A stretch of 64,000 nucleotides of DNA from Carbonactinospora thermoautotrophica (GTDB lineage: Bacteria; Actinomycetota; Actinomycetes; Streptomycetales; Carbonactinosporaceae), in contig NZ_JYIJ01000018.1 of assembly GCF_001543895.1 (NCBI RefSeq), positions 1 through 64,000 of the forward strand, given 5' to 3'. A model generated the notes under the pieces. The model searched no databases and was not told the DNA's origin. It saw only the letters and a program-made list of their open reading frames with translations. The position numbers were made by a program, and so were the translations under genes. This document shows positions 1-64,000 of this stretch, piece by piece; position 1 is the stretch's first letter; every line of letters begins with the position of its first letter.

Positions 1-33
1 TGCGGTGGCGAGGGTGTCCAGGGAGGTCGTCAC
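1..33 (-). CDS. N-terminal fragment of an IS982-like transposase, running off the window edge
   Basis: A GTG at 33 on the minus strand opens a frame reading V-T-T-S-L-D-T-L-A-T-A. This resembles the first residues of IS982-family transposases, which often begin with a TT-LDTL-TA pattern. Only 11 codons are in the window, so the family is a guess from a short motif. The flank at 34-90 contains no other gene, and the IS1182 element starts just beyond it. Confidence 0.3.
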   Translation of the reverse strand, partial: MTTSLDTLATA

Positions 34-90
34 AACCTGATCTTGGACACCCTCGCCCCATGCTCGCCACCACCCCCTGGAATTAACCGT

Positions 91-1803
91 CTAGAAGTGC
101 ACTGAAAATGTTGGGTTCTGGCTCCGCCTCAGGGCTGGCGGGGCCAGACTGTGGTTCATGCAGGGGGACTGGGCTGGTGAGCTGGTCGGGCCGGATGTCT
201 GGGAGACGTGCCGGGAGCTGATCCCGTCCAGGAGCGTGTTTGCGTTCCTGGCCGAGCACCGGGAGAGGCTGTTCCCGCGAGAGATGTTCGTGGACATGTA
301 CCCCTCGACGAACGGACGGCCGAGCATGCCGCCGCAGGTCCTGGCGGCCGTCGTGGTGCTGCAGACGCTGCATGGGCTGTCGGACTTCGAGACGGTCCAG
401 GAGCTGCGCTGCGACCTGCGGTGGAAGGCCGCCTGCGGGCTGGGCCTGCACGACACCGCGTTCGACCCGTCGCTGCTGACCTACTTCCGTCGGCGCCTGC
501 AACGCTCGACGGATCCGAACCGGCTGTTCACCAAGGTCAAGGAAGTCGTCGCGGCCACCGGTGTCCTCAAGGGCAAGCAGCGCCGGGTGTTGGACTCCAC
601 CGTGCTGGACGACGCGGTCGCCACCCAAGACACCGTCACCCAACTGGTCGCCGCGATCCGCCGGGTCATCCGCGACGTCCCCGGCGCCGAGCAGATCGCC
701 GCCCAGTGGTGCACCGCCCACGACTACACCGACCCCGGCAAGCCGAGGATCGCCTGGAATGACCAGCAGGCGCGGGACACACTGGTGGACGCCCTGGTCA
801 CCGACGCTTTCAACCTGCTCGGTCGCGTGCCCGACCGGCAGCTCGGCGAGGCGGCGGCAGGCGCTCTGGGACTGCTGGCGCTGGTCGCGGGCCAAGACGT
901 CGAGCCCGCCGACGGCTCCGACGGCCGCGACGGCCGCTGGCGGATCGCCCAGCGCACCACCCACGACCGCCTGGTGTCCACCGTCGATCCCGCCTCCCGG
1001 CACATCCACAAGAACCGCACCCGCCACCAGGAGGGCTTCCGCGCCCACGCCGCGTTCGAGCCTGAGGCGGGACTGTTCACCGAGGTCGCCCTCACCGCCG
1101 GCAGCGGCGCGGACAGCCACGAGGCCGCCGTCGCCCAGGACCTCCTCGCCGAGGAGGACGACGATCTGACCGTGCTCGGCGACACCGCCTACGGCACCGG
1201 CGACCTGCGCGAGACCCTTCAAGCCGACGGCCACACCCTGGTGATCAAACCGCCGCCGCTGCGGCAGGCCGTCCCCGGCGGCTTCACCACCGACGACTTC
1301 CAGGTCGACACCCAGGCCGGCCACGTCACCTGCCCGGCCGGCCACACCAAAGCCCTCGGCCGCCCCCTCGCGAACGGCAACCGCCAGGCCCAGTTCAAGA
1401 CCCTTTGCCGCACCTGCCCACTGCGCGAACGCTGCACCCGCTCCAAGACCGGACGCACCGTCAACGTCCACCCCCGGTACGACCTCCTCAAAGCCGCCCG
1501 AGACCAGGCCGCCACCAGCCAGGAATGGCAGGACGAGTACCGCCGCTGGCGACCACCCGTCGAACGCGCCATCGCCTGGCTGGTCGCCAAAGGCAACCGC
1601 CGCGTCCCCTACCGCGGCGTCCTCAAGAACAACACCTGGCTTCACAACCGCGCCGCCGCACTCAACCTCCGCCGCCTGATCAACCTCGGACTGACCCACA
1701 CCAGCGGCACCTGGACACTCGCTCCCACCCCCGCATAACGCCAGAAGGGCCGCCCCAGACCGGGACAGCCCCTCCACCAGCAAGATCTTCAGTGCACTTC
1801 TAG
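91..1803 (+). mobile_element. IS1182-family insertion sequence, complete
   Basis: The element is bounded by perfect 16-bp inverted repeats: CTAGAAGTGCACTGAA at 91-106 and its reverse complement at 1788-1803. The outermost CTAG on each side is itself palindromic. It may be a 4-bp target duplication rather than part of the repeat. A single transposase gene fills the element. Its right end lies 10 bp from the stop codon of the neighbouring ssgB-like gene, so that coding sequence is intact. Confidence 0.85.
158..1738 (+). CDS. IS1182-family transposase
   Basis: This is a 526-residue DDE transposase that would cut and rejoin the element ends. The N-terminal third carries the DUF772-type region seen in IS1182 and IS5 relatives (MPPQVLAAVVVLQTLHGLSDFE). 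Further along come an LGDTAYG aspartate motif and a cysteine-rich stretch (CPAGH, CRTCPLRERC). Near the C-terminus is RPPVERAIAWLV, which includes the probable catalytic glutamate. The length is normal for the family and the frame is unbroken, so the enzyme is probably functional. The start is the ATG at 158. A long antisense frame over the same DNA is a GC-codon shadow. Confidence 0.88.
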   Translation: MQGDWAGELVGPDVWETCRELIPSRSVFAFLAEHRERLFPREMFVDMYPSTNGRPSMPPQVLAAVVVLQTLHGLSDFETVQELRCDLRWKAACGLGLHDTAFDPSLLTYFRRRLQRSTDPNRLFTKVKEVVAATGVLKGKQRRVLDSTVLDDAVATQDTVTQLVAAIRRVIRDVPGAEQIAAQWCTAHDYTDPGKPRIAWNDQQARDTLVDALVTDAFNLLGRVPDRQLGEAAAGALGLLALVAGQDVEPADGSDGRDGRWRIAQRTTHDRLVSTVDPASRHIHKNRTRHQEGFRAHAAFEPEAGLFTEVALTAGSGADSHEAAVAQDLLAEEDDDLTVLGDTAYGTGDLRETLQADGHTLVIKPPPLRQAVPGGFTTDDFQVDTQAGHVTCPAGHTKALGRPLANGNRQAQFKTLCRTCPLRERCTRSKTGRTVNVHPRYDLLKAARDQAATSQEWQDEYRRWRPPVERAIAWLVAKGNRRVPYRGVLKNNTWLHNRAAALNLRRLINLGLTHTSGTWTLAPTPA

Positions 1804-1813
1804 TTGGTCCTGG

Positions 1814-2245
1814 CTAGTCGGTCCTGTCGGCCAGGAGCTGGGCCAGTTCCACGTCGATGTCGAAGTACCGGTGTTCGGTGCCGGGACGTACCACTGCGTT
1901 TGTCCGGTCCAGGAACGACTGCAGCATCCTGGCCGGCGCCTCCAGCAGCGCGTGGCCCTCCGGCGAGCTCAGGGCGATACAGACCAGGTCCTGACCCCGA
2001 CGCCGGATCGGCCAGACGCGGACGTCCCCGGCCCCCGCGGCATGGCGGAGGCCGTCAGCGAGCAGGTCGCGGGCGAAGACCCAGTCGACGCTCTCGCTCT
2101 CGCCGGTATGGAACGTGGCATGCACCGCGTATGGATCGGATGTTTCGTAGCGCAGCTCCGCCGGTACGGGTACCGAGGAGCCGCTCGACACGACGAGTCG
2201 CAGCTGGAGCTCGCAGCTCACCGTGGTCTGGGCTCGACCTTTCAT
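1814..2245 (-). CDS. ssgB: SsgB-like sporulation and cell-division regulator
   Basis: SsgA-like proteins occur in morphologically complex actinomycetes. SsgB positions FtsZ for sporulation septa. The sequence carries family blocks: TTVSCELQLRLVVSS near the start, DPYAVHATFHTG in the middle, then VCIALSSPEGHALLEAPA and PGTEHRYFDIDVELAQLL at the end. I chose the ATG at 2245 because TTVSCEL lies close to the start of known SsgB proteins. An upstream start at 2308 would add 21 unsupported residues. The protein is 143 residues, close to the family size of about 140. It could be another SsgA-like paralogue. An IS1182 element ends just beyond its stop codon. Confidence 0.85.
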   Translation of the reverse strand: MKGRAQTTVSCELQLRLVVSSGSSVPVPAELRYETSDPYAVHATFHTGESESVDWVFARDLLADGLRHAAGAGDVRVWPIRRRGQDLVCIALSSPEGHALLEAPARMLQSFLDRTNAVVRPGTEHRYFDIDVELAQLLADRTD

Positions 2246-2447
2246 CGCGCGCCGGGCCTTTCCGATCAAGGTGCGGTGGGGGTTCCGCACAAAGGGCAGC
2301 AACGGCAAACTCCCACCCGTGGCCCGGCCGTAAACCCCGCTGTCCGATATGTCTACCTGCGATTACTCCAATCGACGGACCGGGCTGTAACATGCCGCGG
2401 CCGCTTGGTGTAAGTACTCGATTTCCGGCTACCGATAGAGTGTGCGT

Positions 2448-2912
2448 ATGACTTCCGCTGAGCCGCGCCACATGCTTCAGACAATGGCCGACCAGCAGTC
2501 CCCCCACGAAACAGCTGGCAAGCCTCACAAGCATCCGCGGTTGCGCAGCCTGGCGCCGCGGTTCGTCCGGCGACGGCCGGCGTTGCACGTCACCTGGCGG
2601 GTGGCGGTCTTCTTCCTGGGCGTGGCGATCCTGGTGGCCGGGCTCGCGATGATCTTCCTGCCCGGACCCGGCTGGGGCGGGATCATCGTCGGCCTGGCGG
2701 TGCTCGCGACCGAGTTCGTCTGGGCCCAACGGGCCTTGCTGTGGGCACGCCGCCAGGCCATCCGGGCCAAGGAGCGCGCCCTGGACCCCGTCCATCGTCG
2801 CCGCAACCTGATGATCGCCATGGCCGCCGGAGTAGTGGTCGCCATGGCCGCCGGAGTAGTGGTCGCCAGCGGCGCCGGGGCGTTCCTGTGGCGGCAAGGC
2901 CTGCCGTGGTAG
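2448..2912 (+). CDS. PGPGW-motif transmembrane protein (TIGR02611-like)
   Basis: This small membrane protein of unknown function has two or three transmembrane segments. The diagnostic FLPGPGWGGIIVGLAVLATEF block follows a first hydrophobic segment (VAVFFLGVAILVAGLAMI). A basic cytoplasmic loop (RRQAIRAKERALDPVHRRRN) precedes the last segment. That segment contains an exact 8-residue duplication, MAAGVVVA twice, encoded by two adjacent 24-bp DNA repeats. I prefer the ATG at 2448 because TAGAGT sits 6 nt upstream, which suggests a leaderless transcript. An in-frame GTG at 2442 is the alternative. tRNA-Val follows on the same strand. Confidence 0.8.
   Translation: MTSAEPRHMLQTMADQQSPHETAGKPHKHPRLRSLAPRFVRRRPALHVTWRVAVFFLGVAILVAGLAMIFLPGPGWGGIIVGLAVLATEFVWAQRALLWARRQAIRAKERALDPVHRRRNLMIAMAAGVVVAMAAGVVVASGAGAFLWRQGLPW
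2820..2867 (+). repeat. Exact 24-bp tandem duplication inside the PGPGW gene
   Basis: Positions 2820-2843 and 2844-2867 are identical and in frame, adding eight residues (MAAGVVVA) to the last membrane segment. Exact identity, including third codon positions, suggests a recent slippage or unequal-crossover event. Confidence 0.9.
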
Positions 2913-2968
2913 GGCTTGCGCGAAGCACTCGGTGAATGCGGTATTGTTTTGGGCGGCAAGAGCGCAGG

Positions 2969-3040
2969 GGGCGATTAGCTCAGTGGTAGAGCGCTTCGTT
3001 CACACCGAAGAGGTCACTGGTTCGAACCCAGTATCGCCCA
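2969..3040 (+). tRNA. tRNA-Val (anticodon CAC)
   Basis: A complete cloverleaf can be drawn. The acceptor stem GGGCGAT pairs with ATCGCCC at 3033-3039. The anticodon stem CTTCG/CGAAG encloses the loop TTCACAC, giving anticodon CAC. The T arm is ACTGG-TTCGAAC-CCAGT. CCA is not encoded. A strong terminator hairpin follows 10 nt downstream. Confidence 0.95.
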
Positions 3041-3049
3041 CGCGTGATT

Positions 3050-3079
3050 CAGGCCCCGACCGAGACTGGTCGGGGCCTG
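3050..3079 (+). terminator. Terminator hairpin behind tRNA-Val
   Basis: A perfect 12-bp stem (CAGGCCCCGACC, 3050-3061, with its complement at 3068-3079) has a 6-nt loop. There is no long T tail, as is common in actinobacteria. Its position after the tRNA supports termination. Confidence 0.8.
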
Positions 3080-3097
3080 TCCGTCATTAGACGGTCC

Positions 3098-3319
3098 TCA
3101 AAGCAGCAGCTCCACCTCGACCAGCGTGTCATGGAACGTACCGCCACCGGCATCGGTGAGCGTGTCGCTGGTCACGGCGTTCGCCGAGGTGCCGACGCTG
3201 GAGTTCCACCACCCGAAGGGGGCTGCCGCCACCCCGGGACGGCTGGGCCGTGGTCGTCCGCGACCCAGTGCTCGGCTGGGGTTTTCTGCCGATCGGCTGC
3301 GTGCAGCGCCGTCCGCCCT
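3098..3319 (-). pseudogene. C-terminal remnant of an unidentified gene cut by IS701 copy 1
   Basis: Reading leftwards from the IS701 end, one minus-strand frame ends WWNSSVGTSANAVTSDTLTD...TFHDTLVEVELLL followed by TGA at 3098-3100. Its composition looks protein-like rather than shadow-like. No start lies on this side of the insertion sequence, so the 5' part appears lost. I do not recognise the family. The rest of the 3080-3319 interval shows nothing else. Confidence 0.35.
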
Positions 3320-3324
3320 CTAAG

Positions 3325-4868
3325 CTTGCGATTTAACCCGTACCGCTGGCAGCGGTGTGGGTTTTCTTGATTGCGGGGTGGCGTTGAGCTGGTCTTGTTC
3401 GGCTGCCTTTGGGTCGGCCGGGGCCGCGTCCGGAGGGTTTCGGCGGACTGGCGGGGGTGCCGATCGCGGGGTGGAGTCGCAGAAAACCTCGTCGGACGCG
3501 GGTCGGGGTGAGTTTGGTCGGCGGCAGTGGTCGTTCCCAGGGCAGTCGTTGGTCCGCGACGGCGGTGCGGGCCAACCGTAGCTGGGTGTAGGCGGCCACG
3601 ATGATCCAGGTCCACCGGTCGGCCTGCTCGGGGGTACGCACCGCCGGGATGACCCAGCCCAGGGTGTTCTTGACAAAGCGCAGGGTGTGCTCGATGTCGA
3701 AGCGGCGCACGTACGCCCGCCACAACACGTCCAGGTCCGCACTGCCAGACCCGGCCCACCACAGCCACAGGGCCTTGTTCCGCCCGCACGCCGTGGGCAG
3801 GCGTTGCACCTGGACCCGCACGATCGTGCCGGGCACGATCGGTGGGACGGCGCCGGTGTGCCGGCCCCGGCCGGCGAGTTTGGGGTGCAGCCCGGACCAG
3901 GCGCGCACGGTGACCGTGCCGTATTGGGTGTCGCGGCAGGTCAACTGGGCGGTCGGCGGCGGCCAGGTGGCCGGGTCAGCGCAGGCGAACCGTGCGCCGT
4001 GCCGCCGCGGACGCCCACCCACGCCCGGGAGGCGCGGTGGCGGGTCGGCGTAGAAGACCCGGTCAGCGCGGATCCGCACCAAAATCTGCACGTCCTGCCC
4101 GGCCAGGCCTTCGCTCAATGCGATCGGGTCATAGCCGGCATCGAACACAAACAACGGCCGCTGCGCCACGCCGCCGGCGGCCAGTCGCTCGGCCACCGCG
4201 GTGACCTGCCTGACCGTCACGTCGACGGCGTCCTCGTGCGGATGGATGCGGCACACGTCGACCGGAGCGGTCCACGAGTCGGGCCGCCACGACAACTGGG
4301 CGACCCACTGATACGACCAGCCCGCCACGATCGGCTGCCCCGCCGAATGCCGCGAGGGGTGATAGTAGAACCCGCGGCCCGGGCTGGTCTCCGCGTCGCA
4401 GCGCACCCACGTGCTGGCGTCCACCGCGAACACCGGCGGCCAGCCGGCCGGACGGTGCGCCGCCAGCAGGTCCCGCACCGCATCGGTGTCGACATCACCC
4501 TCGGCGAGAGCCGCATACAGGCTGCCGTGCCCACGCCGAAACAGCGGCTCCAACGACAGGTGCGGCAACGAGGTCACCGGCCCCGCCGAACCCAGCAACG
4601 CATCACCGAGCTCGAACAACGCGTCCCGGCGCCGGCGCAGACATCCGTACCAGCCCCGGCGGAACGCCACCAGCGCGGCCCGGGCGTCCCGCCGGGGCGG
4701 GGCGGGCAGCCTCAACCCGCCCGGATAGTCCACAATGGCAGTCACGGCCACCGCCCATCAACGAGATCCTTCAGCAGAACTCGAAGATGATCAGGGCGGT
4801 GGCCGCCTCACGCCACGCCGACACGCCGGACGACGCGTGCACAGGCGCCCCCCAGGTTAAATCGCAAG
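3325..4868 (-). mobile_element. IS701-family insertion sequence, copy 1
   Basis: This is a 1544-bp element with inverted ends (CTTGCGATTTAACC at 3325-3338 and its complement at 4855-4868). CTAAG flanks both sides (3320-3324 and 4869-4873). CTAA agrees with the YTAR target duplication typical of IS701 elements. Copies 2 and 3 have exactly the same length. Copy 1 and copy 2 lie in the same orientation on either side of a MITE-like sequence. Confidence 0.88.
3333..4751 (-). CDS. IS701-family (DDE_5-like) transposase, copy 1
   Basis: This 472-residue DDE transposase shows three acidic motifs: FAVDAS for the first aspartate, FVFDAGYD for the second, and RRFDIEHTLRF for the catalytic glutamate. 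The C-terminal tail is basic and proline-rich (PSGRGPGRPKGSRTRP), probably contacting DNA. The protein matches that of the other two copies, which argues for recent transposition. The ATG start lies about 117 bp inside the element's right end. Confidence 0.88.
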   Translation of the reverse strand: MAVTAIVDYPGGLRLPAPPRRDARAALVAFRRGWYGCLRRRRDALFELGDALLGSAGPVTSLPHLSLEPLFRRGHGSLYAALAEGDVDTDAVRDLLAAHRPAGWPPVFAVDASTWVRCDAETSPGRGFYYHPSRHSAGQPIVAGWSYQWVAQLSWRPDSWTAPVDVCRIHPHEDAVDVTVRQVTAVAERLAAGGVAQRPLFVFDAGYDPIALSEGLAGQDVQILVRIRADRVFYADPPPRLPGVGGRPRRHGARFACADPATWPPPTAQLTCRDTQYGTVTVRAWSGLHPKLAGRGRHTGAVPPIVPGTIVRVQVQRLPTACGRNKALWLWWAGSGSADLDVLWRAYVRRFDIEHTLRFVKNTLGWVIPAVRTPEQADRWTWIIVAAYTQLRLARTAVADQRLPWERPLPPTKLTPTRVRRGFLRLHPAIGTPASPPKPSGRGPGRPKGSRTRPAQRHPAIKKTHTAASGTG

Positions 4869-4873
4869 CTAAG

Positions 4874-5035
4874 AGCGTGTTGCGAAACCGCTGTTCGATC
4901 AGCGAGCCGGTCATCCGCGCCGCGCCGGCAAGGCGGAGGACAAGCCACGTACCGGGTCGTACGTGGCTTGTCCGACAACGCAGCCGGCGTGGATGCGGGG
5001 GCCGGCGAGCCGGACAAGTGGTTTCGCAACACGCT
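4874..5035. mobile_element. MITE-like palindromic element, copy 1
   Basis: A 162-bp non-coding sequence has inverted ends (AGCGTGTTGCGAAACC at the left, its complement at the right) and direct flanks CTAAG at 4869-4873 and 5036-5040. An internal perfect hairpin has a 15-bp stem, GGACAAGCCACGTAC at 4938-4952 against 4959-4973. No ORF is credible inside. A related copy lies at 10559-10748. Both flanks of this copy are occupied by IS701 elements. Confidence 0.7.
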
Positions 5036-5040
5036 CTAAG

Positions 5041-6584
5041 CTTGCGATTTAACCCGTACCGCTGGCAGCGGTGTGGGTTTTCTTGATTGCGGGGTGGCGT
5101 TGAGCTGGTCTTGTTCGGCTGCCTTTGGGTCGGCCGGGGCCGCGTCCGGAGGGTTTCGGCGGACTGGCGGGGGTGCCGATCGCGGGGTGGAGTCGCAGAA
5201 AACCTCGTCGGACGCGGGTCGGGGTGAGTTTGGTCGGCGGCAGTGGTCGTTCCCAGGGCAGTCGTTGGTCCGCGACGGCGGTGCGGGCCAACCGTAGCTG
5301 GGTGTAGGCGGCCACGATGATCCAGGTCCACCGGTCGGCCTGCTCGGGGGTACGCACCGCCGGGATGACCCAGCCCAGGGTGTTCTTGACAAAGCGCAGG
5401 GTGTGCTCGATGTCGAAGCGGCGCACGTACGCCCGCCACAACACGTCCAGGTCCGCACTGCCAGACCCGGCCCACCACAGCCACAGGGCCTTGTTCCGCC
5501 CGCACGCCGTGGGCAGGCGTTGCACCTGGACCCGCACGATCGTGCCGGGCACGATCGGTGGGACGGCGCCGGTGTGCCGGCCCCGGCCGGCGAGTTTGGG
5601 GTGCAGCCCGGACCAGGCGCGCACGGTGACCGTGCCGTATTGGGTGTCGCGGCAGGTCAACTGGGCGGTCGGCGGCGGCCAGGTGGCCGGGTCAGCGCAG
5701 GCGAACCGTGCGCCGTGCCGCCGCGGACGCCCACCCACGCCCGGGAGGCGCGGTGGCGGGTCGGCGTAGAAGACCCGGTCAGCGCGGATCCGCACCAAAA
5801 TCTGCACGTCCTGCCCGGCCAGGCCTTCGCTCAATGCGATCGGGTCATAGCCGGCATCGAACACAAACAACGGCCGCTGCGCCACGCCGCCGGCGGCCAG
5901 TCGCTCGGCCACCGCGGTGACCTGCCTGACCGTCACGTCGACGGCGTCCTCGTGCGGATGGATGCGGCACACGTCGACCGGAGCGGTCCACGAGTCGGGC
6001 CGCCACGACAACTGGGCGACCCACTGATACGACCAGCCCGCCACGATCGGCTGCCCCGCCGAATGCCGCGAGGGGTGATAGTAGAACCCGCGGCCCGGGC
6101 TGGTCTCCGCGTCGCAGCGCACCCACGTGCTGGCGTCCACCGCGAACACCGGCGGCCAGCCGGCCGGACGGTGCGCCGCCAGCAGGTCCCGCACCGCATC
6201 GGTGTCGACATCACCCTCGGCGAGAGCCGCATACAGGCTGCCGTGCCCACGCCGAAACAGCGGCTCCAACGACAGGTGCGGCAACGAGGTCACCGGCCCC
6301 GCCGAACCCAGCAACGCATCACCGAGCTCGAACAACGCGTCCCGGCGCCGGCGCAGACATCCGTACCAGCCCCGGCGGAACGCCACCAGCGCGGCCCGGG
6401 CGTCCCGCCGGGGCGGGGCGGGCAGCCTCAACCCGCCCGGATAGTCCACAATGGCAGTCACGGCCACCGCCCATCAACGAGATCCTTCAGCAGAACTCGA
6501 AGATGATCAGGGCGGTGGCCGCCTCACGCCACGCCGACACGCCGGACGACGCGTGCACAGGCGCCCCCCAGGTTAAATCGCAAG
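5041..6584 (-). mobile_element. IS701-family insertion sequence, copy 2
   Basis: The element has the same 1544-bp length, ends and orientation as copy 1. It is flanked by CTAAG at 5036-5040 and 6585-6589. Its right end truncates a decayed regulator gene. With copy 1 it forms a direct-repeat pair around the 162-bp MITE-like element. Homologous recombination between the two could delete the MITE. Confidence 0.88.
5049..6467 (-). CDS. IS701-family (DDE_5-like) transposase, copy 2
   Basis: The predicted protein is the same as in copy 1: 472 residues with FAVDAS, FDAGYD and FDIEHT motifs. No disabling change is visible, so this copy is presumably active too. Confidence 0.88.
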   Translation of the reverse strand: MAVTAIVDYPGGLRLPAPPRRDARAALVAFRRGWYGCLRRRRDALFELGDALLGSAGPVTSLPHLSLEPLFRRGHGSLYAALAEGDVDTDAVRDLLAAHRPAGWPPVFAVDASTWVRCDAETSPGRGFYYHPSRHSAGQPIVAGWSYQWVAQLSWRPDSWTAPVDVCRIHPHEDAVDVTVRQVTAVAERLAAGGVAQRPLFVFDAGYDPIALSEGLAGQDVQILVRIRADRVFYADPPPRLPGVGGRPRRHGARFACADPATWPPPTAQLTCRDTQYGTVTVRAWSGLHPKLAGRGRHTGAVPPIVPGTIVRVQVQRLPTACGRNKALWLWWAGSGSADLDVLWRAYVRRFDIEHTLRFVKNTLGWVIPAVRTPEQADRWTWIIVAAYTQLRLARTAVADQRLPWERPLPPTKLTPTRVRRGFLRLHPAIGTPASPPKPSGRGPGRPKGSRTRPAQRHPAIKKTHTAASGTG

Positions 6585-6588
6585 CTAA

Positions 6589-7068
6589 GCCGAGCGCATC
6601 TGTTTACACGACCTTGCCCGGGTAGCCAACGCCTCTGGTAAGCACGGCATCCGGTCGTCCCAGCGGCGTCGAGCGCCGCAGCAGGTTCGGCCCGCGATCC
6701 AGCAGATCCTCGACAGCATGGCAACCACCCGCGCTTTCGTCCGCAACAGCCGGCTCCACGTCCTCGGCACTAACCTCCTCGGCAGCGTCCTGTACTCGCC
6801 GGTCTTCGGCAGCCCGACTCGCGCCAGCGACGTCTCCCCACCCAACGTCGCCCGCTTCCGGTTCCTGGACCCTCGCCGCGCGTGAGTTCTTTCCCGACTT
6901 CGACGAGTCCGGCGGGACCAGCGTCCAACTGCTGCGCGCCGAAGCCGGCCGGGACCCGCACAACTGGAGCCTCATCGAGCTCGTCGGCGGGCTGTGCAAC
7001 GGCAGCGGCGTCAATTGCTTCCACCACCCGGTCGCCGGCGCCAGGCGGCGGTCGGCGTCCAACCCGGA
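6589..7068 (+). pseudogene. Decayed MmyB-type helix-turn-helix regulator, ligand-binding half only
   Basis: The frame starting at the IS701 junction reads ERICLHDLARVANASG, then QVRPAIQQILDSMATTRAFVRNS, VLGTNLLGSVLYSPVFG and VARFRFLDPR. These match the order of the MmyB-like ligand-binding domain found C-terminal to Xre-type HTH domains in actinomycetes. The frame stops at 6883-6885. It continues one base shifted as EFFPDFDESGG, LLRAEAGRDPHNW and CFHHPVAG. Between the LIELVGG and FHHP motifs about 25 residues of the usual domain are missing. The HTH half is absent, removed at the IS701 copy 2 boundary. Confidence 0.7.
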
Positions 7069-7086
7069 GATCAACCGAGGCGAGTC

Positions 7087-7488
7087 TTATCCGTTCTTGT
7101 TAAGAGGGAACTCGTCGTTGAGCCACTGTCCCATAGTGACGGTTCGACGATGCAGGTCATCACCCCGAGCTCGGCCCTCCTCGACTATGCGGTCTGCTGC
7201 GTCGCGGTCGTCGAATGCGGCGAGTCCGATCACATTATCGGGGGCGCCGGTAAAAACAACGTGAACGACATGGCCGTTGACTTCGAGCGACTCTTTCGCG
7301 CGATGCCATGGGACGGTCTCCCATCGGATCTCGAGTTCGGGATACCGTTCCCTGACCATGGCATCGATCGCCAAGGCCTCTTCCTCCGTCGCGACAACCT
7401 CGACCAGTGGCTCGTCCCCTTCGTGGCCCCGGCGTGCGTAGACCAGGTAGCAATCAGGAAGCGAGGGGCGCTGACGTCGCCAGAACAT
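7087..7488 (-). CDS. Small acidic protein of unknown function
   Basis: I do not recognise this 133-residue protein. It has no signal peptide or membrane segment. An acidic central part (EVVATEEEALAIDAMVRERYPELEIRW) suggests an alpha/beta cytoplasmic fold. The C-terminus (TVTMGQWLNDEFPLNKNG) is polar. I chose the ATG at 7488 because AGGAG lies just upstream. It starts 11 nt after the stop of the secreted-protein gene on the same strand, so the two probably form an operon. A chaperone, immunity or regulatory partner role is possible but unsupported. Confidence 0.65.
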   Translation of the reverse strand: MFWRRQRPSLPDCYLVYARRGHEGDEPLVEVVATEEEALAIDAMVRERYPELEIRWETVPWHRAKESLEVNGHVVHVVFTGAPDNVIGLAAFDDRDAADRIVEEGRARGDDLHRRTVTMGQWLNDEFPLNKNG

Positions 7489-7499
7489 CCGACTCCTTC

Positions 7500-8096
7500 C
7501 TATGCCTTGCAGGCGAGCTTCTTCTGAGTCGGGTATACCCGGGCATAGTACGTCCTCCCCCTGTACACAATGGTGCCCAGTGTCGTTCCGGCCCATGTGG
7601 TGGACGAACTGCCCTTGCAGAAGTACTCGATGTTCCTTTGAGTGTAGGAAGACGCGTTCCAGTTGCCACCCTTCCAAGTACCCGCTTTACGCCACCAGAG
7701 GTACCACTTGTATCGCAGGTCACTCTCGTGATGAATCGATGTCACAGGGACACTGCACTTCGTGTATGGCTTGAAACCGACTGCCTTTTTGTTGGATGAA
7801 GTCCTAAGGTACACCGTCGTCGGATAGAGCACGCACGGGCCGTACTGAACCGATGCCGCGGTCATACTCGTAGGCGGATCCGCGTCTTCAAGCTCGGCGA
7901 GGATGGCACCCGCCTCGGCTGGTGAGTCGGCGAGCACGTACGGCGACGCTTCAGAACTCAACACATCGTCCTCGCCGCCCACAATCGGGTCAGCCTCCGT
8001 GCCGTGCGCAGCGACCGCCGGACAGACCGCCAGTAACAGCCCGAGCGCCAGCGCTGCCACCGTGCCGCGGGATGATGTCTTCTTCTGGTTCTTCAC
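7500..8096 (-). CDS. Secreted protein of unknown function with a promoter displaced by IS5
   Basis: The 198-residue product begins with a clear Sec signal: a basic start (MKNQKKTSSRGT), a hydrophobic core (VAALALGLLLAVCPAVA) and a likely cleavage near AAHG. The mature part is rich in Tyr, Trp, Ser and Thr with several Cys (YGPCVLYPTTVYLRTSS, YKWYLWWRKAGTWKGGNWN, YFCKGSS, LACKA). This composition fits a disulfide-stabilised extracellular domain, but I know no family match. The GTG start at 8096 directly abuts the IS5 end. Removing IS5 in silico restores TACTCT 7 nt before the GTG, so the native leaderless promoter was probably lost. Confidence 0.65.
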   Translation of the reverse strand: MKNQKKTSSRGTVAALALGLLLAVCPAVAAHGTEADPIVGGEDDVLSSEASPYVLADSPAEAGAILAELEDADPPTSMTAASVQYGPCVLYPTTVYLRTSSNKKAVGFKPYTKCSVPVTSIHHESDLRYKWYLWWRKAGTWKGGNWNASSYTQRNIEYFCKGSSSTTWAGTTLGTIVYRGRTYYARVYPTQKKLACKA

Positions 8097-8099
8097 CTA

Positions 8100-8987
8100 A
8101 AGGCTGTCACGTAACTGGTCTTCTGGGTTGCGTGCGATGCTGGCCGGCGCCTGCTCCGATCAACCAGTGAGGGCGAGGTTGTGCAGGAAGGCGATGCCGG
8201 CGGCGGTGTCGCGCAGGGTATGGGCCTTGCGCCGGTAATCGCGCAGGATCTTCCAACACTTCATCCTCGCCAGGGTGTGCTCGATCCGAGCCCGGACGCT
8301 GCGATGGACCGCGTTGAGCTCCTCCTGCCACTCCGGCAGGGGCGTGCCGTCCCGGGGCCTACGGTAGGGGATGATCACGCCCGGGTTGCCCTGATAGCCC
8401 CCGTCGGCCATGACAGGCCTGCCAGCCAGGACCTGGTCAATGCCGGACTCGCGGTAGGCCCGGCAGTCGTTGCGGTTGCCCGGCTGGGGGTCCCCGACGG
8501 CGACGACCAGGCGGGTGTCGGCGTCGATCGCGACCTGGAGGTTGGTCGAGTACCGGTAGTTCTTGCTGCGCTCCGCCAGACGGCGATCCCGGGTGGGCAC
8601 CAGGGTGCCGTCCACGATGCACACCTGATCGACGCTGCGGCGCCGGGCCGGGGCCAGGGCCAGCAGCGGCCCCACCGTCTCCACGACCCGGTGCGCCGCG
8701 GCATGGGAGATCCCGAACAGCGGGCCGACCTGCCGCAACGTCAGGTTCGTGCGCCAGTACACCGCGACCAGCAACACCCGATCCGCCAGACACAATCGCC
8801 ACGGCCGGCAGGCGCGACCGTCGGCGATCCTGTCCCCGCCCCGCTCGGCCACGGTACGCACCAGCTTGCGGAACTGCCGGGGTGTCAACCCGGTGAACGG
8901 AGTGATCCACCCCGCCTGAGCAGCAGAGATCACCTGACCCATACCCCGACCAACGGCCGACACCGCCCCGAGTTACGAGACAACCTT
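8100..8987 (-). mobile_element. IS5-family insertion sequence
   Basis: Imperfect inverted ends are AAGGCTGTCACGTAACT at 8100-8116 and, on the other strand at the far end, AAGGTTGTCTCGTAACT. Both are flanked by TA (8098-8099 and 8988-8989), a plausible 2-bp target duplication. The element carries one transposase. It sits between the -10 box and start codon of the secreted-protein gene. Only 22 bp separate it from IS701 copy 3. Confidence 0.8.
8160..8963 (-). CDS. IS5-family (DDE_Tnp_4) transposase
   Basis: The 267-residue protein has an N-terminal helix-turn-helix (LTLRQVGPLFGISHAAAHRVVETV). The DDE catalytic core follows, with CIVDGT (first Asp), VMADGGYQG (second Asp) and RARIEHTLARMKCWKIL (Glu). 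Length and motif spacing are normal for single-ORF IS5 relatives with an HTH_Tnp_4/DDE_Tnp_4 layout. The frame is intact, so the element is probably mobile. Confidence 0.87.
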   Translation of the reverse strand: MSAVGRGMGQVISAAQAGWITPFTGLTPRQFRKLVRTVAERGGDRIADGRACRPWRLCLADRVLLVAVYWRTNLTLRQVGPLFGISHAAAHRVVETVGPLLALAPARRRSVDQVCIVDGTLVPTRDRRLAERSKNYRYSTNLQVAIDADTRLVVAVGDPQPGNRNDCRAYRESGIDQVLAGRPVMADGGYQGNPGVIIPYRRPRDGTPLPEWQEELNAVHRSVRARIEHTLARMKCWKILRDYRRKAHTLRDTAAGIAFLHNLALTG

Positions 8988-8993
8988 TAGATC

Positions 8994-8999
8994 AGAGTA
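8994..8999 (-). promoter_or_regulatory. Stranded -10 box of the secreted-protein gene
   Basis: TACTCT on the minus strand lies just outside the IS5 element. If IS5 and one TA copy are removed, the spacing to the GTG at 8096 becomes exactly 7 nt. That is the leaderless geometry seen at many genes in this window. IS701 copy 3 starts 11 bp further upstream, so the -35 region is gone as well. Confidence 0.55.
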
Positions 9000-9009
9000 A
9001 ATTCCTAAG

Positions 9010-10553
9010 CTTGCGATTTAACCTGGGGGGCGCCTGTGCACGCGTCGTCCGGCGTGTCGGCGTGGCGTGAGGCGGCCACCGCCCTGATCATCTTCGAGTT
9101 CTGCTGAAGGATCTCGTTGATGGGCGGTGGCCGTGACTGCCATTGTGGACTATCCGGGCGGGTTGAGGCTGCCCGCCCCGCCCCGGCGGGACGCCCGGGC
9201 CGCGCTGGTGGCGTTCCGCCGGGGCTGGTACGGATGTCTGCGCCGGCGCCGGGACGCGTTGTTCGAGCTCGGTGATGCGTTGCTGGGTTCGGCGGGGCCG
9301 GTGACCTCGTTGCCGCACCTGTCGTTGGAGCCGCTGTTTCGGCGTGGGCACGGCAGCCTGTATGCGGCTCTCGCCGAGGGTGATGTCGACACCGATGCGG
9401 TGCGGGACCTGCTGGCGGCGCACCGTCCGGCCGGCTGGCCGCCGGTGTTCGCGGTGGACGCCAGCACGTGGGTGCGCTGCGACGCGGAGACCAGCCCGGG
9501 CCGCGGGTTCTACTATCACCCCTCGCGGCATTCGGCGGGGCAGCCGATCGTGGCGGGCTGGTCGTATCAGTGGGTCGCCCAGTTGTCGTGGCGGCCCGAC
9601 TCGTGGACCGCTCCGGTCGACGTGTGCCGCATCCATCCGCACGAGGACGCCGTCGACGTGACGGTCAGGCAGGTCACCGCGGTGGCCGAGCGACTGGCCG
9701 CCGGCGGCGTGGCGCAGCGGCCGTTGTTTGTGTTCGATGCCGGCTATGACCCGATCGCATTGAGCGAAGGCCTGGCCGGGCAGGACGTGCAGATTTTGGT
9801 GCGGATCCGCGCTGACCGGGTCTTCTACGCCGACCCGCCACCGCGCCTCCCGGGCGTGGGTGGGCGTCCGCGGCGGCACGGCGCACGGTTCGCCTGCGCT
9901 GACCCGGCCACCTGGCCGCCGCCGACCGCCCAGTTGACCTGCCGCGACACCCAATACGGCACGGTCACCGTGCGCGCCTGGTCCGGGCTGCACCCCAAAC
10001 TCGCCGGCCGGGGCCGGCACACCGGCGCCGTCCCACCGATCGTGCCCGGCACGATCGTGCGGGTCCAGGTGCAACGCCTGCCCACGGCGTGCGGGCGGAA
10101 CAAGGCCCTGTGGCTGTGGTGGGCCGGGTCTGGCAGTGCGGACCTGGACGTGTTGTGGCGGGCGTACGTGCGCCGCTTCGACATCGAGCACACCCTGCGC
10201 TTTGTCAAGAACACCCTGGGCTGGGTCATCCCGGCGGTGCGTACCCCCGAGCAGGCCGACCGGTGGACCTGGATCATCGTGGCCGCCTACACCCAGCTAC
10301 GGTTGGCCCGCACCGCCGTCGCGGACCAACGACTGCCCTGGGAACGACCACTGCCGCCGACCAAACTCACCCCGACCCGCGTCCGACGAGGTTTTCTGCG
10401 ACTCCACCCCGCGATCGGCACCCCCGCCAGTCCGCCGAAACCCTCCGGACGCGGCCCCGGCCGACCCAAAGGCAGCCGAACAAGACCAGCTCAACGCCAC
10501 CCCGCAATCAAGAAAACCCACACCGCTGCCAGCGGTACGGGTTAAATCGCAAG
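9010..10553 (+). mobile_element. IS701-family insertion sequence, copy 3 (inverted)
   Basis: The element has the same 1544-bp length and ends as copies 1 and 2 but the opposite orientation. Its left flank is CTAAG (9005-9009) and its right flank is CTCAG (10554-10558). The usual matching target duplication is therefore absent, suggesting that recombination between IS701 copies rearranged this region. Its right end directly abuts MITE-like copy 2. Confidence 0.87.
9127..10545 (+). CDS. IS701-family (DDE_5-like) transposase, copy 3
   Basis: The predicted 472-residue protein is the same as in the two minus-strand copies, with all three acidic motifs (FAVDAS, FDAGYD, FDIEHT). A longer overlapping plus-strand frame (10089-11765) is a shadow created by GC bias. 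Confidence 0.88.
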   Translation: MAVTAIVDYPGGLRLPAPPRRDARAALVAFRRGWYGCLRRRRDALFELGDALLGSAGPVTSLPHLSLEPLFRRGHGSLYAALAEGDVDTDAVRDLLAAHRPAGWPPVFAVDASTWVRCDAETSPGRGFYYHPSRHSAGQPIVAGWSYQWVAQLSWRPDSWTAPVDVCRIHPHEDAVDVTVRQVTAVAERLAAGGVAQRPLFVFDAGYDPIALSEGLAGQDVQILVRIRADRVFYADPPPRLPGVGGRPRRHGARFACADPATWPPPTAQLTCRDTQYGTVTVRAWSGLHPKLAGRGRHTGAVPPIVPGTIVRVQVQRLPTACGRNKALWLWWAGSGSADLDVLWRAYVRRFDIEHTLRFVKNTLGWVIPAVRTPEQADRWTWIIVAAYTQLRLARTAVADQRLPWERPLPPTKLTPTRVRRGFLRLHPAIGTPASPPKPSGRGPGRPKGSRTRPAQRHPAIKKTHTAASGTG

Positions 10554-10558
10554 CTCAG

Positions 10559-10748
10559 AGTGTGTTGCGGAACCGCTGTTCGATCAGCGAGCCGGTCATC
10601 CCGCCGGCAAGGCGGAGGACAAGCCACGTACCGGCGTGACTTGTCCGGCCTTCGCGACGCTGTGCCGTGCGGGGGACACCCCCGCACCCCCGGTAGCCAG
10701 CGCGGATGCGGGGGCCGGCGAGCCGGACAAGTGGTTCCGCAACACGCT
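10559..10748. mobile_element. MITE-like palindromic element, copy 2
   Basis: A 190-bp sequence related to 4874-5035 has ends AGTGTGTTGCGG and CCGCAACACGCT, flanked by CTCAG at 10554-10558 and 10749-10753. It shares the GCAAGGCGGAGGACAAGCCA and GGGGCCGGCGAGCCGGACAA blocks with copy 1. The long hairpin arm is degraded and a C-rich insert is present. The right CTCAG contains the stop codon of the DUF1326 pseudogene. Confidence 0.7.
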
Positions 10749-10749
10749 C

Positions 10750-11279
10750 TCAGTCCGGCCCGCTCCAGTCGAACGGGATGTGCTTGCTGGAGCAGCCCTC
10801 CCGCTCCCAGCGGAAACCGAAGGCCTCGGCCCGCGCTGCCACCCGCCCGGCGCCTCCGCACTCCACGTGCCCAGGTCGTCGTCGACCCAGACCCGGATGA
10901 GGGCGTACTCCAGACCCCTCATCTGCGCGCCGAGCATCTCCGTGAGCTGGGTGAGCCAGCCGCCGGCCTGCCCGCCGAAGATCATCCGCAGCGCCTCGCG
11001 CTGCGGCTCGTCGGCGCGCTCGTCGAGGAAGACGGCCGCGTACGCGTCGGAGTGCTCGCCCCACACGTTGCCCACGAAGGAGGCGATCATCAGCACGTTG
11101 AGGCCGTCGAGCCGCACGTCCCCGTAGGAGCCCTCGCGGATGTGCCAGGCCAGCACGCCGTCGCAGTCCCCGTACGTGGGGGGCTGCGCGAACGAGCAGG
11201 GGCACGGGATGGTGCACTTGCACACGTCGAACCAGTCGCCGGTGACCCGCCAGCGCGGCACGTTCGTCACCTCGATCAT
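10750..11279 (-). pseudogene. DUF1326-domain protein, frameshifted with internal deletion
   Basis: The N-terminal part is excellent: VPRWRVTGDWFDVCKCTIPCPCSFAQPPTYGDCDGVLAWHI, then VGNVWGEHSD and ALRMIFGGQAGGWLTQLTE. After TWSAEAPG the frame is wrong. The family C-terminus (AFGFRWEREGCSSKHIPFDW) continues in another frame down to TGA at 10750-10752. The 40-50 residues usually between these blocks are missing. The start is the ATG at 11279, with GAGG upstream. The N-terminal Cys-rich motif could bind metal. As written the gene cannot make a normal protein. Confidence 0.75.
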
Positions 11280-11292
11280 GGACCTCACTCCT

Positions 11293-11660
11293 CACCGGCC
11301 GTTCCAGGAATCGGGCTCCACTCCAAGGATGACCCCGGCGACAGGAAGGAGGATGGGGGGAACGTCCCGATTTTTGGGTTTCGTCATCTTCGCGGTGACG
11401 GACCTGCCGCGGGGACGCGGCGGCAGGGGCGCAGCGGCAGGGTCCGTCCTCCGCGCTGTACAAGAGCCGCTACGGCGACCCGGCTGCCCTTGAGCCGGAG
11501 CGCTGGTCACCACGCACGCTACCCGGGGCGTGCCGGCCGGCCGCGTCAGCCCGGCGCCCAACCGGCTGCCGTACCCGAAGGGCCGCTGACCCGACTCGCG
11601 TGCCCGCCCGCCGCGCGCCACGCTGGGACACCGTGCGCGGGACAGCGCGACCGGGCCGGG
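11293..11660. other. Gene-free interval upstream of the DUF1326 pseudogene
   Basis: About 370 bp lie between the DUF1326 pseudogene start and the stop of the MDMPI-like gene. No credible ORF, RNA gene or strong terminator is visible. It should contain the promoter of the DUF1326 gene, but I see no convincing -10/-35 pair. Confidence 0.4.
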
Positions 11661-11662
11661 CC

Positions 11663-12442
11663 TCAGAAGGGGATCCGGGCGGCCGTCGCCAGGGAACGGA
11701 GCCGGTCGTCCCCCTCGACGCGCAGGCCCGGGCGGCGCTCGCGGCCGGCGAGCGCGCGCAGGTAGCGCACGGCGTCGACGTGGACGGTCCCGACCGGGTC
11801 GCCGTGGCCGAGCAGCCAGGCGGCGTCCACCGTGCCGGTGAGACGCAGGACGACCGGCGGGCCGGTCCAGGACCGCCCGAGGTCGCGGACGGCCTGCTCG
11901 ATGATCCTGCGGTCGTGCCCGTCGACGACGAACGGCCTGCTGGTGGCCGCGGCGACGTCGGCGCGGTGCATCCACAGTTCGCGGGGGAAGACCGCGTCGT
12001 CGAGGTACCCGGGGCGGAGTCGGCGGGACGGCGCCGGGACACGGACCACCCCGAGCAGGCGTGGGCGCCGCCGGATGGCCGGGGCCAGCCGCTGCCGGAA
12101 CCGGGCCAGGCGGTCGACCAGCACCGGCCCCGGCAGGCCGCGGTAGTCGTCCACCTGGCACTCGTTGCGCGCGTCGAGCCGGTCCAGCTCGGGATGGCGG
12201 TGCCGGCCGCGCACGATCCGGAGCAGGGTCTTCCCCGGGTGGACGGCCTCCTCGACCTGGCCGAGCACGTGCGCGACCACGTCGTGCACGGTCCAGCGGG
12301 CACAGGCGGTGGGCCTGATCCAGTCGCCGGGCGCGAGCCGGTACAGCAGGTCGAGCAGCGCGGTGAGCTCCGCCTCGGCGAGGTCCGCCGCCTCGTCGGG
12401 GTCGCTGGCGGGGAGGTCGGCGGCGCGGGCCACGATCCGCAT
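11663..12442 (-). CDS. Maleylpyruvate isomerase-fold (MDMPI/DinB-like) protein
   Basis: The protein is 259 residues. The first half matches mycothiol-dependent maleylpyruvate isomerase N-terminal domains, a four-helix DinB fold: ALLDLLYRLAPGDWIRPTACARWTVHDVVAHVLGQVEEA. The HDVVAHVLG helix contains the conserved metal-ligand histidine. The C-terminal half has ELWMHRADVAAATSRPF and a RLTGTVDAAWLL block typical of this large actinobacterial family. The substrate is unknown, since most members are not true maleylpyruvate isomerases. I chose ATG 12442 over an in-frame GTG three codons upstream. Confidence 0.75.
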   Translation of the reverse strand: MRIVARAADLPASDPDEAADLAEAELTALLDLLYRLAPGDWIRPTACARWTVHDVVAHVLGQVEEAVHPGKTLLRIVRGRHRHPELDRLDARNECQVDDYRGLPGPVLVDRLARFRQRLAPAIRRRPRLLGVVRVPAPSRRLRPGYLDDAVFPRELWMHRADVAAATSRPFVVDGHDRRIIEQAVRDLGRSWTGPPVVLRLTGTVDAAWLLGHGDPVGTVHVDAVRYLRALAGRERRPGLRVEGDDRLRSLATAARIPF

Positions 12443-12714
12443 GGTCAACACGGCCCCCTTTCGGCGGATACCGGGTGATGAAGAGCCGCGGTACGGGCCG
12501 GTGAGCCGCCGGGGAGCGCTCGGCGGCTCATGGCGTAGGGAGTCGGGTGGCGGCGGGGAACCGGGGTGGGTCCGCCAGGTACCCCGAGCGTCGGTGGGTC
12601 CGGCGGTGCCTCGGGAATACCCGCTCCAGCGGCTCGTATCCGCCCGGCAGCGGACGTCTTGGTCCGGCCTGCGGTCGGGGTCCGCCGGGGAGCGTGGCCG
12701 GCAGCGGGTGACGG

Positions 12715-13425
12715 TCAGGCCGCCTGGTAGGTCACCAGCGACACCGCGACGTACTGGGCCGCGTACGCGGCCAGGGTGAACGCGTGGAACACCTCGTGGA
12801 ACCCGAACCAGCGCGGCGAGGGGTCCGGCCGGCGCAGCCCGTACACCAGCCCGCCCACGCTGTACAGCACGCCGCCGACGACCGCGAACACCACGCTGGT
12901 CACGCCGGCCCCCTCCAGCAGCGGCGGCAGCACGAACGCGGCCACCCAGCCCAGCGCGATGTACAGCGGCGTGTACAGCCAGCGGGGCGCGCCGATCCAC
13001 AGCACCCGGAACAGCACCCCGATGATCGCGCCCGCCCAGACCACGGCCAGCACGGTCACCCGGGTCGTGCCCTCCAGCGCGAGCAGCGCCATGGGCGTGT
13101 AGGTGCCGGCGATCAACAAGTAGATGTTCGAGTGGTCGAACCGGCGCAACATCTCCCGCGTCCGGGGTGACCACCGCCCCCGGTGGTACGCGGCCGAGAC
13201 CCCGAACAACAGCGCCGACGCCACCGCGTACACGGCCGCCGCGACCCGCGCAGGTGTCGACGGCGCCAGCCACACCAGCACGATCCCGGCCACGAGCACC
13301 AGCGGGAACGCGGCCGCGTGCAGCCATCCCCGCAGCCGCGGTTTGATCGCGTCGCCGATCTCCTCCAGCCGGTCCCCGACGCGCCCGGCCATGCGCGCCG
13401 CCGGCCCACCGATCCTGTCGTTCAT
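12715..13425 (-). CDS. PAQR/hemolysin III-family membrane protein (TrhA-like)
   Basis: This 236-residue membrane protein has about seven transmembrane segments. Diagnostic motifs are present: SAAYHRGRW with the first conserved histidine, RRFDHSNIYLLIAGTYTP with the second, and WFGFHEVFHAFTLAAY near the C-terminus with two more. These four positions form the zinc site of PAQR proteins. Bacterial members tune membrane fluidity. I chose the ATG at 13425 (MNDRIGG) with GGAAGG upstream. A start at 13479 would add 18 residues. Confidence 0.82.
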   Translation of the reverse strand: MNDRIGGPAARMAGRVGDRLEEIGDAIKPRLRGWLHAAAFPLVLVAGIVLVWLAPSTPARVAAAVYAVASALLFGVSAAYHRGRWSPRTREMLRRFDHSNIYLLIAGTYTPMALLALEGTTRVTVLAVVWAGAIIGVLFRVLWIGAPRWLYTPLYIALGWVAAFVLPPLLEGAGVTSVVFAVVGGVLYSVGGLVYGLRRPDPSPRWFGFHEVFHAFTLAAYAAQYVAVSLVTYQAA

Positions 13426-13599
13426 GAGCCGATACCTTCCCGGGATGTGGGTTCCCAGTGTCGCCGATCGGGTGGACACGACCGGTTGTGATCAGCGACC
13501 GTGGCGCCCCGGCCCGGTGTCGCCGAGGACCTGTCGCCGGTCTGGGCACAGCCTGGGAGTGATCCTCTCACCGCGAGCAGGATGTGGGAACCTCCGCCC

Positions 13600-13690
13600 C
13601 GCAGGCGGCGGATCCGCTAAAACCGCGGCCTGTCGCAGAAGGACCTGGCGGAGCGCGCGGCCGTCAACCCCTTGTGCCAGATCGGGCGGG
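13600..13690 (+). pseudogene. Relic of an Xre-type helix-turn-helix gene
   Basis: One plus-strand frame reads R-I-R-stop-N-R-G-L-S-Q-K-D-L-A-E-R-A-A-V-N, the start of a typical Xre-family HTH (RGLSQKDLAERAGV), interrupted by a stop. No flanking protein remains. The rest of 13480-13893 shows no gene. Confidence 0.4.
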
Positions 13691-13893
13691 ACGGGACCGC
13701 AAGCCCCCGGCTCGACCGCCGACCCCCACGACGCGGGACGATGCTGCTCGGTATTCGGAGGGGGATCATGCCTGCTCGTGGCACGGCGATGACGGTCGAG
13801 CCTGGAGTCGGCCTCCGGCGGACGCACGGGCCACCATACGGTCCCTGGTTGCGCAGCGCCCGGGGTCGCCTGGGGCGCGGCGCTGTGATCCCG

Positions 13894-15021
13894 CTACGAC
13901 ACCGACACCCCGATCAGGAGCCCCACCCCGTACGTGACCAGGGCGGCCGTACCGCCGACAAGTACCTGCCGGGCCGCCGACCGCAGCACGGGGCGGGCGT
14001 TGAGCACGCCGATCCCGGCGCCGACGGCGACCAGGGCGAGCAGGGAGAGCGTGACAGCCGCCACGAACGCCGCCGTGCCGCCGCCGAACAGGTACGGCAG
14101 GACCACCACGAACGCGCCCACGGTGAAGGCGAGGAAGCTGGACAGGGCGGCCCGCCACGGCGAGCCCAGCTCCTCGGGGTCCAGGCCGAGTTCCTCGCGT
14201 GCCAGCGTGTCCAGCGCGACGTCGCGGTTCGCCATGATCCGGTCCGCGATCTGCTCGGCCTGCGCCCGGTCGAGGCCTTTCGCCCGGTAGAGCAGCACCA
14301 GCTCGTCGCGTTCCTCGGCCGGGTTCTCCGCCAGTTCCTGCGCCTCCAGGGTCAGCTCCCGCTGGTACATCTCCCGCTGGCTGGACATGGACACGTACTC
14401 CCCGGCCGCCATGGAGAACGCGCCGGCCAGCAGCCCGGCGATCCCGGCCAGCAGGATCGTGGTGCGCGGCGCCCCGGAGCCGGCGAAGCCCATCACCAGC
14501 GCGGTGTTGGACACCAGGCCGTCGCTGACCCCGAACACCGCGGCGCGCAGCGCGCCGGAACGGTCACCGCGGTGCCACGTTTCCCGGCGGGCGATCTGCT
14601 CCTGCGGGTCGGGCCGGCCACCGTTGATGAGGGCGCCGATGGCCCTGGCGTGGCCGCGCTCCTCGGCCGCCATCCAAGCCGTGGCGTCCGGCTCGTCGTC
14701 ATAGCGCCCAGCGTCGGCCCACTCGCCACGCTCCACGAGCGGAAGCACCGTCGATGTGGAGAACCATCGGGCCAGCAGGCCCAGGACGCGCGTGCGCGTG
14801 CTCGCCCCACCCGGCGCCGGGATGTCGGCGCCAGCCTCGCGCAGCTTGTTCTCCCAGTAGGCGGCGTGCCGCCGCTCGATCTGGGCGAGTTCGAGCAGCA
14901 CGGCCCGGCGTTCCCCGGTCTCGACGGCGGCCAAGCGCTCGTACAAGGCGGCGGCGTCCCGTTCGCTGGCGAGCAACTCCTGCCAGCGCCGGATGACTTT
15001 TTCATCCCGCTTGTCGGCCAT
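13894..15021 (-). CDS. Ferritin-like domain fused to a VIT1/CCC1-type metal transporter
   Basis: The 375-residue protein joins two parts. Residues 1-130 are a ferritin/rubrerythrin-like helical bundle with metal-ligand motifs (ELAQIERRHAAYW and AAEERGHARAIG). Residues 155-375 are a VIT1/CCC1 transporter: GVSDGLVSNTALVMGFAGSG, GAFSMAAGEYVSMSSQREMY, then three hydrophobic segments to the C-terminus. The ferritin part probably binds or oxidises iron, which the membrane part then exports. The ATG at 15021 follows a purine-rich ribosome binding site (AGGGGAGGGGA). It is transcribed alone. Confidence 0.85.
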   Translation of the reverse strand: MADKRDEKVIRRWQELLASERDAAALYERLAAVETGERRAVLLELAQIERRHAAYWENKLREAGADIPAPGGASTRTRVLGLLARWFSTSTVLPLVERGEWADAGRYDDEPDATAWMAAEERGHARAIGALINGGRPDPQEQIARRETWHRGDRSGALRAAVFGVSDGLVSNTALVMGFAGSGAPRTTILLAGIAGLLAGAFSMAAGEYVSMSSQREMYQRELTLEAQELAENPAEERDELVLLYRAKGLDRAQAEQIADRIMANRDVALDTLAREELGLDPEELGSPWRAALSSFLAFTVGAFVVVLPYLFGGGTAAFVAAVTLSLLALVAVGAGIGVLNARPVLRSAARQVLVGGTAALVTYGVGLLIGVSVS

Positions 15022-15301
15022 CGAAGTCCCCTCCCCTAACCGGACCTGCCGGTCCAGCATCGCCTACCCTCGTCTTTGGTGCTCCACACCCGCTTTTCAC
15101 GGCGGTGATCCGTTCCCGCGCGGTGGTTCGCGCCAGGCCGGCGGCGCGATGACGGGGAACGCGAAAGCGACCGACCCGGCTCCGGCACGCGCTTCTGTCC
15201 CGACGCCCGGCGCCTGCGCCCCTGCGCTGGCTGATCGGCGCCGAGGATGGCTGCGGAGCCGCTGGAGACGGCCGGCATCCTGCTCGGCGCCGACCCTGGG
15301 T

Positions 15302-15350
15302 GGTGCCCCGGACAGGTTCGAACCTGCGCCAAGCGCCTGGAAGGCGCCAG
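15302..15350 (-). pseudogene. Partial tRNA copy (anticodon and T arms only), att-site-like
   Basis: On the minus strand this interval contains an anticodon arm GGCGC-CTTCCAG-GCGCT, a T arm CAGG-TTCGAAC-CTG and an acceptor 3' strand followed by CCA-like bases. No 5' acceptor or D arm precedes it. It resembles the 3' half of the intact tRNA-Arg 500 bp away, with several changes. Such partial copies are left by elements that integrate into tRNA genes. The surrounding 15022-15804 gap has no intact gene. Confidence 0.5.
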
Positions 15351-15519
15351 CGGATCGCTCAGGGCGACGTCGGGTGCTTGCTGAAAGCTGTTCAGTCGGA
15401 TCTGACTCCGCCGCCACCGGTGCCGTAAACGAACGCCGTTCTGATACGTTTTTTCGATTTTATTATGTTTAAGGCTGGCGGCGTTGCCTACCCACCGTTG
15501 CCATGGGCGGCTGTAGCGC

Positions 15520-15729
15520 CTCGTGCTGGACCGTCGACCAGTCGCGGGATGAGGCGGGCATCCCGAAGTCTCGGCTTCACGACCTGCGGCACACCCGCGT
15601 CGCTGCTGGCTCGTGGTGTTCCACGCGATGCGGATCGCCGAGCACAAGCGCCATCACGGTGACCATGACCGCGGCCATGTCCGGCTCGACGGGCAGGCCA
15701 TCAAGCGCATGCGGGACTTGTTCGGCTGA
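15520..15729 (+). pseudogene. Decayed tyrosine integrase, C-terminal remnant
   Basis: The frame contains AGIPKSRLHDLRHTRVAA, whose R-LHDLRHT is the box II motif (Arg, His-x-x-Arg) of phage-type tyrosine recombinases. Beyond it the sequence is frame-broken. A downstream frame ends GQAIKRMRDLFG-stop at 15727-15729, a usual integrase tail. The catalytic tyrosine cannot be placed. It lies between a partial tRNA copy and intact tRNA-Arg, as expected for a degenerate integrated element. Confidence 0.55.
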
Positions 15730-15804
15730 CGTCGCCGTCAGCCGGTGCCGTCGACGTCCCGGAGCGAGATCGCCACCGGGGCGTTTGGCCTGTTCAGAGA
15801 GGGG

Positions 15805-15877
15805 CGCCCCAGGCAGGACTCGAACCTGCGACCAAGCGCTTAGAAGGCGCCTGCTCTATCCGCTGAGCTACTGGGGC
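15805..15877 (-). tRNA. tRNA-Arg (anticodon TCT)
   Basis: The acceptor GCCCCAG pairs with CTGGGGC. The D arm is GCTC...GAGC. The anticodon arm GGCGC-CTTCTAA-GCGCT gives anticodon TCT. The T arm is GCAGG-TTCGAGT-CCTGC. CCA is not encoded. The following 15878-16227 interval has no gene that I can support. Confidence 0.93.
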
Positions 15878-16227
15878 TCGCGCGCGGCAAAGTTTAGAGA
15901 ACTTCTCGCGGTCACGCCCCTACCCAGTCACATCCCGGATCAGACCGGTCCGCCGCGGGGTCGGGCGGCGGGCGCGGGGCATGCCGGCGACGGAGGCCAA
16001 CAAGGGGAGCGTACCCCGGGCGGACAGTGGAACCTGCGGCCGGGCGGCGCTGGAGGCGCGCCGGGATCGGAGGGCCCTCGGCCAGCGGGTGAGCTGTCCG
16101 TAGGCTGAACTCCGTCTGCCCGTAGGCCGGCTTGCGACGTGATCGCGCAGCCGCCTCGGGTCTCGCCTTGGTGCAGCCGCCGTGGAGCCCGGCCCCTCGC
16201 GCCGGTCTCGCTGTTGTGGGAGTGATC

Positions 16228-16710
16228 ATGGAGGTTGAACAGACAGTCTTGCCCGGCATCGGGCATCGGCACGATTTCGCCACCCGCTCCGGTCGTCGCA
16301 TCGGTGTGGTCACGCATCGCACCGGGCGGCTGGATCTGCTGATCTACGACGCGAACGACCCAGATACCTGCAGCGAGTCGGTGGAGTTGACCCGGGAGGA
16401 AGCCGACACCCTGGCCGAGTTGCTGGGGGCGCCGCGCATGGTGGAGCGGCTGGCCGAGCTGCGGCGCCAGGCCGAGGGTCTGGTCAGCGAGCAGGTGCCG
16501 GTCCCGGCCGATTCCCCCTACATCGGACGCACGCTGGCGGATACGGAGGCCCGTAAGCGTACCGGCGCCTCGATCGTGGCGGTGGTGCGACGGGGCGAGG
16601 TGCACGTCAGCCCCCCGCCGTCCTTCCGGCTCGAGGCTGGCGACGGCCTGGTCGTGGTGGGCACCGCCGAGGGCACCGCGGCGGTCGCCCAGCTCCTGCG
16701 GGACGGGTGA
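16228..16710 (+). CDS. KhtT-like regulatory subunit with RCK_C (TrkA-C) domain
   Basis: The 160-residue cytoplasmic protein has an N-terminal beta-rich part starting MEVEQTVLPGIGHRHDFATRSGRRIGVV. The C-terminal RCK_C domain (IGRTLADTEARKRTGASIVAVVRRGEVHVSPPPSFRLEAGDGLVVVGT) is the ligand-sensing fold of potassium channels and antiporters. It would gate the antiporter encoded 4 nt downstream. The ATG at 16228 has GGGAG upstream. The pair matches the KhtT/KhtU arrangement. Confidence 0.85.
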   Translation: MEVEQTVLPGIGHRHDFATRSGRRIGVVTHRTGRLDLLIYDANDPDTCSESVELTREEADTLAELLGAPRMVERLAELRRQAEGLVSEQVPVPADSPYIGRTLADTEARKRTGASIVAVVRRGEVHVSPPPSFRLEAGDGLVVVGTAEGTAAVAQLLRDG

Positions 16711-16714
16711 GGGG

Positions 16715-17953
16715 ATGCACGGAGCCACCCTTCTCGAACTCGGTGGCGTGATACTCGGGCTGGGCTTCCTCGGCATGCTCGCCAGCCGGGTCGGCATCTC
16801 TCCGATCCCGCTGTACCTGCTGGCCGGACTCGCCTTCGGCGCCGGGGGCATCCTGCCGCTGGCCACGAGCGAGGAGTTCATCGAGATCGGCGCTGAGATC
16901 GGCGTGATCCTGCTGCTGCTCAGCCTCGGCCTGGAGTACACCGCCAGCGAGCTGGTGACGAACCTGCGGCGCCAGGCGCCGGCCGGCGTGGTCGACCTCG
17001 TGCTCAACTTCACGCCGGGTTTCGGCTTGGCCCTCCTTCTCGGCTGGGGGCCGGTGACCGCGGTCGCGATGGGTGGGGTCACCTATGCGACGTCTTCGGG
17101 CATCACCGCGAAGCTGCTGGGGGACCTGGGCTGGATCGGTAACCGCGAGACCCCTGTCGTGCTCTCCCTGTTGGTCCTGGAAGACCTGGCCATGGCGCTG
17201 TACCTGCCGATCCTCACCGTGCTGCTGGCCGACGTGGGGCTGCTCGACGGTTCGGTGACCGTGGCACTGGCCGTGGCCACGCTCGGGGTGGTCTTCCTCA
17301 TCGCGCTGCGGTTCGGCGGCTTGGTGGAGAGGATCGTCGCCGCTCGCGACGACGAGGTCCTGCTGCTCAAGGTGTTCGGTCTGACGCTGCTGGTCGCGGG
17401 CCTCGCCCAGCAGTTGCGGGTCTCCGCCGCCGTCGGAGCCTTCCTCGTCGGGATCACCTTGTCCGGCACCGTCGCGCACACGGCGGCCGAACTGCTGCGG
17501 CCGTTGCGTGACCTGTTCGCCGCGGTCTTCTTCGTCTTCTTCGGCCTGCAGACCGACCCCGCCGCTCTCCCCGCGGTCATCCTCCCGGCCCTGGCGCTGG
17601 CCCTGGTGACCGCCATCACCAAGATCGCCACCGGTTACTGGGCGGCCCGCCGGGCCAGGATCGGCCCGATGGGGCGGGCGCGAGCCGGCACCGCGCTGGT
17701 GCCTCGAGGGGAGTTCAACATCGTCATCGCCGGACTGGCCGTCGCCGCCGGAGCCACCCCGGAGCTCGGCACCACGGCCGCCGCCTATGTGCTGTCCCTG
17801 GCGGTGCTCGGGCCCCTGGCCGCCCGCGCCGTCGAGCCCCTTCTGCGCTGGTGGATGCGCCGCCGGCCCCCCGTCTCGCAGCGGTCGGGCACGGAACCCG
17901 CCATCCCGCGCCCGGACCAGGACCAGGCGCCGGACTCGACACCCACCGGTTGA
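16715..17953 (+). CDS. CPA2-family cation:proton antiporter, KhtU-like
   Basis: The 412-residue membrane protein has about 11-12 transmembrane segments of the Na/H-exchanger fold. Recognisable blocks are GLGFLGMLASRVGISPIPLY, IGVILLLLSLGLEYT, ATSSGITAKLLGDLGWIGNRETP, VVLSLLVLEDLAMA (acidic LED in the ion path) and TALVPRGEFNIVIAGLA. It probably exports potassium or another monovalent cation in exchange for protons, under control of the RCK_C subunit encoded immediately upstream. The start is the ATG at 16715. Confidence 0.87.
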   Translation: MHGATLLELGGVILGLGFLGMLASRVGISPIPLYLLAGLAFGAGGILPLATSEEFIEIGAEIGVILLLLSLGLEYTASELVTNLRRQAPAGVVDLVLNFTPGFGLALLLGWGPVTAVAMGGVTYATSSGITAKLLGDLGWIGNRETPVVLSLLVLEDLAMALYLPILTVLLADVGLLDGSVTVALAVATLGVVFLIALRFGGLVERIVAARDDEVLLLKVFGLTLLVAGLAQQLRVSAAVGAFLVGITLSGTVAHTAAELLRPLRDLFAAVFFVFFGLQTDPAALPAVILPALALALVTAITKIATGYWAARRARIGPMGRARAGTALVPRGEFNIVIAGLAVAAGATPELGTTAAAYVLSLAVLGPLAARAVEPLLRWWMRRRPPVSQRSGTEPAIPRPDQDQAPDSTPTG

Positions 17954-18063
17954 CGGTCACCGGCGCGCCGGTCCGTCGGACCACCCGTCCCCGGGGAACC
18001 GGCGGGCGTGGCCGGCTCGGCGGAGGATGTGTCCGACCCGGGGCGTGGGGGCATCCTGGCGCT

Positions 18064-18569
18064 GTGACCACAAACCCGACCTCGGGGAGCGTGCTGGACA
18101 GCCTGGGCGGACTGCGGACCCTGCTCGGGGAGGTCCGGTTGCCTCTGGAGGTGCCCGGGGCGGCGCGGGCGCGACAGGGCCGCTGGGAGATCGTCGGGCA
18201 GTTGGACGACTACGTGCTGCCACGGTTGCGCCAGTTGGACGCGCCGCTGCTCACCGTGGTGGGCGGGTCGACCGGGGCCGGCAAGTCCACGCTGGTGAAC
18301 TCGGTCGTCGGTGCCGAGGTCAGCCGGCCCGGCGTGCTGCGGCCGACCACCCGCGCGCCGGTGCTGGTGTACCACCCGGAGGACGAGCGTTGGTTCGCTG
18401 GCGAGCGGATTCTGTCCGGGCCGGGGCGCGCCGCCGGCGACGCGCCCCGGCCGGGCTGCGTGAACGGGTCGCCGGGGTGGCCGAGCGGTTGGTCCTCGCG
18501 CCTGTGGCGGGGGAGCTGGCCCGGTACCGTGAAGCGTGCGCGGCGTTCGCGGCGGTGCGGTCAGGCTGA
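18064..18569 (+). pseudogene. Dynamin/YfjP-like GTPase gene, internally deleted and frameshifted
   Basis: From GTG 18064 the frame gives a normal GTPase N-terminus: LRTLLGEVRLPLEVPG, QLDDYVLPRLRQLDAPLLTVV, and the P-loop GGSTGAGKSTLVNS followed by GVLRPTTRAPVLVYHP. After residue ~115 (ERILSGPGR) the frame is nonsense. A family-like C-terminus (AGLRERVAGVAERLVLAPVAGELARYREA) continues in another frame to TGA at 18567-18569. Several hundred codons, including later GTP-binding motifs, are missing. Its 3' end overlaps the convergent pirin gene by 9 bp. Confidence 0.7.
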
Positions 18570-19559
18570 TCCGCCCGGCAGGCTCTCGTCCGCGCTGGTG
18601 CGGTGCGGCACCGGCGGGATCACCCCCATGCGACCGGCCTGGTAGTCCTCGATCGCCTGGATGATCTCGGCCCGGGTGTTCATCACGAACGGCCCGTACC
18701 GGGCGATCGGCTCCCGGATCGGCAGGCCGCCCAGGACGAGCACCTCCCAGCCGTCGCGGCTGGCCAGCGGCTGGGTGTCCGCGGCCTGGACGATCAGCGC
18801 GTCGCCGGGGCCGAAGACCGCGAGCTGGCCCTCCTCCAGCGGCCGCCGCTCCGGGCCGACGAAGCCGCGCCCGGCCAGCACGTACACCAGCGCGTTGAAG
18901 TCCCGGGGCCAGGGCAGCGCGAGCCGCGACCCGGGGGCGACGGTCGCGTGCAGGTACGTGATCGGGGTGTACGTGACGCCCGGGCCGGTGTGCCCGGCCA
19001 GTTCGCCGGCGATGACCCGGACCAGGGAAGCGCCGTCGGCGCCGGCGACCAGGGCCACGTCGCGAGCCTTGATGTCCTGGTAGCGCGGGGGCACCCACTT
19101 CTGGGCCCGGGGCAGGTTCACCCACAACTGCACACCGTGGAACAGGCCGCCCCTGGCCACCAGGTGCTCCGGCGGGGTCTCTATGTGCTGGATCCCGCTG
19201 CCGGCGGTCATCCACTGGGTGGCACCGTCGGTGATGAGGCCGCCGCCGCCGGTCGTGTCCTGGTGCTCCAGGGCGCCGTCGATCACGTAGGTGACGGTCT
19301 CGAAGCCCCGGTGGGGGTGCCAGGGGGTGCCCTTGGCCTCGCCTGGTGCGTACTCGACCGCGCCCATGTGGTCGAGCAGCAGGAACGGGTCGGCGAGCGA
19401 CAGGTCCATGCCGGGGAACGGGCGGCGCACCACGAAGCCCTCGCCCTCCAGGTGCCGCCTGGCGGTGACGGTCTTCGCCACCGGTCGCCAGGCGGTGCCG
19501 GTCTCGGGCAGGCGCGGCAGCCGCGGCAGGGTCAGGGTGTCGGCGGTGACGGCAGGCAT
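18561..19559 (-). CDS. Pirin-family protein
   Basis: The 332-residue bicupin protein is transcribed alone. The N-terminal cupin holds the metal-ligand block: LDHMGAVEY, then TPWHPHRGFETVTYVIDGALEHQDTTGG, and GSGIQHIETP. The C-terminal pirin domain contains ARDVALVAGADGASLVRVIAGE and VYVLAGRGFVG. Bacterial pirins are iron-binding proteins; some act as quercetinases, others bind metabolic enzymes. The ATG at 19559 follows GAGGAGG. Its stop overlaps the convergent GTPase pseudogene. Confidence 0.88.
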   Translation of the reverse strand: MPAVTADTLTLPRLPRLPETGTAWRPVAKTVTARRHLEGEGFVVRRPFPGMDLSLADPFLLLDHMGAVEYAPGEAKGTPWHPHRGFETVTYVIDGALEHQDTTGGGGLITDGATQWMTAGSGIQHIETPPEHLVARGGLFHGVQLWVNLPRAQKWVPPRYQDIKARDVALVAGADGASLVRVIAGELAGHTGPGVTYTPITYLHATVAPGSRLALPWPRDFNALVYVLAGRGFVGPERRPLEEGQLAVFGPGDALIVQAADTQPLASRDGWEVLVLGGLPIREPIARYGPFVMNTRAEIIQAIEDYQAGRMGVIPPVPHRTSADESLPGGSA

Positions 19560-19654
19560 CTCGGCCTCCTCGGAGTGGGTGCCGCGAAGGTTCAGCTACG
19601 CCCGGGCGAAGCGGCGCGGCCGGGCTGACGGGGTGCCCGGCCGCGCGCCGTGCC

Positions 19655-20209
19655 TCACTGCTGGAGGACCGCCTGGATCTCCAGCTGGATGTCGACCTTG
19701 TCGCTGAGCAGGACCTTCTCGCCCTGGAGCGGGACGTTGAACTCGACGCCGAAGTCCTTGCGGCTGATCGAGGTGGTCGCGCTGAAGCCGGCGCGCGTGC
19801 CGCCCCACGGGTCGGTGCCCACGCCGTTGAACTCGACCTCCAGGGTGACCGGCCGCGTCACGTCCTTGATGGTCAGCTCGCCGTCGACCAGGTAGCGGTC
19901 GCCGTCCGTGCGCACCCCGGTGGAGACGAAGCGCATCGTCGGGTACTTCTCGACGTCCAGGATCTCGGGGGACTTGATGTGCGCGTCGCGGTCGGCGTTG
20001 CGGGTGTCGATCGAGGCCATCTGGATGGTCGCGGTCGCCCGTGAGGCCAGTAGATCCTCGGCGATGTCGATCCGGCCCTCGAACTGGGCGAAGCTGCCGC
20101 GCACCTTCGACATGAGGTGACGGATCGTGAACGTCACCTCCGAATGGGCGGGGTCGATGTTCCAGGTCCCAGCGGTCAGGTTGAGCGCTTCCAGGGTGGG
20201 GGTGGTCAT
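19655..20209 (-). CDS. YceI-family lipid-binding-fold protein
   Basis: The 184-residue YceI protein forms a lipocalin-like barrel that binds isoprenoid-type ligands. Family signatures are GTWNIDPAHSEVTFTIRHLMSKVRGSF at the N-terminus, then SPEILDVEKYPTMRF and GTRAGFSATTSISRKDFGVEFN. There is no signal peptide, which is usual for the actinobacterial cytoplasmic form. AAAGGAG precedes the ATG. It is divergent from a MarR gene, with two inverted-repeat operators between them. Confidence 0.9.
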   Translation of the reverse strand: MTTPTLEALNLTAGTWNIDPAHSEVTFTIRHLMSKVRGSFAQFEGRIDIAEDLLASRATATIQMASIDTRNADRDAHIKSPEILDVEKYPTMRFVSTGVRTDGDRYLVDGELTIKDVTRPVTLEVEFNGVGTDPWGGTRAGFSATTSISRKDFGVEFNVPLQGEKVLLSDKVDIQLEIQAVLQQ

Positions 20210-20231
20210 CGGGCTCCTTTGCCGATCTGTA

Positions 20232-20279
20232 GTTGAACCTTCAACCGAGAGGGTACGAAAGGTGTAGTTGAATTGTCAA
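20232..20279. promoter_or_regulatory. Twin MarR operators between yceI and marR
   Basis: Two related inverted repeats are present: GTTGAACCTTCAAC (20232-20245) and TTGAATTGTCAA (20268-20279). The second overlaps the expected -35 region of the marR promoter, whose -10 is TACGAT at 20288-20293, 6 nt before the ATG. The placement suggests that MarR represses both itself and yceI. Confidence 0.65.
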
Positions 20280-20299
20280 TTACTGCGTACGATGGAGGC

Positions 20300-20758
20300 A
20301 TGACCGAACCGCGCTGGCTCGACGCCGCCCAGCAGCGGGCCTGGCGGGCGTACCTGGAAGGCAGTGCCCGGCTGGCTGAGCGCCTGGACCGTGAGCTACG
20401 GGAGGCGCACGACCTGAGCATGCCCGAGTACGAGATCCTGGTCCGGTTGTCCGAGGCACCCTGCCGCCGGCAGCGGATGGCCGACCTCGCCGCCTCGGTG
20501 TGGCAGTCGCGCAGCCGCCTCTCCCACACGATCTCCCGCCTGGAGTCCGACGGCCTGGTCGTCCGTGAGACCTGCCCCCACGACGGCCGCGGGGTCTTCG
20601 CCGTGCTCACCGACGAGGGCTTCCGGCGCCTGGAGGAGGCCGCCCGCACCCACGTGGCCGGCGTGCGCGCCTATCTCGTCGACGCTGTCGACCCGGCCGA
20701 CCTGCAGGCCATCGGCCGGGCCTTCACCGCCGTGGCGCGGCGGCTCGCCGACTCCTGA
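20300..20758 (+). CDS. MarR-family transcriptional regulator
   Basis: The 152-residue winged-helix regulator has N-terminal dimerisation helices. The DNA-binding block is MPEYEILVRLSEAPCRRQRMADLAASVWQSRSRLSHTISRLESDGLVVRETCPHDGRGVFAVLTDEG, the standard MarR recognition helix plus wing. The ATG at 20300 has TACGAT 6 nt upstream, so the message may be leaderless, although GGAGG also overlaps the spacer. It probably controls the divergent yceI gene through the two operators between them. The ligand is unknown. Confidence 0.87.
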   Translation: MTEPRWLDAAQQRAWRAYLEGSARLAERLDRELREAHDLSMPEYEILVRLSEAPCRRQRMADLAASVWQSRSRLSHTISRLESDGLVVRETCPHDGRGVFAVLTDEGFRRLEEAARTHVAGVRAYLVDAVDPADLQAIGRAFTAVARRLADS

Positions 20759-20778
20759 TCCGTCCGGCCGAGAACACG

Positions 20779-20841
20779 TTTTCCACAGCTGTTTTTCCAC
20801 AGGGCGCATCGGCGCTGGTAGATCACGGCGAGTTATCCACA
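20779..20841 (+). promoter_or_regulatory. Cluster of three DnaA boxes upstream of an ssb gene
   Basis: TTTTCCACA at 20779-20787 and 20793-20801, and the perfect box TTATCCACA at 20833-20841, are all on the plus strand. Spacings are 14 and 40 bp. This is no origin (no dnaA/dnaN neighbours or repeated AT-rich unwinding site). It could let DnaA regulate the following single-strand binding protein gene or titrate DnaA. Confidence 0.6.
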
Positions 20842-20936
20842 GATCGACTTTCTGCGCTGGGCGGCGCGGTCGTGTCCGCGGCATCGTCGAATCGCGGCCG
20901 AAGATGCCGTGACCCGACACGACCGAGGAGGATTCG

Positions 20937-21425
20937 GTGAACGACGTCATCGTCACCGTCACCGGCAACGTCTGCCACGACGTGCGACACGTGGTGACCG
21001 CTCAGGGGACCCACGTCGCCAGCTTCCGGCTGGCTTCGACGCCCCGTCGGTTCGACCGGAACGAGGGCCGCTGGGTGGACGGAGAGACGACCTACCTCAC
21101 GGTGATCTGCTGGCGGCATCTGGCCGAGAACGTCGCGAGCTCCCTGGGGAAGGGCGACCCGGTCATCGTGGTCGGCCGGCTGCAGGTGCGGAGCTGGGAA
21201 CGGGGCGGCATGCGGGGCCGGAGCGTGGAGATCGACGCCACCGCGGTCGGCCACGACCTGGCCCGCGGGACGTCGGCGTTCCGCCGTGTCAACCGGGGCC
21301 TGGCCCGGGACAGGGACGGCGCGGACGCGCCGGCCGCGGAGTTCGAGGCCGCCCCCACCGGGGGCCAGGACTTGGCCGAGCAGGCCCCGGGGACCGCCGA
21401 GGAGACCGAGGTCCTGGCGGCCTGA
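20937..21425 (+). CDS. Second single-stranded DNA-binding protein (SsbB-like)
   Basis: The 162-residue protein has an OB-fold SSB domain over residues 1-110 (VIVTVTGNVCHDV, HVASFRLASTPRRFDRNEGRWVDGETTYLTVICWRHLAENVASSLGKGDPVIVVGRL). The C-terminal tail is acidic and disordered but ends ETEVLAA. It therefore lacks the DDDIPF-like tip that recruits partner proteins. That matches secondary actinomycete SSBs such as SsbB, used in chromosome segregation or competence-like processes, rather than the replicative SsbA. The GTG at 20937 follows GAGGAGG. DnaA boxes lie upstream. Confidence 0.87.
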   Translation: MNDVIVTVTGNVCHDVRHVVTAQGTHVASFRLASTPRRFDRNEGRWVDGETTYLTVICWRHLAENVASSLGKGDPVIVVGRLQVRSWERGGMRGRSVEIDATAVGHDLARGTSAFRRVNRGLARDRDGADAPAAEFEAAPTGGQDLAEQAPGTAEETEVLAA

Positions 21426-21692
21426 GCGCGCGTCAGGTCGGGAGAGCCGGATCCGCCGGTGGCCAGGCGCGCGGATGTGCGTCAGGATGGGGAGCCCTGG
21501 TCCGAGCACCGATTGGGAAGGGCCACGGCTTGCCCAGGAATGGCACGGGTGATCGAAACGTTCCGGTTTGTGACTCTGGGCCGGCGCGCGCGGACCGAGC
21601 CGGCCAGGACGTGCCCGCGATGCCAGGCCAGCGCGAGCCGACCAGCAGGTGACCGAACCAACCACTGCGAGGGGACCAATAGGCTTACAGCC

Positions 21693-23357
<1,665 letters not shown>

Positions 23358-23376
23358 CGCGGGCCACGGTCAAGCC

Positions 23377-23405
23377 GCTGAGACGGGCCCAGGGTCCGTC
23401 TCAGC
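23377..23405. terminator. Bidirectional terminator between ettA and the hydrolase gene
   Basis: A perfect 10-bp stem, GCTGAGACGG (23377-23386) and its complement (23396-23405), has a 9-nt loop. It lies between convergent genes and overlaps the last codons of the hydrolase. Confidence 0.7.
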
Positions 23406-25002
23406 GAGCCGGGCCGTTGATCTCGCGGAGCCGGTCGCCCAACCCGTTCGGCGGACCGACTCGCCACAACTGCTCGCCGAGGTTCGCGCACGTCACGTCG
23501 GTGTGCGGCAGCCGGCCGGTCAGCAGGTACTCGGTGACCGTGCGGTCCACGCAGGGATTGCCGTACGCGGCGAACACCTGGTGCGCATAAGCGTCGACCA
23601 GGGTGACCAGGCGCACGTTCGTCGCCAGGCGCCGGCGCATGGCGAGGGTGCCCTCGAACGGGGTCACCGGGTCGCCCGCCGCCTGGACGAGCAGCACACC
23701 CGGGGTCCGGTTGCCGGTGATCGGCACTGGGCGGCGGATGCGGTTGTCGGGCCAGAACGCGCACGGGGTGATGTTCGACGCCTCCGCCCCGAAGAACGGG
23801 TACCGGATGGCGTCCCACTTCGCCTCCTGCGCGTAGCGCAACAGGTCACGCGGCCAGACCACGTCCTCGCAGAGGACGCCCCAGTAGGCGGCGGTCCGGT
23901 TGTCGTCCGCCACGCCGTCGCCCGTGCCGAGGTCGGCCAGTTCGGCCGCGTGGTCCGGGTCGACGGTCCCGGAGCGCAGCTCGGCCACCAGGCCGGCGAC
24001 GAGCGGGTAGGTGCGGTCGCTGTACAGCTGGACCAGCGTCCAAGCGCGCAGCAGGTCCCCGTCGACCGGGCCCGCGTCCGTCTCGACCGGATCACGCTCC
24101 AGCTCGGCGACGAGCGCGTCATAGGTCTTGCGCACCGCCGCCGCGGTCGACCCCAAGCCGTACCTGTCCTCGGACCTCGCCGTCCAGGTCGCCCACTGGT
24201 TCAGCGCCGCTTCGAAGCCCCGCCCGGACCTGCGCAGCTGCTCGCGCCACACCCATCCCGGGTGCACCACGCTGTCCAGCACGAACCGGTCGGCCCGCTC
24301 CGGGAACAGTTGGGCGTACACGGCCCCCAAGTTGGTCCCGTACGACCAGCCGAGGTAGGAGATCCGTTGCTCGCCCAGCGCGGACCGGATGACGTCCATG
24401 TCCCGGGCGGCGTACTCGGTGTTGAGGTGCGGGAACAGGTCGCCGGACACCCGCTGGCACTTGGCCGCGAACTCCTCGGCCGCGCGGGCGTCCGCGGCGA
24501 AGCCGTCCCGTCCTGAGTAGCGCGGCCAATTCTGCTCCGCCGGCTCCAGGCCGCAGGTGATCGGCGTGCTCTCGCCGACGAACCGGGGGTCGAAGCCGAT
24601 CAGGTCGAACCGTTCGTACAACTGGGGTGCGTACTCGGCGAGGGCTGCGGGCAGCCAGAGCCCGGATCCGCCCGGCCCGCCCGGGTTCAGCAGGAGCACG
24701 CCGATCCGCCGGTCCGGGTCACTCGCCCGGAGCCGGGAGACCTTGATCCGGATCGTGGCGCCGTCCGGCCGGGCGTGGTCCAGCGGCACCCGGACGTCCG
24801 CGCACTCCACCCGGGGGTCGCCGCCCGCTGACAGCGGACAGGGCCCCCAGGCGGGGCCCTGCGCGTTGACGCGGATGAACGGGTCGGCGGCCGGCGCGCT
24901 CCGGGCCGGGCTGGTGGGGGTGAACCCGGCACCGAGCGCTCCGAAGGCGAGCGCGAGCAGCGTCCCTACGACCGCCACGAGCACGATGAAGCGTCGTGAC
25001 AT
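23401..25002 (-). CDS. Secreted alpha/beta-hydrolase, tripeptidyl-aminopeptidase-like (TAP domain)
   Basis: The 533-residue exported serine hydrolase has an N-terminal signal or anchor (RRFIVLVAVVGTLLALAFGALGAG). LLLNPGGPGGSG forms the oxyanion region. The nucleophile elbow is GWSYGTNLGAVYAQLFPERADRFVLD. The C-terminal TAP-like domain includes VLLVQAAGDPVTPFEGTLAMRRRL with the catalytic Asp and DAYAHQVFAAYGNPCVDRTVTEYLLTGRLP with the His. Relatives SlpD/SlpE and TAP remove N-terminal tri- or dipeptides from extracellular proteins. A predicted lipobox is not obvious. It is transcribed alone, convergent with ettA. Confidence 0.88.
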   Translation of the reverse strand: MSRRFIVLVAVVGTLLALAFGALGAGFTPTSPARSAPAADPFIRVNAQGPAWGPCPLSAGGDPRVECADVRVPLDHARPDGATIRIKVSRLRASDPDRRIGVLLLNPGGPGGSGLWLPAALAEYAPQLYERFDLIGFDPRFVGESTPITCGLEPAEQNWPRYSGRDGFAADARAAEEFAAKCQRVSGDLFPHLNTEYAARDMDVIRSALGEQRISYLGWSYGTNLGAVYAQLFPERADRFVLDSVVHPGWVWREQLRRSGRGFEAALNQWATWTARSEDRYGLGSTAAAVRKTYDALVAELERDPVETDAGPVDGDLLRAWTLVQLYSDRTYPLVAGLVAELRSGTVDPDHAAELADLGTGDGVADDNRTAAYWGVLCEDVVWPRDLLRYAQEAKWDAIRYPFFGAEASNITPCAFWPDNRIRRPVPITGNRTPGVLLVQAAGDPVTPFEGTLAMRRRLATNVRLVTLVDAYAHQVFAAYGNPCVDRTVTEYLLTGRLPHTDVTCANLGEQLWRVGPPNGLGDRLREINGPAR

Positions 25003-25424
25003 CGGTGTCCTTCCAGTGATCGGCTCCGCCCACCATGTCCACCTGATCGATCAGGAGTAAACCGCCGAAAGAGTCACAAAAGGCGAAGCCCCCGGCGAGG
25101 ACCACTGGCGGGACTGCTATCCCAGCGCGGCAGGGCGGGCAGGACCTGGCGCAGCCGCCGGACCCGCCGCGGGTCGAGCCCGGCCCAGGGCGCGCCGTTC
25201 CGGAGCGCGGGTCAGGCGGTCAGCGGCGACCTCGCCGGTCAGCGGGTCCTCGGTGATCCCGGCCGACATCGCGTCCCAACGCGACCGCAGCCCGGGCATC
25301 CTCGTCCCAGGCACGTGGCCGGCTCGGCTTCCCGAGCGCATGTGGCCGGCTCGGGTTCCCTGGGACGGGTGATCGAAGCCACCCCTGGCCGCTTCGGCTC
25401 GGGGCCGTACGTAGGCTGACGGAC
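25003..25424. other. Divergent intergenic region with possible coding relic
   Basis: This 422-bp gap separates the hydrolase start from the thioesterase start. On the minus strand, ITEDPLTGEVAADRLTRAPE in one frame and LDPRRVRRLRQVLPALPRW in a shifted frame both look protein-like. A small broken gene may once have been here, but I cannot name it. Two imperfect copies of a GTGGCCGGCTCG-containing unit lie at 25316-25363. TAGGCT at 25412-25417 is the probable -10 box of the thioesterase. Confidence 0.3.
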
Positions 25425-25835
25425 ATGGCACGCCACGTCTTCCTGTGTCCTCTCCGCTGGTCGGACATGGACGCGTACGGCCACGTCAACAACGTCGTCT
25501 ACCTGAGGTACCTGGAGGAGGCCCGGGTGGACATGCTGTTCGTCCACGCGCCGACGCAGGGGGCGAGCCGGCTCGCCGAGGGCGTGGTGGTGGCCAAGCA
25601 CGAGATCGAGTACCTCAAGCCGCTGAGGTTCCGCCCCGAGCCGATCCGGGTGGAGACGTGGGTGACGCGCGTGGAGAACGCCTCGTTCAGGCTGGCCTAC
25701 GAGGTGCGCGACCCGGACGTGGTGTACGCGCGGGCCGCGTCGGTGATGGTGCCGTACGACCTCGTCGAGAACCGGCCGCGCCGGTTGCTGCCGGAAGAAC
25801 GGAAGGTGCTCGAGACGTTCCTTGAGGCGGCATGA
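25425..25835 (+). CDS. Acyl-CoA thioesterase, hotdog fold (YbgC/FadM type)
   Basis: The 136-residue hotdog-fold protein hydrolyses acyl-CoA thioesters. The catalytic signature is WSDMDAYGHVNNVVYLRYLEEARVDML, with the conserved Asp and the helix-starting HVNN. The following strands (KHEIEYLKPLRF, VETWVTRVENASFRLAYEV) are typical. The ATG at 25425 has TAGGCT exactly 7 nt upstream, so transcription is probably leaderless. The stop overlaps the next gene by 4 bp, indicating translational coupling. Substrate chain length cannot be judged. Confidence 0.87.
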   Translation: MARHVFLCPLRWSDMDAYGHVNNVVYLRYLEEARVDMLFVHAPTQGASRLAEGVVVAKHEIEYLKPLRFRPEPIRVETWVTRVENASFRLAYEVRDPDVVYARAASVMVPYDLVENRPRRLLPEERKVLETFLEAA

Positions 25836-26461
25836 CGAAACTGCGGTTCACCGACGGTGACCAGCGTGCGGACCTGGAGTCCTACCTCGGCCGGCTGCTC
25901 CAGTACGACCAGCACGCGGTCGTGCGCATGCAGGCGGCCGGCCGGGTGCTTGGGGTGTTCGGGCGTCCGCCGTTCGAGGTGCTCTCCCTGCGGGCGGTGG
26001 CGCTGGCGGAGGACGCCCACCTGGACGTGACCGTGTCCGCGGGCGAGCTGCTGGAGAGCGTGGACGGGAGCGCGGACGTGGTGACCGTCCCGCCACCGGT
26101 CACCGGTCCCGGCTGGGTCGGCCTGCTGCCGCCGCGCACGGGCTGGGAGCCGCTCGGGCGGGTGCCGGCCGACGAGGTGGCGCGGGCGGTGCTGGACGGG
26201 GTGCGGGAGTTCCGCGCCCGCGCCGAGGCGCTGCCGGCGGACCAGCGCACCCGGGCGACGTACGACGCGATCGCGACCGAGATCTGGTCCCGACCGGTGG
26301 TCGCCGGGATCCCGTTGCGGGCCGCGCACGCCGCGCACTCGCTCGGCTTCCTGCGCGCGGGCGCGGCCGTCGCGGCGTACGCGACCCCCACCTGGTGGCG
26401 CCTCGACGGGTCGTACGGGACGGTGTCGATGCGCCGGACGCCAGGGCTGCGCCTGGTCTGA
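25832..26461 (+). CDS. Conserved actinobacterial protein of unknown function
   Basis: The 209-residue protein has no recognised catalytic motif, signal peptide or membrane segment. The N-terminal part resembles a small alpha/beta domain (LESYLGRLLQYDQHAVVRMQAAGRVLGVFGRPPFEVLSLRAVAL). The middle has GPGWVGLLPPRTGWEPLGRVPADEVARAV, and the C-terminus is helical ending in a basic strand. Similar proteins occur next to thioesterases in actinomycetes as far as I recall, but no role is established. Coupled translation with the thioesterase suggests a shared pathway. Confidence 0.7.
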   Translation: MTKLRFTDGDQRADLESYLGRLLQYDQHAVVRMQAAGRVLGVFGRPPFEVLSLRAVALAEDAHLDVTVSAGELLESVDGSADVVTVPPPVTGPGWVGLLPPRTGWEPLGRVPADEVARAVLDGVREFRARAEALPADQRTRATYDAIATEIWSRPVVAGIPLRAAHAAHSLGFLRAGAAVAAYATPTWWRLDGSYGTVSMRRTPGLRLV

Positions 26462-26603
26462 GCGCGCGTCGCAGAACCACTCGCCGGCCCCCGCGGCCAC
26501 CCCGGCTACCCGGGGGCGTCCCTCCGATGCAGCGGGAGACACAGCACCGGGGTGACCCCAGCCCGGTTTCGGCCCCGGGGCTCGTCTGTGGCATGTTGAG
26601 AGG

Positions 26604-27275
26604 ATGAGGCAGCACTACATTCCGACGTACGTGATGCGCCGTGGCCGGATGTCCGCCGCCCAGGAACGGGCCCTCGCCACCATGCGCGACCGGTACGTGC
26701 TGCCCATGGACGGCCGGCCGATCGACTTCGCCAAGGTGTTCGGCCGCGAGGCGCCGGTCGTCCTGGAGATCGGCTTCGGCATGGGCGAGGCCACCGCGGC
26801 GATGGCCGACGCCTGGCGGGACAAGAACTTCCTCGCCGTGGACGTGCACACCCCCGGGGTGGGCGGCCTCATCGACAAGTGCGAGCGCCGCGGGCTCACC
26901 AACGTGCGCATCATCGAGGGCGACGCGATCCTCGTGCTGCGCGACATGATCCCGCCCGACTCCCTGGCCCGAGTGCACATCTTCTTCCCCGACCCCTGGC
27001 CGAAGAAACGGCACCACAAGCGGCGCATCATCCGCCCCGACCTGGTCCCGCTGATCGTGTCCCGCATCCAGCCCGGCGGCATCCTGCACACGGCCACCGA
27101 CTGGGAGCCGTACGCCGAGCAGATGCTCCAGGTGCTGAGCGCCGAGCCGCTGCTGGAGAACTGCTACGAGGGGTACGCCCCGCGCCCGGACTACCGGCCC
27201 TTGACCAAGTTCGAGCAGCAGGGCCTGGCCAAGGGCCACACCGTGCGCGACCTGATCTTCCGCCGCAAAGTCTAG
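26604..27275 (+). CDS. trmB: tRNA (guanine-N7-)-methyltransferase TrmB
   Basis: The 223-residue SAM-dependent enzyme methylates G46 of tRNAs. The SAM-binding motif is VVLEIGFGMGEATAAMA, followed by FLAVDVHTPGVGGLI. The hallmark VHIFFPDPWPKKRHHKRRI carries the catalytic and tRNA-binding residues. The C-terminus contains the conserved TKFEQQGLAKGHTVRDLIF. The length is normal. The start is the ATG at 26604, overlapping a GAGAGG ribosome-binding sequence. The gene faces a GH13 gene convergently, and I see no strong hairpin in the 130-bp gap between them. Confidence 0.94.
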   Translation: MRQHYIPTYVMRRGRMSAAQERALATMRDRYVLPMDGRPIDFAKVFGREAPVVLEIGFGMGEATAAMADAWRDKNFLAVDVHTPGVGGLIDKCERRGLTNVRIIEGDAILVLRDMIPPDSLARVHIFFPDPWPKKRHHKRRIIRPDLVPLIVSRIQPGGILHTATDWEPYAEQMLQVLSAEPLLENCYEGYAPRPDYRPLTKFEQQGLAKGHTVRDLIFRRKV

Positions 27276-27405
27276 GGCGCGCCCACCGGCACGCCGGCGC
27301 GGCCGCGGGATCGGCCCGCGTCGGCGCCCGGCGTCTCCTGGCTCCCCGGAAGGCCGCGATAACGGGCCTGAAGACGGTGGCCGGAACCAGGACCGCGAGC
27401 CGGGG

Positions 27406-29028
27406 CTACCGCGCCCGCCACCAGGCGGCCGTGTCCGGTGGCAGCCAGACCTCGTCGTCGTGCTGCGGCACCGGCGCGCTCGCCAGGACCAACTGGCCGT
27501 ACTCGGGCAGCTTCACCTCATCCCGGCCCAAGTTGACGGTGCACACGAACCCCGGGTCGCGAGCGAACACCAGGGTGTTGGGCGGGGAGTCCAGCCAGCG
27601 CAGCGGGCCGTCGCCGAGCGCGGGCTGGGTACGACGCACGCGCAGCGCCGTCCGGTACAGCGCGAGCATCGAGGAGGGGTCCTTGAGCTGCTTCTCGACC
27701 GTGCGGTCCCGCCAGGACGCGGGGATCGGCAGCCAGGACCGCGTCGACCCGTCCGGCCCGAACCCGAACGGCGGCACGCTGCCGGCCCACGGGATCGGCA
27801 CCCGGCAGCCGTCCCGGCCCCGCCGGGTGTGCCCGGACCGCTCCCAGATCGGGTCCTGCAGCACCTCGACCGGCAGGTCGGTCACCTCCGGCAGGCCCAG
27901 CTCCTCGCCCTGGTACAGGTACACCGAGCCGGGCAGGGCCAGCGTGAGCAGCAGCGCGGCCCGGGCGCGGCGCTCGCCGAGGGCGAGGTCGTCCGCGCCG
28001 TACCGGGTCACGTGCCGGACCACGTCGTGGTTGGACAGCACCCAGGTCGTCGTCGCGTCGACCTGGGCGGTCGCGGCCAGCGACTTGTCGATCTCCGCGC
28101 GCAGCCGGTCGGCCCGCCACGGCGCGAGCAGGTACCCGAAGTTGAACGCCTGGTGCAGCTCGTCCCGGCGCAGGTACAGGGCGAGCCGGTCCGGCTTGGT
28201 CACCCACGCCTCGGCGATCGCCATGCGGTCCCCGGGGTAGGAGTCGAGGATCTTCCGCCACTCGCGGTAGATGTCGTGGACCTCGTCCTCGTCCCAGTAC
28301 GGCAGGTCGGTGTCGACGTCCTCCTCGATGTGCTGCACCGGGCCGGCGTCGGGCAGGTGCGGCTTCTTGATCAGCCCGTGGGCGACGTCGATCCGGAAGC
28401 CGTCCACGCCCCGGTCCAGCCAGAACCGCAGGATCGACTCGAACTCCCGGCGCACCTCGGGGTCGCGCCAGTTCAGGTCCGGCTGGCTTCGGTCGAACAG
28501 GTGCAGGTACCACTCGCCCGGCCGCCCGTCCGGCTCGGTGACCCGCGTCCAGGCCGGGCCGCCGAACACCGACTTCCAGTCGTTCGGGGGTAGCGTCCCG
28601 CCCGGCCCGCGTCCGGGCCGGAAGATGTACCGCTCCCGTTCCCGGCTGCCCGGCCCGGCCGCCAGCGCCGCCTGGAACCACGGGTGCCGGGCTGACGTGT
28701 GGTTGGGCACGATGTCGATCATGACCCGGATGTCCAGGTCGTGCGCGTCCTGGACGAGCCGGTCGAAGTCGGCCAGCGTGCCGAACAACGGGTCGACACC
28801 GCGATAGTCGGCGACGTCGTACCCGCCGTCGGCCATCGGCGACGGGTAGAACGGGGTGATCCAGATCGCGTCGACGCCGAGTTCGGCCAGGTAGGGCAAC
28901 CGCGACCGGATGCCGATCAGGTCCCCGACGCCGTCGCCGTTCCCGTCGGCGAAGCTGCGGATGTAGATCTCGTAGAAGACCGCGCTCCGCCACCAAGGGC
29001 GCGCGGTACGGCTCGCCTCGTCCGTCAT
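27406..29028 (-). CDS. GH13 alpha-glucosidase (oligo-1,6-glucosidase type)
   Basis: The 540-residue cytoplasmic glycoside hydrolase has all GH13 regions: MIDIVPNHTS (region I), GFRIDVAHGLI with the nucleophile Asp (II), AIAEAWV with the acid/base Glu (III), and WVLSNHDVVRHV (IV). The N-terminus VFYEIYIRSFADGNGDGVGDLIGI includes the DGNGDGVGD calcium-type loop of the oligo-1,6-glucosidase subgroup. It would release glucose from short alpha-glucosides. The upstream direction holds no sugar transporter, so the substrate source is unknown. Start ATG 29028. Confidence 0.88.
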   Translation of the reverse strand: MTDEASRTARPWWRSAVFYEIYIRSFADGNGDGVGDLIGIRSRLPYLAELGVDAIWITPFYPSPMADGGYDVADYRGVDPLFGTLADFDRLVQDAHDLDIRVMIDIVPNHTSARHPWFQAALAAGPGSRERERYIFRPGRGPGGTLPPNDWKSVFGGPAWTRVTEPDGRPGEWYLHLFDRSQPDLNWRDPEVRREFESILRFWLDRGVDGFRIDVAHGLIKKPHLPDAGPVQHIEEDVDTDLPYWDEDEVHDIYREWRKILDSYPGDRMAIAEAWVTKPDRLALYLRRDELHQAFNFGYLLAPWRADRLRAEIDKSLAATAQVDATTTWVLSNHDVVRHVTRYGADDLALGERRARAALLLTLALPGSVYLYQGEELGLPEVTDLPVEVLQDPIWERSGHTRRGRDGCRVPIPWAGSVPPFGFGPDGSTRSWLPIPASWRDRTVEKQLKDPSSMLALYRTALRVRRTQPALGDGPLRWLDSPPNTLVFARDPGFVCTVNLGRDEVKLPEYGQLVLASAPVPQHDDEVWLPPDTAAWWRAR

Positions 29029-29105
29029 CCGATCAATTCTGCCCCAAGGTCTTCACGTACAAGCCCCGTTTCGCCAGGCGGCACCTGGACTGGAGCAGCC
29101 GGCTG

Positions 29106-29501
29106 TTACTCCATCCGGTTGACCAGGCTGTGCGCGGCCGCGGTCAGGTAGTCCCACAGCGGGCGCTCCAGCTCCTCGGGAAGGTTCAGCTCGTCGACCG
29201 CGTCCCGCATGTGGCGCAGCCAGGCGTCACGGGCCGCGGGCGTGATCGGGAAGATCGCGTGCCGCATCCGCAGGCGCGGGTGGCCGCGCCGCTCGCTGTA
29301 CGTGTGAGGACCGCCCCAGTACTGCATGAGGAACAGCCGCAGCCGCTCCTCCGCGCCGGGCAGGTCATCCTCCGGGTACATCGGCCGCAACAGCGGGTCT
29401 TCGGCCACCCCCTGGTAGAACCGGTGCACCAGGCGGCGGAACGTCTCCTCGCCGCCGACCGCCTCGTAGAAGGTCATCTGCTGATCGGATGTCTTCCGCA
29501 T
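29106..29501 (-). CDS. glbO: Group II truncated haemoglobin (GlbO type)
   Basis: The 131-residue 2-on-2 globin starts [73 protein letters not shown] after eight leader residues. The proximal haem histidine lies in [11 protein letters not shown], and the Tyr in VHRFYQGV and the Trp in LWDYL fit group II. Roles include oxygen or NO/peroxide handling. Start ATG 29501; an internal ATG at 29477 is an alternative. It is divergent from an osmC-like gene, which could suggest shared stress control. Confidence 0.9.
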
Positions 29502-29601
29502 GGCCCCTGTCTCGTCTCGATTCACGCTCACGGGGGAAATAGTCGCATCAGGAGCCCGGTTGACTGAACCGGCCCCTCGACCTTCGACAGGAGGGACGAC
29601 C

Positions 29602-30027
29602 ATGGCGACGACTCGCAGGGCGAAGGCGCACTGGGAAGGCAACCTGATCGAGGGCAAGGGCCAGGTGTCGCTGGAGTCCTCCGGATTGGGACGGTACGAC
29701 GTGACCTGGCGGGCCCGCGCCGAGGAGCCGGGTGGCCTGACCAGCCCTGAGGAGCTGATCGCCGCCGCCCACGCCGCCTGCTTCTCGATGGCCCTGTCGC
29801 ATGGGTTGACCCAGGCTGGAACCCCGCCGCAGACCATCGACACCCAGGCGGACGTGACGTTCCAGCCCGGCCAGGGCATCACCGGCATCCACCTGAGCAC
29901 GCGGGCGAGCGTGCCGGGGATCTCGGCGGAGGACTTCCAGCGGGCGGCCGAGAACGCCAAGGCGAACTGCCCGGTGAGCCGGGCGCTGGCCGGCGTGAAC
30001 ATCACGCTGGACGCGCAACTGGCCTGA
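29602..30027 (+). CDS. OsmC-family peroxiredoxin
   Basis: The 141-residue thiol peroxidase reduces organic hydroperoxides. The two redox cysteines are visible: [13 protein letters not shown] (peroxidatic) and [14 protein letters not shown] (resolving). The Arg and Glu that complete the active site lie in the N-terminal half ([11 protein letters not shown]). The start at 29602 has AGGAGGG in front. The subtype is closer to OsmC than to Ohr. A strong convergent terminator follows. Confidence 0.9.
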
Positions 30028-30030
30028 CCC

Positions 30031-30068
30031 CGCTCGTGGCCGCGCGGGGCCGTGCGCGGCCACGAGCG
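30031..30068. terminator. Bidirectional terminator between osmC-like and mscS-like genes
   Basis: A perfect 15-bp stem (CGCTCGTGGCCGCGC at 30031-30045, complement at 30054-30068) with an 8-nt loop lies between two convergent genes. Confidence 0.8.
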
Positions 30069-30074
30069 TTCCGC

Positions 30075-31052
30075 TCAGACAGCGGCGTCCGCGTCGCCGG
30101 CCGGCGCGCGCTGCGGCACCGGCACCTTCACGCCCTCGCGGTCGAACGCCTGCTTCAGCTGCACGCGCAGCTCCCGCGCCACCTCGGAGTGCTGCATGGG
30201 CGCGGTCTTGACCTGGACGCGGATGGTCATCGCCTCTCCGGTGATGGATTCCACCCCGGTCACCTCCGGCTCCTCCAGGATCACCGGCTCCAGGTCCGGA
30301 TCCTTGGCCACCTGGCTCGCGGTGTGCCGCACGATCTCCAGCACCCGGTCGATGTCCTCGGAATAGTCCACCTGGACGTCCACGATCGCCCGCGCCCAGC
30401 CCTGGCTCTTGTTGCCGACGCGCAGGATCTCGCCGTTGCGGACGTACCAGACCACGCCGTCGGCGTCGCGCAGCCGGGTGGTGCGCAGCCCCACGTCCTC
30501 GACGGTCCCGCTGACCTTGTCCAGTTCGATCGTGTCGCCCACGCCGAACTGGTCCTCCAGGATCATGAACACCCCGGCGAGGAAGTCCTTGACCAGGTTC
30601 TGCGCGCCGAAACCGAGGGCCACGCCCACGACACCAGCGCTGGCCAGCACCGGGGCGAGGTTCAGCCCCAGCTTCTCCAGCACCATGAGCGTGGCCACGC
30701 CCATGATCACGAACGAGGCGATGCTGCGCAGGATCGCCCCGATCGCCTCCGCCCGCTGCCGGCGCCGCTCGCCGGGAAGCAGCAGCCCGCCGTTCAGCAG
30801 GCCCAGGGCCGCCGCCTTGCGTTCGCCCAGTCGTTCCTTCTGCCGGGCCTCGGCCATCCCGTTGATGACCTGCGTGATCACCCGCTTGGTGATCCAGCGC
30901 AGGGTGAGCGCCAGCACGATGATCAGCAGGATCTGCAGGAGCGTGGCGTACCCCGGGGGCTGGCCTTCCTTGGGGTTGCCGATGAGGAACCAGGTGATGA
31001 GTTCGTTCCAGGCGGTGGTGAGCTGGTCGGTCCAGAGGCGGGCGGTGTTCAC
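30075..31052 (-). CDS. MscS-family mechanosensitive channel
   Basis: The 325-residue membrane protein has a first segment at YATLLQILLIIVLALTLRWI and a second at IASFVIMGVATLMVLEKLG. The pore-lining TM3 is APVLASAGVVGVALGFGAQNLVKDFLAGVFMILEDQFGVGD, the MscS signature. A cytoplasmic beta domain and alpha/beta domain follow. It would release solutes on hypo-osmotic shock. I chose GTG 31052 because TAGGCT lies 8 nt upstream. A longer frame to 31103 adds unlikely residues (MWWPRGHD). Confidence 0.87.
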   Translation of the reverse strand: MNTARLWTDQLTTAWNELITWFLIGNPKEGQPPGYATLLQILLIIVLALTLRWITKRVITQVINGMAEARQKERLGERKAAALGLLNGGLLLPGERRRQRAEAIGAILRSIASFVIMGVATLMVLEKLGLNLAPVLASAGVVGVALGFGAQNLVKDFLAGVFMILEDQFGVGDTIELDKVSGTVEDVGLRTTRLRDADGVVWYVRNGEILRVGNKSQGWARAIVDVQVDYSEDIDRVLEIVRHTASQVAKDPDLEPVILEEPEVTGVESITGEAMTIRVQVKTAPMQHSEVARELRVQLKQAFDREGVKVPVPQRAPAGDADAAV

Positions 31053-31140
31053 GATGCGTAAGCCTAGGTCAGGGACGTGATCATGACCGCGGGGCCACCA
31101 CAAGGGTGGCCCCGGACAGCCACAACGCGCCAGCGCCGAC

Positions 31141-33234
31141 CTAAAGTTCCAGCCCCAGCTCGTGGGCGAGGAACGCGGCCGTGTCCGCGGACAGCTCCAC
31201 CGAGCGGCTGATCGCCCGGGCGCCGTGGCCCACGTCGGACTCCCGGCGCAGCAGGATCGGGCCCTTGGCCGGCGTGTCGGCCGCCACGTGCTGCAGCGCG
31301 GCGCACATCTTGCGGGCGTGCAGCGGGTCCACCCGGGTGTCGCTGTCGAAGACCGTGAACAGCACCGCCGGGTAGGTGACCCCCTCGCGCACGTGGTGGT
31401 ACGGCGAGTACCCGAGCAGCCAGCCGAGCTGCTCGGGGTCCTCGGCCGTGCCGTACTCGACGTTCCAGGTCGCGCCGAGGCCGAACTTCTCGTACCGGAC
31501 CATGTCCAGCAGCGGCGCGGAGCAGACCACCGCCCGGAACAGGTCGGGCCGCTGGGTGAGCGCGGCGCCCACCAGGAGGCCGCCGTTGGAGCCGCCGGAG
31601 ATGCCGAGCTGGGCGGGTGTGGTCCACCCGTGCGCGATCAGGTACTCGGCGGCCGCGTGGAAGTCGTCGAAGGTGTTCTGCTTGTTGGCGAGCATGCCAG
31701 CCCGGTGCCAGTCCTCGCCCTCCTCCCCGCCGCCGCGGATGTTGGCGATGGCGTACACGCCGCCGGCCTCCACCCAGGCGAGGATGCTCGCCGAGTACGC
31801 CGGGGTGAGCGGCAGGCCGAAGCCGCCGTACCCGTACAGCACGGTCGGCCGCGGCCGGGCGGGCACCTCCGACCCGTCGCCGGGTGCGATGATCAGCATC
31901 CGGACCGGCGTGCCGTCCTTGGAGGTGTACGTCACCTGGCGGGTGTGCACCCTCGGCGTGTCCACGCTGCCCGGCGGGCGGGCCCACACCGAGACTTCGC
32001 CGGTGCGCGCGTCGTAGCGGTACACGGTGGTCGGCGTGGTGTTGTCGGTGTACCCGAACCAGGCCTCGTGCCCACCCTCGGGCCGCTCGGAGATGCCGCC
32101 GAGGGAGCCGAGTCCGGGCAGCTCGACCTGGCCGAGCCGCTCGCCGGTCGCCAGGTCGTGCACGGACAGCTCGCTGATCGTGTGCCGGGTCCAGCCGGCG
32201 AGCAGCACCGGGCGTGCCAGCTCCGGCCCGTCCAGGATCGCGAAGTCGTCGAGGACCGCCTCGTCGTCCTGCGGGATCAGGTCCTGCCACGTCTCGTACG
32301 CGGGGTTGGCCGGGTCGGCCACGCACAGCCGGTTGCGTCGGGCGTCCCGGTCGGTGAACAGGTACAGCCGGCCGTCGCGCCCCACGTGCCCGCTGGTCTG
32401 CGCGTCCACGCCCTGCTGCACGACCCGCAGCTCCGGCTGCTCGGGGGTGGACGCGGACAGGTCGGCGATCCACAGGTCGTTGCGCGGCGCGGTGCCGGTG
32501 GAGGCGGAGATGAGCAGCCAGCGGCCGTCCATGCTCACCGAGACGCCGTAGTAGCTGCGCGGGTCCTGGCCCTCGCCGAAGACCAGTACGTCCTCGCGCG
32601 GATCGGTGCCGACCCGGTGCAGCCACACCCGTTTGTGGTACTGCTCCTCACCCTCGGGCACCTGTTCGATGCGGCGCACGTAGTAGAACGCCTTCCCGCC
32701 GGGCAGCCAGGCGATCGGCGAGTACCGGCAACGGTCGATCGGGCCGTCCACGACCTGCCCGGTGGCCACGTCCAGCACCCGCAGCACGGACTGCTCGGTG
32801 CCGCCCTCGGACATCTGGTAGGCGAGCAGGTCGCCCTCCTTGGACGGCTGCCAGGCGTCCAACGTGGTGAGGCCCGACGGGTCGATCTGTATCGGGTCGA
32901 GCAGCGCCCGCTCGGTGCCGTCCGGGTCGACGGTGTACAGCACGGCGTGGTCCTGCTCGGCAGTGCGGCGCATGAAGAACTGCCGCTCGCGCCGCCACGC
33001 GGGCGAGCTCACCATGCCCGCGGCGAGCAGCTCGGCGATGCGGTCCCGCAGCCGCTCCCGGCCGCGCCAGGCGGCACGCTCGGCGGCGAGGAGTTCGTCC
33101 TGAGCGGCCAGCCATTGCTGGGTCTCGTCGCTGGAGAGCTCCTCCAGCCAGCGGTAGGGGTCGGCGATCCGGTGGCCGAACAGCTCCTCCACCAGGTCCA
33201 GCCGGCGGGCCTTCGGGTACGGCGGTCTCACCAT
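31141..33234 (-). CDS. Prolyl oligopeptidase family serine peptidase
   Basis: The 697-residue S9A enzyme has an N-terminal propeller cap (start: YPKARRLDLVEELFGHRIADPYRWLEELSSDE). The C-terminal alpha/beta hydrolase contains IANIRGGGEEGEDWHRAG, nucleophile motif GISGGSNGGLLVGAALTQRPDLF, Asp in VFDSDTRVDPLHARKM and His in ESDVGHGARA. No signal peptide is visible, so it is probably cytosolic and cleaves short proline-containing peptides. ATG 33234 is chosen because TAGGGT lies exactly 7 nt upstream (leaderless geometry). A GTG at 33243 is the alternative. Confidence 0.9.
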   Translation of the reverse strand: MVRPPYPKARRLDLVEELFGHRIADPYRWLEELSSDETQQWLAAQDELLAAERAAWRGRERLRDRIAELLAAGMVSSPAWRRERQFFMRRTAEQDHAVLYTVDPDGTERALLDPIQIDPSGLTTLDAWQPSKEGDLLAYQMSEGGTEQSVLRVLDVATGQVVDGPIDRCRYSPIAWLPGGKAFYYVRRIEQVPEGEEQYHKRVWLHRVGTDPREDVLVFGEGQDPRSYYGVSVSMDGRWLLISASTGTAPRNDLWIADLSASTPEQPELRVVQQGVDAQTSGHVGRDGRLYLFTDRDARRNRLCVADPANPAYETWQDLIPQDDEAVLDDFAILDGPELARPVLLAGWTRHTISELSVHDLATGERLGQVELPGLGSLGGISERPEGGHEAWFGYTDNTTPTTVYRYDARTGEVSVWARPPGSVDTPRVHTRQVTYTSKDGTPVRMLIIAPGDGSEVPARPRPTVLYGYGGFGLPLTPAYSASILAWVEAGGVYAIANIRGGGEEGEDWHRAGMLANKQNTFDDFHAAAEYLIAHGWTTPAQLGISGGSNGGLLVGAALTQRPDLFRAVVCSAPLLDMVRYEKFGLGATWNVEYGTAEDPEQLGWLLGYSPYHHVREGVTYPAVLFTVFDSDTRVDPLHARKMCAALQHVAADTPAKGPILLRRESDVGHGARAISRSVELSADTAAFLAHELGLEL

Positions 33235-33456
33235 GGTCGCCACCCTACTCGTTTCCCGCCGGCTCGTGCCCGATTGGCGACCGTGGCGCGACCCTCGCGC
33301 ACATCACCCCGGAAAGCGCGGAGAAATTGGCGATGTTCACCGGTCCGCCACCCGGCGTTATCGGGAAATAGGAGTAGCGCAGGCCACATTCGCCTGTGAC
33401 ACTGGGACCACGCCAGACGGCGCGAGCCACGCGCCGATCGACGTGAGGAGGCACGA

Positions 33457-33996
33457 GTGCCGCACGCGTTAGTGCTCAACGCGACGTACGAGCCATTGGG
33501 CGTCGTTCCGCAGCGCCGAGCGCTCATTCTCGTTCTCAATCAAAAGGCCGTCACCGTGGAGGAGTCCGAAAACGTTCTGCACAGCGCGACGCGCGCCATT
33601 CCAGCGCCGTGCGTCGTGCGGCTCACGCGGTACGTCCGGGTTCCGCACCGCGGTGCGGTTCCGCTCACCCGGCGGGCGCTGTTCGCCCGGGACGGCGGCC
33701 GTTGCGTGTACTGCGGGGCCCCGGCGACCAGCGTGGACCACGTGATCCCGCGCAGCCGGGGAGGCCAGCACACCTGGGAGAACGTGGTGTCCGCCTGCCG
33801 TCGGTGCAACCACATCAAGGCCGACCGGCACGTGTCCGAGCTCGGGTGGCGGCTGCGCAAGCAGCCTCGCCAGCCGACCGGAATCGTGTGGCGGATCATC
33901 AGCTCGGGCCGCAGCGACCCCCGCTGGGTGCCCTATCTCGCCGCCTTCGGCGGAGGTTTCGATCTGGATTACCTCATCGAGAACGTCAGTGCCTGA
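33457..33996 (+). CDS. HNH endonuclease-domain protein
   Basis: The 179-residue protein belongs to a family common in actinobacteria. The N-terminus (HALVLNATYEPLGVVPQRRALILVLNQKAVTVEES) is a conserved specificity region. The HNH core is RRALFARDGGRCVYCGAPATSVDHVIPRSRGGQHTWENVVSACRRCNHIKADRH, with two CxxC zinc pairs and the DHV-P histidine. The biological role is unproven (nuclease or repair). GTG 33457 follows GAGGAGG. It is divergent from the prolyl oligopeptidase. Confidence 0.88.
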   Translation: MPHALVLNATYEPLGVVPQRRALILVLNQKAVTVEESENVLHSATRAIPAPCVVRLTRYVRVPHRGAVPLTRRALFARDGGRCVYCGAPATSVDHVIPRSRGGQHTWENVVSACRRCNHIKADRHVSELGWRLRKQPRQPTGIVWRIISSGRSDPRWVPYLAAFGGGFDLDYLIENVSA

Positions 33997-34069
33997 GTTC
34001 CCGGCCGGAATCACTCCTCCGGCCGGGATCACCCATCTGGTGATCGTTTCGATCCCCGGAGAGCCCCTA

Positions 34070-35232
34070 GTGCCTTGTCCAGGAAGGTTAATCATGTAAC
34101 TGGTTGATCAGCTGCTGGGCTGGGAGGTGGGTGTGGCTCGTCCGCCGGATGTGTTCGTGCGGCCGCTCGCGATGGCGGAAGGGCGTCGTTTGCAGCGGAT
34201 CTGCCGGACGGCGAGGGATCCGGTGAGGCTGCGGCGGGCGATGGTGGTGCTGGCCAGTGCGCAGGGTTGGCCGGTGCCGCAGATCGCGCGGCTGGCACAG
34301 ACGTCGCAGCGGTATGTGCGGGGTGTGATCCACGATTTCAACGAGGTCGGGTTCGCCGCGCTGGACCCAAAATGGAGCGGGGGCAGGCCGAGGACGATTT
34401 CTGAGGCGGCCCGCGCTGAGATCTGCCTGATCGCCCGGTGCTGCCCCCGCGACGTGGGTTTGCCGTTCGGCGCCTGGAGCCTGAGCAAGCTGCGCGAGTA
34501 CCTGATCGACCGGGGCGTGGTGGCCTCGATCAGCCGCGAGACGATCCGGATCATCCTGCGTGGGGCGGGGATCAGCTGGCAGGCGACCAAGACATGGAAG
34601 GCCTCGACCGATCCGGACTTCGCATCGAAGATGCGCCGGGTGCTTGCCCTGTACGATCATCCGCCCGAGGGCGGCCGGGTGGTCTGCGTCGATGAGTTCG
34701 GGCCGCTGAACCTGCGGCCGCGTCCTGGCCGGGGCTGGTACCCGGCTGGGCGTCCCGCCCGGATCCGCGCCACCTACACCCGCACCCTGGGGGTGCGGCA
34801 CATGCTTGCCGCGCTGGACCTGGCCACCGGCAAGATTTTCTACCGGATCCGCGACCGGAAACGCTGGCGGGAGTTCCTCGCGTTCTTGAAGGTGCTGCGC
34901 CGCCGCTGGCCAACCGAACGGCTCTACGTGGTCGTGGACAACTTCGCCCCGCACCGGCACCCGAAGGTGCGCGAGTGGGCCGTTGACCACGACGTGGAGC
35001 TGGTGTTCCTGCCGACCTACGCGTCCTGGCTGAACTGGATCGAGCCCGAGTTCACCGGCGTGCGCTACTTCGCGTTGAACGGTTCGGACTTCACCAGCCA
35101 CGACCAGCAGAACGCCGCCATCGCCGCCTACCTCCGCTGGCGCAACCAGCACGCCGAACCCAAACGCGACTTCGCTGTCAGCTCCAAGATCCGCCAACCC
35201 GATTACGTGATCAACGTTGCTTGACGCGGCAC
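34070..35232 (+). mobile_element. IS630-family insertion sequence in the -10 box of an amidase gene
   Basis: Imperfect 30-bp inverted ends begin GTGCC and end GGCAC. TA flanks both sides (34068-34069 and 35233-35234), the standard IS630 target duplication. The right-hand TA is the first dinucleotide of TAGTGT, which lies 7 nt before the amidase ATG. The amidase promoter has therefore been separated from everything upstream of its -10 box. Confidence 0.87.
34133..35224 (+). CDS. IS630-family transposase
   Basis: The protein of about 360 residues has an N-terminal helix-turn-helix pair (LRRAMVVLASAQGWPVPQIARLAQTSQRYVRGVIHDFNEVGF and the SLSKLREYLIDRGVVASISRETIRIIL block). The Tc1/mariner-like DDE core has VVCVDEFGPLNL (Asp), YVVVDNFAPHRHPKV (Asp) and YASWLNWIEPEFTGVRYF (Glu). 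All catalytic motifs are intact. The ATG/GTG region at 34127-34133 is uncertain: the frame opens at 34127 with a GTG-type start. Confidence 0.87.
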   Translation: MARPPDVFVRPLAMAEGRRLQRICRTARDPVRLRRAMVVLASAQGWPVPQIARLAQTSQRYVRGVIHDFNEVGFAALDPKWSGGRPRTISEAARAEICLIARCCPRDVGLPFGAWSLSKLREYLIDRGVVASISRETIRIILRGAGISWQATKTWKASTDPDFASKMRRVLALYDHPPEGGRVVCVDEFGPLNLRPRPGRGWYPAGRPARIRATYTRTLGVRHMLAALDLATGKIFYRIRDRKRWREFLAFLKVLRRRWPTERLYVVVDNFAPHRHPKVREWAVDHDVELVFLPTYASWLNWIEPEFTGVRYFALNGSDFTSHDQQNAAIAAYLRWRNQHAEPKRDFAVSSKIRQPDYVINVA

Positions 35233-35238
35233 TAGTGT
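35233..35238 (+). promoter_or_regulatory. -10 box of the amidase gene, now at an IS630 junction
   Basis: TAGTGT is followed by exactly 7 nt and the ATG at 35246. Its first two bases are the duplicated TA target of IS630, so the hexamer is preserved on the right side of the insertion. The -35 region now consists of transposon sequence. Confidence 0.6.
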
Positions 35239-35245
35239 GTCGATC

Positions 35246-36664
35246 ATGGCCGAACTGCACGACCTGACCGCACTGGAGCTCGCCGAGGGTATCCGGCGCC
35301 GTGAGATATCGCCGGTCGAAGTGACCGAGCACTACCTCGACCGGATCAGTCGGTGGAGCGACCGGTACGGCGCGTACGTGACGGTCACCGCCGATCTGGC
35401 CCGCGCCCAGGCGCACGAGGCCGAGCAGGCGGTGCTGCGCGCCGCCGACCCCGGGGAGTTGCCGCCGCTGCACGGGGTCCCGGTCCCGGTCAAGGACCTC
35501 ACCAACGTGGCCGGGGTGCCGTGCCGGCTGGGCAGCGCCGCGTTCGTGGACTTCGTGCCGCACTTCGACGATCACGTCGTCACCCGCATCCGCGCGTCCG
35601 GGGCGGTGCTGCTCGGCAAGACCAACACGCCGGAGTTCGGCCTGTCCTGCTACACCGAGTCCGATGTCGCGCCGCCGGCGCGCACCCCATGGGACCCGAC
35701 CCGCTCCGCCGGGGGCTCCTCGGGCGGGGCCGCCGCCGCGGTCGCCGCCGGGCTGGCCCCGGTCGCCCAAGGCAACGACGGCGGCGGCTCGGTCCGCATC
35801 CCGGCGAGCGCGTGCGGCCTGGTCGGCCTCAAACCGACCCGCGGCCGGATCAGCAACGGTCCGCTCGCCGCCGACTACACCGGGCTGGTCTGTCACGGTC
35901 CGCTCGCCCGGACCGTCCGGGACGCCGCCGCCCTGCTGGACGTGATGGCCGGCCCGATGCCCGGCGACCCGTACTGGGCGCCGCCATGCGGCTCGTTCCT
36001 CGCCGCGGCCGGGCGCGAGCCGGGCCGGTTGCGCATCGGCCGGTTCTGCACCCCGGTCGTGGCCCCGACCGAGCTGCACCCGGCCTGCCTGCGCGCGTAC
36101 GAGGCGGCCAGCGAGCTGCTTGCGGAGCTGGGGCACGAGGTGGAGGACTGCGCGCCGCCGTTCGGGCCCGAGGTGGTGGGCCAGTTCGAGACCGTGTGGG
36201 CCGTGGGCGCCGCCCTCGTGCCGGTCGAGACGGACCGGGAGAGCCAGCTGCTGCCGCTCACCCGCTGGCTGCGGGACCGGGGCCGCAAGGCCAGCGGGGT
36301 GGAGTACGGGCTGGCGTTGGGGGAGATGCAGCGGGCCGCGCGACGCTGGCTGGTGGAGAGCCGGTCGTACGACGCGATCCTCACCCCGACGCTGGCCCAG
36401 CCGCCGGTCGGGGTCGGGGAGCTGCGCGACGACGCCGACCCGGCGCGGGACTTCGAGAACCAGAAGCGGTTCACCCCGTTCACCTCGGTCTACAACGTGA
36501 CCGGGCAGCCGGCGATCACCCTGCCGCTCCACTGGAGCGAGGAGGGACTGCCGATAGGCGTCATGCTGGCGGGACGTCCCGCCGAGGAGGAGCTGCTGCT
36601 CAGCCTGGCCGCGCAGCTGGAGGCGGCCCGGCCCTGGCACACCCGCAAGCCCGCCTGCTGGTAG
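35246..36664 (+). CDS. Amidase-signature-family amidohydrolase
   Basis: The 472-residue amidase signature enzyme has the Ser-cisSer-Lys triad: Lys83 (VPVPVKDLTNVAG), Ser158 (SAGGSSGGAAAAVAAG) and nucleophile Ser182 (GNDGGGSVRIPASACG). LKPTRGRIS and the C-terminal VYNVTGQPAITLPLHWSEEGLPIGVML are also typical. It hydrolyses a small amide or aryl-acylamide; the exact substrate is unknown. It is not GatA, having no gatB/gatC neighbours. Start ATG 35246 is leaderless-like. malQ follows 16 nt downstream, perhaps in the same transcript. Confidence 0.87.
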   Translation: MAELHDLTALELAEGIRRREISPVEVTEHYLDRISRWSDRYGAYVTVTADLARAQAHEAEQAVLRAADPGELPPLHGVPVPVKDLTNVAGVPCRLGSAAFVDFVPHFDDHVVTRIRASGAVLLGKTNTPEFGLSCYTESDVAPPARTPWDPTRSAGGSSGGAAAAVAAGLAPVAQGNDGGGSVRIPASACGLVGLKPTRGRISNGPLAADYTGLVCHGPLARTVRDAAALLDVMAGPMPGDPYWAPPCGSFLAAAGREPGRLRIGRFCTPVVAPTELHPACLRAYEAASELLAELGHEVEDCAPPFGPEVVGQFETVWAVGAALVPVETDRESQLLPLTRWLRDRGRKASGVEYGLALGEMQRAARRWLVESRSYDAILTPTLAQPPVGVGELRDDADPARDFENQKRFTPFTSVYNVTGQPAITLPLHWSEEGLPIGVMLAGRPAEEELLLSLAAQLEAARPWHTRKPACW

Positions 36665-36679
36665 TTCTCCGAGGAGCCT

Positions 36680-38821
36680 GTGACCGAGCTGACGCCGGAA
36701 CTCGCCGAGCTGGCCGCCGAGTACGGGATCGCCACCGAGTACCGGGACTGGCGGGGCCGGCACGTCCGCGTCCCCGCCGGGACGATCCGCGCCGTGCTCG
36801 CCGCGCTGGACGTGGACGCCAGCACCCCGGAGGCGATCCGGCGCGCGCTGCACGAGCACCGGCTCGCCGGCTGGCGGCGCATGCTGCCCCTGTACCTCGT
36901 CACGCGGGCCGGCTGGACTCCCTACTTCCACGTGCACGTCACGCACGGCGACCCGGTGGAGGTCTGGGTCACGCTGGAGGACGGCACCGAGCGGCGCGAC
37001 CTGGTCCAGCGCGAGCACAACGTGCCGCCGGTGGAGGTGGACGGCCGCCTGGTCGGCGAGGCCGCGTTCGACCTGCCCGGCGGGCTGCCGCTCGGATGGC
37101 ACACGCTGCACGCCCGATCGGGCGAAACCTCCGCGACCGCCCCGCTGATCGTCACCCCCGACCGGCTGGAGCTGCCCGCGCCGCTGCGGACCGGGCGCGC
37201 CTGGGGGTTCATGACCCAGTTGTACGCGACCCGGTCACGCCGCTCCTGGGGCATCGGCGACCTGGTCGACCTGGCCGACCTCGCGCGGTGGAGCGGCGCC
37301 GAGCTGGGCGCGGGGTTCGTGCTCGTGAACCCGCTGCACGCGGCCGAGCCCGTGCCGCCGGTCGAGCCCTCGCCGTACCTGCCCACGACCCGGCGGTTCT
37401 TCAACCCGCTGTACATCCGGGTCGAGGAGATCCCCGAGTACGCGTACCTGCGCGTGGTCGAGCAGGCCCGGGTGTACGAGCTGGCCGAGCCGCTGCGTCG
37501 CGCCACCGCCGACCTGCTCGACCGCGACGCCGCCTGGCGGGCGAAGCGGGAGGCGCTGTGGCTGGTGTACCAGGTGCCGCGCACCCCGGGCCGGCAAGCG
37601 GCGTTCGAGCTCTTCAAGCGGCGCGAGGGCCAGGGACTGGTGGACTTCGCCACCTGGTGCGCGCTCGCCGAGGAGCACGGGCTGCCCTGGCAGCGCTGGC
37701 CCGAGGAGCTGCGCGACCCGGAGGCGGTCGCCAAGGCCCGGGAGCAGCACGCCGAGCCGATCGACTTCCACTGCTGGCTGCAGTGGGTGCTCGACGAGCA
37801 GTTGGCCGCGGCCCAGCGCGCGGCCCGCGCGGCCGGGATGCCGATCGGGATCATGCACGACCTGGCGGTCGGCGTGCACGCCGAGGGCGCCGACGCCTGG
37901 GCGTTGCAGGACGTGCTCGCCCGCGGCATCACGGCCGGCGCCCCGGCCGACGCGTTCAACCAGCAGGGCCAGGACTGGAGCCAGCCCCCGTGGCGCCCGG
38001 ACCGGCTCGCCGAGGCCGGCTTCGTCCCGTACCGGGACATGCTCCGCACCGTGCTGCGGCACGCCGGCGGCATCCGGGTCGACCACGTGATCGGGCTGTT
38101 CCGGCTCTGGTGGGTGCCGCGCGGCATGACGCCGGCGGACGGCACGTACGTGCGGTACGACCACGAGGCGCTGGTCGGCATCCTCGCCCTGGAGGCCCAC
38201 CGGGCCGGCGCCGTGGTCGTGGGGGAGGACCTGGGCACGGTCGAGCCGTGGGTGCGCGACTACCTGCGCGAGCGCGGCCTGCTCGGCACCTCGATCCTGT
38301 GGTTCGAGCGGGACCAGGCCACCGGGGGGCCACTGCGTCCGGAGCACTGGCGCGCGCTGTGCCTGGGCACCGTCACCACGCACGACCTGCCGCCCACCGC
38401 CGGCTACCTGGCCGGGGAGCACGTCGCGCTGCGCGAGCGGCTGGGCCTGCTCGCCCGCCCGGTCGCGGAGGAGCAGGCCGAGGACCTGGCCTGGCGGCAG
38501 GCGTGGGTGGCGTTGCTGGAGGAGCTGGGCCTGCTGCGTCCCGCAGGGGCTCCGTCCGACGGGGAGAACCCGGAGCCCGGCGCCGCGCGGATCGTCGAGG
38601 CGCTGCACCGGTTCCTGACCCGCACCCCGTGCCGCCTGCTCGGGGTGGCGCTGCCCGACGCGGTCGGCGACCGGCGCACGCAGAACCAGCCGGGCACCAA
38701 GGATGAGTACCCCAACTGGCGCATCCCGCTGACTGACGAGCACGGCATGCCGGTCACGCTGGAGGACCTGCCCAGGTCGGCCCGGCTGCGCTCCCTGGTC
38801 AACGCGCTGCGGGAGGGGTGA
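36680..38821 (+). CDS. malQ: 4-alpha-glucanotransferase (amylomaltase)
   Basis: The 713-residue GH77 enzyme transfers maltodextrin segments between alpha-1,4-glucans. The N-terminal 170 residues form the extra beta domain of long MalQ forms. The catalytic barrel has GIMHDLAVGVHAEGADAW, FNQQGQDWSQPPWRP, GGIRVDHVIGLFRLWWVP with the nucleophile Asp, VVGEDLGTVEPWV with the acid/base Glu, and TVTTHDLPPTAGY with the stabilising Asp. The GTG at 36680 has AGGAG upstream. It lies 16 nt after the amidase. Two very long overlapping frames on this stretch are shadows. Confidence 0.93.
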   Translation: MTELTPELAELAAEYGIATEYRDWRGRHVRVPAGTIRAVLAALDVDASTPEAIRRALHEHRLAGWRRMLPLYLVTRAGWTPYFHVHVTHGDPVEVWVTLEDGTERRDLVQREHNVPPVEVDGRLVGEAAFDLPGGLPLGWHTLHARSGETSATAPLIVTPDRLELPAPLRTGRAWGFMTQLYATRSRRSWGIGDLVDLADLARWSGAELGAGFVLVNPLHAAEPVPPVEPSPYLPTTRRFFNPLYIRVEEIPEYAYLRVVEQARVYELAEPLRRATADLLDRDAAWRAKREALWLVYQVPRTPGRQAAFELFKRREGQGLVDFATWCALAEEHGLPWQRWPEELRDPEAVAKAREQHAEPIDFHCWLQWVLDEQLAAAQRAARAAGMPIGIMHDLAVGVHAEGADAWALQDVLARGITAGAPADAFNQQGQDWSQPPWRPDRLAEAGFVPYRDMLRTVLRHAGGIRVDHVIGLFRLWWVPRGMTPADGTYVRYDHEALVGILALEAHRAGAVVVGEDLGTVEPWVRDYLRERGLLGTSILWFERDQATGGPLRPEHWRALCLGTVTTHDLPPTAGYLAGEHVALRERLGLLARPVAEEQAEDLAWRQAWVALLEELGLLRPAGAPSDGENPEPGAARIVEALHRFLTRTPCRLLGVALPDAVGDRRTQNQPGTKDEYPNWRIPLTDEHGMPVTLEDLPRSARLRSLVNALREG

Positions 38822-39107
38822 GCCGGGTCGGGCGCGGGCCGGGCGTCTTCACGCGAACGGGCGAAACTTCGAGCGGACTCGCCAGCCGAGGAGCATGACT
38901 AGGCCGGGTGTTGTCGCAGCCTGGCCCGGTCAGCCTTCCCAGTCAACGCGGATTCCCGTTCAGGCGGCTGTTCACGGTGCTGTCGGCGATGCTGTTCGCG
39001 GTGCTCCGCGCGCCTCGCGGCGCGTCCGGCGAGTGGCCGCCGGGAGGCGCGGGCCCTGGTGGGATCCGCTGCGAGGCCGTGTGGAAGCTTCGGTTACGGT
39101 GAAACCC

Positions 39108-39458
39108 GTGACCACACGCAATGCTCTGCGCGCCGCCGTGGTGCTGGCCGGGGCGGCGCTGTCGGCCGCGATGACCTCGCCGGCTTTCGCGCTCGTACGG
39201 GACGACGGTGATGACCCCGGTCGCCCTATGCCCGTCGGGGAGGCGCTGCTCATCTTCGTCGGCGTACCCGTCGCGTTGTTCCTGATCATCTCGCTGCTCG
39301 TGACGGTCCCGTCACTGGTCCGAGGCCCGCGCTACCGCCCGGACCTCGGCTGGTGGGCGCCGCCGGTCTGGTTCGGCGGCCCGTCGGGGGACGTAGCCGC
39401 AACGATCGCGAAGGCGGAACCCGTGGAGGGAAGGGGTGGCGCCAGTGCCCGCTGGTGA
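39108..39458 (+). CDS. Small membrane protein of unknown function
   Basis: The 116-residue protein has a signal-like N-terminus (RNALRAAVVLAGAALSAAMTSPAFALV) and one membrane segment (EALLIFVGVPVALFLIISLLVTVPSLV). A cytoplasmic tail with a PRYRPDLGWWAPPVWFGGP motif follows. The GTG at 39108 is exactly 7 nt after TACGGT, a leaderless pattern. Its end overlaps the DUF5130 gene by 23 bp, so the two are coupled. No function is known to me. The preceding 38822-39107 interval contains no other gene. Confidence 0.72.
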   Translation: MTTRNALRAAVVLAGAALSAAMTSPAFALVRDDGDDPGRPMPVGEALLIFVGVPVALFLIISLLVTVPSLVRGPRYRPDLGWWAPPVWFGGPSGDVAATIAKAEPVEGRGGASARW

Positions 39459-39834
39459 GGCGTTCACCGCCCGACAGCAGGAGGACATCGAGCGGGTCCT
39501 GCGGCTCGCCCACGAGGAGAGTGGGCTGTTCTACTCGGTGTACGTCGGCTCGCTGGAGGGCGACCCCCGGGAGTACGCCGAGAAGCTGCACGGAGCCCTG
39601 GAGAAGCCGAACGACAGCGTGCTCGTCGCGGTGGACCCCGGCGTCCGTCGGCTGGAGATCGTGACCGGGCCCAACGCCCGCCGTTACCTCGACGACCGTG
39701 CCTGCGGCCTGGCAGCGCTCACCATGACGACCGCGTTCGCGGCCGGTGACCTCGTCGGCGGCATCTGCAGCGGCATCCGGTCGCTGTCAGAACACGCCCG
39801 GCACCCGAAAACCCTTCACCTGGACACGCCGTAA
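39436..39834 (+). CDS. DUF5130 family protein
   Basis: The 132-residue protein resembles the TPM-fold DUF5130 proteins of actinobacteria: FTARQQEDIERVLRLAHEESGLFYSVYVGSLEGDPREYAEKLHGAL, then VLVAVDPGVRRLEIVTGPNARRYLDDRACGLAALTMTTAF. No enzymatic role is established. The GTG at 39436 follows GGAGGGAAGGG and lies inside the end of the previous gene. In Streptomyces a similar gene neighbours pepN, as here. Confidence 0.8.
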   Translation: MAPVPAGEAFTARQQEDIERVLRLAHEESGLFYSVYVGSLEGDPREYAEKLHGALEKPNDSVLVAVDPGVRRLEIVTGPNARRYLDDRACGLAALTMTTAFAAGDLVGGICSGIRSLSEHARHPKTLHLDTP

Positions 39835-39840
39835 CGCCTC

Positions 39841-39877
39841 GGTCCTGGGCTGCGCGGACAGGGCGCAGCCCAGGACC
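39841..39877. terminator. Bidirectional terminator between DUF5130 gene and pepN
   Basis: A perfect 15-bp stem (GGTCCTGGGCTGCGC at 39841-39855, complement at 39863-39877) with a 7-nt loop lies between convergent genes. Confidence 0.85.
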
Positions 39878-39885
39878 GTTCCGCG

Positions 39886-42432
<2,547 letters not shown>

Positions 42433-42565
42433 TGGATAGAGACTCCTTCGTCAGGCCTGCGGGCATCCTGCCACGCGGGGCGGCGCTTCGCTGCCGGGAA
42501 TCCCTTCGGGTGACCGAGCTGTTTCCCTCGACGAAATATCACAACGATCGACAAGGGATGCGACC

Positions 42566-43198
42566 GTGACGGTTGAAAACCATGCCGGGCCCGCCAGGCC
42601 TGTCGTCGCCGACTTCTGGTTCGACCCCGTCTGCCCCTGGGCGTGGATCACCTCCCGATGGTTGCTCGAGGTCGAGAAGGTGCGCCCGGTGCGAGCGCGT
42701 TGGCACGTGATGAGCCTAGCGGTCCTCAACGAGGGCCGGGACCTGCCGGAGGACTATCAGAAGCTGCTGGCGGAGTCCTGGGGTCCGGTTCGCGTGTGCA
42801 TCGCCGCCCAGCAGGAGCACGGCGGCGACGTGCTCGGCCCGCTGTACACCGCGCTGGGCACGCGGTTCCACAACGAACAGCAGCCGCGTACCCGGGAGAC
42901 GGTCGTGGCCGCGCTGCGCGAGGCCGGCCTGCCGGAGCGGCTCGCCGACGCGATGGAGTCGACCGAGTACGACGAGGCGCTGCGCAAGTCGCACAACGCC
43001 GCGATGGATCAGGTCGGCACGGACGTCGGGACCCCGGTGATCAGCGTGGACGGCAACGCGTTCTTCGGGCCGGTGGTCACCCCGATCCCGCGCGGCGAGG
43101 CCGCTGGCCGGCTGTGGGACGGCGTGCTGCTGGTGACCGGCACCGACGGCTTCTTCGAGCTGAAGCGGACCCGCACCCGGGAGCCGATCTTCGACTAG
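42566..43198 (+). CDS. Mycothiol-dependent reductase homologue (Rv2466c/DsbA-like), CPWA variant
   Basis: The 210-residue thioredoxin-fold protein with a helical insertion aligns well by eye with mycobacterial Rv2466c: ADFWFDPVCPWAWITSRWLLEVEKVR, HVMSLAVLNEGRDLPEDY, SWGPVRVCIAAQQEHG and GTPVISVDGNAFFGPVVTPIPRGEAAG. As I recall, Rv2466c has an active-site CPWC motif. Here it is CPWA (Cys23, Ala26), leaving one thiol. It may work by a monothiol mycothiol-mixed-disulfide mechanism. GTG start at 42566. A 16-bp terminator stem follows. Confidence 0.83.
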   Translation: MTVENHAGPARPVVADFWFDPVCPWAWITSRWLLEVEKVRPVRARWHVMSLAVLNEGRDLPEDYQKLLAESWGPVRVCIAAQQEHGGDVLGPLYTALGTRFHNEQQPRTRETVVAALREAGLPERLADAMESTEYDEALRKSHNAAMDQVGTDVGTPVISVDGNAFFGPVVTPIPRGEAAGRLWDGVLLVTGTDGFFELKRTRTREPIFD

Positions 43199-43203
43199 CG
43201 GAA

Positions 43204-43249
43204 GGAAACGGGTGTGGAGCCACTCGCGGAAGACTCCACACCCGTTTCC
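43204..43249 (+). terminator. Terminator after the mycothiol reductase homologue
   Basis: A perfect 16-bp stem (GGAAACGGGTGTGGAG at 43204-43219, complement at 43234-43249) with a 14-nt loop begins 5 nt after the stop codon. Confidence 0.85.
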
Positions 43250-43300
43250 CGGGTCCGGGACTGTCCGAAGATCCCAAGTCCGACAGACGGTCCCGAGCCG

Positions 43301-43402
43301 TCACGTCACCCTGCGGCCTGCTGACGGGTCCTCGCGAATCGGGCGGCCACATCTGGCCAGGTAGTCGTACGGCGACTCCGGAAGCGTGTACAGCTCAGTC
43401 AC
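43301..43402 (-). pseudogene. sodF: Truncated sodF (iron superoxide dismutase) remnant, N-terminus only
   Basis: On the minus strand, GTG 43402 follows GAGGAGGGCGG and encodes M-T-E-L-Y-T-L-P-E-S-P-Y-D-Y-L-A. This is the characteristic N-terminus of Fe/Mn superoxide dismutases (xYTLPxLPYDYxALEP). After 16 residues the sequence turns to unrelated codons and stops at 43301. The catalytic body is missing and is not in the window. In Streptomyces coelicolor sodF lies next to the Rv2466c-like gene and near rpiB, as I recall, so the position is syntenic. The promoter and a perfect Nur box survive. Confidence 0.72.
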
Positions 43403-43423
43403 GAACCGCCCTCCTCGATCTTG

Positions 43424-43440
43424 TTGCAATATATTTGCAA
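43424..43440. promoter_or_regulatory. Nur (nickel-responsive Fur-family) operator, orphaned
   Basis: The sequence TTGCAA-TATAT-TTGCAA is a perfect match to the published Streptomyces Nur box tTGCaa-N5-ttGCAA. It overlaps a minus-strand -10 (TATATT, 43428-43433) paired with a -35 (TTGCAG, 43452-43457) at an 18-bp spacer. In Streptomyces, nickel-bound Nur represses sodF through such a site. Here the regulated gene is only a fragment. Confidence 0.8.
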
Positions 43441-43629
43441 TAGCATGCTGTCTGCAACAGGATCCAGGTAGAAACGATCAGCGGCCCCGCACGGCCCGTG
43501 CGGGGCCGCAGCTCCGTCCTTCGCCTCGCGTGATCCGGACGTCCGTACAGCGCCGGGGAAACGATCTCTGCGCGGCGTACGCCGGGGGACCTGCGAGCAG
43601 GAGCGCCGGCACCTGCCAGACTGCGCTCC

Positions 43630-44130
43630 ATGCGCGTATACCTGGGCTCCGACCACGCTGGATTCGAGCTGAAGAACCGCCTCGTGACCTGGCTTGCCGA
43701 GCAGGGCCACGAGGCCGTCGACTGCGGCCCCGCCGTCTTCGACCCGAAGGACGACTACCCCCCGTACGTGCTGCGCGCCGCCGAGCGCGTCGCCGCCGAC
43801 CCCGACAGCCTGGGCGTGGTGATCGGCGGTTCCGGCAACGGCGAGCAGATCGCCGCCAACAAGGTCCGGGGTGTGCGGGCCGCGCTGGTCTGGAGCGAGG
43901 AGACCGCCCGGCTGGCCCGCGAGCACAACGACGCCAACGTGATCAGCCTCGGCGCCCGGATGCACACCCCGGAGGAAGCGGTCGGGTTCGTGGAGATCTT
44001 CCTGGGCACCCCGTTCTTCGGGGAGGAACGGCACGTGCGCCGGATCGGGATGATCTCCCGGTACGAGGAGACCGGCGAGCTGCCGCCCCTGCCCGAGGAG
44101 GAGAGCGGCCCCGCCGGATCGCGCGGCTGA
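43630..44130 (+). CDS. rpiB: Ribose-5-phosphate isomerase B (RpiB/LacAB family)
   Basis: The 166-residue enzyme of the pentose phosphate pathway interconverts ribose 5-phosphate and ribulose 5-phosphate. The N-terminus MRVYLGSDHAGFELKNRL carries phosphate and substrate ligands. GVVIGGSGNGEQIAANKVRGVRAALVW has a glutamate in place of the E. coli cysteine, as in mycobacterial RpiB. HNDANVISLGARM is also conserved. The C-terminal 35 residues extend beyond the usual ~145 and are acidic. ATG 43630 has CAGACT 7 nt upstream. The next gene starts 9 nt after the stop. Confidence 0.9.
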   Translation: MRVYLGSDHAGFELKNRLVTWLAEQGHEAVDCGPAVFDPKDDYPPYVLRAAERVAADPDSLGVVIGGSGNGEQIAANKVRGVRAALVWSEETARLAREHNDANVISLGARMHTPEEAVGFVEIFLGTPFFGEERHVRRIGMISRYEETGELPPLPEEESGPAGSRG

Positions 44131-44139
44131 GAGGGCGGC

Positions 44140-45057
44140 GTGCCGGAAGGTCACACGATCCACCGGCTCGCCCGCGACCTGGGCGCCCTCTTCGGCGGGC
44201 GCCCGGTGCGCGCGGCCAGCCCGCAGGGCCGGTTCGCGGCCGGGGCGGCGGCGATCGACGGCAGCGTGCTGCAGGCCGCCGAGGCGTACGGCAAGCATCT
44301 GCTGCTGGGCTTCGGGGACGGGGCCGCTGACGAGTGGTCCTGGGTGCACGTGCATCTCGGACTGGCCGGCAGGTTCACCTTCGGCCGGCTGCCGGCGCCC
44401 CCCGCGCCGCCCGTCGTGCGGTTGCGGCTCACCGACGCCCGCGGGTACGCCGATCTGCGCGGCCCTGCCGTGTGCCAGCTGCTTGCCCCGGGTGAGAAGG
44501 CCGCGCTCACCGGCCGTCTCGGCCCGGACCCGCTGCGCCCCGACTTCGACCCCGAGCGGGTCTGGGAGCGGATCCGGCGCAGCCGCAGGCCCATCGCGGC
44601 CCTGTTGCTCGACCAGCGGGTGATCGCCGGGGTCGGCAACGTGTACCGGGCCGAGGTGCTGTTCCGGCAGCGCGTCCACCCGTACCGGCCGGGAGCCTCG
44701 CTGACCCGGGCCGAGTGGCAGGCGATCTGCGCCGATCTGGTCGCGCTGATGCGTCTGGGGGTCGAGGCCGGGCGGATCATCACGACCGACCCCGAGCACC
44801 GCGAGCGACGCCCGCGAGGGCCCGATGGCGTCGAGTGTGCGTGTCGTCACACACGTGTGACGACACGCACACTCGACGCCAAGGCTGAGAGCCGCGCGCG
44901 GGCGGGGAAGCGGGCTGTGGACGGCCCCGCCCGGGCGGAGAGCTTCTACCTGTACGAGCGCGCCGGCCTGCCCTGCCGGCTGTGCGGCACCCCGGTCCGC
45001 GCCGAGCCGTTCCAGGGCCGCACCCTGTACTGGTGCCCGGCCTGCCAGGCCGCTTGA
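44140..45057 (+). CDS. Fpg/Nei-family DNA glycosylase with an in-frame palindromic insertion
   Basis: The 305-residue base-excision glycosylase/AP lyase has the N-terminal PEGHTIHRLARDL with the catalytic Pro and Glu. The H2TH region is RRPIAALLLDQRVIAGVGNVYRAEVLFRQRVHPYRPG. The C-terminal zinc finger is CRLCGTPVRAEPFQGRTLYWCPAC. PEGHT rather than PELPE indicates a Nei2-like enzyme that removes oxidised pyrimidines. Between H2TH and zinc finger, codons 230-247 come from a 54-bp palindrome (VECACRHTRVTTRTLDA) absent from relatives. It lies in a linker, so activity may survive. The start is a GTG at 44140. Confidence 0.88.
   Translation: MPEGHTIHRLARDLGALFGGRPVRAASPQGRFAAGAAAIDGSVLQAAEAYGKHLLLGFGDGAADEWSWVHVHLGLAGRFTFGRLPAPPAPPVVRLRLTDARGYADLRGPAVCQLLAPGEKAALTGRLGPDPLRPDFDPERVWERIRRSRRPIAALLLDQRVIAGVGNVYRAEVLFRQRVHPYRPGASLTRAEWQAICADLVALMRLGVEAGRIITTDPEHRERRPRGPDGVECACRHTRVTTRTLDAKAESRARAGKRAVDGPARAESFYLYERAGLPCRLCGTPVRAEPFQGRTLYWCPACQAA
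44827..44880. repeat. 54-bp palindromic element inside the nei-like gene
   Basis: The left arm at 44827-44851 and the right arm at 44856-44880 are perfect 25-nt complements. One more pair leaves a 2-nt loop. It starts GGCGTCGAGTGTGCG and ends with the complement. A 52-bp copy occurs at 55183-55234. The ~22 bp to the left of each copy are also similar. It inserts 18 codons without a stop. Confidence 0.9.
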
Positions 45058-45201
45058 CATAGGAGCGACAAACAGCTTTCCGGGGACCGGGCGGCCGTTT
45101 CCACGGCTGAGCTGAAAGTTGGCGTCCGAACGGGTGAAGCCGGTGGGCTTCTTGGTCGGTATCACCCTTGTAGACCAACGCCGTCCGGATATGGTCCGGC
45201 C

Positions 45202-46446
45202 GTGGCTCCGACGACGATGCCGCACAGCGGGCCGAACGCTGGCGAGGAGCTTGGCCAGCCGGATCGACCCGATGTACGGCCACCGGCTCCGCGCACGCGG
45301 CTGTGCTCACCGCGGCGCCCGGCGGGCCGCTCGGCAAAGCGTTCGACGAAGCGTCCCGCTCCGAGCCCGGCACACCGGCCTCGCCCCCGGTTCCGGCCAC
45401 TCCGTTCCCGGCTCCGCGGGCTGGGACGCCGCGCCGAGGTGTCCCAGATCCTCGTGCTGGCGCAGCTCGCCGCCGCCGTGCTGGTGATCGGCTGGCTCGG
45501 CACGCGGGTACCGCACTGGGTGTCGCCCGGCATGCTGGTGCTCCCGGTCGTCGTCGGCGGTTTCCGGCTGAGGCCGCGCCCGTTGCTCGCGTTGTGCGCA
45601 GTCGTGGCAGCCGCGCTCGTCGTGCTCGCCCGATCCTGGGACGGGCCGAAGGTCGCCGACGTCGCGGTGGTCACGGCGACCGCGCTGGTGGTGCTCGGCA
45701 CGGCCGCCCGGCGGGCGCGGGCCGGCTGGCTCGGCGCGCGGGGTGAGTCGATGCTGTTCGACCTGCGTGACCGGCTGTGGACGCAGGGCGAGATGCCGCG
45801 CCTGCCCGCCGAGTGGCAGGCGGAGGTGGTCACGCGCCCGGCCCGCGGCGAGGCATTCGGCGGCGATTTCCTGGTCGCGACCCGGGCCGGCCGCACGCTC
45901 GAGGTGGTACTGGTCGACGTGTCCGGCAAGGGCAGCGACGCCGGCATCCGGGCGCTGCAGCTGTCCGGCGCGTTCGGCGGGCTGCTCGGCTCGCTGCCGC
46001 CCGAGCGGTTCCTCCCGGCCGCGAACGAGTATCTGCTCCGCCAGGAGTGGGAGGAGGGCTTCGCGACCGCCGCGCACCTGTCGTTGGACCTGCACACCGG
46101 CGACTACCGGGTGTGGACTGCCGGCCACCCGCCCTGCGTGCAGTTCGTGGCCGGTTCGGGACGCTGGCAGGTCACCGCCGCCGAGGGCCCGCTGCTCGGC
46201 GTGCTCGGCGACGCCGAGTACGCCAGCGCGACCGGCCGCCTGGCCCGGGGCGACGCCATCCTGCTGTACACCGACGGGCTCATCGAGGTCCCCGGTCGCG
46301 ACCTGGCCTGGGGCATCGACCGCCTGCTCGGCGAGGCCGAGCGGCTGGTGACCCGCGGCTTCCGGCACGGCGCCCGCAAGCTCATCGACGCCGTGGCCCA
46401 CGACGTGGCCGACGACCGGGCGCTCGTGCTCATCTGGCGCACCTGA
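45202..46446 (+). CDS. Membrane-bound PP2C/SpoIIE-type serine/threonine phosphatase
   Basis: The 414-residue protein starts with a 75-residue Pro/Arg-rich disordered tail. About four membrane segments follow at residues 80-180 (ILVLAQLAAAVLVIGWLG, MLVLPVVVGG, LLALCAVVAAALVVLA, VAVVTATALVVLG). The C-terminal SpoIIE/PP2C domain has GEAFGGDFLVATRAGRTLEVVLVDVSGKGSDAGIRA, AHLSLDLHTGDYRVWTAGHPP and GDAILLYTDGLIE, with the metal-binding aspartates intact. Such phosphatases often act on anti-sigma-factor antagonists. No partner gene is nearby. GTG 45202 has TATGGT 6 nt upstream. Confidence 0.82.
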   Translation: MAPTTMPHSGPNAGEELGQPDRPDVRPPAPRTRLCSPRRPAGRSAKRSTKRPAPSPAHRPRPRFRPLRSRLRGLGRRAEVSQILVLAQLAAAVLVIGWLGTRVPHWVSPGMLVLPVVVGGFRLRPRPLLALCAVVAAALVVLARSWDGPKVADVAVVTATALVVLGTAARRARAGWLGARGESMLFDLRDRLWTQGEMPRLPAEWQAEVVTRPARGEAFGGDFLVATRAGRTLEVVLVDVSGKGSDAGIRALQLSGAFGGLLGSLPPERFLPAANEYLLRQEWEEGFATAAHLSLDLHTGDYRVWTAGHPPCVQFVAGSGRWQVTAAEGPLLGVLGDAEYASATGRLARGDAILLYTDGLIEVPGRDLAWGIDRLLGEAERLVTRGFRHGARKLIDAVAHDVADDRALVLIWRT

Positions 46447-46538
46447 GCGTGCGGTGCCGGCACGAGGCCACCCCTGTGGGTGGTGAGCGGTGACCCGGGC
46501 AGCGAAGCGTCCGGGAATCATGCAAAGATGTAGACGGT

Positions 46539-46609
46539 GCGGGTGTAGCTCAATGGCAGAGCTCCAGCCTTCCAAGCTGGCGGTGCGGGTTCGATTCCCG
46601 TCACCCGCT
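46539..46609 (+). tRNA. tRNA-Gly (anticodon TCC)
   Basis: The acceptor GCGGGTG pairs with CACCCGC (46602-46608). The D arm is GCTC...GAGC. The anticodon arm CCAGC-CTTCCAA-GCTGG gives TCC. The T arm is GCGGG-TTCGATT-CCCGT. CCA is not encoded. A 14-bp terminator stem follows. A partial copy of the 3' half lies 750 bp downstream. Confidence 0.95.
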
Positions 46610-46618
46610 CTACGACGA

Positions 46619-46657
46619 AGGCCCCAGGTCGAAGGCGCGAGCCTCGACCTGGGGCCT
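46619..46657 (+). terminator. Terminator after tRNA-Gly
   Basis: A 14-bp stem (AGGCCCCAGGTCGA at 46619-46632, complement at 46644-46657) with an 11-nt loop. The remaining 46658-47020 interval shows no convincing gene. Confidence 0.8.
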
Positions 46658-47020
46658 GCTGCGTCCTCGCTGCGTTCCGAACCCGTGTCCCTGCGAGTTT
46701 CCAGGGATTTCGAAGGCGCCCGAGCCGTCGGGAGATGGACTCCGGCGGGCCGTGTCCGTGGCGCACGGCCGCGGTCTGGGAGTCGTCCTGGTAGGGCACG
46801 GGTACCGCCGTCGATGACGGGTGGATCTCTTCGCCCGCCTTCTGGAGACCGGTGGTCAACACATGCGCCGTCGGCGGTGGGACGCCGGACGGCCGGAGCC
46901 GCCCCTCGATAACCCACCCATCGGGTTTGGAAACAGCCGGCTCGGATACTCTCAGCGAGAGTCACAACTCGCACGCCGCACGGCGCGAGTGGCTCTGTGG
47001 CAGCCGAGGTGATAGGTGGA

Positions 47021-47197
47021 ATGAGCAGAAGCGGATCGCGCAAGCAGCGGCTGGGTCTCCTTTACCGGATCAGCTACCGGATACGGTGGATCATGCTCCA
47101 CTTGTTCGGGCCCGCGCAACTGGGTGGTGGGAACGACCCGCTGACGCGGCTCAAGCGCGAGCGCGAGGAAAGATTGTCGAAGCAGGACCGCGGCTAG
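47021..47197 (+). CDS. Small basic protein of unknown function
   Basis: The predicted 58-residue protein reads SRSGSRKQRLGLLYRISYRIRWIMLHLFGPAQL and ends DPLTRLKREREERLSKQDRG. The FGPAQL...DPLxRLKxE pattern looks like a short conserved actinomycete protein that I have seen near tig, but I cannot name a family. Start ATG 47021 with AGGTGG close upstream. It lies between tRNA-Gly and a partial tRNA-Gly copy. Confidence 0.5.
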   Translation: MSRSGSRKQRLGLLYRISYRIRWIMLHLFGPAQLGGGNDPLTRLKREREERLSKQDRG

Positions 47198-47324
47198 AAC
47201 GGTGCGCGGCCGCGCACCGTTCTAGACCAGGTAACAGCGGTCAATCGCGAGAGTAGGCTGCGGGCGATCACAGGGTGCGGTCGCTGGTAGCCTTGAGCTA
47301 CACGGGAGTCACCGCACATCTTGA

Positions 47325-47352
47325 CAAGCTGGCGGTGCGGCTTCGATTCCCC
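47325..47352 (+). pseudogene. Partial tRNA-Gly copy abutting tRNA-Pro
   Basis: Twenty-six of 27 bases match the anticodon-to-T-arm part of tRNA-Gly at 46573-46599. It lacks the 5' half and runs directly into the tRNA-Pro acceptor. This looks like an attachment-site relic or a recombination scar between tRNA genes. Confidence 0.55.
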
Positions 47353-47353
47353 C

Positions 47354-47428
47354 CGGGGTGTGGCGCAGTTTGGTTAGCGCGCTGGCTTTGGGTGCCAGAG
47401 GCCCCCGGTTCAAGTCCGGGCACCCCGA
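47354..47428 (+). tRNA. tRNA-Pro (anticodon TGG)
   Basis: The acceptor CGGGGTG pairs with CACCCCG (47421-47427). The D arm is GCGC...GCGC. The anticodon arm CTGGC-TTTGGGT-GCCAG gives TGG. The T arm is CCCGG-TTCAAGT-CCGGG. CCA is not encoded. A GC-rich hairpin follows at 47441-47463. Confidence 0.95.
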
Positions 47429-47440
47429 CTCCCCGCATGC

Positions 47441-47463
47441 GCGGGGGCGGCAGCCGCCCCCGC
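47441..47463 (+). terminator. GC-rich terminator hairpin after tRNA-Pro
   Basis: Arms GCGGGGGCGGC and GCCGCCCCCGC are separated by one base, so the real loop must open a few pairs. It lies 12 nt beyond the tRNA and before tig. Confidence 0.65.
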
Positions 47464-47562
47464 GGCGGCTTAGACTGGCGGGACGGGCCTGGCTTGTGCG
47501 TCCCGGTACGCCAGCCACATAGCACTCAGCCACACAACCGCCCAGCAAGGAGACCAACTGCC

Positions 47563-48948
47563 GTGAAGAGCGCCGTCGAGACCCTGAATCCGACGCGGGT
47601 CCGACTCACCATCGAGGTGCCCTTCGAGGAGCTCAAGCCGAGCCTCGACGCGGCGTACAAGAAGATCGCCCAGCAGGTGATGGTGCCGGGGTTCCGGAAG
47701 GGCAAGGTACCCCCACCGGTCATCGACCGTCGGTTCGGTCGGGCGGTTGTGCTCGAGGAGGCCGTCAACGAGGCACTGCCGAAGTTCTACAGCCAGGCGG
47801 TGCGAGACAACAGCATCCAGGTGCTCGGCCAGCCCGAGGTGGACGTCACCGAGTTCGCGGACGGCGCGGACCTGAAGTTCACCGCCGAGGTGGATGTGCG
47901 GCCGGAGATCGAGCTCCCCGACTACGACAACCTCGAGGTGACCGTCGACGACGCCGAGGTCACCGACGAGGACGTCGCCAAGCAGCTCGACGCGCTGCGT
48001 GAGCGGTTCGCCGTGTTGACCGGCGTGGATCGGGCCGTCGAGAACGGCGACTACGTGTCGCTGGACCTGCGCGCCACGATCGACGGCGAGGAGGTCGAGG
48101 GGGGCACCGCCACCAACGTCTCGTACGAGGTGGGCAGCGGCCGCATGATCGACGGCCTGGACGAGGCGCTCCTCGGCATGCGGGCCGGTGAGTCCAAGAC
48201 GTTCCGGAGCACGCTCGCCGGCGGCCCGAAGGCCGGTGAGGAGGCCGACATCGAGGTCAAGGTGAACTCGGTGAAGGTCAAGGAGCTGCCGGAACTGGAC
48301 GACGAGTTCGCGCAGACCGCCAGCGAGTTCGACACGCTGGAGGAATTGCGCGCGGACACCCGCAAGCGCCTGGAGAACATCAAGAAGTACGAGCAGGTCG
48401 CCCAGGCCCGGGACAAGGTCCTCGAAAAGCTGATCGAGCTGGTCGAGGTGCCGGTACCCGAGGGCGTGCTCGAGAACGAGCTCGCCTGGCGCAAGCAGAA
48501 CCTGCAGCAGCAGCTCCAGGCGGTCGGCCTCACCCAGGAGGCCTGGCTGAAGTCCGAGGGCAAGACCGCCGAGGAGTTCGCCGCGGAGCTGGAGAAGAAC
48601 GCCACCGAAGCGATCAAGGCGCAGTTCATCCTCGACGCCATCGCCCAGAAGGAGCAGCTGTCGGTCAGTGAGGCCGAGCTGAGCCAGCACATCATCCAGC
48701 GGGCGATGCAGGCTGGCGTGAGCCCCGACCAGTTCGCCCAGCAGGTCGTCCAGGCCGGTCAGGTGCCCGTCCTGGTGAGTGAGGTGGTACGCGGCAAGGC
48801 GCTCGCCCTGGTGGTGGAGGCCGCGAAGGTGTCCGACACCTCCGGCCGCGAGGTTGACCTGAAGGCGCTGTACCGGGACGAGGCGACCGAGGCCGAGGAG
48901 ACCCCGACCGAGGGCCAGGAGGCCGAGGAGACCCCCGCCGAGGACTGA
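47563..48948 (+). CDS. tig: Trigger factor
   Basis: The 461-residue ribosome-associated chaperone and peptidyl-prolyl isomerase has the N-terminal ribosome-binding domain with the signature [21 protein letters not shown]. The FKBP-like PPIase domain spans roughly residues 150-245 ([39 protein letters not shown]). The helical C-terminal domain ends in an acidic tail ([15 protein letters not shown] type). The GTG at 47563 follows CAAGGAGA, a good ribosome-binding site. Upstream in-frame codons overlap tRNA-Pro and are not used. It heads the conserved tig-clpP-clpX block. Confidence 0.96.
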
Positions 48949-48964
48949 GTGCCCGAGCATCCGG

Positions 48965-49012
48965 ACGATCATGGGGGTTCAGCCCGCTGAAGCCCCATGA
49001 TCGTTTTCTTTT
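48965..49012 (+). terminator. Classical rho-independent terminator after tig
   Basis: A 12-bp stem (ACGATCATGGGG at 48965-48976, complement at 48993-49004) has an inner 5-bp TTCAG/CTGAA extension and is followed by TTTCTTTT. This is one of the few T-tailed terminators in the window. Confidence 0.9.
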
Positions 49013-49019
49013 CGCGAAG

Positions 49020-49036
49020 GTGCGCTGACAGCGAAC
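49020..49036. promoter_or_regulatory. Candidate ClgR operator upstream of clpP1
   Basis: GTGCGCTGACAGCGAAC contains a perfect CGCTG-A-CAGCG inverted repeat. It resembles the actinobacterial ClgR box (GTTCGC...GCGAAC) with one mismatch. ClgR activates clpP1P2 in Streptomyces and mycobacteria, and the site lies 105 bp before the clpP1 start. Confidence 0.6.
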
Positions 49037-49140
49037 AGGGCGCGGTCGGGACCACCAACCGCGCGCGGGCGCGTTAGTGTCCGGTACGTAGTCAAAAACG
49101 TGCGACGGCCGTAGCGCCGCAGAACCCGAGCAGGTGGAAC

Positions 49141-49812
49141 GTGACGAATCCGCAGATCGAGACGCCGGGCCTCGTGGTGCCCATGGCCCGTGCTCCGCAG
49201 TCGTCAGTCCCGGCCAGTCTGGAGGACCAGGTCTACCAACGGCTGCTCCGAGAGCGGATCATCTTCGTCGGGACCGCGATCGACGACAAGATCGCGAACC
49301 TGGTGTGCGCCCAGATGCTGTTGCTCGCCGCTGAGGACCCGGACGAGGACATCTACTTGTACATCAACTCGCCGGGTGGCTCGGTGGACGCCGGTATGGC
49401 GATCTACGACACCATGCAGTACGTCCGGAACGACGTCGCCACCGTGGCGATGGGCCTGGCCGCGTCGATGGGTCAGTTCCTGCTGTGCGCGGGCACCCCC
49501 GGTAAGCGGTACGCGCTCCCGCACGCGCGGATCATGATGCACCAGCCTTCCGGCGGCATCGGCGGTACGGCTTCGGACATCAAGATCCAGGCCGAGCAGA
49601 TGCTGTACACCAAGAAGAAGATGGCCGAGCTGATCGCGTTCCACACCGGCCAGAACGTGGACACGATCGAGCGCGACTCGGACCGCGACCGGTGGTTCAC
49701 GGCTGACGAGGCCAAGGACTACGGCTTCATCGACAGGGTCGTCAGCAGCGCCCGTCAGGTCAGCGGCAGCGGCGGGACGGCCGGCAACGGCCGAGGCGCC
49801 GCAGCCGGGTGA
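49141..49812 (+). CDS. clpP1: ATP-dependent Clp protease proteolytic subunit 1
   Basis: The 223-residue serine protease subunit has catalytic Ser109 in [14 protein letters not shown], His134 in [11 protein letters not shown] and a downstream Asp in the [13 protein letters not shown] region. It would form a mixed ClpP1P2 barrel with the next gene product and receive substrates from ClpX or ClpC. The C-terminal ~20 residues are Gly/Ser-rich and probably disordered. The GTG at 49141 has AGGTGG upstream. clpP2 follows 53 nt later. Confidence 0.95.
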
Positions 49813-49865
49813 CCCCGTGCCGGCGTGAAGGCCAGACGACCTTCGACCCACCCGGAGGCGACCCC

Positions 49866-50510
49866 ATGAGTGACCTCTATCTTCCGTCCAGCCGTTACAT
49901 CGTTCCGGAGTTCGAGGAGCGCACCAGCCAGGGCTGGCGGCGGCACAACCCGTACACCAAGCTCTTCGAGGAGCGGATCATCTTCCTCGGGGTGCAGATC
50001 GACGACGCGTCGGCCAACGACGTGATGGCGCAGCTGCTGACGCTGGAGTCGATGGACCCGGACCGGGACATCTCGATCTACATCAACTCGCCCGGCGGGT
50101 CGTTCACGGCGCTGACAGCGATCTACGACACCATGCTGTTCGTCAAGCCGGACATCCAGACGGTCTGCATGGGCCAGGCGGCGTCAGCGGCCGCGGTGCT
50201 GCTCGCCGCGGGCACCCCGGGCAAGCGGTTCGCCCTGCCGAACGCCCGAATCCTCATCCACCAGCCGTACAGTGAGGGGCAGGGTCAGTCCAGCGACCTG
50301 GAGATCCAGGCGCGGGAGATCCTGCGTATGCGGACGCTGCTCGAGCGGATGCTGGCGCAGCACACCGGTCGGCCTGAGGAGCAGATCCGCAGGGACATCG
50401 AGCGGGACAAGATCCTCACCGCCGAGGAAGCAGTGGAGTACGGCATCGTCGACGGAGTGATCGAGTCCCGGAAGGCTCAGCTCGCCACGGCGGGCAGGGC
50501 GGCGAGCTGA
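49866..50510 (+). CDS. clpP2: ATP-dependent Clp protease proteolytic subunit 2
   Basis: The 214-residue partner of ClpP1 has an N-terminus ([33 protein letters not shown]) longer than ClpP1's equivalent and typical of actinobacterial ClpP2. Catalytic Ser107 lies in [15 protein letters not shown] and His132 in [12 protein letters not shown]. In actinobacteria ClpP1P2 is active only as a hetero-tetradecamer. GGAGG precedes the ATG. clpX follows after 138 nt. Confidence 0.95.
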
Positions 50511-50648
50511 GCCCATATCGGTGGGCTTAAGAGACGGGATCTCGACGCCGGGACGGGGTACCGTCGAACACTAAGCACTGCTGGTGCTGCGTACGTGCGG
50601 AAACCGCTCCGCACCCGGAAAGTCAGCCCAGAGAAGGAGAAGCTCCAG

Positions 50649-51929
50649 GTGCCACGCATCGGTGACGGCGGCGACCTGCTCAAGTGCTCGTTCTGCGGCA
50701 AGAGCCAGAAGCAGGTTAAGAAGCTCATCGCAGGCCCAGGCGTGTACATCTGCGACGAGTGCATAGATCTCTGCAACGAGATCATCGAGGAGGAGCTCTC
50801 CGAGTCCTCTGACCTGAAGTTCGACGAGCTCCCCAAGCCCAGGGAGATCTACGAGTTCCTCGATCAGTACGTGGTCGGCCAGGAGAATGCCAAGAAGACA
50901 CTCTCCGTGGCCGTGTACAACCACTACAAACGGGTCCAGGCGGGAGAGAACGGCAAGCGCGACGGCGACGTCGAGCTGCAGAAGTCGAACATCCTCCTGC
51001 TCGGCCCCACCGGTTGCGGCAAGACCCTGCTGGCCCAGACCCTGGCCCGGATGCTCAACGTGCCGTTCGCCATCGCGGACGCCACCGCGCTGACCGAGGC
51101 CGGGTACGTGGGCGAGGACGTCGAGAACATCCTGCTCAAGCTGATCCAGGCAGCGGACTACGACGTCAAGAAGGCCGAGACCGGCATCATCTACATCGAC
51201 GAGGTCGACAAGATCGCCCGCAAGAGCGAGAACCCGTCGATCACCCGGGACGTCTCCGGCGAGGGCGTGCAGCAGGCACTGCTCAAGATCCTCGAAGGCA
51301 CCACGGCGAGCGTGCCGCCCCAGGGTGGGCGCAAGCACCCGCACCAGGAGTTCATCCAGATCGACACGACGAACGTCCTGTTCATCGTGGGCGGCGCGTT
51401 CGCCGGCCTGGAGAAGATCATCGAGCAGCGGGTCGGCAAGAAGGGCATCGGCTTCGGCGCCCAGCTGCGGTCCAAGACCGAGATCGACACCACGGACGTG
51501 TTCGCCGAGGTCATGCCGGAGGACCTGCTCAAGTACGGGATGATTCCCGAGTTCATCGGGCGGCTGCCGGTCATCACCAGCGTCCACAACCTGGACCGCG
51601 AGGCGCTGATCCGGATTCTCACCGAGCCCAAGAACGCCCTGGTCAAGCAGTACCAGAAGCTGTTCGAGCTGGACGGGGTGGAGCTGCACTTCGAGCCCGA
51701 CGCGCTGGAGGCCATCGCCGACCAGGCCATCCTGCGCGGCACCGGCGCCCGGGGCCTGCGCGCGATCATGGAAGAGGTCCTGATGTCGGTGATGTACGAG
51801 GTGCCGAGCCGCAAGGACGTGGCCCAGGTCGTCATCACCCGCGACGTCGTGCTCGACCACGTGAACCCGACACTGGTCCCGCGCGACGCGGTCGTGGCCA
51901 AGCGTGAGCGCCGCGAGAAGTCGGCCTGA
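50649..51929 (+). CDS. clpX: ATP-dependent Clp protease ATP-binding subunit ClpX
   Basis: The 426-residue AAA+ unfoldase feeds ClpP1P2. The N-terminal zinc-binding domain uses Cys13, Cys16, Cys35 and Cys38 (CSFCGKS, CDECID). Walker A is GPTGCGKT (119-126), Walker [13 protein letters not shown] pore-type GYVGEDVEN loop and the sensor region [11 protein letters not shown] follow; IPEFIGR carries an IGF-loop-like ClpP contact nearby ([10 protein letters not shown]). The GTG at 50649 is 9 nt after AAGGAG. An upstream extension to 50595 is not conserved. Confidence 0.96.
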
Positions 51930-52242
51930 TCCGCCATCACGCGCGGCAGCAGCTCCCGCACGACGGCTGGTGGCATGTGGTGCACGTCGTCCGAGCTGAT
52001 CGTCCCTGTAGCCGGCTCCGCGCGACACAGCCGACCTGGCCGGTGGGCACGTCCCACCCGGCGTGCGGCCCCCCTGCGCCGTCTTCGCGTCGGACGGCTG
52101 GCGCGGCGCCGTAGGTGTTCGCCGGCGATCGGCCTGGCTCCCGCCGGGCGGACGCGGCGTGGCGCGAGCAGCCCGAGGCCGCGCGATCTTCACCGTTGAA
52201 AAGCACCAAAGCCGACCCCGAACCCTGGCCGGCTGCCCCGCG
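51930..52242. other. Gene-free interval after clpX
   Basis: About 310 bp lie between clpX and the convergent small membrane protein gene. Minus-strand [22 protein letters not shown] looks protein-like but has no start or homologue I can name. No clear terminator hairpin is visible. Confidence 0.3.
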
Positions 52243-52473
52243 TCACCACGATCCAAGCGATCGTCCCGCGTGATCGTCGGGGAAGGACAGCCGATCCCGG
52301 TGATCCGCAGGCGGCAGGGCCGGCCCGGCCGGCGACCTGGAGAACGGCCGAGCCGCCCGGGCCCGCTGCCGCACGGCGTGGACGACCAAGGCGATCGCCA
52401 GCGTGATCAGGACCACGCCGCAGGCGATGAGCGCAACGCCCCGGATCGTCTCGGCGGTGCTGCCAGTCGGCAC
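52243..52473 (-). CDS. Small single-pass membrane protein
   Basis: The 76-residue protein starts PTGSTAETIRG, then one membrane segment (VALIACGVVLITLAIALVVHAV), then a basic proline-rich tail. GTG 52473 lies 6 nt after GAGGAG on the minus strand, the best ribosome-binding site in the area. It is divergent from valS with 111 nt between the starts. I know no family. A huge antisense frame running through valS and folC from here is a shadow. Confidence 0.55.
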   Translation of the reverse strand: MPTGSTAETIRGVALIACGVVLITLAIALVVHAVRQRARAARPFSRSPAGPALPPADHRDRLSFPDDHAGRSLGSW

Positions 52474-52584
52474 GCGGGTCTCCTCTCGGGTGTTCCCATG
52501 ATCGTATGACCCCGGTCGTCGCGTGCGCCCCGGCACGCCGGTCGATGCGCGCGAAAGCCCCGAAGGCGGATACCATCTCGTCTC

Positions 52585-55140
52585 ATGACGGTCCAGCCTC
52601 GCCAGCCAAACGTGCCTGACAAGCCTTCCCTCGACGGTCTCGAAGAGAAGTGGGCTCGTTTCTGGGAGGAGCGCGGCGTATTCCGGTTCGACCGGTCCAA
52701 GACGCGCGAGGAGATCTACGCGATCGACACCCCGCCGCCGACCGTCTCCGGCTCGCTGCACGTCGGCCATGTGTTCTCGTACACGCACACCGACACGGTC
52801 GCCCGCTTCCACCGGATGCGCGGCAAGGAAGTCTTCTACCCGATGGGGTGGGACGACAACGGCCTGCCCACCGAGCGGCGCGTCCAGAACTACTACGGCG
52901 TGCGGTGCGACCCGTCGCTGCCGTACGACCCGGATTTCACGCCCCCGGAGAAGCCGGGCAAGGAGCAGGTCCCGATCTCGCGGCGGAACTTCGTCGAGCT
53001 GTGCGAGCAGCTCACGAAGCTCGACGAGCAGGCGTTCGAGGAACTGTGGCGCCGGCTCGGCCTGTCGGTCGACTGGACCATGACGTACCAGACGATCGAC
53101 ACCGACGCCCGCAAGGTCTCCCAGCGCGCGTTCCTGCGGAACCTCAAGCGTGGCGAGGCGTACCTGGCCGAGGCGCCGACTCTGTGGGACGTCACGTTCC
53201 GCACCGCGGTCGCGCAGGCCGAGCTGGAGGACCGGGAGTGGCCGGGTGCGTTCCACCGGGTGGCGTTCCACGCGCCGGACGGAGCCAAGGTCTACATCGA
53301 GACCACGCGCCCGGAGCTGATCCCAGCGTGCGTCGCGCTGATCGCGCACCCGGACGACGAGCGATACCAGCACCTGTTCGGCACCACGGTCCGCAGCCCC
53401 ATCTTCGGGGTGGAGGTGCCGGTCAAGGCGCACCCGGCGGCCGAGCCCGACAAGGGCGCCGGCATCGCCATGTGCTGCACCTTCGGCGACCTCACCGACG
53501 TCCAGTGGTGGCGGGAGCTGCAGCTGGAGACGCGGGCGATCATCGGTCGGGATGGGCGGATCCTGCCCGAGCCGCCGCGCGGCATCGACACGGCCGCGGG
53601 CAAGGAGGCGTACGCCCAGCTCGCCGGCCTGACCGTCCACGCGGCACGGGAGCGGATCGTGCAGATGCTGCGCGAGTCCGGCGACCTGGACGGTGAGCCG
53701 CGCCCGATCAAGCGCCCGGTCAAGTTCTTCGAGAAGGGCGACAAGCCGCTGGAGATCGTGATCGGCCGCCAGTGGTACATCCGCAACGGCGGTCGCGACC
53801 TGGACCTGCGCGAGCAACTGCTCGCTCGCGGGCGGGAGCTCAACTGGCACCCGGAGCACATGCGGGTCCGGTACGAGCACTGGGTGGGCGGCCTCAACGG
53901 CGACTGGCTGATCAGCCGCCAACGGTTCTTCGGCGTGCCCATCCCGGTCTGGTACCGCCTGGACGAGAACGGCGCCCCGGTCTGGGAGGATCCGATCATC
54001 CCGACTGAGGACGCGCTGCCGATCGACCCGAGCAGCGACGTGCCGCCGGGGTACACCGAGGACCAGCGCGGCAAGCCGGGCGGCTTCATCGGCGACCCCG
54101 ACGTCATGGACACGTGGGCGACCTCGTCGCTCACCCCGCAGATCGCCGGCAAGTGGGGCATCGACGACGACCTGTTCCAGCGGGTCTTCCCGATGGACCT
54201 GCGGCCGCAGGCCCATGAGATCATCCGGACCTGGCTGTTCTCCACCGTGGTCCGCTCCCACCTGGAGTTCGGGCAGCTTCCGTGGAAGAACGCCGCGATC
54301 TCCGGGTGGATCCTCGACCCGGACCGCAAGAAGATGTCCAAGTCCAAGGGCAACGTCATCACCCCGATGGGGCTGCTCGAGGAGTTGGGCTCCGACGCGG
54401 TCCGGTACTGGGCGGCGATGGGCCGGCCGGGCACCGACACCGCCTTCGACAAGGGCCAGATGAAGATCGGCCGCCGGCTCGCGATCAAGATCCTGAACGC
54501 GAGCAAGTTCGCGCTGAGCTTCGGCCTGCCCCCGGCTGAGGCAGGGCTCACCGAGCCGGTTGACCGGGCCCTGCTCGCCGACCTCGCCCAAGTCGTCGAG
54601 GACGCCACCGCGTCGTTCGAGGCGTACGACTACACCCGCGCCCTGGAGCGGGCGGAGGGCTTCTTCTGGGCCTTCTGCGACGACTACATCGAGCTGGTCA
54701 AGGCCCGGGCGTATGGAGAGTTCGGCGACCAGGCCCGCGACTCCGCGCGGGTCGCGCTGACCACCGCGCTGTCGGTGCTGCAGCGGCTGTTCGCGCCGTT
54801 CCTGCCGTTCGTCACCGAGGAGGTCTGGTCCTGGTGGCAGGACGGCTCGATCCACCGGGCGAGCTGGCCGTTGGCGGACGAGCTGCGCGGGCTGGCCGCC
54901 GGGGCGGACACCGCCGTGATGAGCGCCGCGACCGAGGTCCTCACCCAGATCCGCAAGGCCAAGAGCGACGCGAAGCTGTCGATGCGGGCCGACGTCGCCC
55001 ACGTGACCGTCCGCGGCCCGGAGAAGCTGCTCACCCCGGTCCGGGCCGTCGAGCGCGACCTCGCCGCTGCCGGCCGGGTCCAGCGGTTCGAGCTGGTGGA
55101 GACCGAGGGCGACACGCTCGAGGTCGAGGTCACGCTCTGA
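52585..55140 (+). CDS. valS: Valine--tRNA ligase
   Basis: The 851-residue class I synthetase has the HIGH-like motif SGSLHVGHVFSYTHTD, an editing domain around residues 210-350 and the KMSKS loop RKKMSKSKGNVITP. The anticodon-binding helical domain follows (ELVKARAYGEFGDQARDSARVALTTAL). The C-terminal coiled coil of proteobacterial ValS is replaced by a short beta-type tail. This is the archaeal-like form found in actinobacteria. ATG 52585 has TACCAT 8 nt upstream. A 52-bp palindrome lies 42 bp beyond the stop and could act as its terminator. Confidence 0.95.
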   Translation: MTVQPRQPNVPDKPSLDGLEEKWARFWEERGVFRFDRSKTREEIYAIDTPPPTVSGSLHVGHVFSYTHTDTVARFHRMRGKEVFYPMGWDDNGLPTERRVQNYYGVRCDPSLPYDPDFTPPEKPGKEQVPISRRNFVELCEQLTKLDEQAFEELWRRLGLSVDWTMTYQTIDTDARKVSQRAFLRNLKRGEAYLAEAPTLWDVTFRTAVAQAELEDREWPGAFHRVAFHAPDGAKVYIETTRPELIPACVALIAHPDDERYQHLFGTTVRSPIFGVEVPVKAHPAAEPDKGAGIAMCCTFGDLTDVQWWRELQLETRAIIGRDGRILPEPPRGIDTAAGKEAYAQLAGLTVHAARERIVQMLRESGDLDGEPRPIKRPVKFFEKGDKPLEIVIGRQWYIRNGGRDLDLREQLLARGRELNWHPEHMRVRYEHWVGGLNGDWLISRQRFFGVPIPVWYRLDENGAPVWEDPIIPTEDALPIDPSSDVPPGYTEDQRGKPGGFIGDPDVMDTWATSSLTPQIAGKWGIDDDLFQRVFPMDLRPQAHEIIRTWLFSTVVRSHLEFGQLPWKNAAISGWILDPDRKKMSKSKGNVITPMGLLEELGSDAVRYWAAMGRPGTDTAFDKGQMKIGRRLAIKILNASKFALSFGLPPAEAGLTEPVDRALLADLAQVVEDATASFEAYDYTRALERAEGFFWAFCDDYIELVKARAYGEFGDQARDSARVALTTALSVLQRLFAPFLPFVTEEVWSWWQDGSIHRASWPLADELRGLAAGADTAVMSAATEVLTQIRKAKSDAKLSMRADVAHVTVRGPEKLLTPVRAVERDLAAAGRVQRFELVETEGDTLEVEVTL

Positions 55141-55182
55141 GCCGCCGGCTCCGCGACGGCCGCGAGCCCGCGAGGCCCGGTC

Positions 55183-55234
55183 GCGTCGAGTGTGCGTGTC
55201 GTCACATGCATGTGACGACACGCACACTCGACGC
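55183..55234. repeat. 52-bp perfect palindrome between valS and folC
   Basis: The arms of 26 nt at 55183-55208 and 55209-55234 are exact complements with no spacer. The arm starts GCGTCGAGTGTGCGTG and is the same for 22 nt as the copy inside the nei-like gene. It may serve as a valS terminator here. About 22 bp before it are also shared with the other copy. Confidence 0.92.
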
Positions 55235-55302
55235 TGGGTTGATCGTCGTTCCGTCCGGGCGGGCCACCGGACCTGGTCGAACCACCACGTAGACTCGACC
55301 CT

Positions 55303-56649
55303 GTGAGCAAGCCGGTCGATCCGCAGGTGGCTGAGGAATTCCGGCGGGTCGAGAAGGAACTGACGGCCCGCTTCCCCGAGTCCCGTCCCCAGCCTTCGCT
55401 GGACCGCATCCGCGCGCTCGTCGACCTGCTGGGCGAGCCGCAGCGGGCGTACCCGGTCATCCACGTCACGGGCACGAACGGCAAGACGTCGACCTCCCGG
55501 ATGATCGACACGCTGCTGCGCGCGTTCAACCTGCGCACCGGCCGGTACACGAGCCCGCACGTGGAGTCGGTCACCGAGCGGATCAGCATCGACGGGGAAC
55601 CGATCAGCGTCGCGCGGTTCGTGGAGACCTACGACGACGTCGCCCCGTACGTGCGGCTGGTGGACGCCCAGCAGCCGGTGCGGATGTCGTACTTCGAGGT
55701 GCTGGTCGGCATGGCGTACGCGGCGTTCGCCGACGCGCCGGTCGACGTGGCCGTCGTCGAGGTCGGCATGGGCGGTGCCTGGGACGCGACCAACGTCGCG
55801 GACGGCCAGGTCGCCGTGGTGACGCCGATCTCGCTGGACCACACGCACTACCTCGGCGACACGACCGAGCAGATCGCGAGGGAGAAGGCCGGGATCATCA
55901 AGCCCGGCACGCTCGCGATCCTGGCCCAGCAGCCGCTGGACGCCGCGCAGGTGCTGCTGCGCCGGGCGGTCGAGGTGGACGCGACCGTCGCCCGCGAGGG
56001 CCTGGAGTTCGGCGTGCTGCGCCGCGACGTGGCCATGGGCGGCCAACTGCTGCGGCTGCAGGGCCTCGGCGGCGTGTACGACGAGGTGTTCCTGCCGCTG
56101 CACGGCGCTCACCAGGCGCACAACGCGTCCTGCGCACTGGCCGCGGTGGAGGCGTTCTTCGGCGGCAAGCAGCAGTTGGACGCGGACGTGGTCCGCCAGG
56201 CGTTCGCGACCGTGACCTCGCCCGGGCGGCTGGAGGTCGTCCGCCGGGGGCCGACCGTGCTGCTGGACGCCGCCCACAACCCGGCCGGCGCCCGGGCGAC
56301 CGCGGAGGCGCTCACCGAGGCGTTCACGTTCACCCGGCTCGTCGGCGTCATCGGCATGATGGGCGACAAGGACGTCCAGGGGGTGCTGGAAGCGTTCGAA
56401 CCGGTGCTGGACCAGGTGGTGGTCACGCAGGCCGCCACGGACCGCGCCCTCCCAGCCGGCGAGCTGGCCGAGGTCGCGCGGGAGGTGTTCGGTGAGCACC
56501 GGGTCGAGGTGGCGCCGCGCATGGACGACGCCCTGGACACGGCCATCCGGCTCGCCGAGGAGGAGGGCGAGCTGGGTGGCGGGGGCGTGCTGGTCACCGG
56601 TTCGGTCGTCACGGTGGGGGAAGCCCGCCGGCTGGTGAGGAAGAGCTGA
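55303..56649 (+). CDS. folC: Bifunctional folylpolyglutamate synthase/dihydrofolate synthase
   Basis: The 448-residue Mur-ligase-fold enzyme adds glutamates to folates. ATP-binding loop HVTGTNGKTSTSRMIDTLL, then TSPHVESVTERI, VAVVEVGMGGAWDATN and SLDHTHYLGDT are all conserved. The C-terminal domain carries LLDAAHNPAGARATAEAL and IGMMGDKDVQG. GTG 55303 is exactly 7 nt after TAGACT (55290-55295), so leaderless initiation is likely. DUF4233 follows in the conserved actinobacterial order. Confidence 0.95.
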   Translation: MSKPVDPQVAEEFRRVEKELTARFPESRPQPSLDRIRALVDLLGEPQRAYPVIHVTGTNGKTSTSRMIDTLLRAFNLRTGRYTSPHVESVTERISIDGEPISVARFVETYDDVAPYVRLVDAQQPVRMSYFEVLVGMAYAAFADAPVDVAVVEVGMGGAWDATNVADGQVAVVTPISLDHTHYLGDTTEQIAREKAGIIKPGTLAILAQQPLDAAQVLLRRAVEVDATVAREGLEFGVLRRDVAMGGQLLRLQGLGGVYDEVFLPLHGAHQAHNASCALAAVEAFFGGKQQLDADVVRQAFATVTSPGRLEVVRRGPTVLLDAAHNPAGARATAEALTEAFTFTRLVGVIGMMGDKDVQGVLEAFEPVLDQVVVTQAATDRALPAGELAEVAREVFGEHRVEVAPRMDDALDTAIRLAEEEGELGGGGVLVTGSVVTVGEARRLVRKS

Positions 56650-56654
56650 GGGTC

Positions 56655-56978
56655 TTGCGTAGGCTTGCCGCTTCGGTCCTCGTGTTCGAGGCCTTCGTCG
56701 TGTTCTTCGCCACCCTGGTGGCGGCCAACCTGGGCCCGGTCACTCCGACCGTGGCGTGGACCGGTGGCGGGCTGTTCGCGTTGGGCTGCCTGCTGCTGTG
56801 CGGGCTGCTGCGTTTTCGGTGGGCGTACGTGGTGGGCTGGGCGCTGCAGGGGGCGCTGATCGCCCTCGGGTTCGTGATCCCGGTCATGTTCTTCCTCGGC
56901 GTGCTGTTCGCCGTGCTCTGGGTGCTCGCCCTGCGGGTAGGAGCCAAGGCGGACGCTGTGCGGGCCGCGGCTCAGTAG
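56655..56978 (+). CDS. DUF4233 membrane protein
   Basis: The 107-residue protein has four predicted membrane segments (VLVFEAFVVFFATLVAANLG, WTGGGLFALGCLLLCGLL, YVVGWALQGALIALGFVIPVMF, GVLFAVLWVLALRVG). It is regularly found directly after folC in actinobacteria, as here. The function is unknown. The frame opens with TTG at 56655, 5 nt after the folC stop, with GAGGG close upstream. Confidence 0.85.
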   Translation: MRRLAASVLVFEAFVVFFATLVAANLGPVTPTVAWTGGGLFALGCLLLCGLLRFRWAYVVGWALQGALIALGFVIPVMFFLGVLFAVLWVLALRVGAKADAVRAAAQ

Positions 56979-57085
56979 CGGTAGGCGTCCCGGGTTCGAG
57001 TCAGGCCGTCCCCGCACCTGGCCTCAGCGCCTCTCAGCGCGGGAAAGGACCGTGGCGGCCCCGGATGAGCGGGTGAGACCTGGGC

Positions 57086-58447
57086 GTGGAAGAGAGCGGA
57101 AGACGCGAGGCCGCCCGCGCGGTGCTGATGACCGTTGTCTCGGTGGTTCTGCCCGGGATCGTGCCGATGAGGGCCGGCCGGCGGAGGCTGGGGGCGGGTG
57201 TCCTGCTGGGGTTCTGGCTGCTGGTGGCTCGGCGCAGTGACGTGATCCGGGTCGCGGTGCACGCGGACTGGCTCGCCGCGCTGGCGCTCGCCGTGGTCGT
57301 GCTGGCGCTCGCCTGGCCGCTGGTGCTGGTCTGGTCGTACCGGCTGGCGCGTCCGGCCGGGCTGTCCCGGTCCCGGCGGTTCGTCGCGGACGCGGGGGTG
57401 GCCGTGCTGTGCCTCGCCGTGGCCGTGCCCCTGCTGGCCGGCGCCTGGTACGCGCACGTGCAGCGCGACCTGGTGGCCGACGTGTTCCAGGGCAGCACGC
57501 ACGGCGTGGAGGCGCGGAACCACGGCTGGGCGGGCAAGCCGCGGCTGAACGTGCTGCTCCTCGGCGGGGACGCGGACCGGGGCCGGTACGGGGTGCGGAC
57601 GGACAGCATGATCCTGGCCAGCGTCGACACGCGGACCGGGGACACCGTGTTGCTCGCGCTGCCGCGCAACCTGCAGCACGCGCCGATGCCGCCGGGGCGT
57701 GCCCGGGAGCGTTTCCCGGACGGTTTCCCCGACCTGTTGAACGAGGTGTACCAGTACGCCTGGGACCATCCGGAGGTGATGCCTTATCCGGACCCGGGCA
57801 GGGAGCTGCTGAAGCGGACTTTCGCCCAGATCCTGGGAATCCCGGTGGACTATTTCATCCTGGTTAATATCTCAGCTTTTCGGGACATCGTGGACTCGCT
57901 CGGCGGGGTGCGCATCGTGGTCGAGCAACCGATCCCGTATGGGCTGAGCGGTGAGACGATTCCGGCCGGGCGGCAGCGGCTCAACGGGAAACTCGCCCTG
58001 TGGTATGCACGTTCTCGTACTAATTCTGATGATTACACCCGAATGCGGCGGCAGCGGTGTGTGTTGGGGGCGATCGTGCGGCAGGCCGACCCGATGACGG
58101 CACTGGTCAAGTTCCAGCAGCTCGCGGCGGCGGCGAAACGGAACGTCTCCACCGACATCCCGCAGGGCGTGGTGCCCCACCTCATCGAGCTGGGCCTGAA
58201 AGCCAAGCAGGCGCACCTCTCCGGCCTCGCCTTTGTGCCGCCGCTCATCCGTCCCGACCGACCCGACTTCGGGCTCATCAACCGGCTCGCACAGGAGGCG
58301 GTCGGCCTGTCGCCGCGCACCCCCGCTCCGAGCGGGTCACCGGCTCCGGCCGGTCCGTCTCCCGAGGGGAGCGCAACACCCGGCGGTGGCCCGGCGACGT
58401 CCACGGAAGCCCCGGTCAGGCTCCAGAGCGTCTGCCAGTACTGGTAG
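57086..58447 (+). CDS. LytR-CpsA-Psr (LCP) family cell-wall glycopolymer ligase
   Basis: The 453-residue membrane protein has three or four N-terminal hydrophobic segments (residues 15-130). The extracellular LCP domain follows: KPRLNVLLLGGDADRGRYGVRTDSMILASVDTRTGDTVLLALPRNL with the polyprenyl-phosphate-binding Arg and Asp, and LWYARSRTNSDDYTRMRRQRCVLGAI with the conserved Arg cluster. The tail is Pro/Ser-rich. Such enzymes attach teichoic-acid-like polymers to peptidoglycan. GTG start at 57086. A terminator stem follows. Confidence 0.87.
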   Translation: MEESGRREAARAVLMTVVSVVLPGIVPMRAGRRRLGAGVLLGFWLLVARRSDVIRVAVHADWLAALALAVVVLALAWPLVLVWSYRLARPAGLSRSRRFVADAGVAVLCLAVAVPLLAGAWYAHVQRDLVADVFQGSTHGVEARNHGWAGKPRLNVLLLGGDADRGRYGVRTDSMILASVDTRTGDTVLLALPRNLQHAPMPPGRARERFPDGFPDLLNEVYQYAWDHPEVMPYPDPGRELLKRTFAQILGIPVDYFILVNISAFRDIVDSLGGVRIVVEQPIPYGLSGETIPAGRQRLNGKLALWYARSRTNSDDYTRMRRQRCVLGAIVRQADPMTALVKFQQLAAAAKRNVSTDIPQGVVPHLIELGLKAKQAHLSGLAFVPPLIRPDRPDFGLINRLAQEAVGLSPRTPAPSGSPAPAGPSPEGSATPGGGPATSTEAPVRLQSVCQYW

Positions 58448-58453
58448 CTCCCA

Positions 58454-58484
58454 CCGGGCGGGTCGGCGGTGCGGACCCGCCCGG
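58454..58484 (+). terminator. Terminator after the LCP gene
   Basis: An 11-bp stem (CCGGGCGGGTC at 58454-58464, complement at 58474-58484) with a 9-nt loop begins 7 nt after the stop codon. Confidence 0.75.
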
Positions 58485-59031
58485 TAGGGCGCGGCCGGAC
58501 GGTGGCGGGGACCCGCGTGGCGCCACCGGAATCATACTGCCAGAATTACAGCGACGTAATTTTTTGAATCGCGCCACTCGGCTCCTGATCTTATTTGCCT
58601 TGATCATTCGGATCGGGGGTGCCCGTTCGAGTGATGGCCGTCTCTAATCGTTGATTCGGTGAAATCGTGCGCTAGCCGGCATTTGCCCTGCGCCGATCTC
58701 CTCATGGTAACGAATTAATTACGTTCTGTGATATTTGTGGAGAACGTCACACCAATTCGCAGGTTTAACGGGTTGGTTTGCGCTGTGGCGATGTGTAAAG
58801 GTGGGCAAGGCCGTTCCGGATCGGAGGGGTGAATTCCGATCTTCCGCCGGAACCTCAGAGCGGCCATTCCGGCGCGTCCTAACGCGTTTTCGGAAGGCCG
58901 CTCTCGCGTACGGGATATGTCACTCGCGCCGTTTTCTGGCGTGTATGACACACGACCGGCGCACCGCGAAGACGCAATTTCGGCGTGCTTCTTCGCGCTG
59001 TCCTGCTCCCTATCTGGAAGGTGTTGTTGTC
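58485..59031 (+). other. Long structured leader/intergenic region before the RlpA-like gene
   Basis: This 547-bp interval has an unusually AT-rich first half (about 58540-58790) for this genome. It then has potential RNA structure: GATCGGA/TCCGATC at 58819-58841 and a 13-bp stem with one bulge at 58858-58903 (GAGCGGCC...GGCCGCTC). The conserved core of the c-di-AMP (ydaO) riboswitch, which often precedes actinomycete wall hydrolase genes, was not found. It could still be a regulatory leader. Confidence 0.4.
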
Positions 59032-59733
59032 TTGCCTCAGCACAAGACACCGCGCAACAGCCGAAAGATCACTGCGACCGCAGCCGGAGCCGTGCTGGCG
59101 GCGGCCGGCGTCGTCTCCGGCGGGGTGGCGCTGTCCCGCGAAAAGCCGGCGCCTGTCGCCGACACGGTGTCACTCGCCGATCGGGTCCAGGACAAAGCCG
59201 CCCGTGACTTGGCCCGCCACACCCTGACCCCGAGCTCGACGCCCACGGCCACCGCGACCACGACTCCGACCAAGACGGCCACGCCGACCCCGGCCGAGCC
59301 GACCCTGGTCAAGACTCGGTCCGCCAAGCCTGTCGTGGTCAAGACTCGGTCCGCCAAGCCGACCCGGGTCAAGGCCTGGTCGGCCAAGCGGACCTCGGTC
59401 AAGACCCGGTCCGCCAAGCGCACCGGCTACGGCCCGACCAAACTGCGGGCCAACGGGAGGACCTGCAAGGCGTCGTACTACCACTACGGCCAGGTGACCG
59501 CGAACGGCGAGTCCTTCAACCCCAACGGCATGACCGCGGCGCACAAGACCATGCCGTTCGGCAGCAAGGTGCTGGTCACCAACGTGAGCAACGGCAAGTC
59601 CGTGATCGTGCGCGTCAACGACCGCGGCCCCTTCGTCGCCGGCCGGTGCCTGGACCTCGCCCGTGGCGCCTTCGCTCAGATCGCCCCGCTCAGCGCCGGC
59701 GTGGTCACCGTCAAGTACCAGGTGCTCAAGTAG
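59032..59733 (+). CDS. RlpA-like double-psi beta-barrel secreted wall protein
   Basis: The 233-residue exported protein has a basic N-terminus and signal/anchor (TATAAGAVLAAAGVVSGGVAL). A Thr/Pro-rich linker and four tandem 10-residue Lys/Arg repeats (VKTRSAKP type, DNA 59308-59427) follow. The C-terminal DPBB/RlpA domain is ASYYHYGQVTANGESFNPNGMTAAHKTMPFGSKVLVTNVSNGKSVIVRVNDRGPF, with the catalytic-type Asp in NDRGPF. It probably cleaves or binds peptidoglycan. TTG 59032 is inferred because no ATG/GTG lies between the long leader and the signal sequence. Confidence 0.82.
   Translation: MPQHKTPRNSRKITATAAGAVLAAAGVVSGGVALSREKPAPVADTVSLADRVQDKAARDLARHTLTPSSTPTATATTTPTKTATPTPAEPTLVKTRSAKPVVVKTRSAKPTRVKAWSAKRTSVKTRSAKRTGYGPTKLRANGRTCKASYYHYGQVTANGESFNPNGMTAAHKTMPFGSKVLVTNVSNGKSVIVRVNDRGPFVAGRCLDLARGAFAQIAPLSAGVVTVKYQVLK
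59308..59427 (+). repeat. Four tandem 30-bp repeats in the RlpA-like gene
   Basis: Units begin at 59308, 59338, 59368 and 59398. Each encodes a variant of V-K-T-R-S-A-K-P/R-x-x. Units 1 and 2 are almost identical in DNA. The result is a highly positive linker that could bind teichoic acids or other anionic wall polymers. Confidence 0.85.
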
Positions 59734-59781
59734 CGGTACGCTCCCCCCACAGGTTTCCCACCGTACGGAGGAGTCGAAACC

Positions 59782-60213
59782 GTGTCCGAGCGCACGCTCG
59801 TGCTGATCAAGCCGGACGGTGTCCGCCGCGGTCTCATCGGCGAGATCATCAGCCGTATCGAGCGCAAGGGGTTGCGGATCATCGCCCTTGAGATGCGTCA
59901 GCTGGAGCGCTCCCTGGTCGAGGAGCACTACGCCGAGCACGCGGACAAGCCCTTCTTCGGGCCGCTGGTCGACTTCATGACCTCCGGGCCGGTCGTGGCC
60001 ATGATCGTCGAGGGTCCACAGGCGATCTCGGTCTTCCGTACCCTGGCCGGCGCCACCGACCCGGTGAAGGCAGCCCCCGGCACGATCCGCGGGGACCTCT
60101 CCACCGATTTCGGCACGGCGGCCCAGCAGAACCTGGTGCACGGTTCCGATTCCCCCGAGTCCGCCGCACGCGAGCTCAAGTTGTTCTTCCCGGGATTCTT
60201 CCCGGGCGGTTGA
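59782..60213 (+). CDS. ndk: Nucleoside-diphosphate kinase
   Basis: The 143-residue enzyme balances nucleoside triphosphates. [20 protein letters not shown] opens the protein. The phosphorylated His120 lies in [20 protein letters not shown]. The length is a few residues above the usual ~137, with a short GFFPGG tail. GTG 59782 follows ACGGAGGAG. Its place between folC and mreB matches the Streptomyces order. Confidence 0.95.
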
Positions 60214-60436
60214 CGCGGCGGTTCCTCGCGGAACTTGGGGCCACCCGATCACGTTGTGTCTGGTTGACGTGGTCGGTGAGGCTGATCGGCGACGGTGGTC
60301 TTCGACACCGCCGTCGCCCTTCAGCAGAACCGAACACGTGGGCGGTTACGATGAAGCCACCGCTGGCGCTCCACAAGGCAAGCGTCCAAGGGGTGGACCG
60401 GACACGCCTGCTCATCGGGAAGGCCCCAAGTTTCCT

Positions 60437-61468
60437 ATGCCCACGAACCTGTCGTTCATCGGCCGTGACATGGCTGTGGACCTCGGCACCGCCAACACGC
60501 TGGTGTACGTGAGAGGTCGCGGCATAGTCCTCAACGAACCGTCGGTCGTCGCGATCAACGTAAACACCGGCGGCATTCTCGCGGTCGGGTCGGAGGCCAA
60601 GAAGATGATCGGTCGGACGCCCGGGAGCATCGTGGCGATCCGACCGCTGAAGGACGGCGTCATCGCCGACTTCGACACCACGGAGCGGATGCTCCGGTAC
60701 TTCATTCAGAAGGTCCACCGTCGCCGACACCTGGCCAAGCCACGGGTCGTCGTGTGCGTGCCGTCCGGCATCACCGGGGTGGAGCAACGTGCGGTCAAGG
60801 AGGCTGGGTACGCCGCCGGCGCCCGCAAGGTGTACATCATCGAGGAGCCCATGGCCGCCGCGATCGGCGCCGGCCTGCCGGTTCACGAGCCGACCGGCAA
60901 CATGGTCGTCGACATCGGCGGCGGCACCACCGAGGTGGCGGTGATCTCGCTGGGCGGTATCGTCACCGCGCAGTCCATCCGGGTAGGCGGTGACGAGCTG
61001 GACCAGGCGATCATCCAGTACGTCAAGAAGGAGTACTCGCTGCTGCTCGGCGAGCGGACCGCCGAGGAGATCAAGATCAGGATCGGTTCCGCGCACGAGA
61101 TGCCCGACGAGCCGCACGTCGAGGTCCGCGGCCGCGACCTCGTCAGCGGCCTGCCGAAGACCGTGATCGTCTCGGCCAGCGAGATCCGCAAGGCGATCGA
61201 GGAGCCGGTCAACGCGATCATCGACGCGGTCAAGACCACTCTCGACCGCTGCCCGCCAGAGCTCTCCGGCGACATCATGGATCGCGGCATCGTGCTCACC
61301 GGCGGCGGTGCGCTGCTGCGGGGCCTCGACGAGCGCCTGCGTCAAGAGACCGGGATGCCGATCCACATGATCGACAACCCGCTCGACTCCGTAGCGCTCG
61401 GTGCCGGCAAGTGCGTCGAGGAGTTCGAGGCGTTGCAGCAGGTACTCGTTCCTGAGCCACGCCGCTGA
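60437..61468 (+). CDS. mreB: Rod-shape determining protein MreB
   Basis: The 343-residue bacterial actin has the phosphate loops [30 protein letters not shown] and [20 protein letters not shown], and adenosine-binding [18 protein letters not shown]. In sporulating actinomycetes MreB supports spore-wall synthesis rather than rod growth. I chose the ATG at 60437 ([17 protein letters not shown]). A longer frame from 60254 is not conserved. mreC starts 84 nt later, after a partial duplication of the mreB 3' end. Confidence 0.95.
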
Positions 61469-61517
61469 CATGAAGGCTGATCTAAAGGCCTGAGCCACGG
61501 CGCTGACCTGAAGGCGT
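61451..61517 (+). repeat. Imperfect direct repeat of the mreB 3' end
   Basis: Positions 61451-61479 (last mreB codons plus stop and following bases) and 61489-61517 match at 25 of 29 bases. The second copy is outside the gene. It looks like a small tandem duplication in the mreB-mreC spacer. Confidence 0.8.
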
Positions 61518-61552
61518 CCCGGCTCGCCAAGACACGGGGTGGGTAGTCGGGT

Positions 61553-62509
61553 ATGAGCTTCGACACGCGGCGCAACCGCATCATCCTTGCCACCTTGCTG
61601 GCTATCGCATTCGCGCTGATCACCGTCGACCTGCGGGACGACCAGCGATCCCCGGTGAGCGACATGCGCCGGTTCGGCGCGGTCGTGTTCGGTCCGGTGG
61701 AGCGTGCCGCCGCCGCGGTCGTCAACCCGGTCCGCGACGTGATCGGGGATATCGCCGCCCTGCCCGGCAACCGGCGGCGGGTCGAGGAGCTGGAGCGCGA
61801 GAACGAGGAGCTGCGCCGCCAACTGCGCACCAGCGAGCTGGCCCGCAGCCGGGCCGCTGAGCTGGACAAGCTGCTCCGGGTGGCGTCGCTCGGCCAGTAC
61901 CGGATCGTGCCCGCCCAGGTGATCGCGCTCGGGCCGGCCCAGGGCTTCTCCTGGACGGTCACGATCGACGCCGGCGAGATCGACGGGATCAAGCCGGACA
62001 TGACCGTGATCAACGGCGAGGGCCTGGTCGGTCGCGTCACCACGGTCGGCCCGACCACCTCCACCGTGCTGCTGGCCATCGACCCCACTTCCTCGGTGGG
62101 GGCGCGCCTGGCCAGCACGCTGGAGATCGGCCTGGTCAGCGGCGCCGGCTACGACCCGATGAGGCTGGAGCTGCTCAACTCCCAGGCCGGCCTCAAGAAA
62201 GGGGACCGGCTCGTCACCTTCGGCTCGCGGGGCGCCAAGCCGTTCGTGCCCGGTCTGCCGATCGGCGAGGTCGTGTCGGTCGAGCAGACCCCGGGCCAGC
62301 TCACCCGCAAGGCGCGCGTGCGGCCGTACGTGAACTTCGCCGCGCTCGACCTGGTGGGCGTGGTGGTGCAGCCGCCGCGCACCGACCCGCGTGACGCGCT
62401 GCTGCCACCCAAACCCACACCACAGCCCACACCGCGGCTGACACGGCAGCCGACACCGCAGCCAACAGCCCAGTTCGCCTCGCCGTCCCCTAACCTCAGG
62501 GAGTCGTGA
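61553..62509 (+). CDS. mreC: Rod-shape determining protein MreC
   Basis: The 318-residue protein has a single membrane anchor (IILATLLAIAFALITVDL) and a coiled coil (RRRVEELERENEELRRQLRTSELARSRAAELDKLLRVA). The extracytoplasmic beta-barrel domain follows with VIALGPAQGFSWTVTIDAGEIDGIKPDMTVINGEGLVGRV. The C-terminal tail is Pro/Thr-rich (PTPQPTPRLTRQPTPQPT). MreC scaffolds peptidoglycan synthases and activates PBP2. Its stop overlaps the mreD start by 4 bp. Confidence 0.94.
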   Translation: MSFDTRRNRIILATLLAIAFALITVDLRDDQRSPVSDMRRFGAVVFGPVERAAAAVVNPVRDVIGDIAALPGNRRRVEELERENEELRRQLRTSELARSRAAELDKLLRVASLGQYRIVPAQVIALGPAQGFSWTVTIDAGEIDGIKPDMTVINGEGLVGRVTTVGPTTSTVLLAIDPTSSVGARLASTLEIGLVSGAGYDPMRLELLNSQAGLKKGDRLVTFGSRGAKPFVPGLPIGEVVSVEQTPGQLTRKARVRPYVNFAALDLVGVVVQPPRTDPRDALLPPKPTPQPTPRLTRQPTPQPTAQFASPSPNLRES

Positions 62510-63021
62510 CCATGTCCGGCCTGCGCGTCGTCTACGTCTGCGGGCTGGTGGTCGCGGCGCTCACCCTGCAGCTCACCCTGCTGTCCCGGCTGGGACTGCC
62601 CGGGGCGACCCCGGACCTGCTGCTCGTCGTCGTGGTCGCGCTCGCGCTCGTGTACGGGCCGCGGGCGGGCGCGCTGGTCGGGTTCGGCGCCGGCTTGGCC
62701 GCCGACCTGGTCCCGCCGGCCGACCACGCGATCGGCCGGTTCGCATTCGTGCTCTGTCTGATCGGGTACCTGGCAGGTGCGGTGCGCACGGAGGCCGCCC
62801 GGTCAGCGGTCGGGTCCATGGTGGTCATCGGGCTCGCCGCCGTCGGCGCCGCCCTCGTGGGAGCCGGGCTCGCCGAGGTGCTCGGGGAGGCCCATGGCGT
62901 CGGCGCCGTGCTCGGGCTCATCCCCACGGCGGTGCTGTACGACGTGCTGCTCGCGCCGTTCGTCGTACCGGCCGTGACCGCCCTGGCCCGTCGCATCGAC
63001 CCAGACACGTTGACCTGGTGA
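62506..63021 (+). CDS. mreD: Rod-shape determining protein MreD
   Basis: The 171-residue integral membrane protein has about five segments (VVYVCGLVVAALTLQLTLL, DLLLVVVVALALVYG, AFVLCLIGYLAGAV and others). The N-terminal LSRLGLPGATPDLLLVVVVALALVYGPRAGALVGFGAGLAADLVPP pattern is typical of actinobacterial MreD. GTG 62506 overlaps the mreC stop; an ATG two codons later is possible. pbp2 follows 13 nt after the stop. Confidence 0.92.
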   Translation: MTMSGLRVVYVCGLVVAALTLQLTLLSRLGLPGATPDLLLVVVVALALVYGPRAGALVGFGAGLAADLVPPADHAIGRFAFVLCLIGYLAGAVRTEAARSAVGSMVVIGLAAVGAALVGAGLAEVLGEAHGVGAVLGLIPTAVLYDVLLAPFVVPAVTALARRIDPDTLTW

Positions 63022-63034
63022 GGGGAGGTACCGG

Positions 63035-64000
63035 ATGAGTGATCGGTCCCGCGTGCGCATCGTGGTGCTGCAGATCCTGGTGCTCTCCCTGTTCGTCACG
63101 CTGCTCGGCAGGCTGTGGTACCTGCAGATTCCCGCTGGTGAGCGGTACGATCAGGCGGCGTCCGCCAACCAGGTCCGCGAGATCGTGACACCGGCCGTGC
63201 GGGGCCAGATCCTCGACCACCTGGGCCGTCCCCTGGTGAACAACCGCCCGGCGCTGGTGGTGTCCGTCAGCCGCACCGAGCTGCTCAAGCAGCCGGACAA
63301 GGGCAGGGCCGTCCTCCAGCGGCTGGCGAAGGTCCTTGGGATGCCGTACGAGGAACTGCGGCAGCGCATCTCCCTGTGCGGTCCGAACGTGCCGAAGCCG
63401 TGCTGGAACGGCTCGCCGTACCAGCCCATCCCGGTGACCGACGAGGCCGACACCCGGATGGCGTTGCAGATCATGGAACGCCGGGAGGACTTCCCCGGCG
63501 TGACGGCCGAGGTCCAGCCCGTGCGCAACTACCCGGCTCCCGAGGGCGCGAACGCCGCGCACATCCTGGGCTACCTGTCCCCGGTGAGCGAGGACGAGCT
63601 GCGCAGGCAGCGCGAGCCCGGCTATCGCGGCCCGCAGTATGAGCGCAGCGAGACGGTCGGCCGGGCCGGGCTGGAACGGGAGTACAACGACCAGTTGCGC
63701 GGGCAGCCCGGGGTCACCCGGGTCGCCGTCGACCACCTCGGTCGCGTCATCGACACCCTCGACGAGACCCCGCCCACGCCCGGCAACCACCTGGTGACCA
63801 GCATCGACGCCCGCGTCCAGGCGGTCGCCGAGCAGCAGTTGCTCGAGGCGATCAAGCGTGCCCGCCAGCAGCGGGACAAGGACGGCAAGGCGTACAAGGC
63901 CGACTCCGGCGCGGTCGTCGTGATGAACGCCAAGAACGGCCAGATCGTCGCGATGGCCAGCTACCCCACCTACGACCCGGCTGTCTGGGAGGGCGGCATC
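63035..64000 (+). CDS. mrdA: Penicillin-binding protein 2 (MrdA), partial at window end
   Basis: The first 322 codons are present. A membrane anchor (VRIVVLQILVLSLFVTLLGRLWYLQI) is followed by the PBP dimerisation domain: REIVTPAVRGQILDHLGRPLVNNRPALVVSVSR, HILGYLSPVSEDEL, GRAGLEREYNDQLRGQPG. The transpeptidase domain begins at SGAVVVMNAKNGQIVAMASYPTYDP. The SxxK motif lies beyond the window. ATG 63035 follows AGGGGAGG. It completes the mreBCD-pbp2 elongasome operon. Confidence 0.94.
   Translation, partial: MSDRSRVRIVVLQILVLSLFVTLLGRLWYLQIPAGERYDQAASANQVREIVTPAVRGQILDHLGRPLVNNRPALVVSVSRTELLKQPDKGRAVLQRLAKVLGMPYEELRQRISLCGPNVPKPCWNGSPYQPIPVTDEADTRMALQIMERREDFPGVTAEVQPVRNYPAPEGANAAHILGYLSPVSEDELRRQREPGYRGPQYERSETVGRAGLEREYNDQLRGQPGVTRVAVDHLGRVIDTLDETPPTPGNHLVTSIDARVQAVAEQQLLEAIKRARQQRDKDGKAYKADSGAVVVMNAKNGQIVAMASYPTYDPAVWEGGI

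Follow-up and report, generated by a model that had tools for sequence, protein, structure and literature searches.

The Gutted sodF Locus

The window, that is, the whole 64,000-nt stretch of DNA that was analysed, carries on its minus strand the two ends of a sodF gene. Its neighbours are rpiB on one side and, on the other, pepN together with a DsbA/Rv2466c-like gene. The features of the locus are as follows.

42566-43198 (+): DsbA/Rv2466c-like neighbour gene, convergent
43204-43249 (-): long hairpin with a perfect stem, likely terminator, possibly common to the convergent DsbA gene
43255-43296 (-): 5' stem-loop exposing part of the anti-sodN in its loop (fold prediction)
43266-43282 (-): anti-sodN, CGGACTTGGGATCTTCG, pairing with the leader TGAAGATCCCAGGTCCG of the sodN gene on contig C16 (predicted 17-bp helix)
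43301-43402 (-): resulting 33-codon ORF, TGA at 43303-43301, probably without a peptide function (no family match)
43306-43359 (-): last 17 codons of sodF and its stop (WPDVAARFARTRQQAAG-stop), shifted by +1 from the frame of the N-terminal codons (27 SodF C-termini compared)
43361-43402 (-): first 14 codons of sodF, VTELYTLPESPYDY, GTG start at 43402 (comparison with SodF)
43409-43414 (-): ribosome-binding site GGAGGG, 5' of the GTG at 43402 (read directly)
43424-43440 (-): perfect Nur box TTGCAAATATATTGCAA (TTGCAA-N5-TTGCAA), overlapping the promoter
43428-43457 (-): promoter-like pair TTGCAG-N18-TATATT (read directly), transcription is expected to start inside the Nur box or immediately behind it
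43630-44130 (+): rpiB-like neighbour gene, divergent

The promoter pair, the perfect Nur box, the ribosome-binding site and the SodF-like start had been pointed out in a first-pass annotation, and direct reading bears all four out. With one mismatch allowed, the 64 kb of the window contain no second match to the Nur box motif, and shuffled sequence leads one to expect 0.01. The Nur consensus is given as tTGCaa-N5-ttGCAA, and transcription of sodF in Streptomyces coelicolor is described as starting 38 nt 5' of the start codon (PMC3919588). Between rpiB and the Nur promoter, at window positions 43481-43509, lies a GC-rich inverted repeat, GCGGCCCCGCACGGGCCGTGCGGGGCCGC, perhaps a terminator or an insulator.

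The first-pass annotation had also described 16 SodF residues followed by unrelated codons. The SodF-like start stands, at a length of about 14 codons (VTELYTLPESPYDY; the host's intact SodF has MAVYTLPDLPYDY); the tail proved to be sodF's own last 17 codons and stop, one frame off. This C-terminal part starts one base after the N-terminal part, in the next frame, runs to the old sodF stop codon at 43308-43306 and resembles the end of the SodF from genome G010 (NWADVAARFSAASGNAAG-stop, also given as WADVAARFSAASGNAAG-stop). The missing middle corresponds to residues 15-186 in the numbering of the host's intact SodF, about 170 codons. The layout is that of one internal deletion, which would have removed the middle of sodF and kept both ends, out of frame. 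No Sod_Fe_C domain is encoded at the window locus, the sole PF02777 match of the genome lying on contig C13, and the 33-residue peptide has no match in Pfam or NCBIfam. The interval singled out at first, 43301-43457, covers the front and back ends of sodF; the 3' UTR and terminator (43305-43204), which constitute the main signal, were left outside it.

That sodF was gutted at its syntenic place, as had been proposed, is borne out by the finding that DsbA adjoins sodF in at least 16 of 29 sodF loci of the order (L129-L157; flanks short). DsbA-bearing loci were also collected from relatives; the best 80 of 494 come mainly from Nocardiopsis, Actinomadura and MAGs. None of these 80 has SodF in the flank, and therefore no close comparison can be drawn from them. 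In three such loci without SodF in the flank, from Actinomadura and a Streptosporangiaceae MAG, Nur-box-like sites (0-1 mismatch) follow the DsbA-like gene at a distance of about 35-70 nt (L045 4655, L081 4658 and L085 4650).

The 3' UTR and Its Match to a sodN Leader

In S. coelicolor, the small RNA s-SodF is derived from the sodF 3' UTR. As described by Kim et al., it is about 90 nt long, forms two stem-loops and contains a 19-nt anti-sodN, located at +19 after the sodF stop, which pairs with the first 18 nt of the sodN mRNA and shortens its life; s-SodF alone was reported to be enough to destabilise this mRNA (PMC3919588). The same RNA, under the name scr2634, and homologues of it were reported from RNA-seq and northern blots of three Streptomyces (Moody et al., PMC3765725).

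Positions 43296 to 43204, 93 nt in all, fold into two stem-loops at -54.4 kcal/mol (z = -4.77), and none of 200 shuffles was as stable. The only match in Rfam was to RF02827 (Scr6106), which scored 29.8 bits where the gathering score of the family is 52.5 (E-values of 0.18 and 0.077). An identity with this family was rejected because the match is below the gathering score and because s-SodF corresponds to scr2634. The sub-threshold match lies mostly on the terminator hairpin, and the Scr6106 model hit three other places in the host genome.

The host genome has two sodN genes, on contigs C16 and C19, both above the NCBIfam sodN cut-off. The C16 gene adjoins a SodX-like protease gene (the match is below the cut-off of that family), and its leader reads TAGTGT-CATCGAG-TGAAGATCCCAGGTCCG-TCGAAAGGA. 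The anti-sodN of the window pairs with this leader over 17 contiguous positions, 15 Watson-Crick and two G-U, at a predicted -29.8 kcal/mol. On the leader, the pairing begins at the second base past the likely start of sodN and ends immediately 5' of the ribosome-binding site. A helix of this energy was equalled by one of 5000 double shuffles, or two of 10,000 when the regions were narrowed, and foreign partners were weaker (-16.7 kcal/mol for the best of 63 sodN leaders, -19.3 for the best of 44 tails). The 15-nt core occurs in exactly two places in the 5.13-Mb host genome: the window 3' UTR and the C16 sodN leader. Paired with the 3' UTR of the C13 superoxide dismutase, the C16 leader gave -14.5 kcal/mol and the C19 leader -15.9.

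Other measures are less favourable. The strict Watson-Crick run is 10, with G-U inside the helix, and a G-U-tolerant run of 17 was found in three of 2000 shuffles. By whole-duplex energy over wide regions, 37 of 2000 shuffles were as low as the -70.8 kcal/mol observed, and a foreign tail reached -78.8; this was judged a poor statistic and replaced by the contiguous-helix energy, and both measures are reported here. The pairing is also weaker than that of most Streptomyces (-31 to -37 kcal/mol). The C19 sodN leader shows no match to the window tail (-13.7 kcal/mol), so that one of the two sodN genes, on C16, would be controlled and the other would escape the RNA. The C19 gene (L001 1459-1869) lies directly behind a RidA-like ORF (identified by eye).

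In Streptomyces-like genomes, the pairing occupies the same places but uses a different sequence (TGAGAAGACGATCACGAG with its complement): their sodN leader is GAGAAGACGATCACGAGG, and the sodF tail carries its complement. A Streptomyces-type anti-sodN was found within 160 nt of the stop in 22 of 30 parsed SodF loci; outside this count, genome G034 has 13 nt of anti-sodN overlapping the stop. The distance from the sodF stop to the anti-sodN is 24 nt in the window and 10-47 nt in the 22 intact loci. No anti-sodN was found directly behind the intact SodF of G004, G008, G010, G011, G029, G040 or the host's C13 gene, and G004, G008 and G010, the three Catenulisporaceae-like genomes in which both genes could be parsed, show no pairing. 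When the second half of the helix is compared by eye in an ungapped register, nine of 10 consecutive positions have changed on both sides and the tenth is now G-U; a gapped alignment might need fewer double changes. In this ungapped register, the joint change of both partners is the signature of a kept pairing. The host core finds no relative in the order: a search of 244 other genomes gave three single matches, one of which (L096) was inspected and shows neither sodN nor sodF there. The Streptomyces sequence proved to be a different one; the host is the sole genome of its family in the comparison set.

The Rest of the Proposed Circuit in the Host Genome

A genome check for sodN, other sod genes and nur, as the first-pass annotation had advised, returned the two sodN genes, one Fe/Mn-type superoxide dismutase and one likely Nur orthologue. 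The Fe/Mn-type enzyme, on contig C13, is intact and has its own perfect Nur box, without an anti-sodN tail. The first-pass annotation had taken loss of the Fe enzyme to imply reliance on SodN or another superoxide dismutase; because this Nur-boxed gene is present, neither a loss of the Fe-type enzyme nor reliance on SodN alone follows. Nor can the window locus be explained as a mere copy of the 5' end of an intact sodF, since its box spacer, leader and codons differ from those of the C13 gene and the remnant also keeps the SodF 3' end. Three Fur-family proteins are encoded in the host. The best PDB match of one of them (L008) is 3eyy, which we take to be S. coelicolor Nur, with an E-value of 2.9e-62 (the next is 1.4e-22), and this protein looks like the Nur orthologue. 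Just behind its gene lies a transposase-like ORF (by eye; L008 2079-2882, minus strand).

Similar Loci across the Order

Among 391 genomes of the order, 321 carry the Streptomyces-type s-SodF motif (at most one mismatch) and 354 have PF02777. From these, 36 places were taken, most of them chosen as having the motif away from a listed SodF, a genome without PF02777, or two sites; a few were ordinary. Fourteen of the 36 have a Nur box (0-2 mismatches) at a distance of 9-96 nt 5' of the anti-sodN with no SodF between (G029, G104, G201, G156, G178, G005, G247, G065, G160, G037, G186, G270, G387 and G011), and in 10 of the 14 the gap is 9-15 nt. A fifteenth locus, in G148, has a stub of the first 55 SodF residues between the Nur box and the anti-sodN. 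The figure of 15 is a lower bound, among the matches listed, and does not give a rate. The predicted pairing with the genome's own sodN is poorer in G387 (11 contiguous pairs) and in G011 (15). The DsbA gene is beside or near six of the 15 loci (G037, G148, G156, G201, G270 and G387), so some of them stand at the usual sodF place; it was not seen in the wider flanks of the other nine.

Five of the 15 genomes have no PF02777 match, namely G037 (locus L208), G160 (L205), G186 (L210), G270 (L212) and G387 (L213), which for G270 and G387 was deduced from their absence among the listed positives. Judged by their sequences, these five would hold an RNA switch without the enzyme that it was thought to serve.

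The trait was mapped on a sodN tree. It requires 13 changes when all 43 other rows are counted as negatives, seven of which are forced by starred, well-supported branches. With only the 21 checked negatives, there are nine changes (four forced), and the ten loci with 9-15 nt spacing give seven changes (three forced); G042, which has two anti-sodN sites of which one was inspected, and 21 other rows were excluded from the nine- and seven-change counts. A single clade for the trait was rejected (p = 1e-44). These numbers have to be read with the facts that the group was chosen for the trait, that sodN may recombine and that a change may be a gain or a loss.

Decay stages of SodF were also observed with an anti-sodN behind them, as C-terminal pieces and frameshifts (L191, L194, L196, L199 and L204). 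In all of these except L204, the fetched stretch contains no Nur box at up to four mismatches, beyond chance-like matches. At L248 (genome G011), a SodF at 1352-2141 shares 81% identity with the C13 enzyme of the host and 63% with Streptomyces SodF. It is divergent from a Nur box and a degenerate anti-sodN on the other strand, and is perhaps a replacement superoxide dismutase beside an old RNA gene.

A Probable Nur-Repressed Small RNA and Alternative Explanations

The reading favoured here, with a probability of roughly 0.8, is that the gutted sodF would now be a small-RNA gene under repression by Nur, made by one internal out-of-frame deletion and surviving the loss of its enzyme. In the presence of nickel, Nur would shut the window promoter. 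In its absence, a transcript of about 230 nt would be made and perhaps processed to about 90 nt. This RNA is predicted to pair with the leader of the C16 sodN gene as far as the ribosome-binding site, and the pairing may speed the decay of the mRNA, by analogy with the decay measured for s-SodF in S. coelicolor. The replacement enzyme would be supplied by the C13 Fe/Mn-type superoxide dismutase. Without nickel, the C13 enzyme and the window RNA would both be switched on from their Nur boxes and C16 sodN would be lowered by the pairing, the iron/nickel switch being run from two loci instead of one. A short RNA was among the products that the first-pass annotation had named, and it would best fit the s-SodF-like fold and the sodN match. 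The perfect Nur box, kept despite the lost coding part, counts in favour of a small-RNA gene. The weaker pairing, the unmatched C19 sodN and the unpaired Catenulisporaceae-like genomes count against it.

The alternative that survives best, itself unlikely, is a decaying pseudogene, in which the deletion is recent and the promoter, 3' UTR and sodN match have yet to erode. An out-of-frame deletion and a peptide without relatives agree with this, and purifying selection cannot be shown from a single genome. However, a decaying gene should lose its promoter too, as in the four decayed loci L191, L194, L196 and L199, where the fetched stretch shows no Nur box, whereas at least 14 genomes keep the Nur box and anti-sodN after loss of the coding part, and ten of them do so with nearly all dispensable parts gone.

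That the 33-residue peptide is the product, as had also been suggested, is very improbable despite the good ribosome-binding site and the start codon in place. The second half of the peptide is out-of-frame sodF, no family matches it, and this ORF is absent from, or replaced by another in, the other loci with the same circuit. Where the Nur box and the anti-sodN are 9-15 nt apart, as in 10 of the 15 loci compared, there is no room for a peptide before the anti-sodN. Hardly any credence can be given to the earlier proposal that the Nur box serves to titrate Nur, as a decoy. The operator is indeed perfect, but a single additional copy on the chromosome would bind away little of a repressor, and neither the 3' UTR fold nor its match to sodN would be explained. 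A misassembly that collapsed a full sodF at the window locus might be entertained as the comparison set includes no sibling genome, but is scarcely believable for a locus inside a 796-kb contig, with a C13 paralogue that differs from the remnant and is the only PF02777 match, and with the same kind of loss in other genomes.

Comparison with Known Systems

The window locus is a variant that belongs with s-SodF. The likeness lies in a 93-nt 3' UTR with two stem-loops, as in the s-SodF of about 90 nt with a terminator as its second, in an anti-sodN directly behind the coding end of sodF, 24 nt after the old stop, and in a pairing site in the C16 sodN leader that is where s-SodF binds sodN. On the other hand, the coding part is deleted in the window, both partners have another sequence, and the helix contains two G-U pairs. 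For the Streptomyces of Kim et al., a perfect complementarity of 16-19 nt is described (PMC3919588), against 15 Watson-Crick and two G-U pairs in 17, with a strict run of 10, in the window. The RNA s-SodF is made under Nur control; from the perfect Nur box and the likely Nur orthologue of the host, such control may be predicted for the window RNA.

One gutted case is already in print. For S. bingchenggensis, Kim et al. describe a sodF2 (SBI_01257) with a gutted coding region and a fairly good anti-sodN, and suggest that the pathway may persist where the enzyme has been lost (PMC3919588). As described there, sodF2 shares with the window locus a large coding deletion, a kept anti-sodN and a functional sodF without a good anti-sodN elsewhere. 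It differs in that its deletion is in frame and its anti-sodN nearly that of Streptomyces, whereas the window locus is out of frame, lies in a genome of another family and has a co-diverged target; this comparison is with sodF2 as described in print.

The free-standing loci of the order (G005, G029, G160 and others) share with the window a Nur box, an anti-sodN that matches their own sodN, a terminator and the absence of SodF. They have 9-96 nt from box to anti-sodN, whereas the window still has 14 + 17 sodF codons in this place; the locus nearest to it in form is G148 with its 55-residue stub. A 2022 review of 3'-end RNAs describes s-SodF as a processed fragment (PMC9438474). Among the titles and abstract beginnings listed from open-access papers, no report of a free-standing s-SodF gene was found. 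We lean towards the view that independent genes have arisen more than once from the sodF 3' UTR RNA in the Streptomyces order, in some cases as a nickel-sparing RNA. The enzyme would have been deleted, often down to 9-15 nt between the Nur box and the anti-sodN, and the promoter, anti-sodN and terminator retained; the window would be a deeply diverged case with a joint change of RNA and target. Such a repeated making of RNA genes, some of them without any Fe/Mn superoxide dismutase match in the genome, is the part most worth testing.

The birth of small-RNA genes is usually guessed. In this order, an intact mRNA, a gutted mRNA and a free-standing RNA gene all occur and share their operator and target; as these three stages stand side by side, the path from a 3' UTR fragment to an independent gene can be traced and tested. 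The loci suggest that s-SodF is worth keeping without SodF, in which case the textbook isozyme switch would become a nickel-sparing RNA. The circuit would then resemble RyhB/Fur of Escherichia coli, where a repressor of the Fur family, once loaded with its metal, silences the gene of a small RNA that lowers the mRNA of a superoxide dismutase using that metal, as described in PMC3919588. The difference is that RyhB and Fur deal with iron, and the window with nickel and Nur, through an RNA derived from an mRNA 3' UTR; no kinship in sequence is claimed. If this is true, the RNA in genomes without an Fe/Mn superoxide dismutase would serve to spare nickel, like RyhB for iron, with no swap of enzymes.

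Follow-up and report, generated by a model that had tools for sequence, protein, structure and literature searches.

A genome-private dispersed palindrome at gene ends of Carbonactinospora thermoautotrophica: a putative terminator hairpin and apparent attachment site of a serine-integrase element

Results and discussion

A palindrome whose two 23-nt arms (CGTCGAGTGTGCGTGTCGTCACA) enclose a variable centre of 0–9 nt is present in about 65 copies in the whole genome of Carbonactinospora thermoautotrophica, and represents a dispersed extragenic hairpin element private to this genome. With regard to its role and history, we lean towards a reading in which the palindrome would be a gene-end terminator, mirror-copied from an imperfect hairpin, spread partly within two larger repeats—designated here as famA and famB—and also used as an integrase attachment site. 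The genome analysed comprises 5.13 Mb in 19 contigs (given below as C10, C13 and so on), strain H1 of the species having a circular chromosome of 5.25 Mb (PMC4735515); the window, i.e. the whole stretch of 64,000 nucleotides from which the analysis started, corresponds to C18:1–64000.

The family in the window and in the whole genome

Both palindromes of the window are perfect and are, at the same time, its two longest perfect inverted repeats. Copy 1 (44829–44878, no strand assigned) has the centre CACG and its stem extends to 44826–44881, i.e. 27-nt arms (44826–44852 and 44855–44881) that are 100% complementary with a gap of 2 nt; copy 2 (55184–55233, likewise without strand) has the centre TGCA and forms, as 55183–55208 and 55209–55234, 26-nt arms that are also 100% complementary. 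Their arm sequences do not differ at all, and the predicted folding energies are −53.4 and −48.5 kcal/mol, respectively. Copy 2 occupies the gap between the genes called putatively valS (52612–55140, plus strand) and folC (55303–56649, plus strand) in the preliminary description, 43 nt past the stop of the former (55140) and 69 nt ahead of the latter. That description had thus recognised both copies and their common arm correctly; its element size of 54 bp needs, however, to be revised, the shared element being 46 nt of arms plus the variable centre, a total of 50 bp for either copy in the window. It had also supposed that the left flank belonged to a larger unit, and this is borne out by the left flank of copy 1 (44797–44828, plus strand; CACCGCGAGCGACGCCCGCGAGGGCCCG), which matches the famB repeat. 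The right flank (44879–44919, plus strand, right end approximate; GCCGCGCGCGGGCGGGGAAGCGGGC) resembles the right part of famB, and the left flank of copy 2 (55166–55183, plus strand; GCCCGCGAGGCCCGGTCG) is similar to the famB left flank.

Over the whole genome, a 24-nt arm pattern allowing up to three mismatches yielded 66 forward and 65 reverse matches, whereas the reversed pattern used as a control yielded 0, so that chance is excluded as the source of the matches. The suspicion of a dispersed repeat family, raised originally from two copies, is thereby substantiated by a count of about 65. The anatomy was surveyed in stretches covering 2.84 Mb of the genome, in which 75 elements were located. 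Both arms could be matched, with no more than three mismatches, in 55 copies, and in 38 of these both are perfect; there are 23 different centres, 0–9 nt long, the commonest being CGCG (21 copies), and 39 of the 55 centres are palindromic themselves. At 12 copy-positions, representing 7 distinct changes, the two arms depart from the consensus symmetrically; the 15 asymmetric departures come mostly from a few diverged copies. Directly beyond the 23-nt arms, complementarity drops to the background without a clear excess (18 of 55 copies at position −1, 7 of 55 at −2), which means that the unit has sharp ends. No target duplication of 2–9 nt was in excess over shuffled flanks; a GGTGG repeat at C16:111367 is a single case within chance. 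An insertion into the loop of an earlier hairpin was considered, too, and rejected, the flank complementarity being the same as in shuffled flanks.

The palindrome was absent from 293 other genomes of the order; in this set, it should be pointed out, the source genome was the sole representative of its family. Exact 19-mers of the palindrome were not found in IMG/VR and gave just two isolated matches, in Nocardia and Aquabacterium, in genome_contigs, with the source genome's own records possibly excluded from both collections. Rfam returned nothing except tRNAs at the gathering score; weak matches to microRNAs are as expected by chance from a long perfect stem and were dismissed. Literature searches revealed no published description of the palindrome family, in agreement with the earlier remark that no described actinomycete family of this kind is known.

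The copy within the DNA glycosylase gene

Copy 1 lies in frame in a gene of the Fpg/Nei-family DNA glycosylase (44140–45057, plus strand), between the parts encoding the H2TH domain and the zinc finger, both domains being intact. The protein consists of the Fapy N-terminal part, H2TH and the zinc finger, the last one scoring 21.2 against a cut-off of 21.3. The homologue from Tsukamurella, 57% identical in the alignment, is shorter by about 30 residues between the conserved PEH and the Y-x-Y that precedes the zinc finger; of the extra residues in the present protein, approximately 17 are encoded by the palindrome. The homologue from Nonomuraea likewise has no extra segment, so the alignment confirms that the linker is longer than in two palindrome-free homologues; in 35 relatives from the order, the match stops at residues 222–228, right ahead of the insert.

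That the insertion is in frame is well supported, as stated in the preliminary description, but the inserted unit appears to be a composite repeat of left flank, palindrome and right flank rather than the palindrome alone. The 18 inserted codons proposed there do not describe the event, since 50 bp is not divisible by three. The glycosylase copy, as well as the copy at C13:28627, is found within famB-like sequence, and it may represent a tolerated in-frame hit by the famB-palindrome composite.

Position at gene ends and the putative terminator role

With a gene caller trained on 1041 long genes, 73 copies could be classified. Gaps between codirectional genes hold 38 of them, convergent gaps 26 and divergent gaps 8; the only one inside a gene is the glycosylase copy, whereas a 50-nt window placed at random falls within a gene in about 75% of cases. 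Typically, the palindrome is positioned 0–30 nt past a stop codon, with a median stop-side distance of 34.5 nt versus 182 nt for random intergenic windows. If copies with related flanks are removed, 36 independent settings are left, for which the preference is still clear: of the 35 intergenic copies, 23 have a stop codon no more than 40 nt away, as do 475 of 3000 windows placed randomly between genes (p = 7e-11); convergent gaps are preferred over divergent ones with an odds ratio of 5.8 (p = 4e-4). The other strong intergenic hairpins of the genome are concentrated there as well, 104 of 243 being 0–20 nt past a stop.

Transcribed from either side, a hairpin of 23–27 bp would end the mRNA or protect its 3′ end, and the palindrome may thus act as a bidirectional intrinsic terminator lacking a U-run. 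It has the stable hairpin soon after the stop codon that characterises intrinsic terminators; the T-run past the hairpin is missing, the first 8 nt beyond the palindrome containing 1.2 T on average. Terminators without the U-run are described for actinobacteria. Of 39 gene ends carrying the palindrome, about 1 (3%) had a second perfect stem of at least 9 bp within 100 nt, as against 17% of length-matched ends (binomial p of about 0.006, calculated by hand). A rank test over all stem lengths between palindrome and length-matched gene ends was not significant (p = 0.39–0.44), and with the palindrome excised and the length matched, the folding energies revealed remaining hairpins equally strong with and without the palindrome; a comparison with the palindrome masked instead was discarded as confounded by length. 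Since the excised-energy comparison shows no difference, it is the perfect-stem measure that speaks for a replacement of native terminators. The eight copies in divergent gaps stand against a terminator, and the position at gene ends could also arise if insertions were least harmful there. In view of the two null tests, the terminator role is considered as no more than probable.

Origin and spread

In addition to the perfect palindromes, the genome contains a shorter, imperfect hairpin with the stem CGTCGAGTGTGC/GCACACTCGACG and the loop GTGTCGTCACGCGAA. Nine copies of this kind were recognised—12-bp stem, loop GTGTCGTCAC[A/G]CG[A/G][A/G], some of the stems being diverged—each of them with a stop codon no more than 60 nt away; a search of 296 other genomes of the class gave no match to the hairpin. 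If its left half is mirrored after CACACG, the result is exactly the commonest palindrome, i.e. that with the centre CGCG. Moreover, the loop end of this presumed precursor recurs with its first bases in the centres CGAACGCG, CGGAGGCG, CGAGCTCG and CGAG, such centres as CGAACGCG and CGGAGGCG containing its CGAA or CGGAG. From these correspondences we infer a mirror-copy origin, in which template-switching during replication would turn the imperfect palindrome into a perfect one; the variable centres together with the precursor copies may record how perfect palindromes are formed. The spread would have followed the mirror copying.

A part of the copies may have spread as passengers of the larger repeats. 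The famA repeat, a spacer near a repeated small gene, holds about 17 palindrome copies, an unrelated hairpin occupying the palindrome's slot at other famA loci. The famB repeat is a tandem unit of roughly 91 bp; at C17:439640–440130, one unit carries the palindrome and two do not.

A serine-integrase element in the centre of the palindrome

Two half-palindromes, at C17:643292 (plus strand) and 652972 (minus strand), flank an element of 9.7 kb (C17:643292–652994) that sits exactly in the centre of one palindrome. The element is lower in G+C and encodes an HNH protein and a serine recombinase of 517 residues with Resolvase, Recombinase and Zn ribbon parts, the gene of the latter adjoining one element end; its remaining tested proteins had no match in Pfam. 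The recombinase shares 43–44% identity with the integrases of two Streptomyces phages, Samy and Dubu. The central ACGCG of the palindrome recurs in both element ends. With attL and attR halves flanking an element that has its own integrase, the palindrome is recognised also as the attachment site. Two further element ends, beside half-palindromes with famA-like flanks, were found at the contig ends of C16 and C13; as the assembly contains a single integrase gene, a second insertion is implied, its copy having collapsed in the assembly. The palindrome would be used in this way because it is abundant and lies outside genes, and such serine-integrase sites could offer a multi-site landing pad for genome engineering.

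Comparison with known systems and alternative explanations

REPINs consist of two inverted units of 21–25 nt with a short diverse spacer, occur extragenically in dozens, and have sharp boundaries and no target duplication (PMC8049555). The palindrome resembles them in its inverted pair of units of about 21–25 nt, the short diverse spacer, hairpin formation, extragenic copies in the range of tens to hundreds and its being a target of a mobile element; it differs by the lack of a RAYT, the near-perfect symmetry, the private sequence and the strong proximity to stop codons. A search of the whole genome with the RAYT model NF047646 gave no match above the cut-off, although the control search was positive, and therefore the palindrome is not a REPIN by membership. 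The Y1 transposases of the genome are of the IS200/IS605 type, and at their copies, the only transposase genes so compared, no arm match that would indicate shared terminal repeats was present in the stretches read; a derivation from IS200/IS605 was thus set aside. The missing target duplication sets the palindrome apart from MITEs.

A selfish REPIN-like element, whose single-stranded hairpin would be moved by a transposase and would survive mainly at gene ends, agrees with the inverted units, the diverse spacer, the sharp boundaries and the lack of target duplication (PMC8049555); it appears rather unlikely, nevertheless, given the missing RAYT, the empty arm scan at the ends of the Y1 transposases and a peak at 0–30 nt after the stop sharper than a general avoidance of genes predicts. 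The best reading is a REPIN-like dispersed palindrome serving as a bidirectional 3′-end or terminator hairpin. Only tentatively would we go further and see in it a RAYT-free REPIN-like population of template-switched terminator hairpins, spread by an undescribed route, that provides 3′-end hairpins at dozens of genes and a multi-copy landing pad for a serine integrase. In a single genome, dozens of gene ends would then apparently have taken up one hairpin sequence naturally, in the absence of the transposase by which such palindromes are known to spread.

The perfect dyad symmetry, the genome-wide repetition and the uneven spread (a 336-kb gap on C18, p = 0.011) might also suggest a binding site of a dedicated chromosome-organising or regulatory protein. 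Known sites of these kinds are much shorter than the palindrome, whose 46 conserved bases exceed the usual needs of binding, and neither the variable centre nor the gene-end position is expected from such a site, for which no protein was identified; this explanation is improbable. Even less can be said for the palindromes being remnants of the serine-integrase element or having been spread by it, despite the insertion into the palindrome centre with the common ACGCG, since most copies are intact palindromes without any element sequence and the assembly has one integrase gene. A pairing of DNA uptake sequences into terminators, of the kind seen in Neisseria or Haemophilus, is hardly credible at all: inverted pairs are reported as terminator hairpins in work cited in a passage of PMC2267715, but outside the palindromes the frequency of the arm's 10-mers is close to the expected one, exceeding it at most about threefold, whereas true uptake sequences occur singly and hundreds of times. 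That reading is largely refuted.

The preliminary description had likened the element to the palindromic elements of Rickettsia, with which it shares a palindromic repeat in frame within a protein gene. The insertion in frame is recurrent there, whereas here 1 of 73 copies is genic against about three-quarters of random windows, and the Rickettsia-type reading is therefore rejected in favour of an extragenic family. Another likeness, by description and not by sequence, is that to TRIT, a sequence-related hairpin reportedly recurring at gene ends of a high-GC actinobacterium; one related hairpin at many gene ends is common to both, the difference being that the precursor hairpin of the present family is unmatched in the 296 other genomes of the class. 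TRIT is named as a terminator motif of M. tuberculosis, from the RNIE paper (Gardner 2011), in a passage of PMC3526491. With regard to the integrase element, REPs are known as insertion targets of IS transposases (PMC1525189), and the likeness consists in a mobile element inserting at dispersed extragenic palindromes, the enzyme here being, however, a phage-type serine integrase instead of an IS transposase.

Other repeats and gaps

The palindrome-free stretch of 336 kb mentioned above covers 319–655 kb of C18; another one, at 640–1168 kb of C19, was read in part and contains no exact palindrome match. Three hairpins of the window with nearly identical arms (CCAGCCCCGGCGGAACGCC), at 4650–4701, 6366–6417 and 9177–9228, form a local repeat and are unrelated to the palindrome. 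A second, more diverged hairpin family has arms like GGTCATGGGCYGCGCACG and 13 members with a stem of at least 13 bp; hairpins of this type are situated, among others, at C17:270808, C17:480276 and C19:226401, and in the window at 39840–39878. Near-identical repeated gene ends occur at C14:179222, C14:183107, C10:2317 and C18:278447, and the hairpin ATGGGTGTGCGTGCC...GGCACGCACACCCAT located near them resembles the inner arm of the palindrome.
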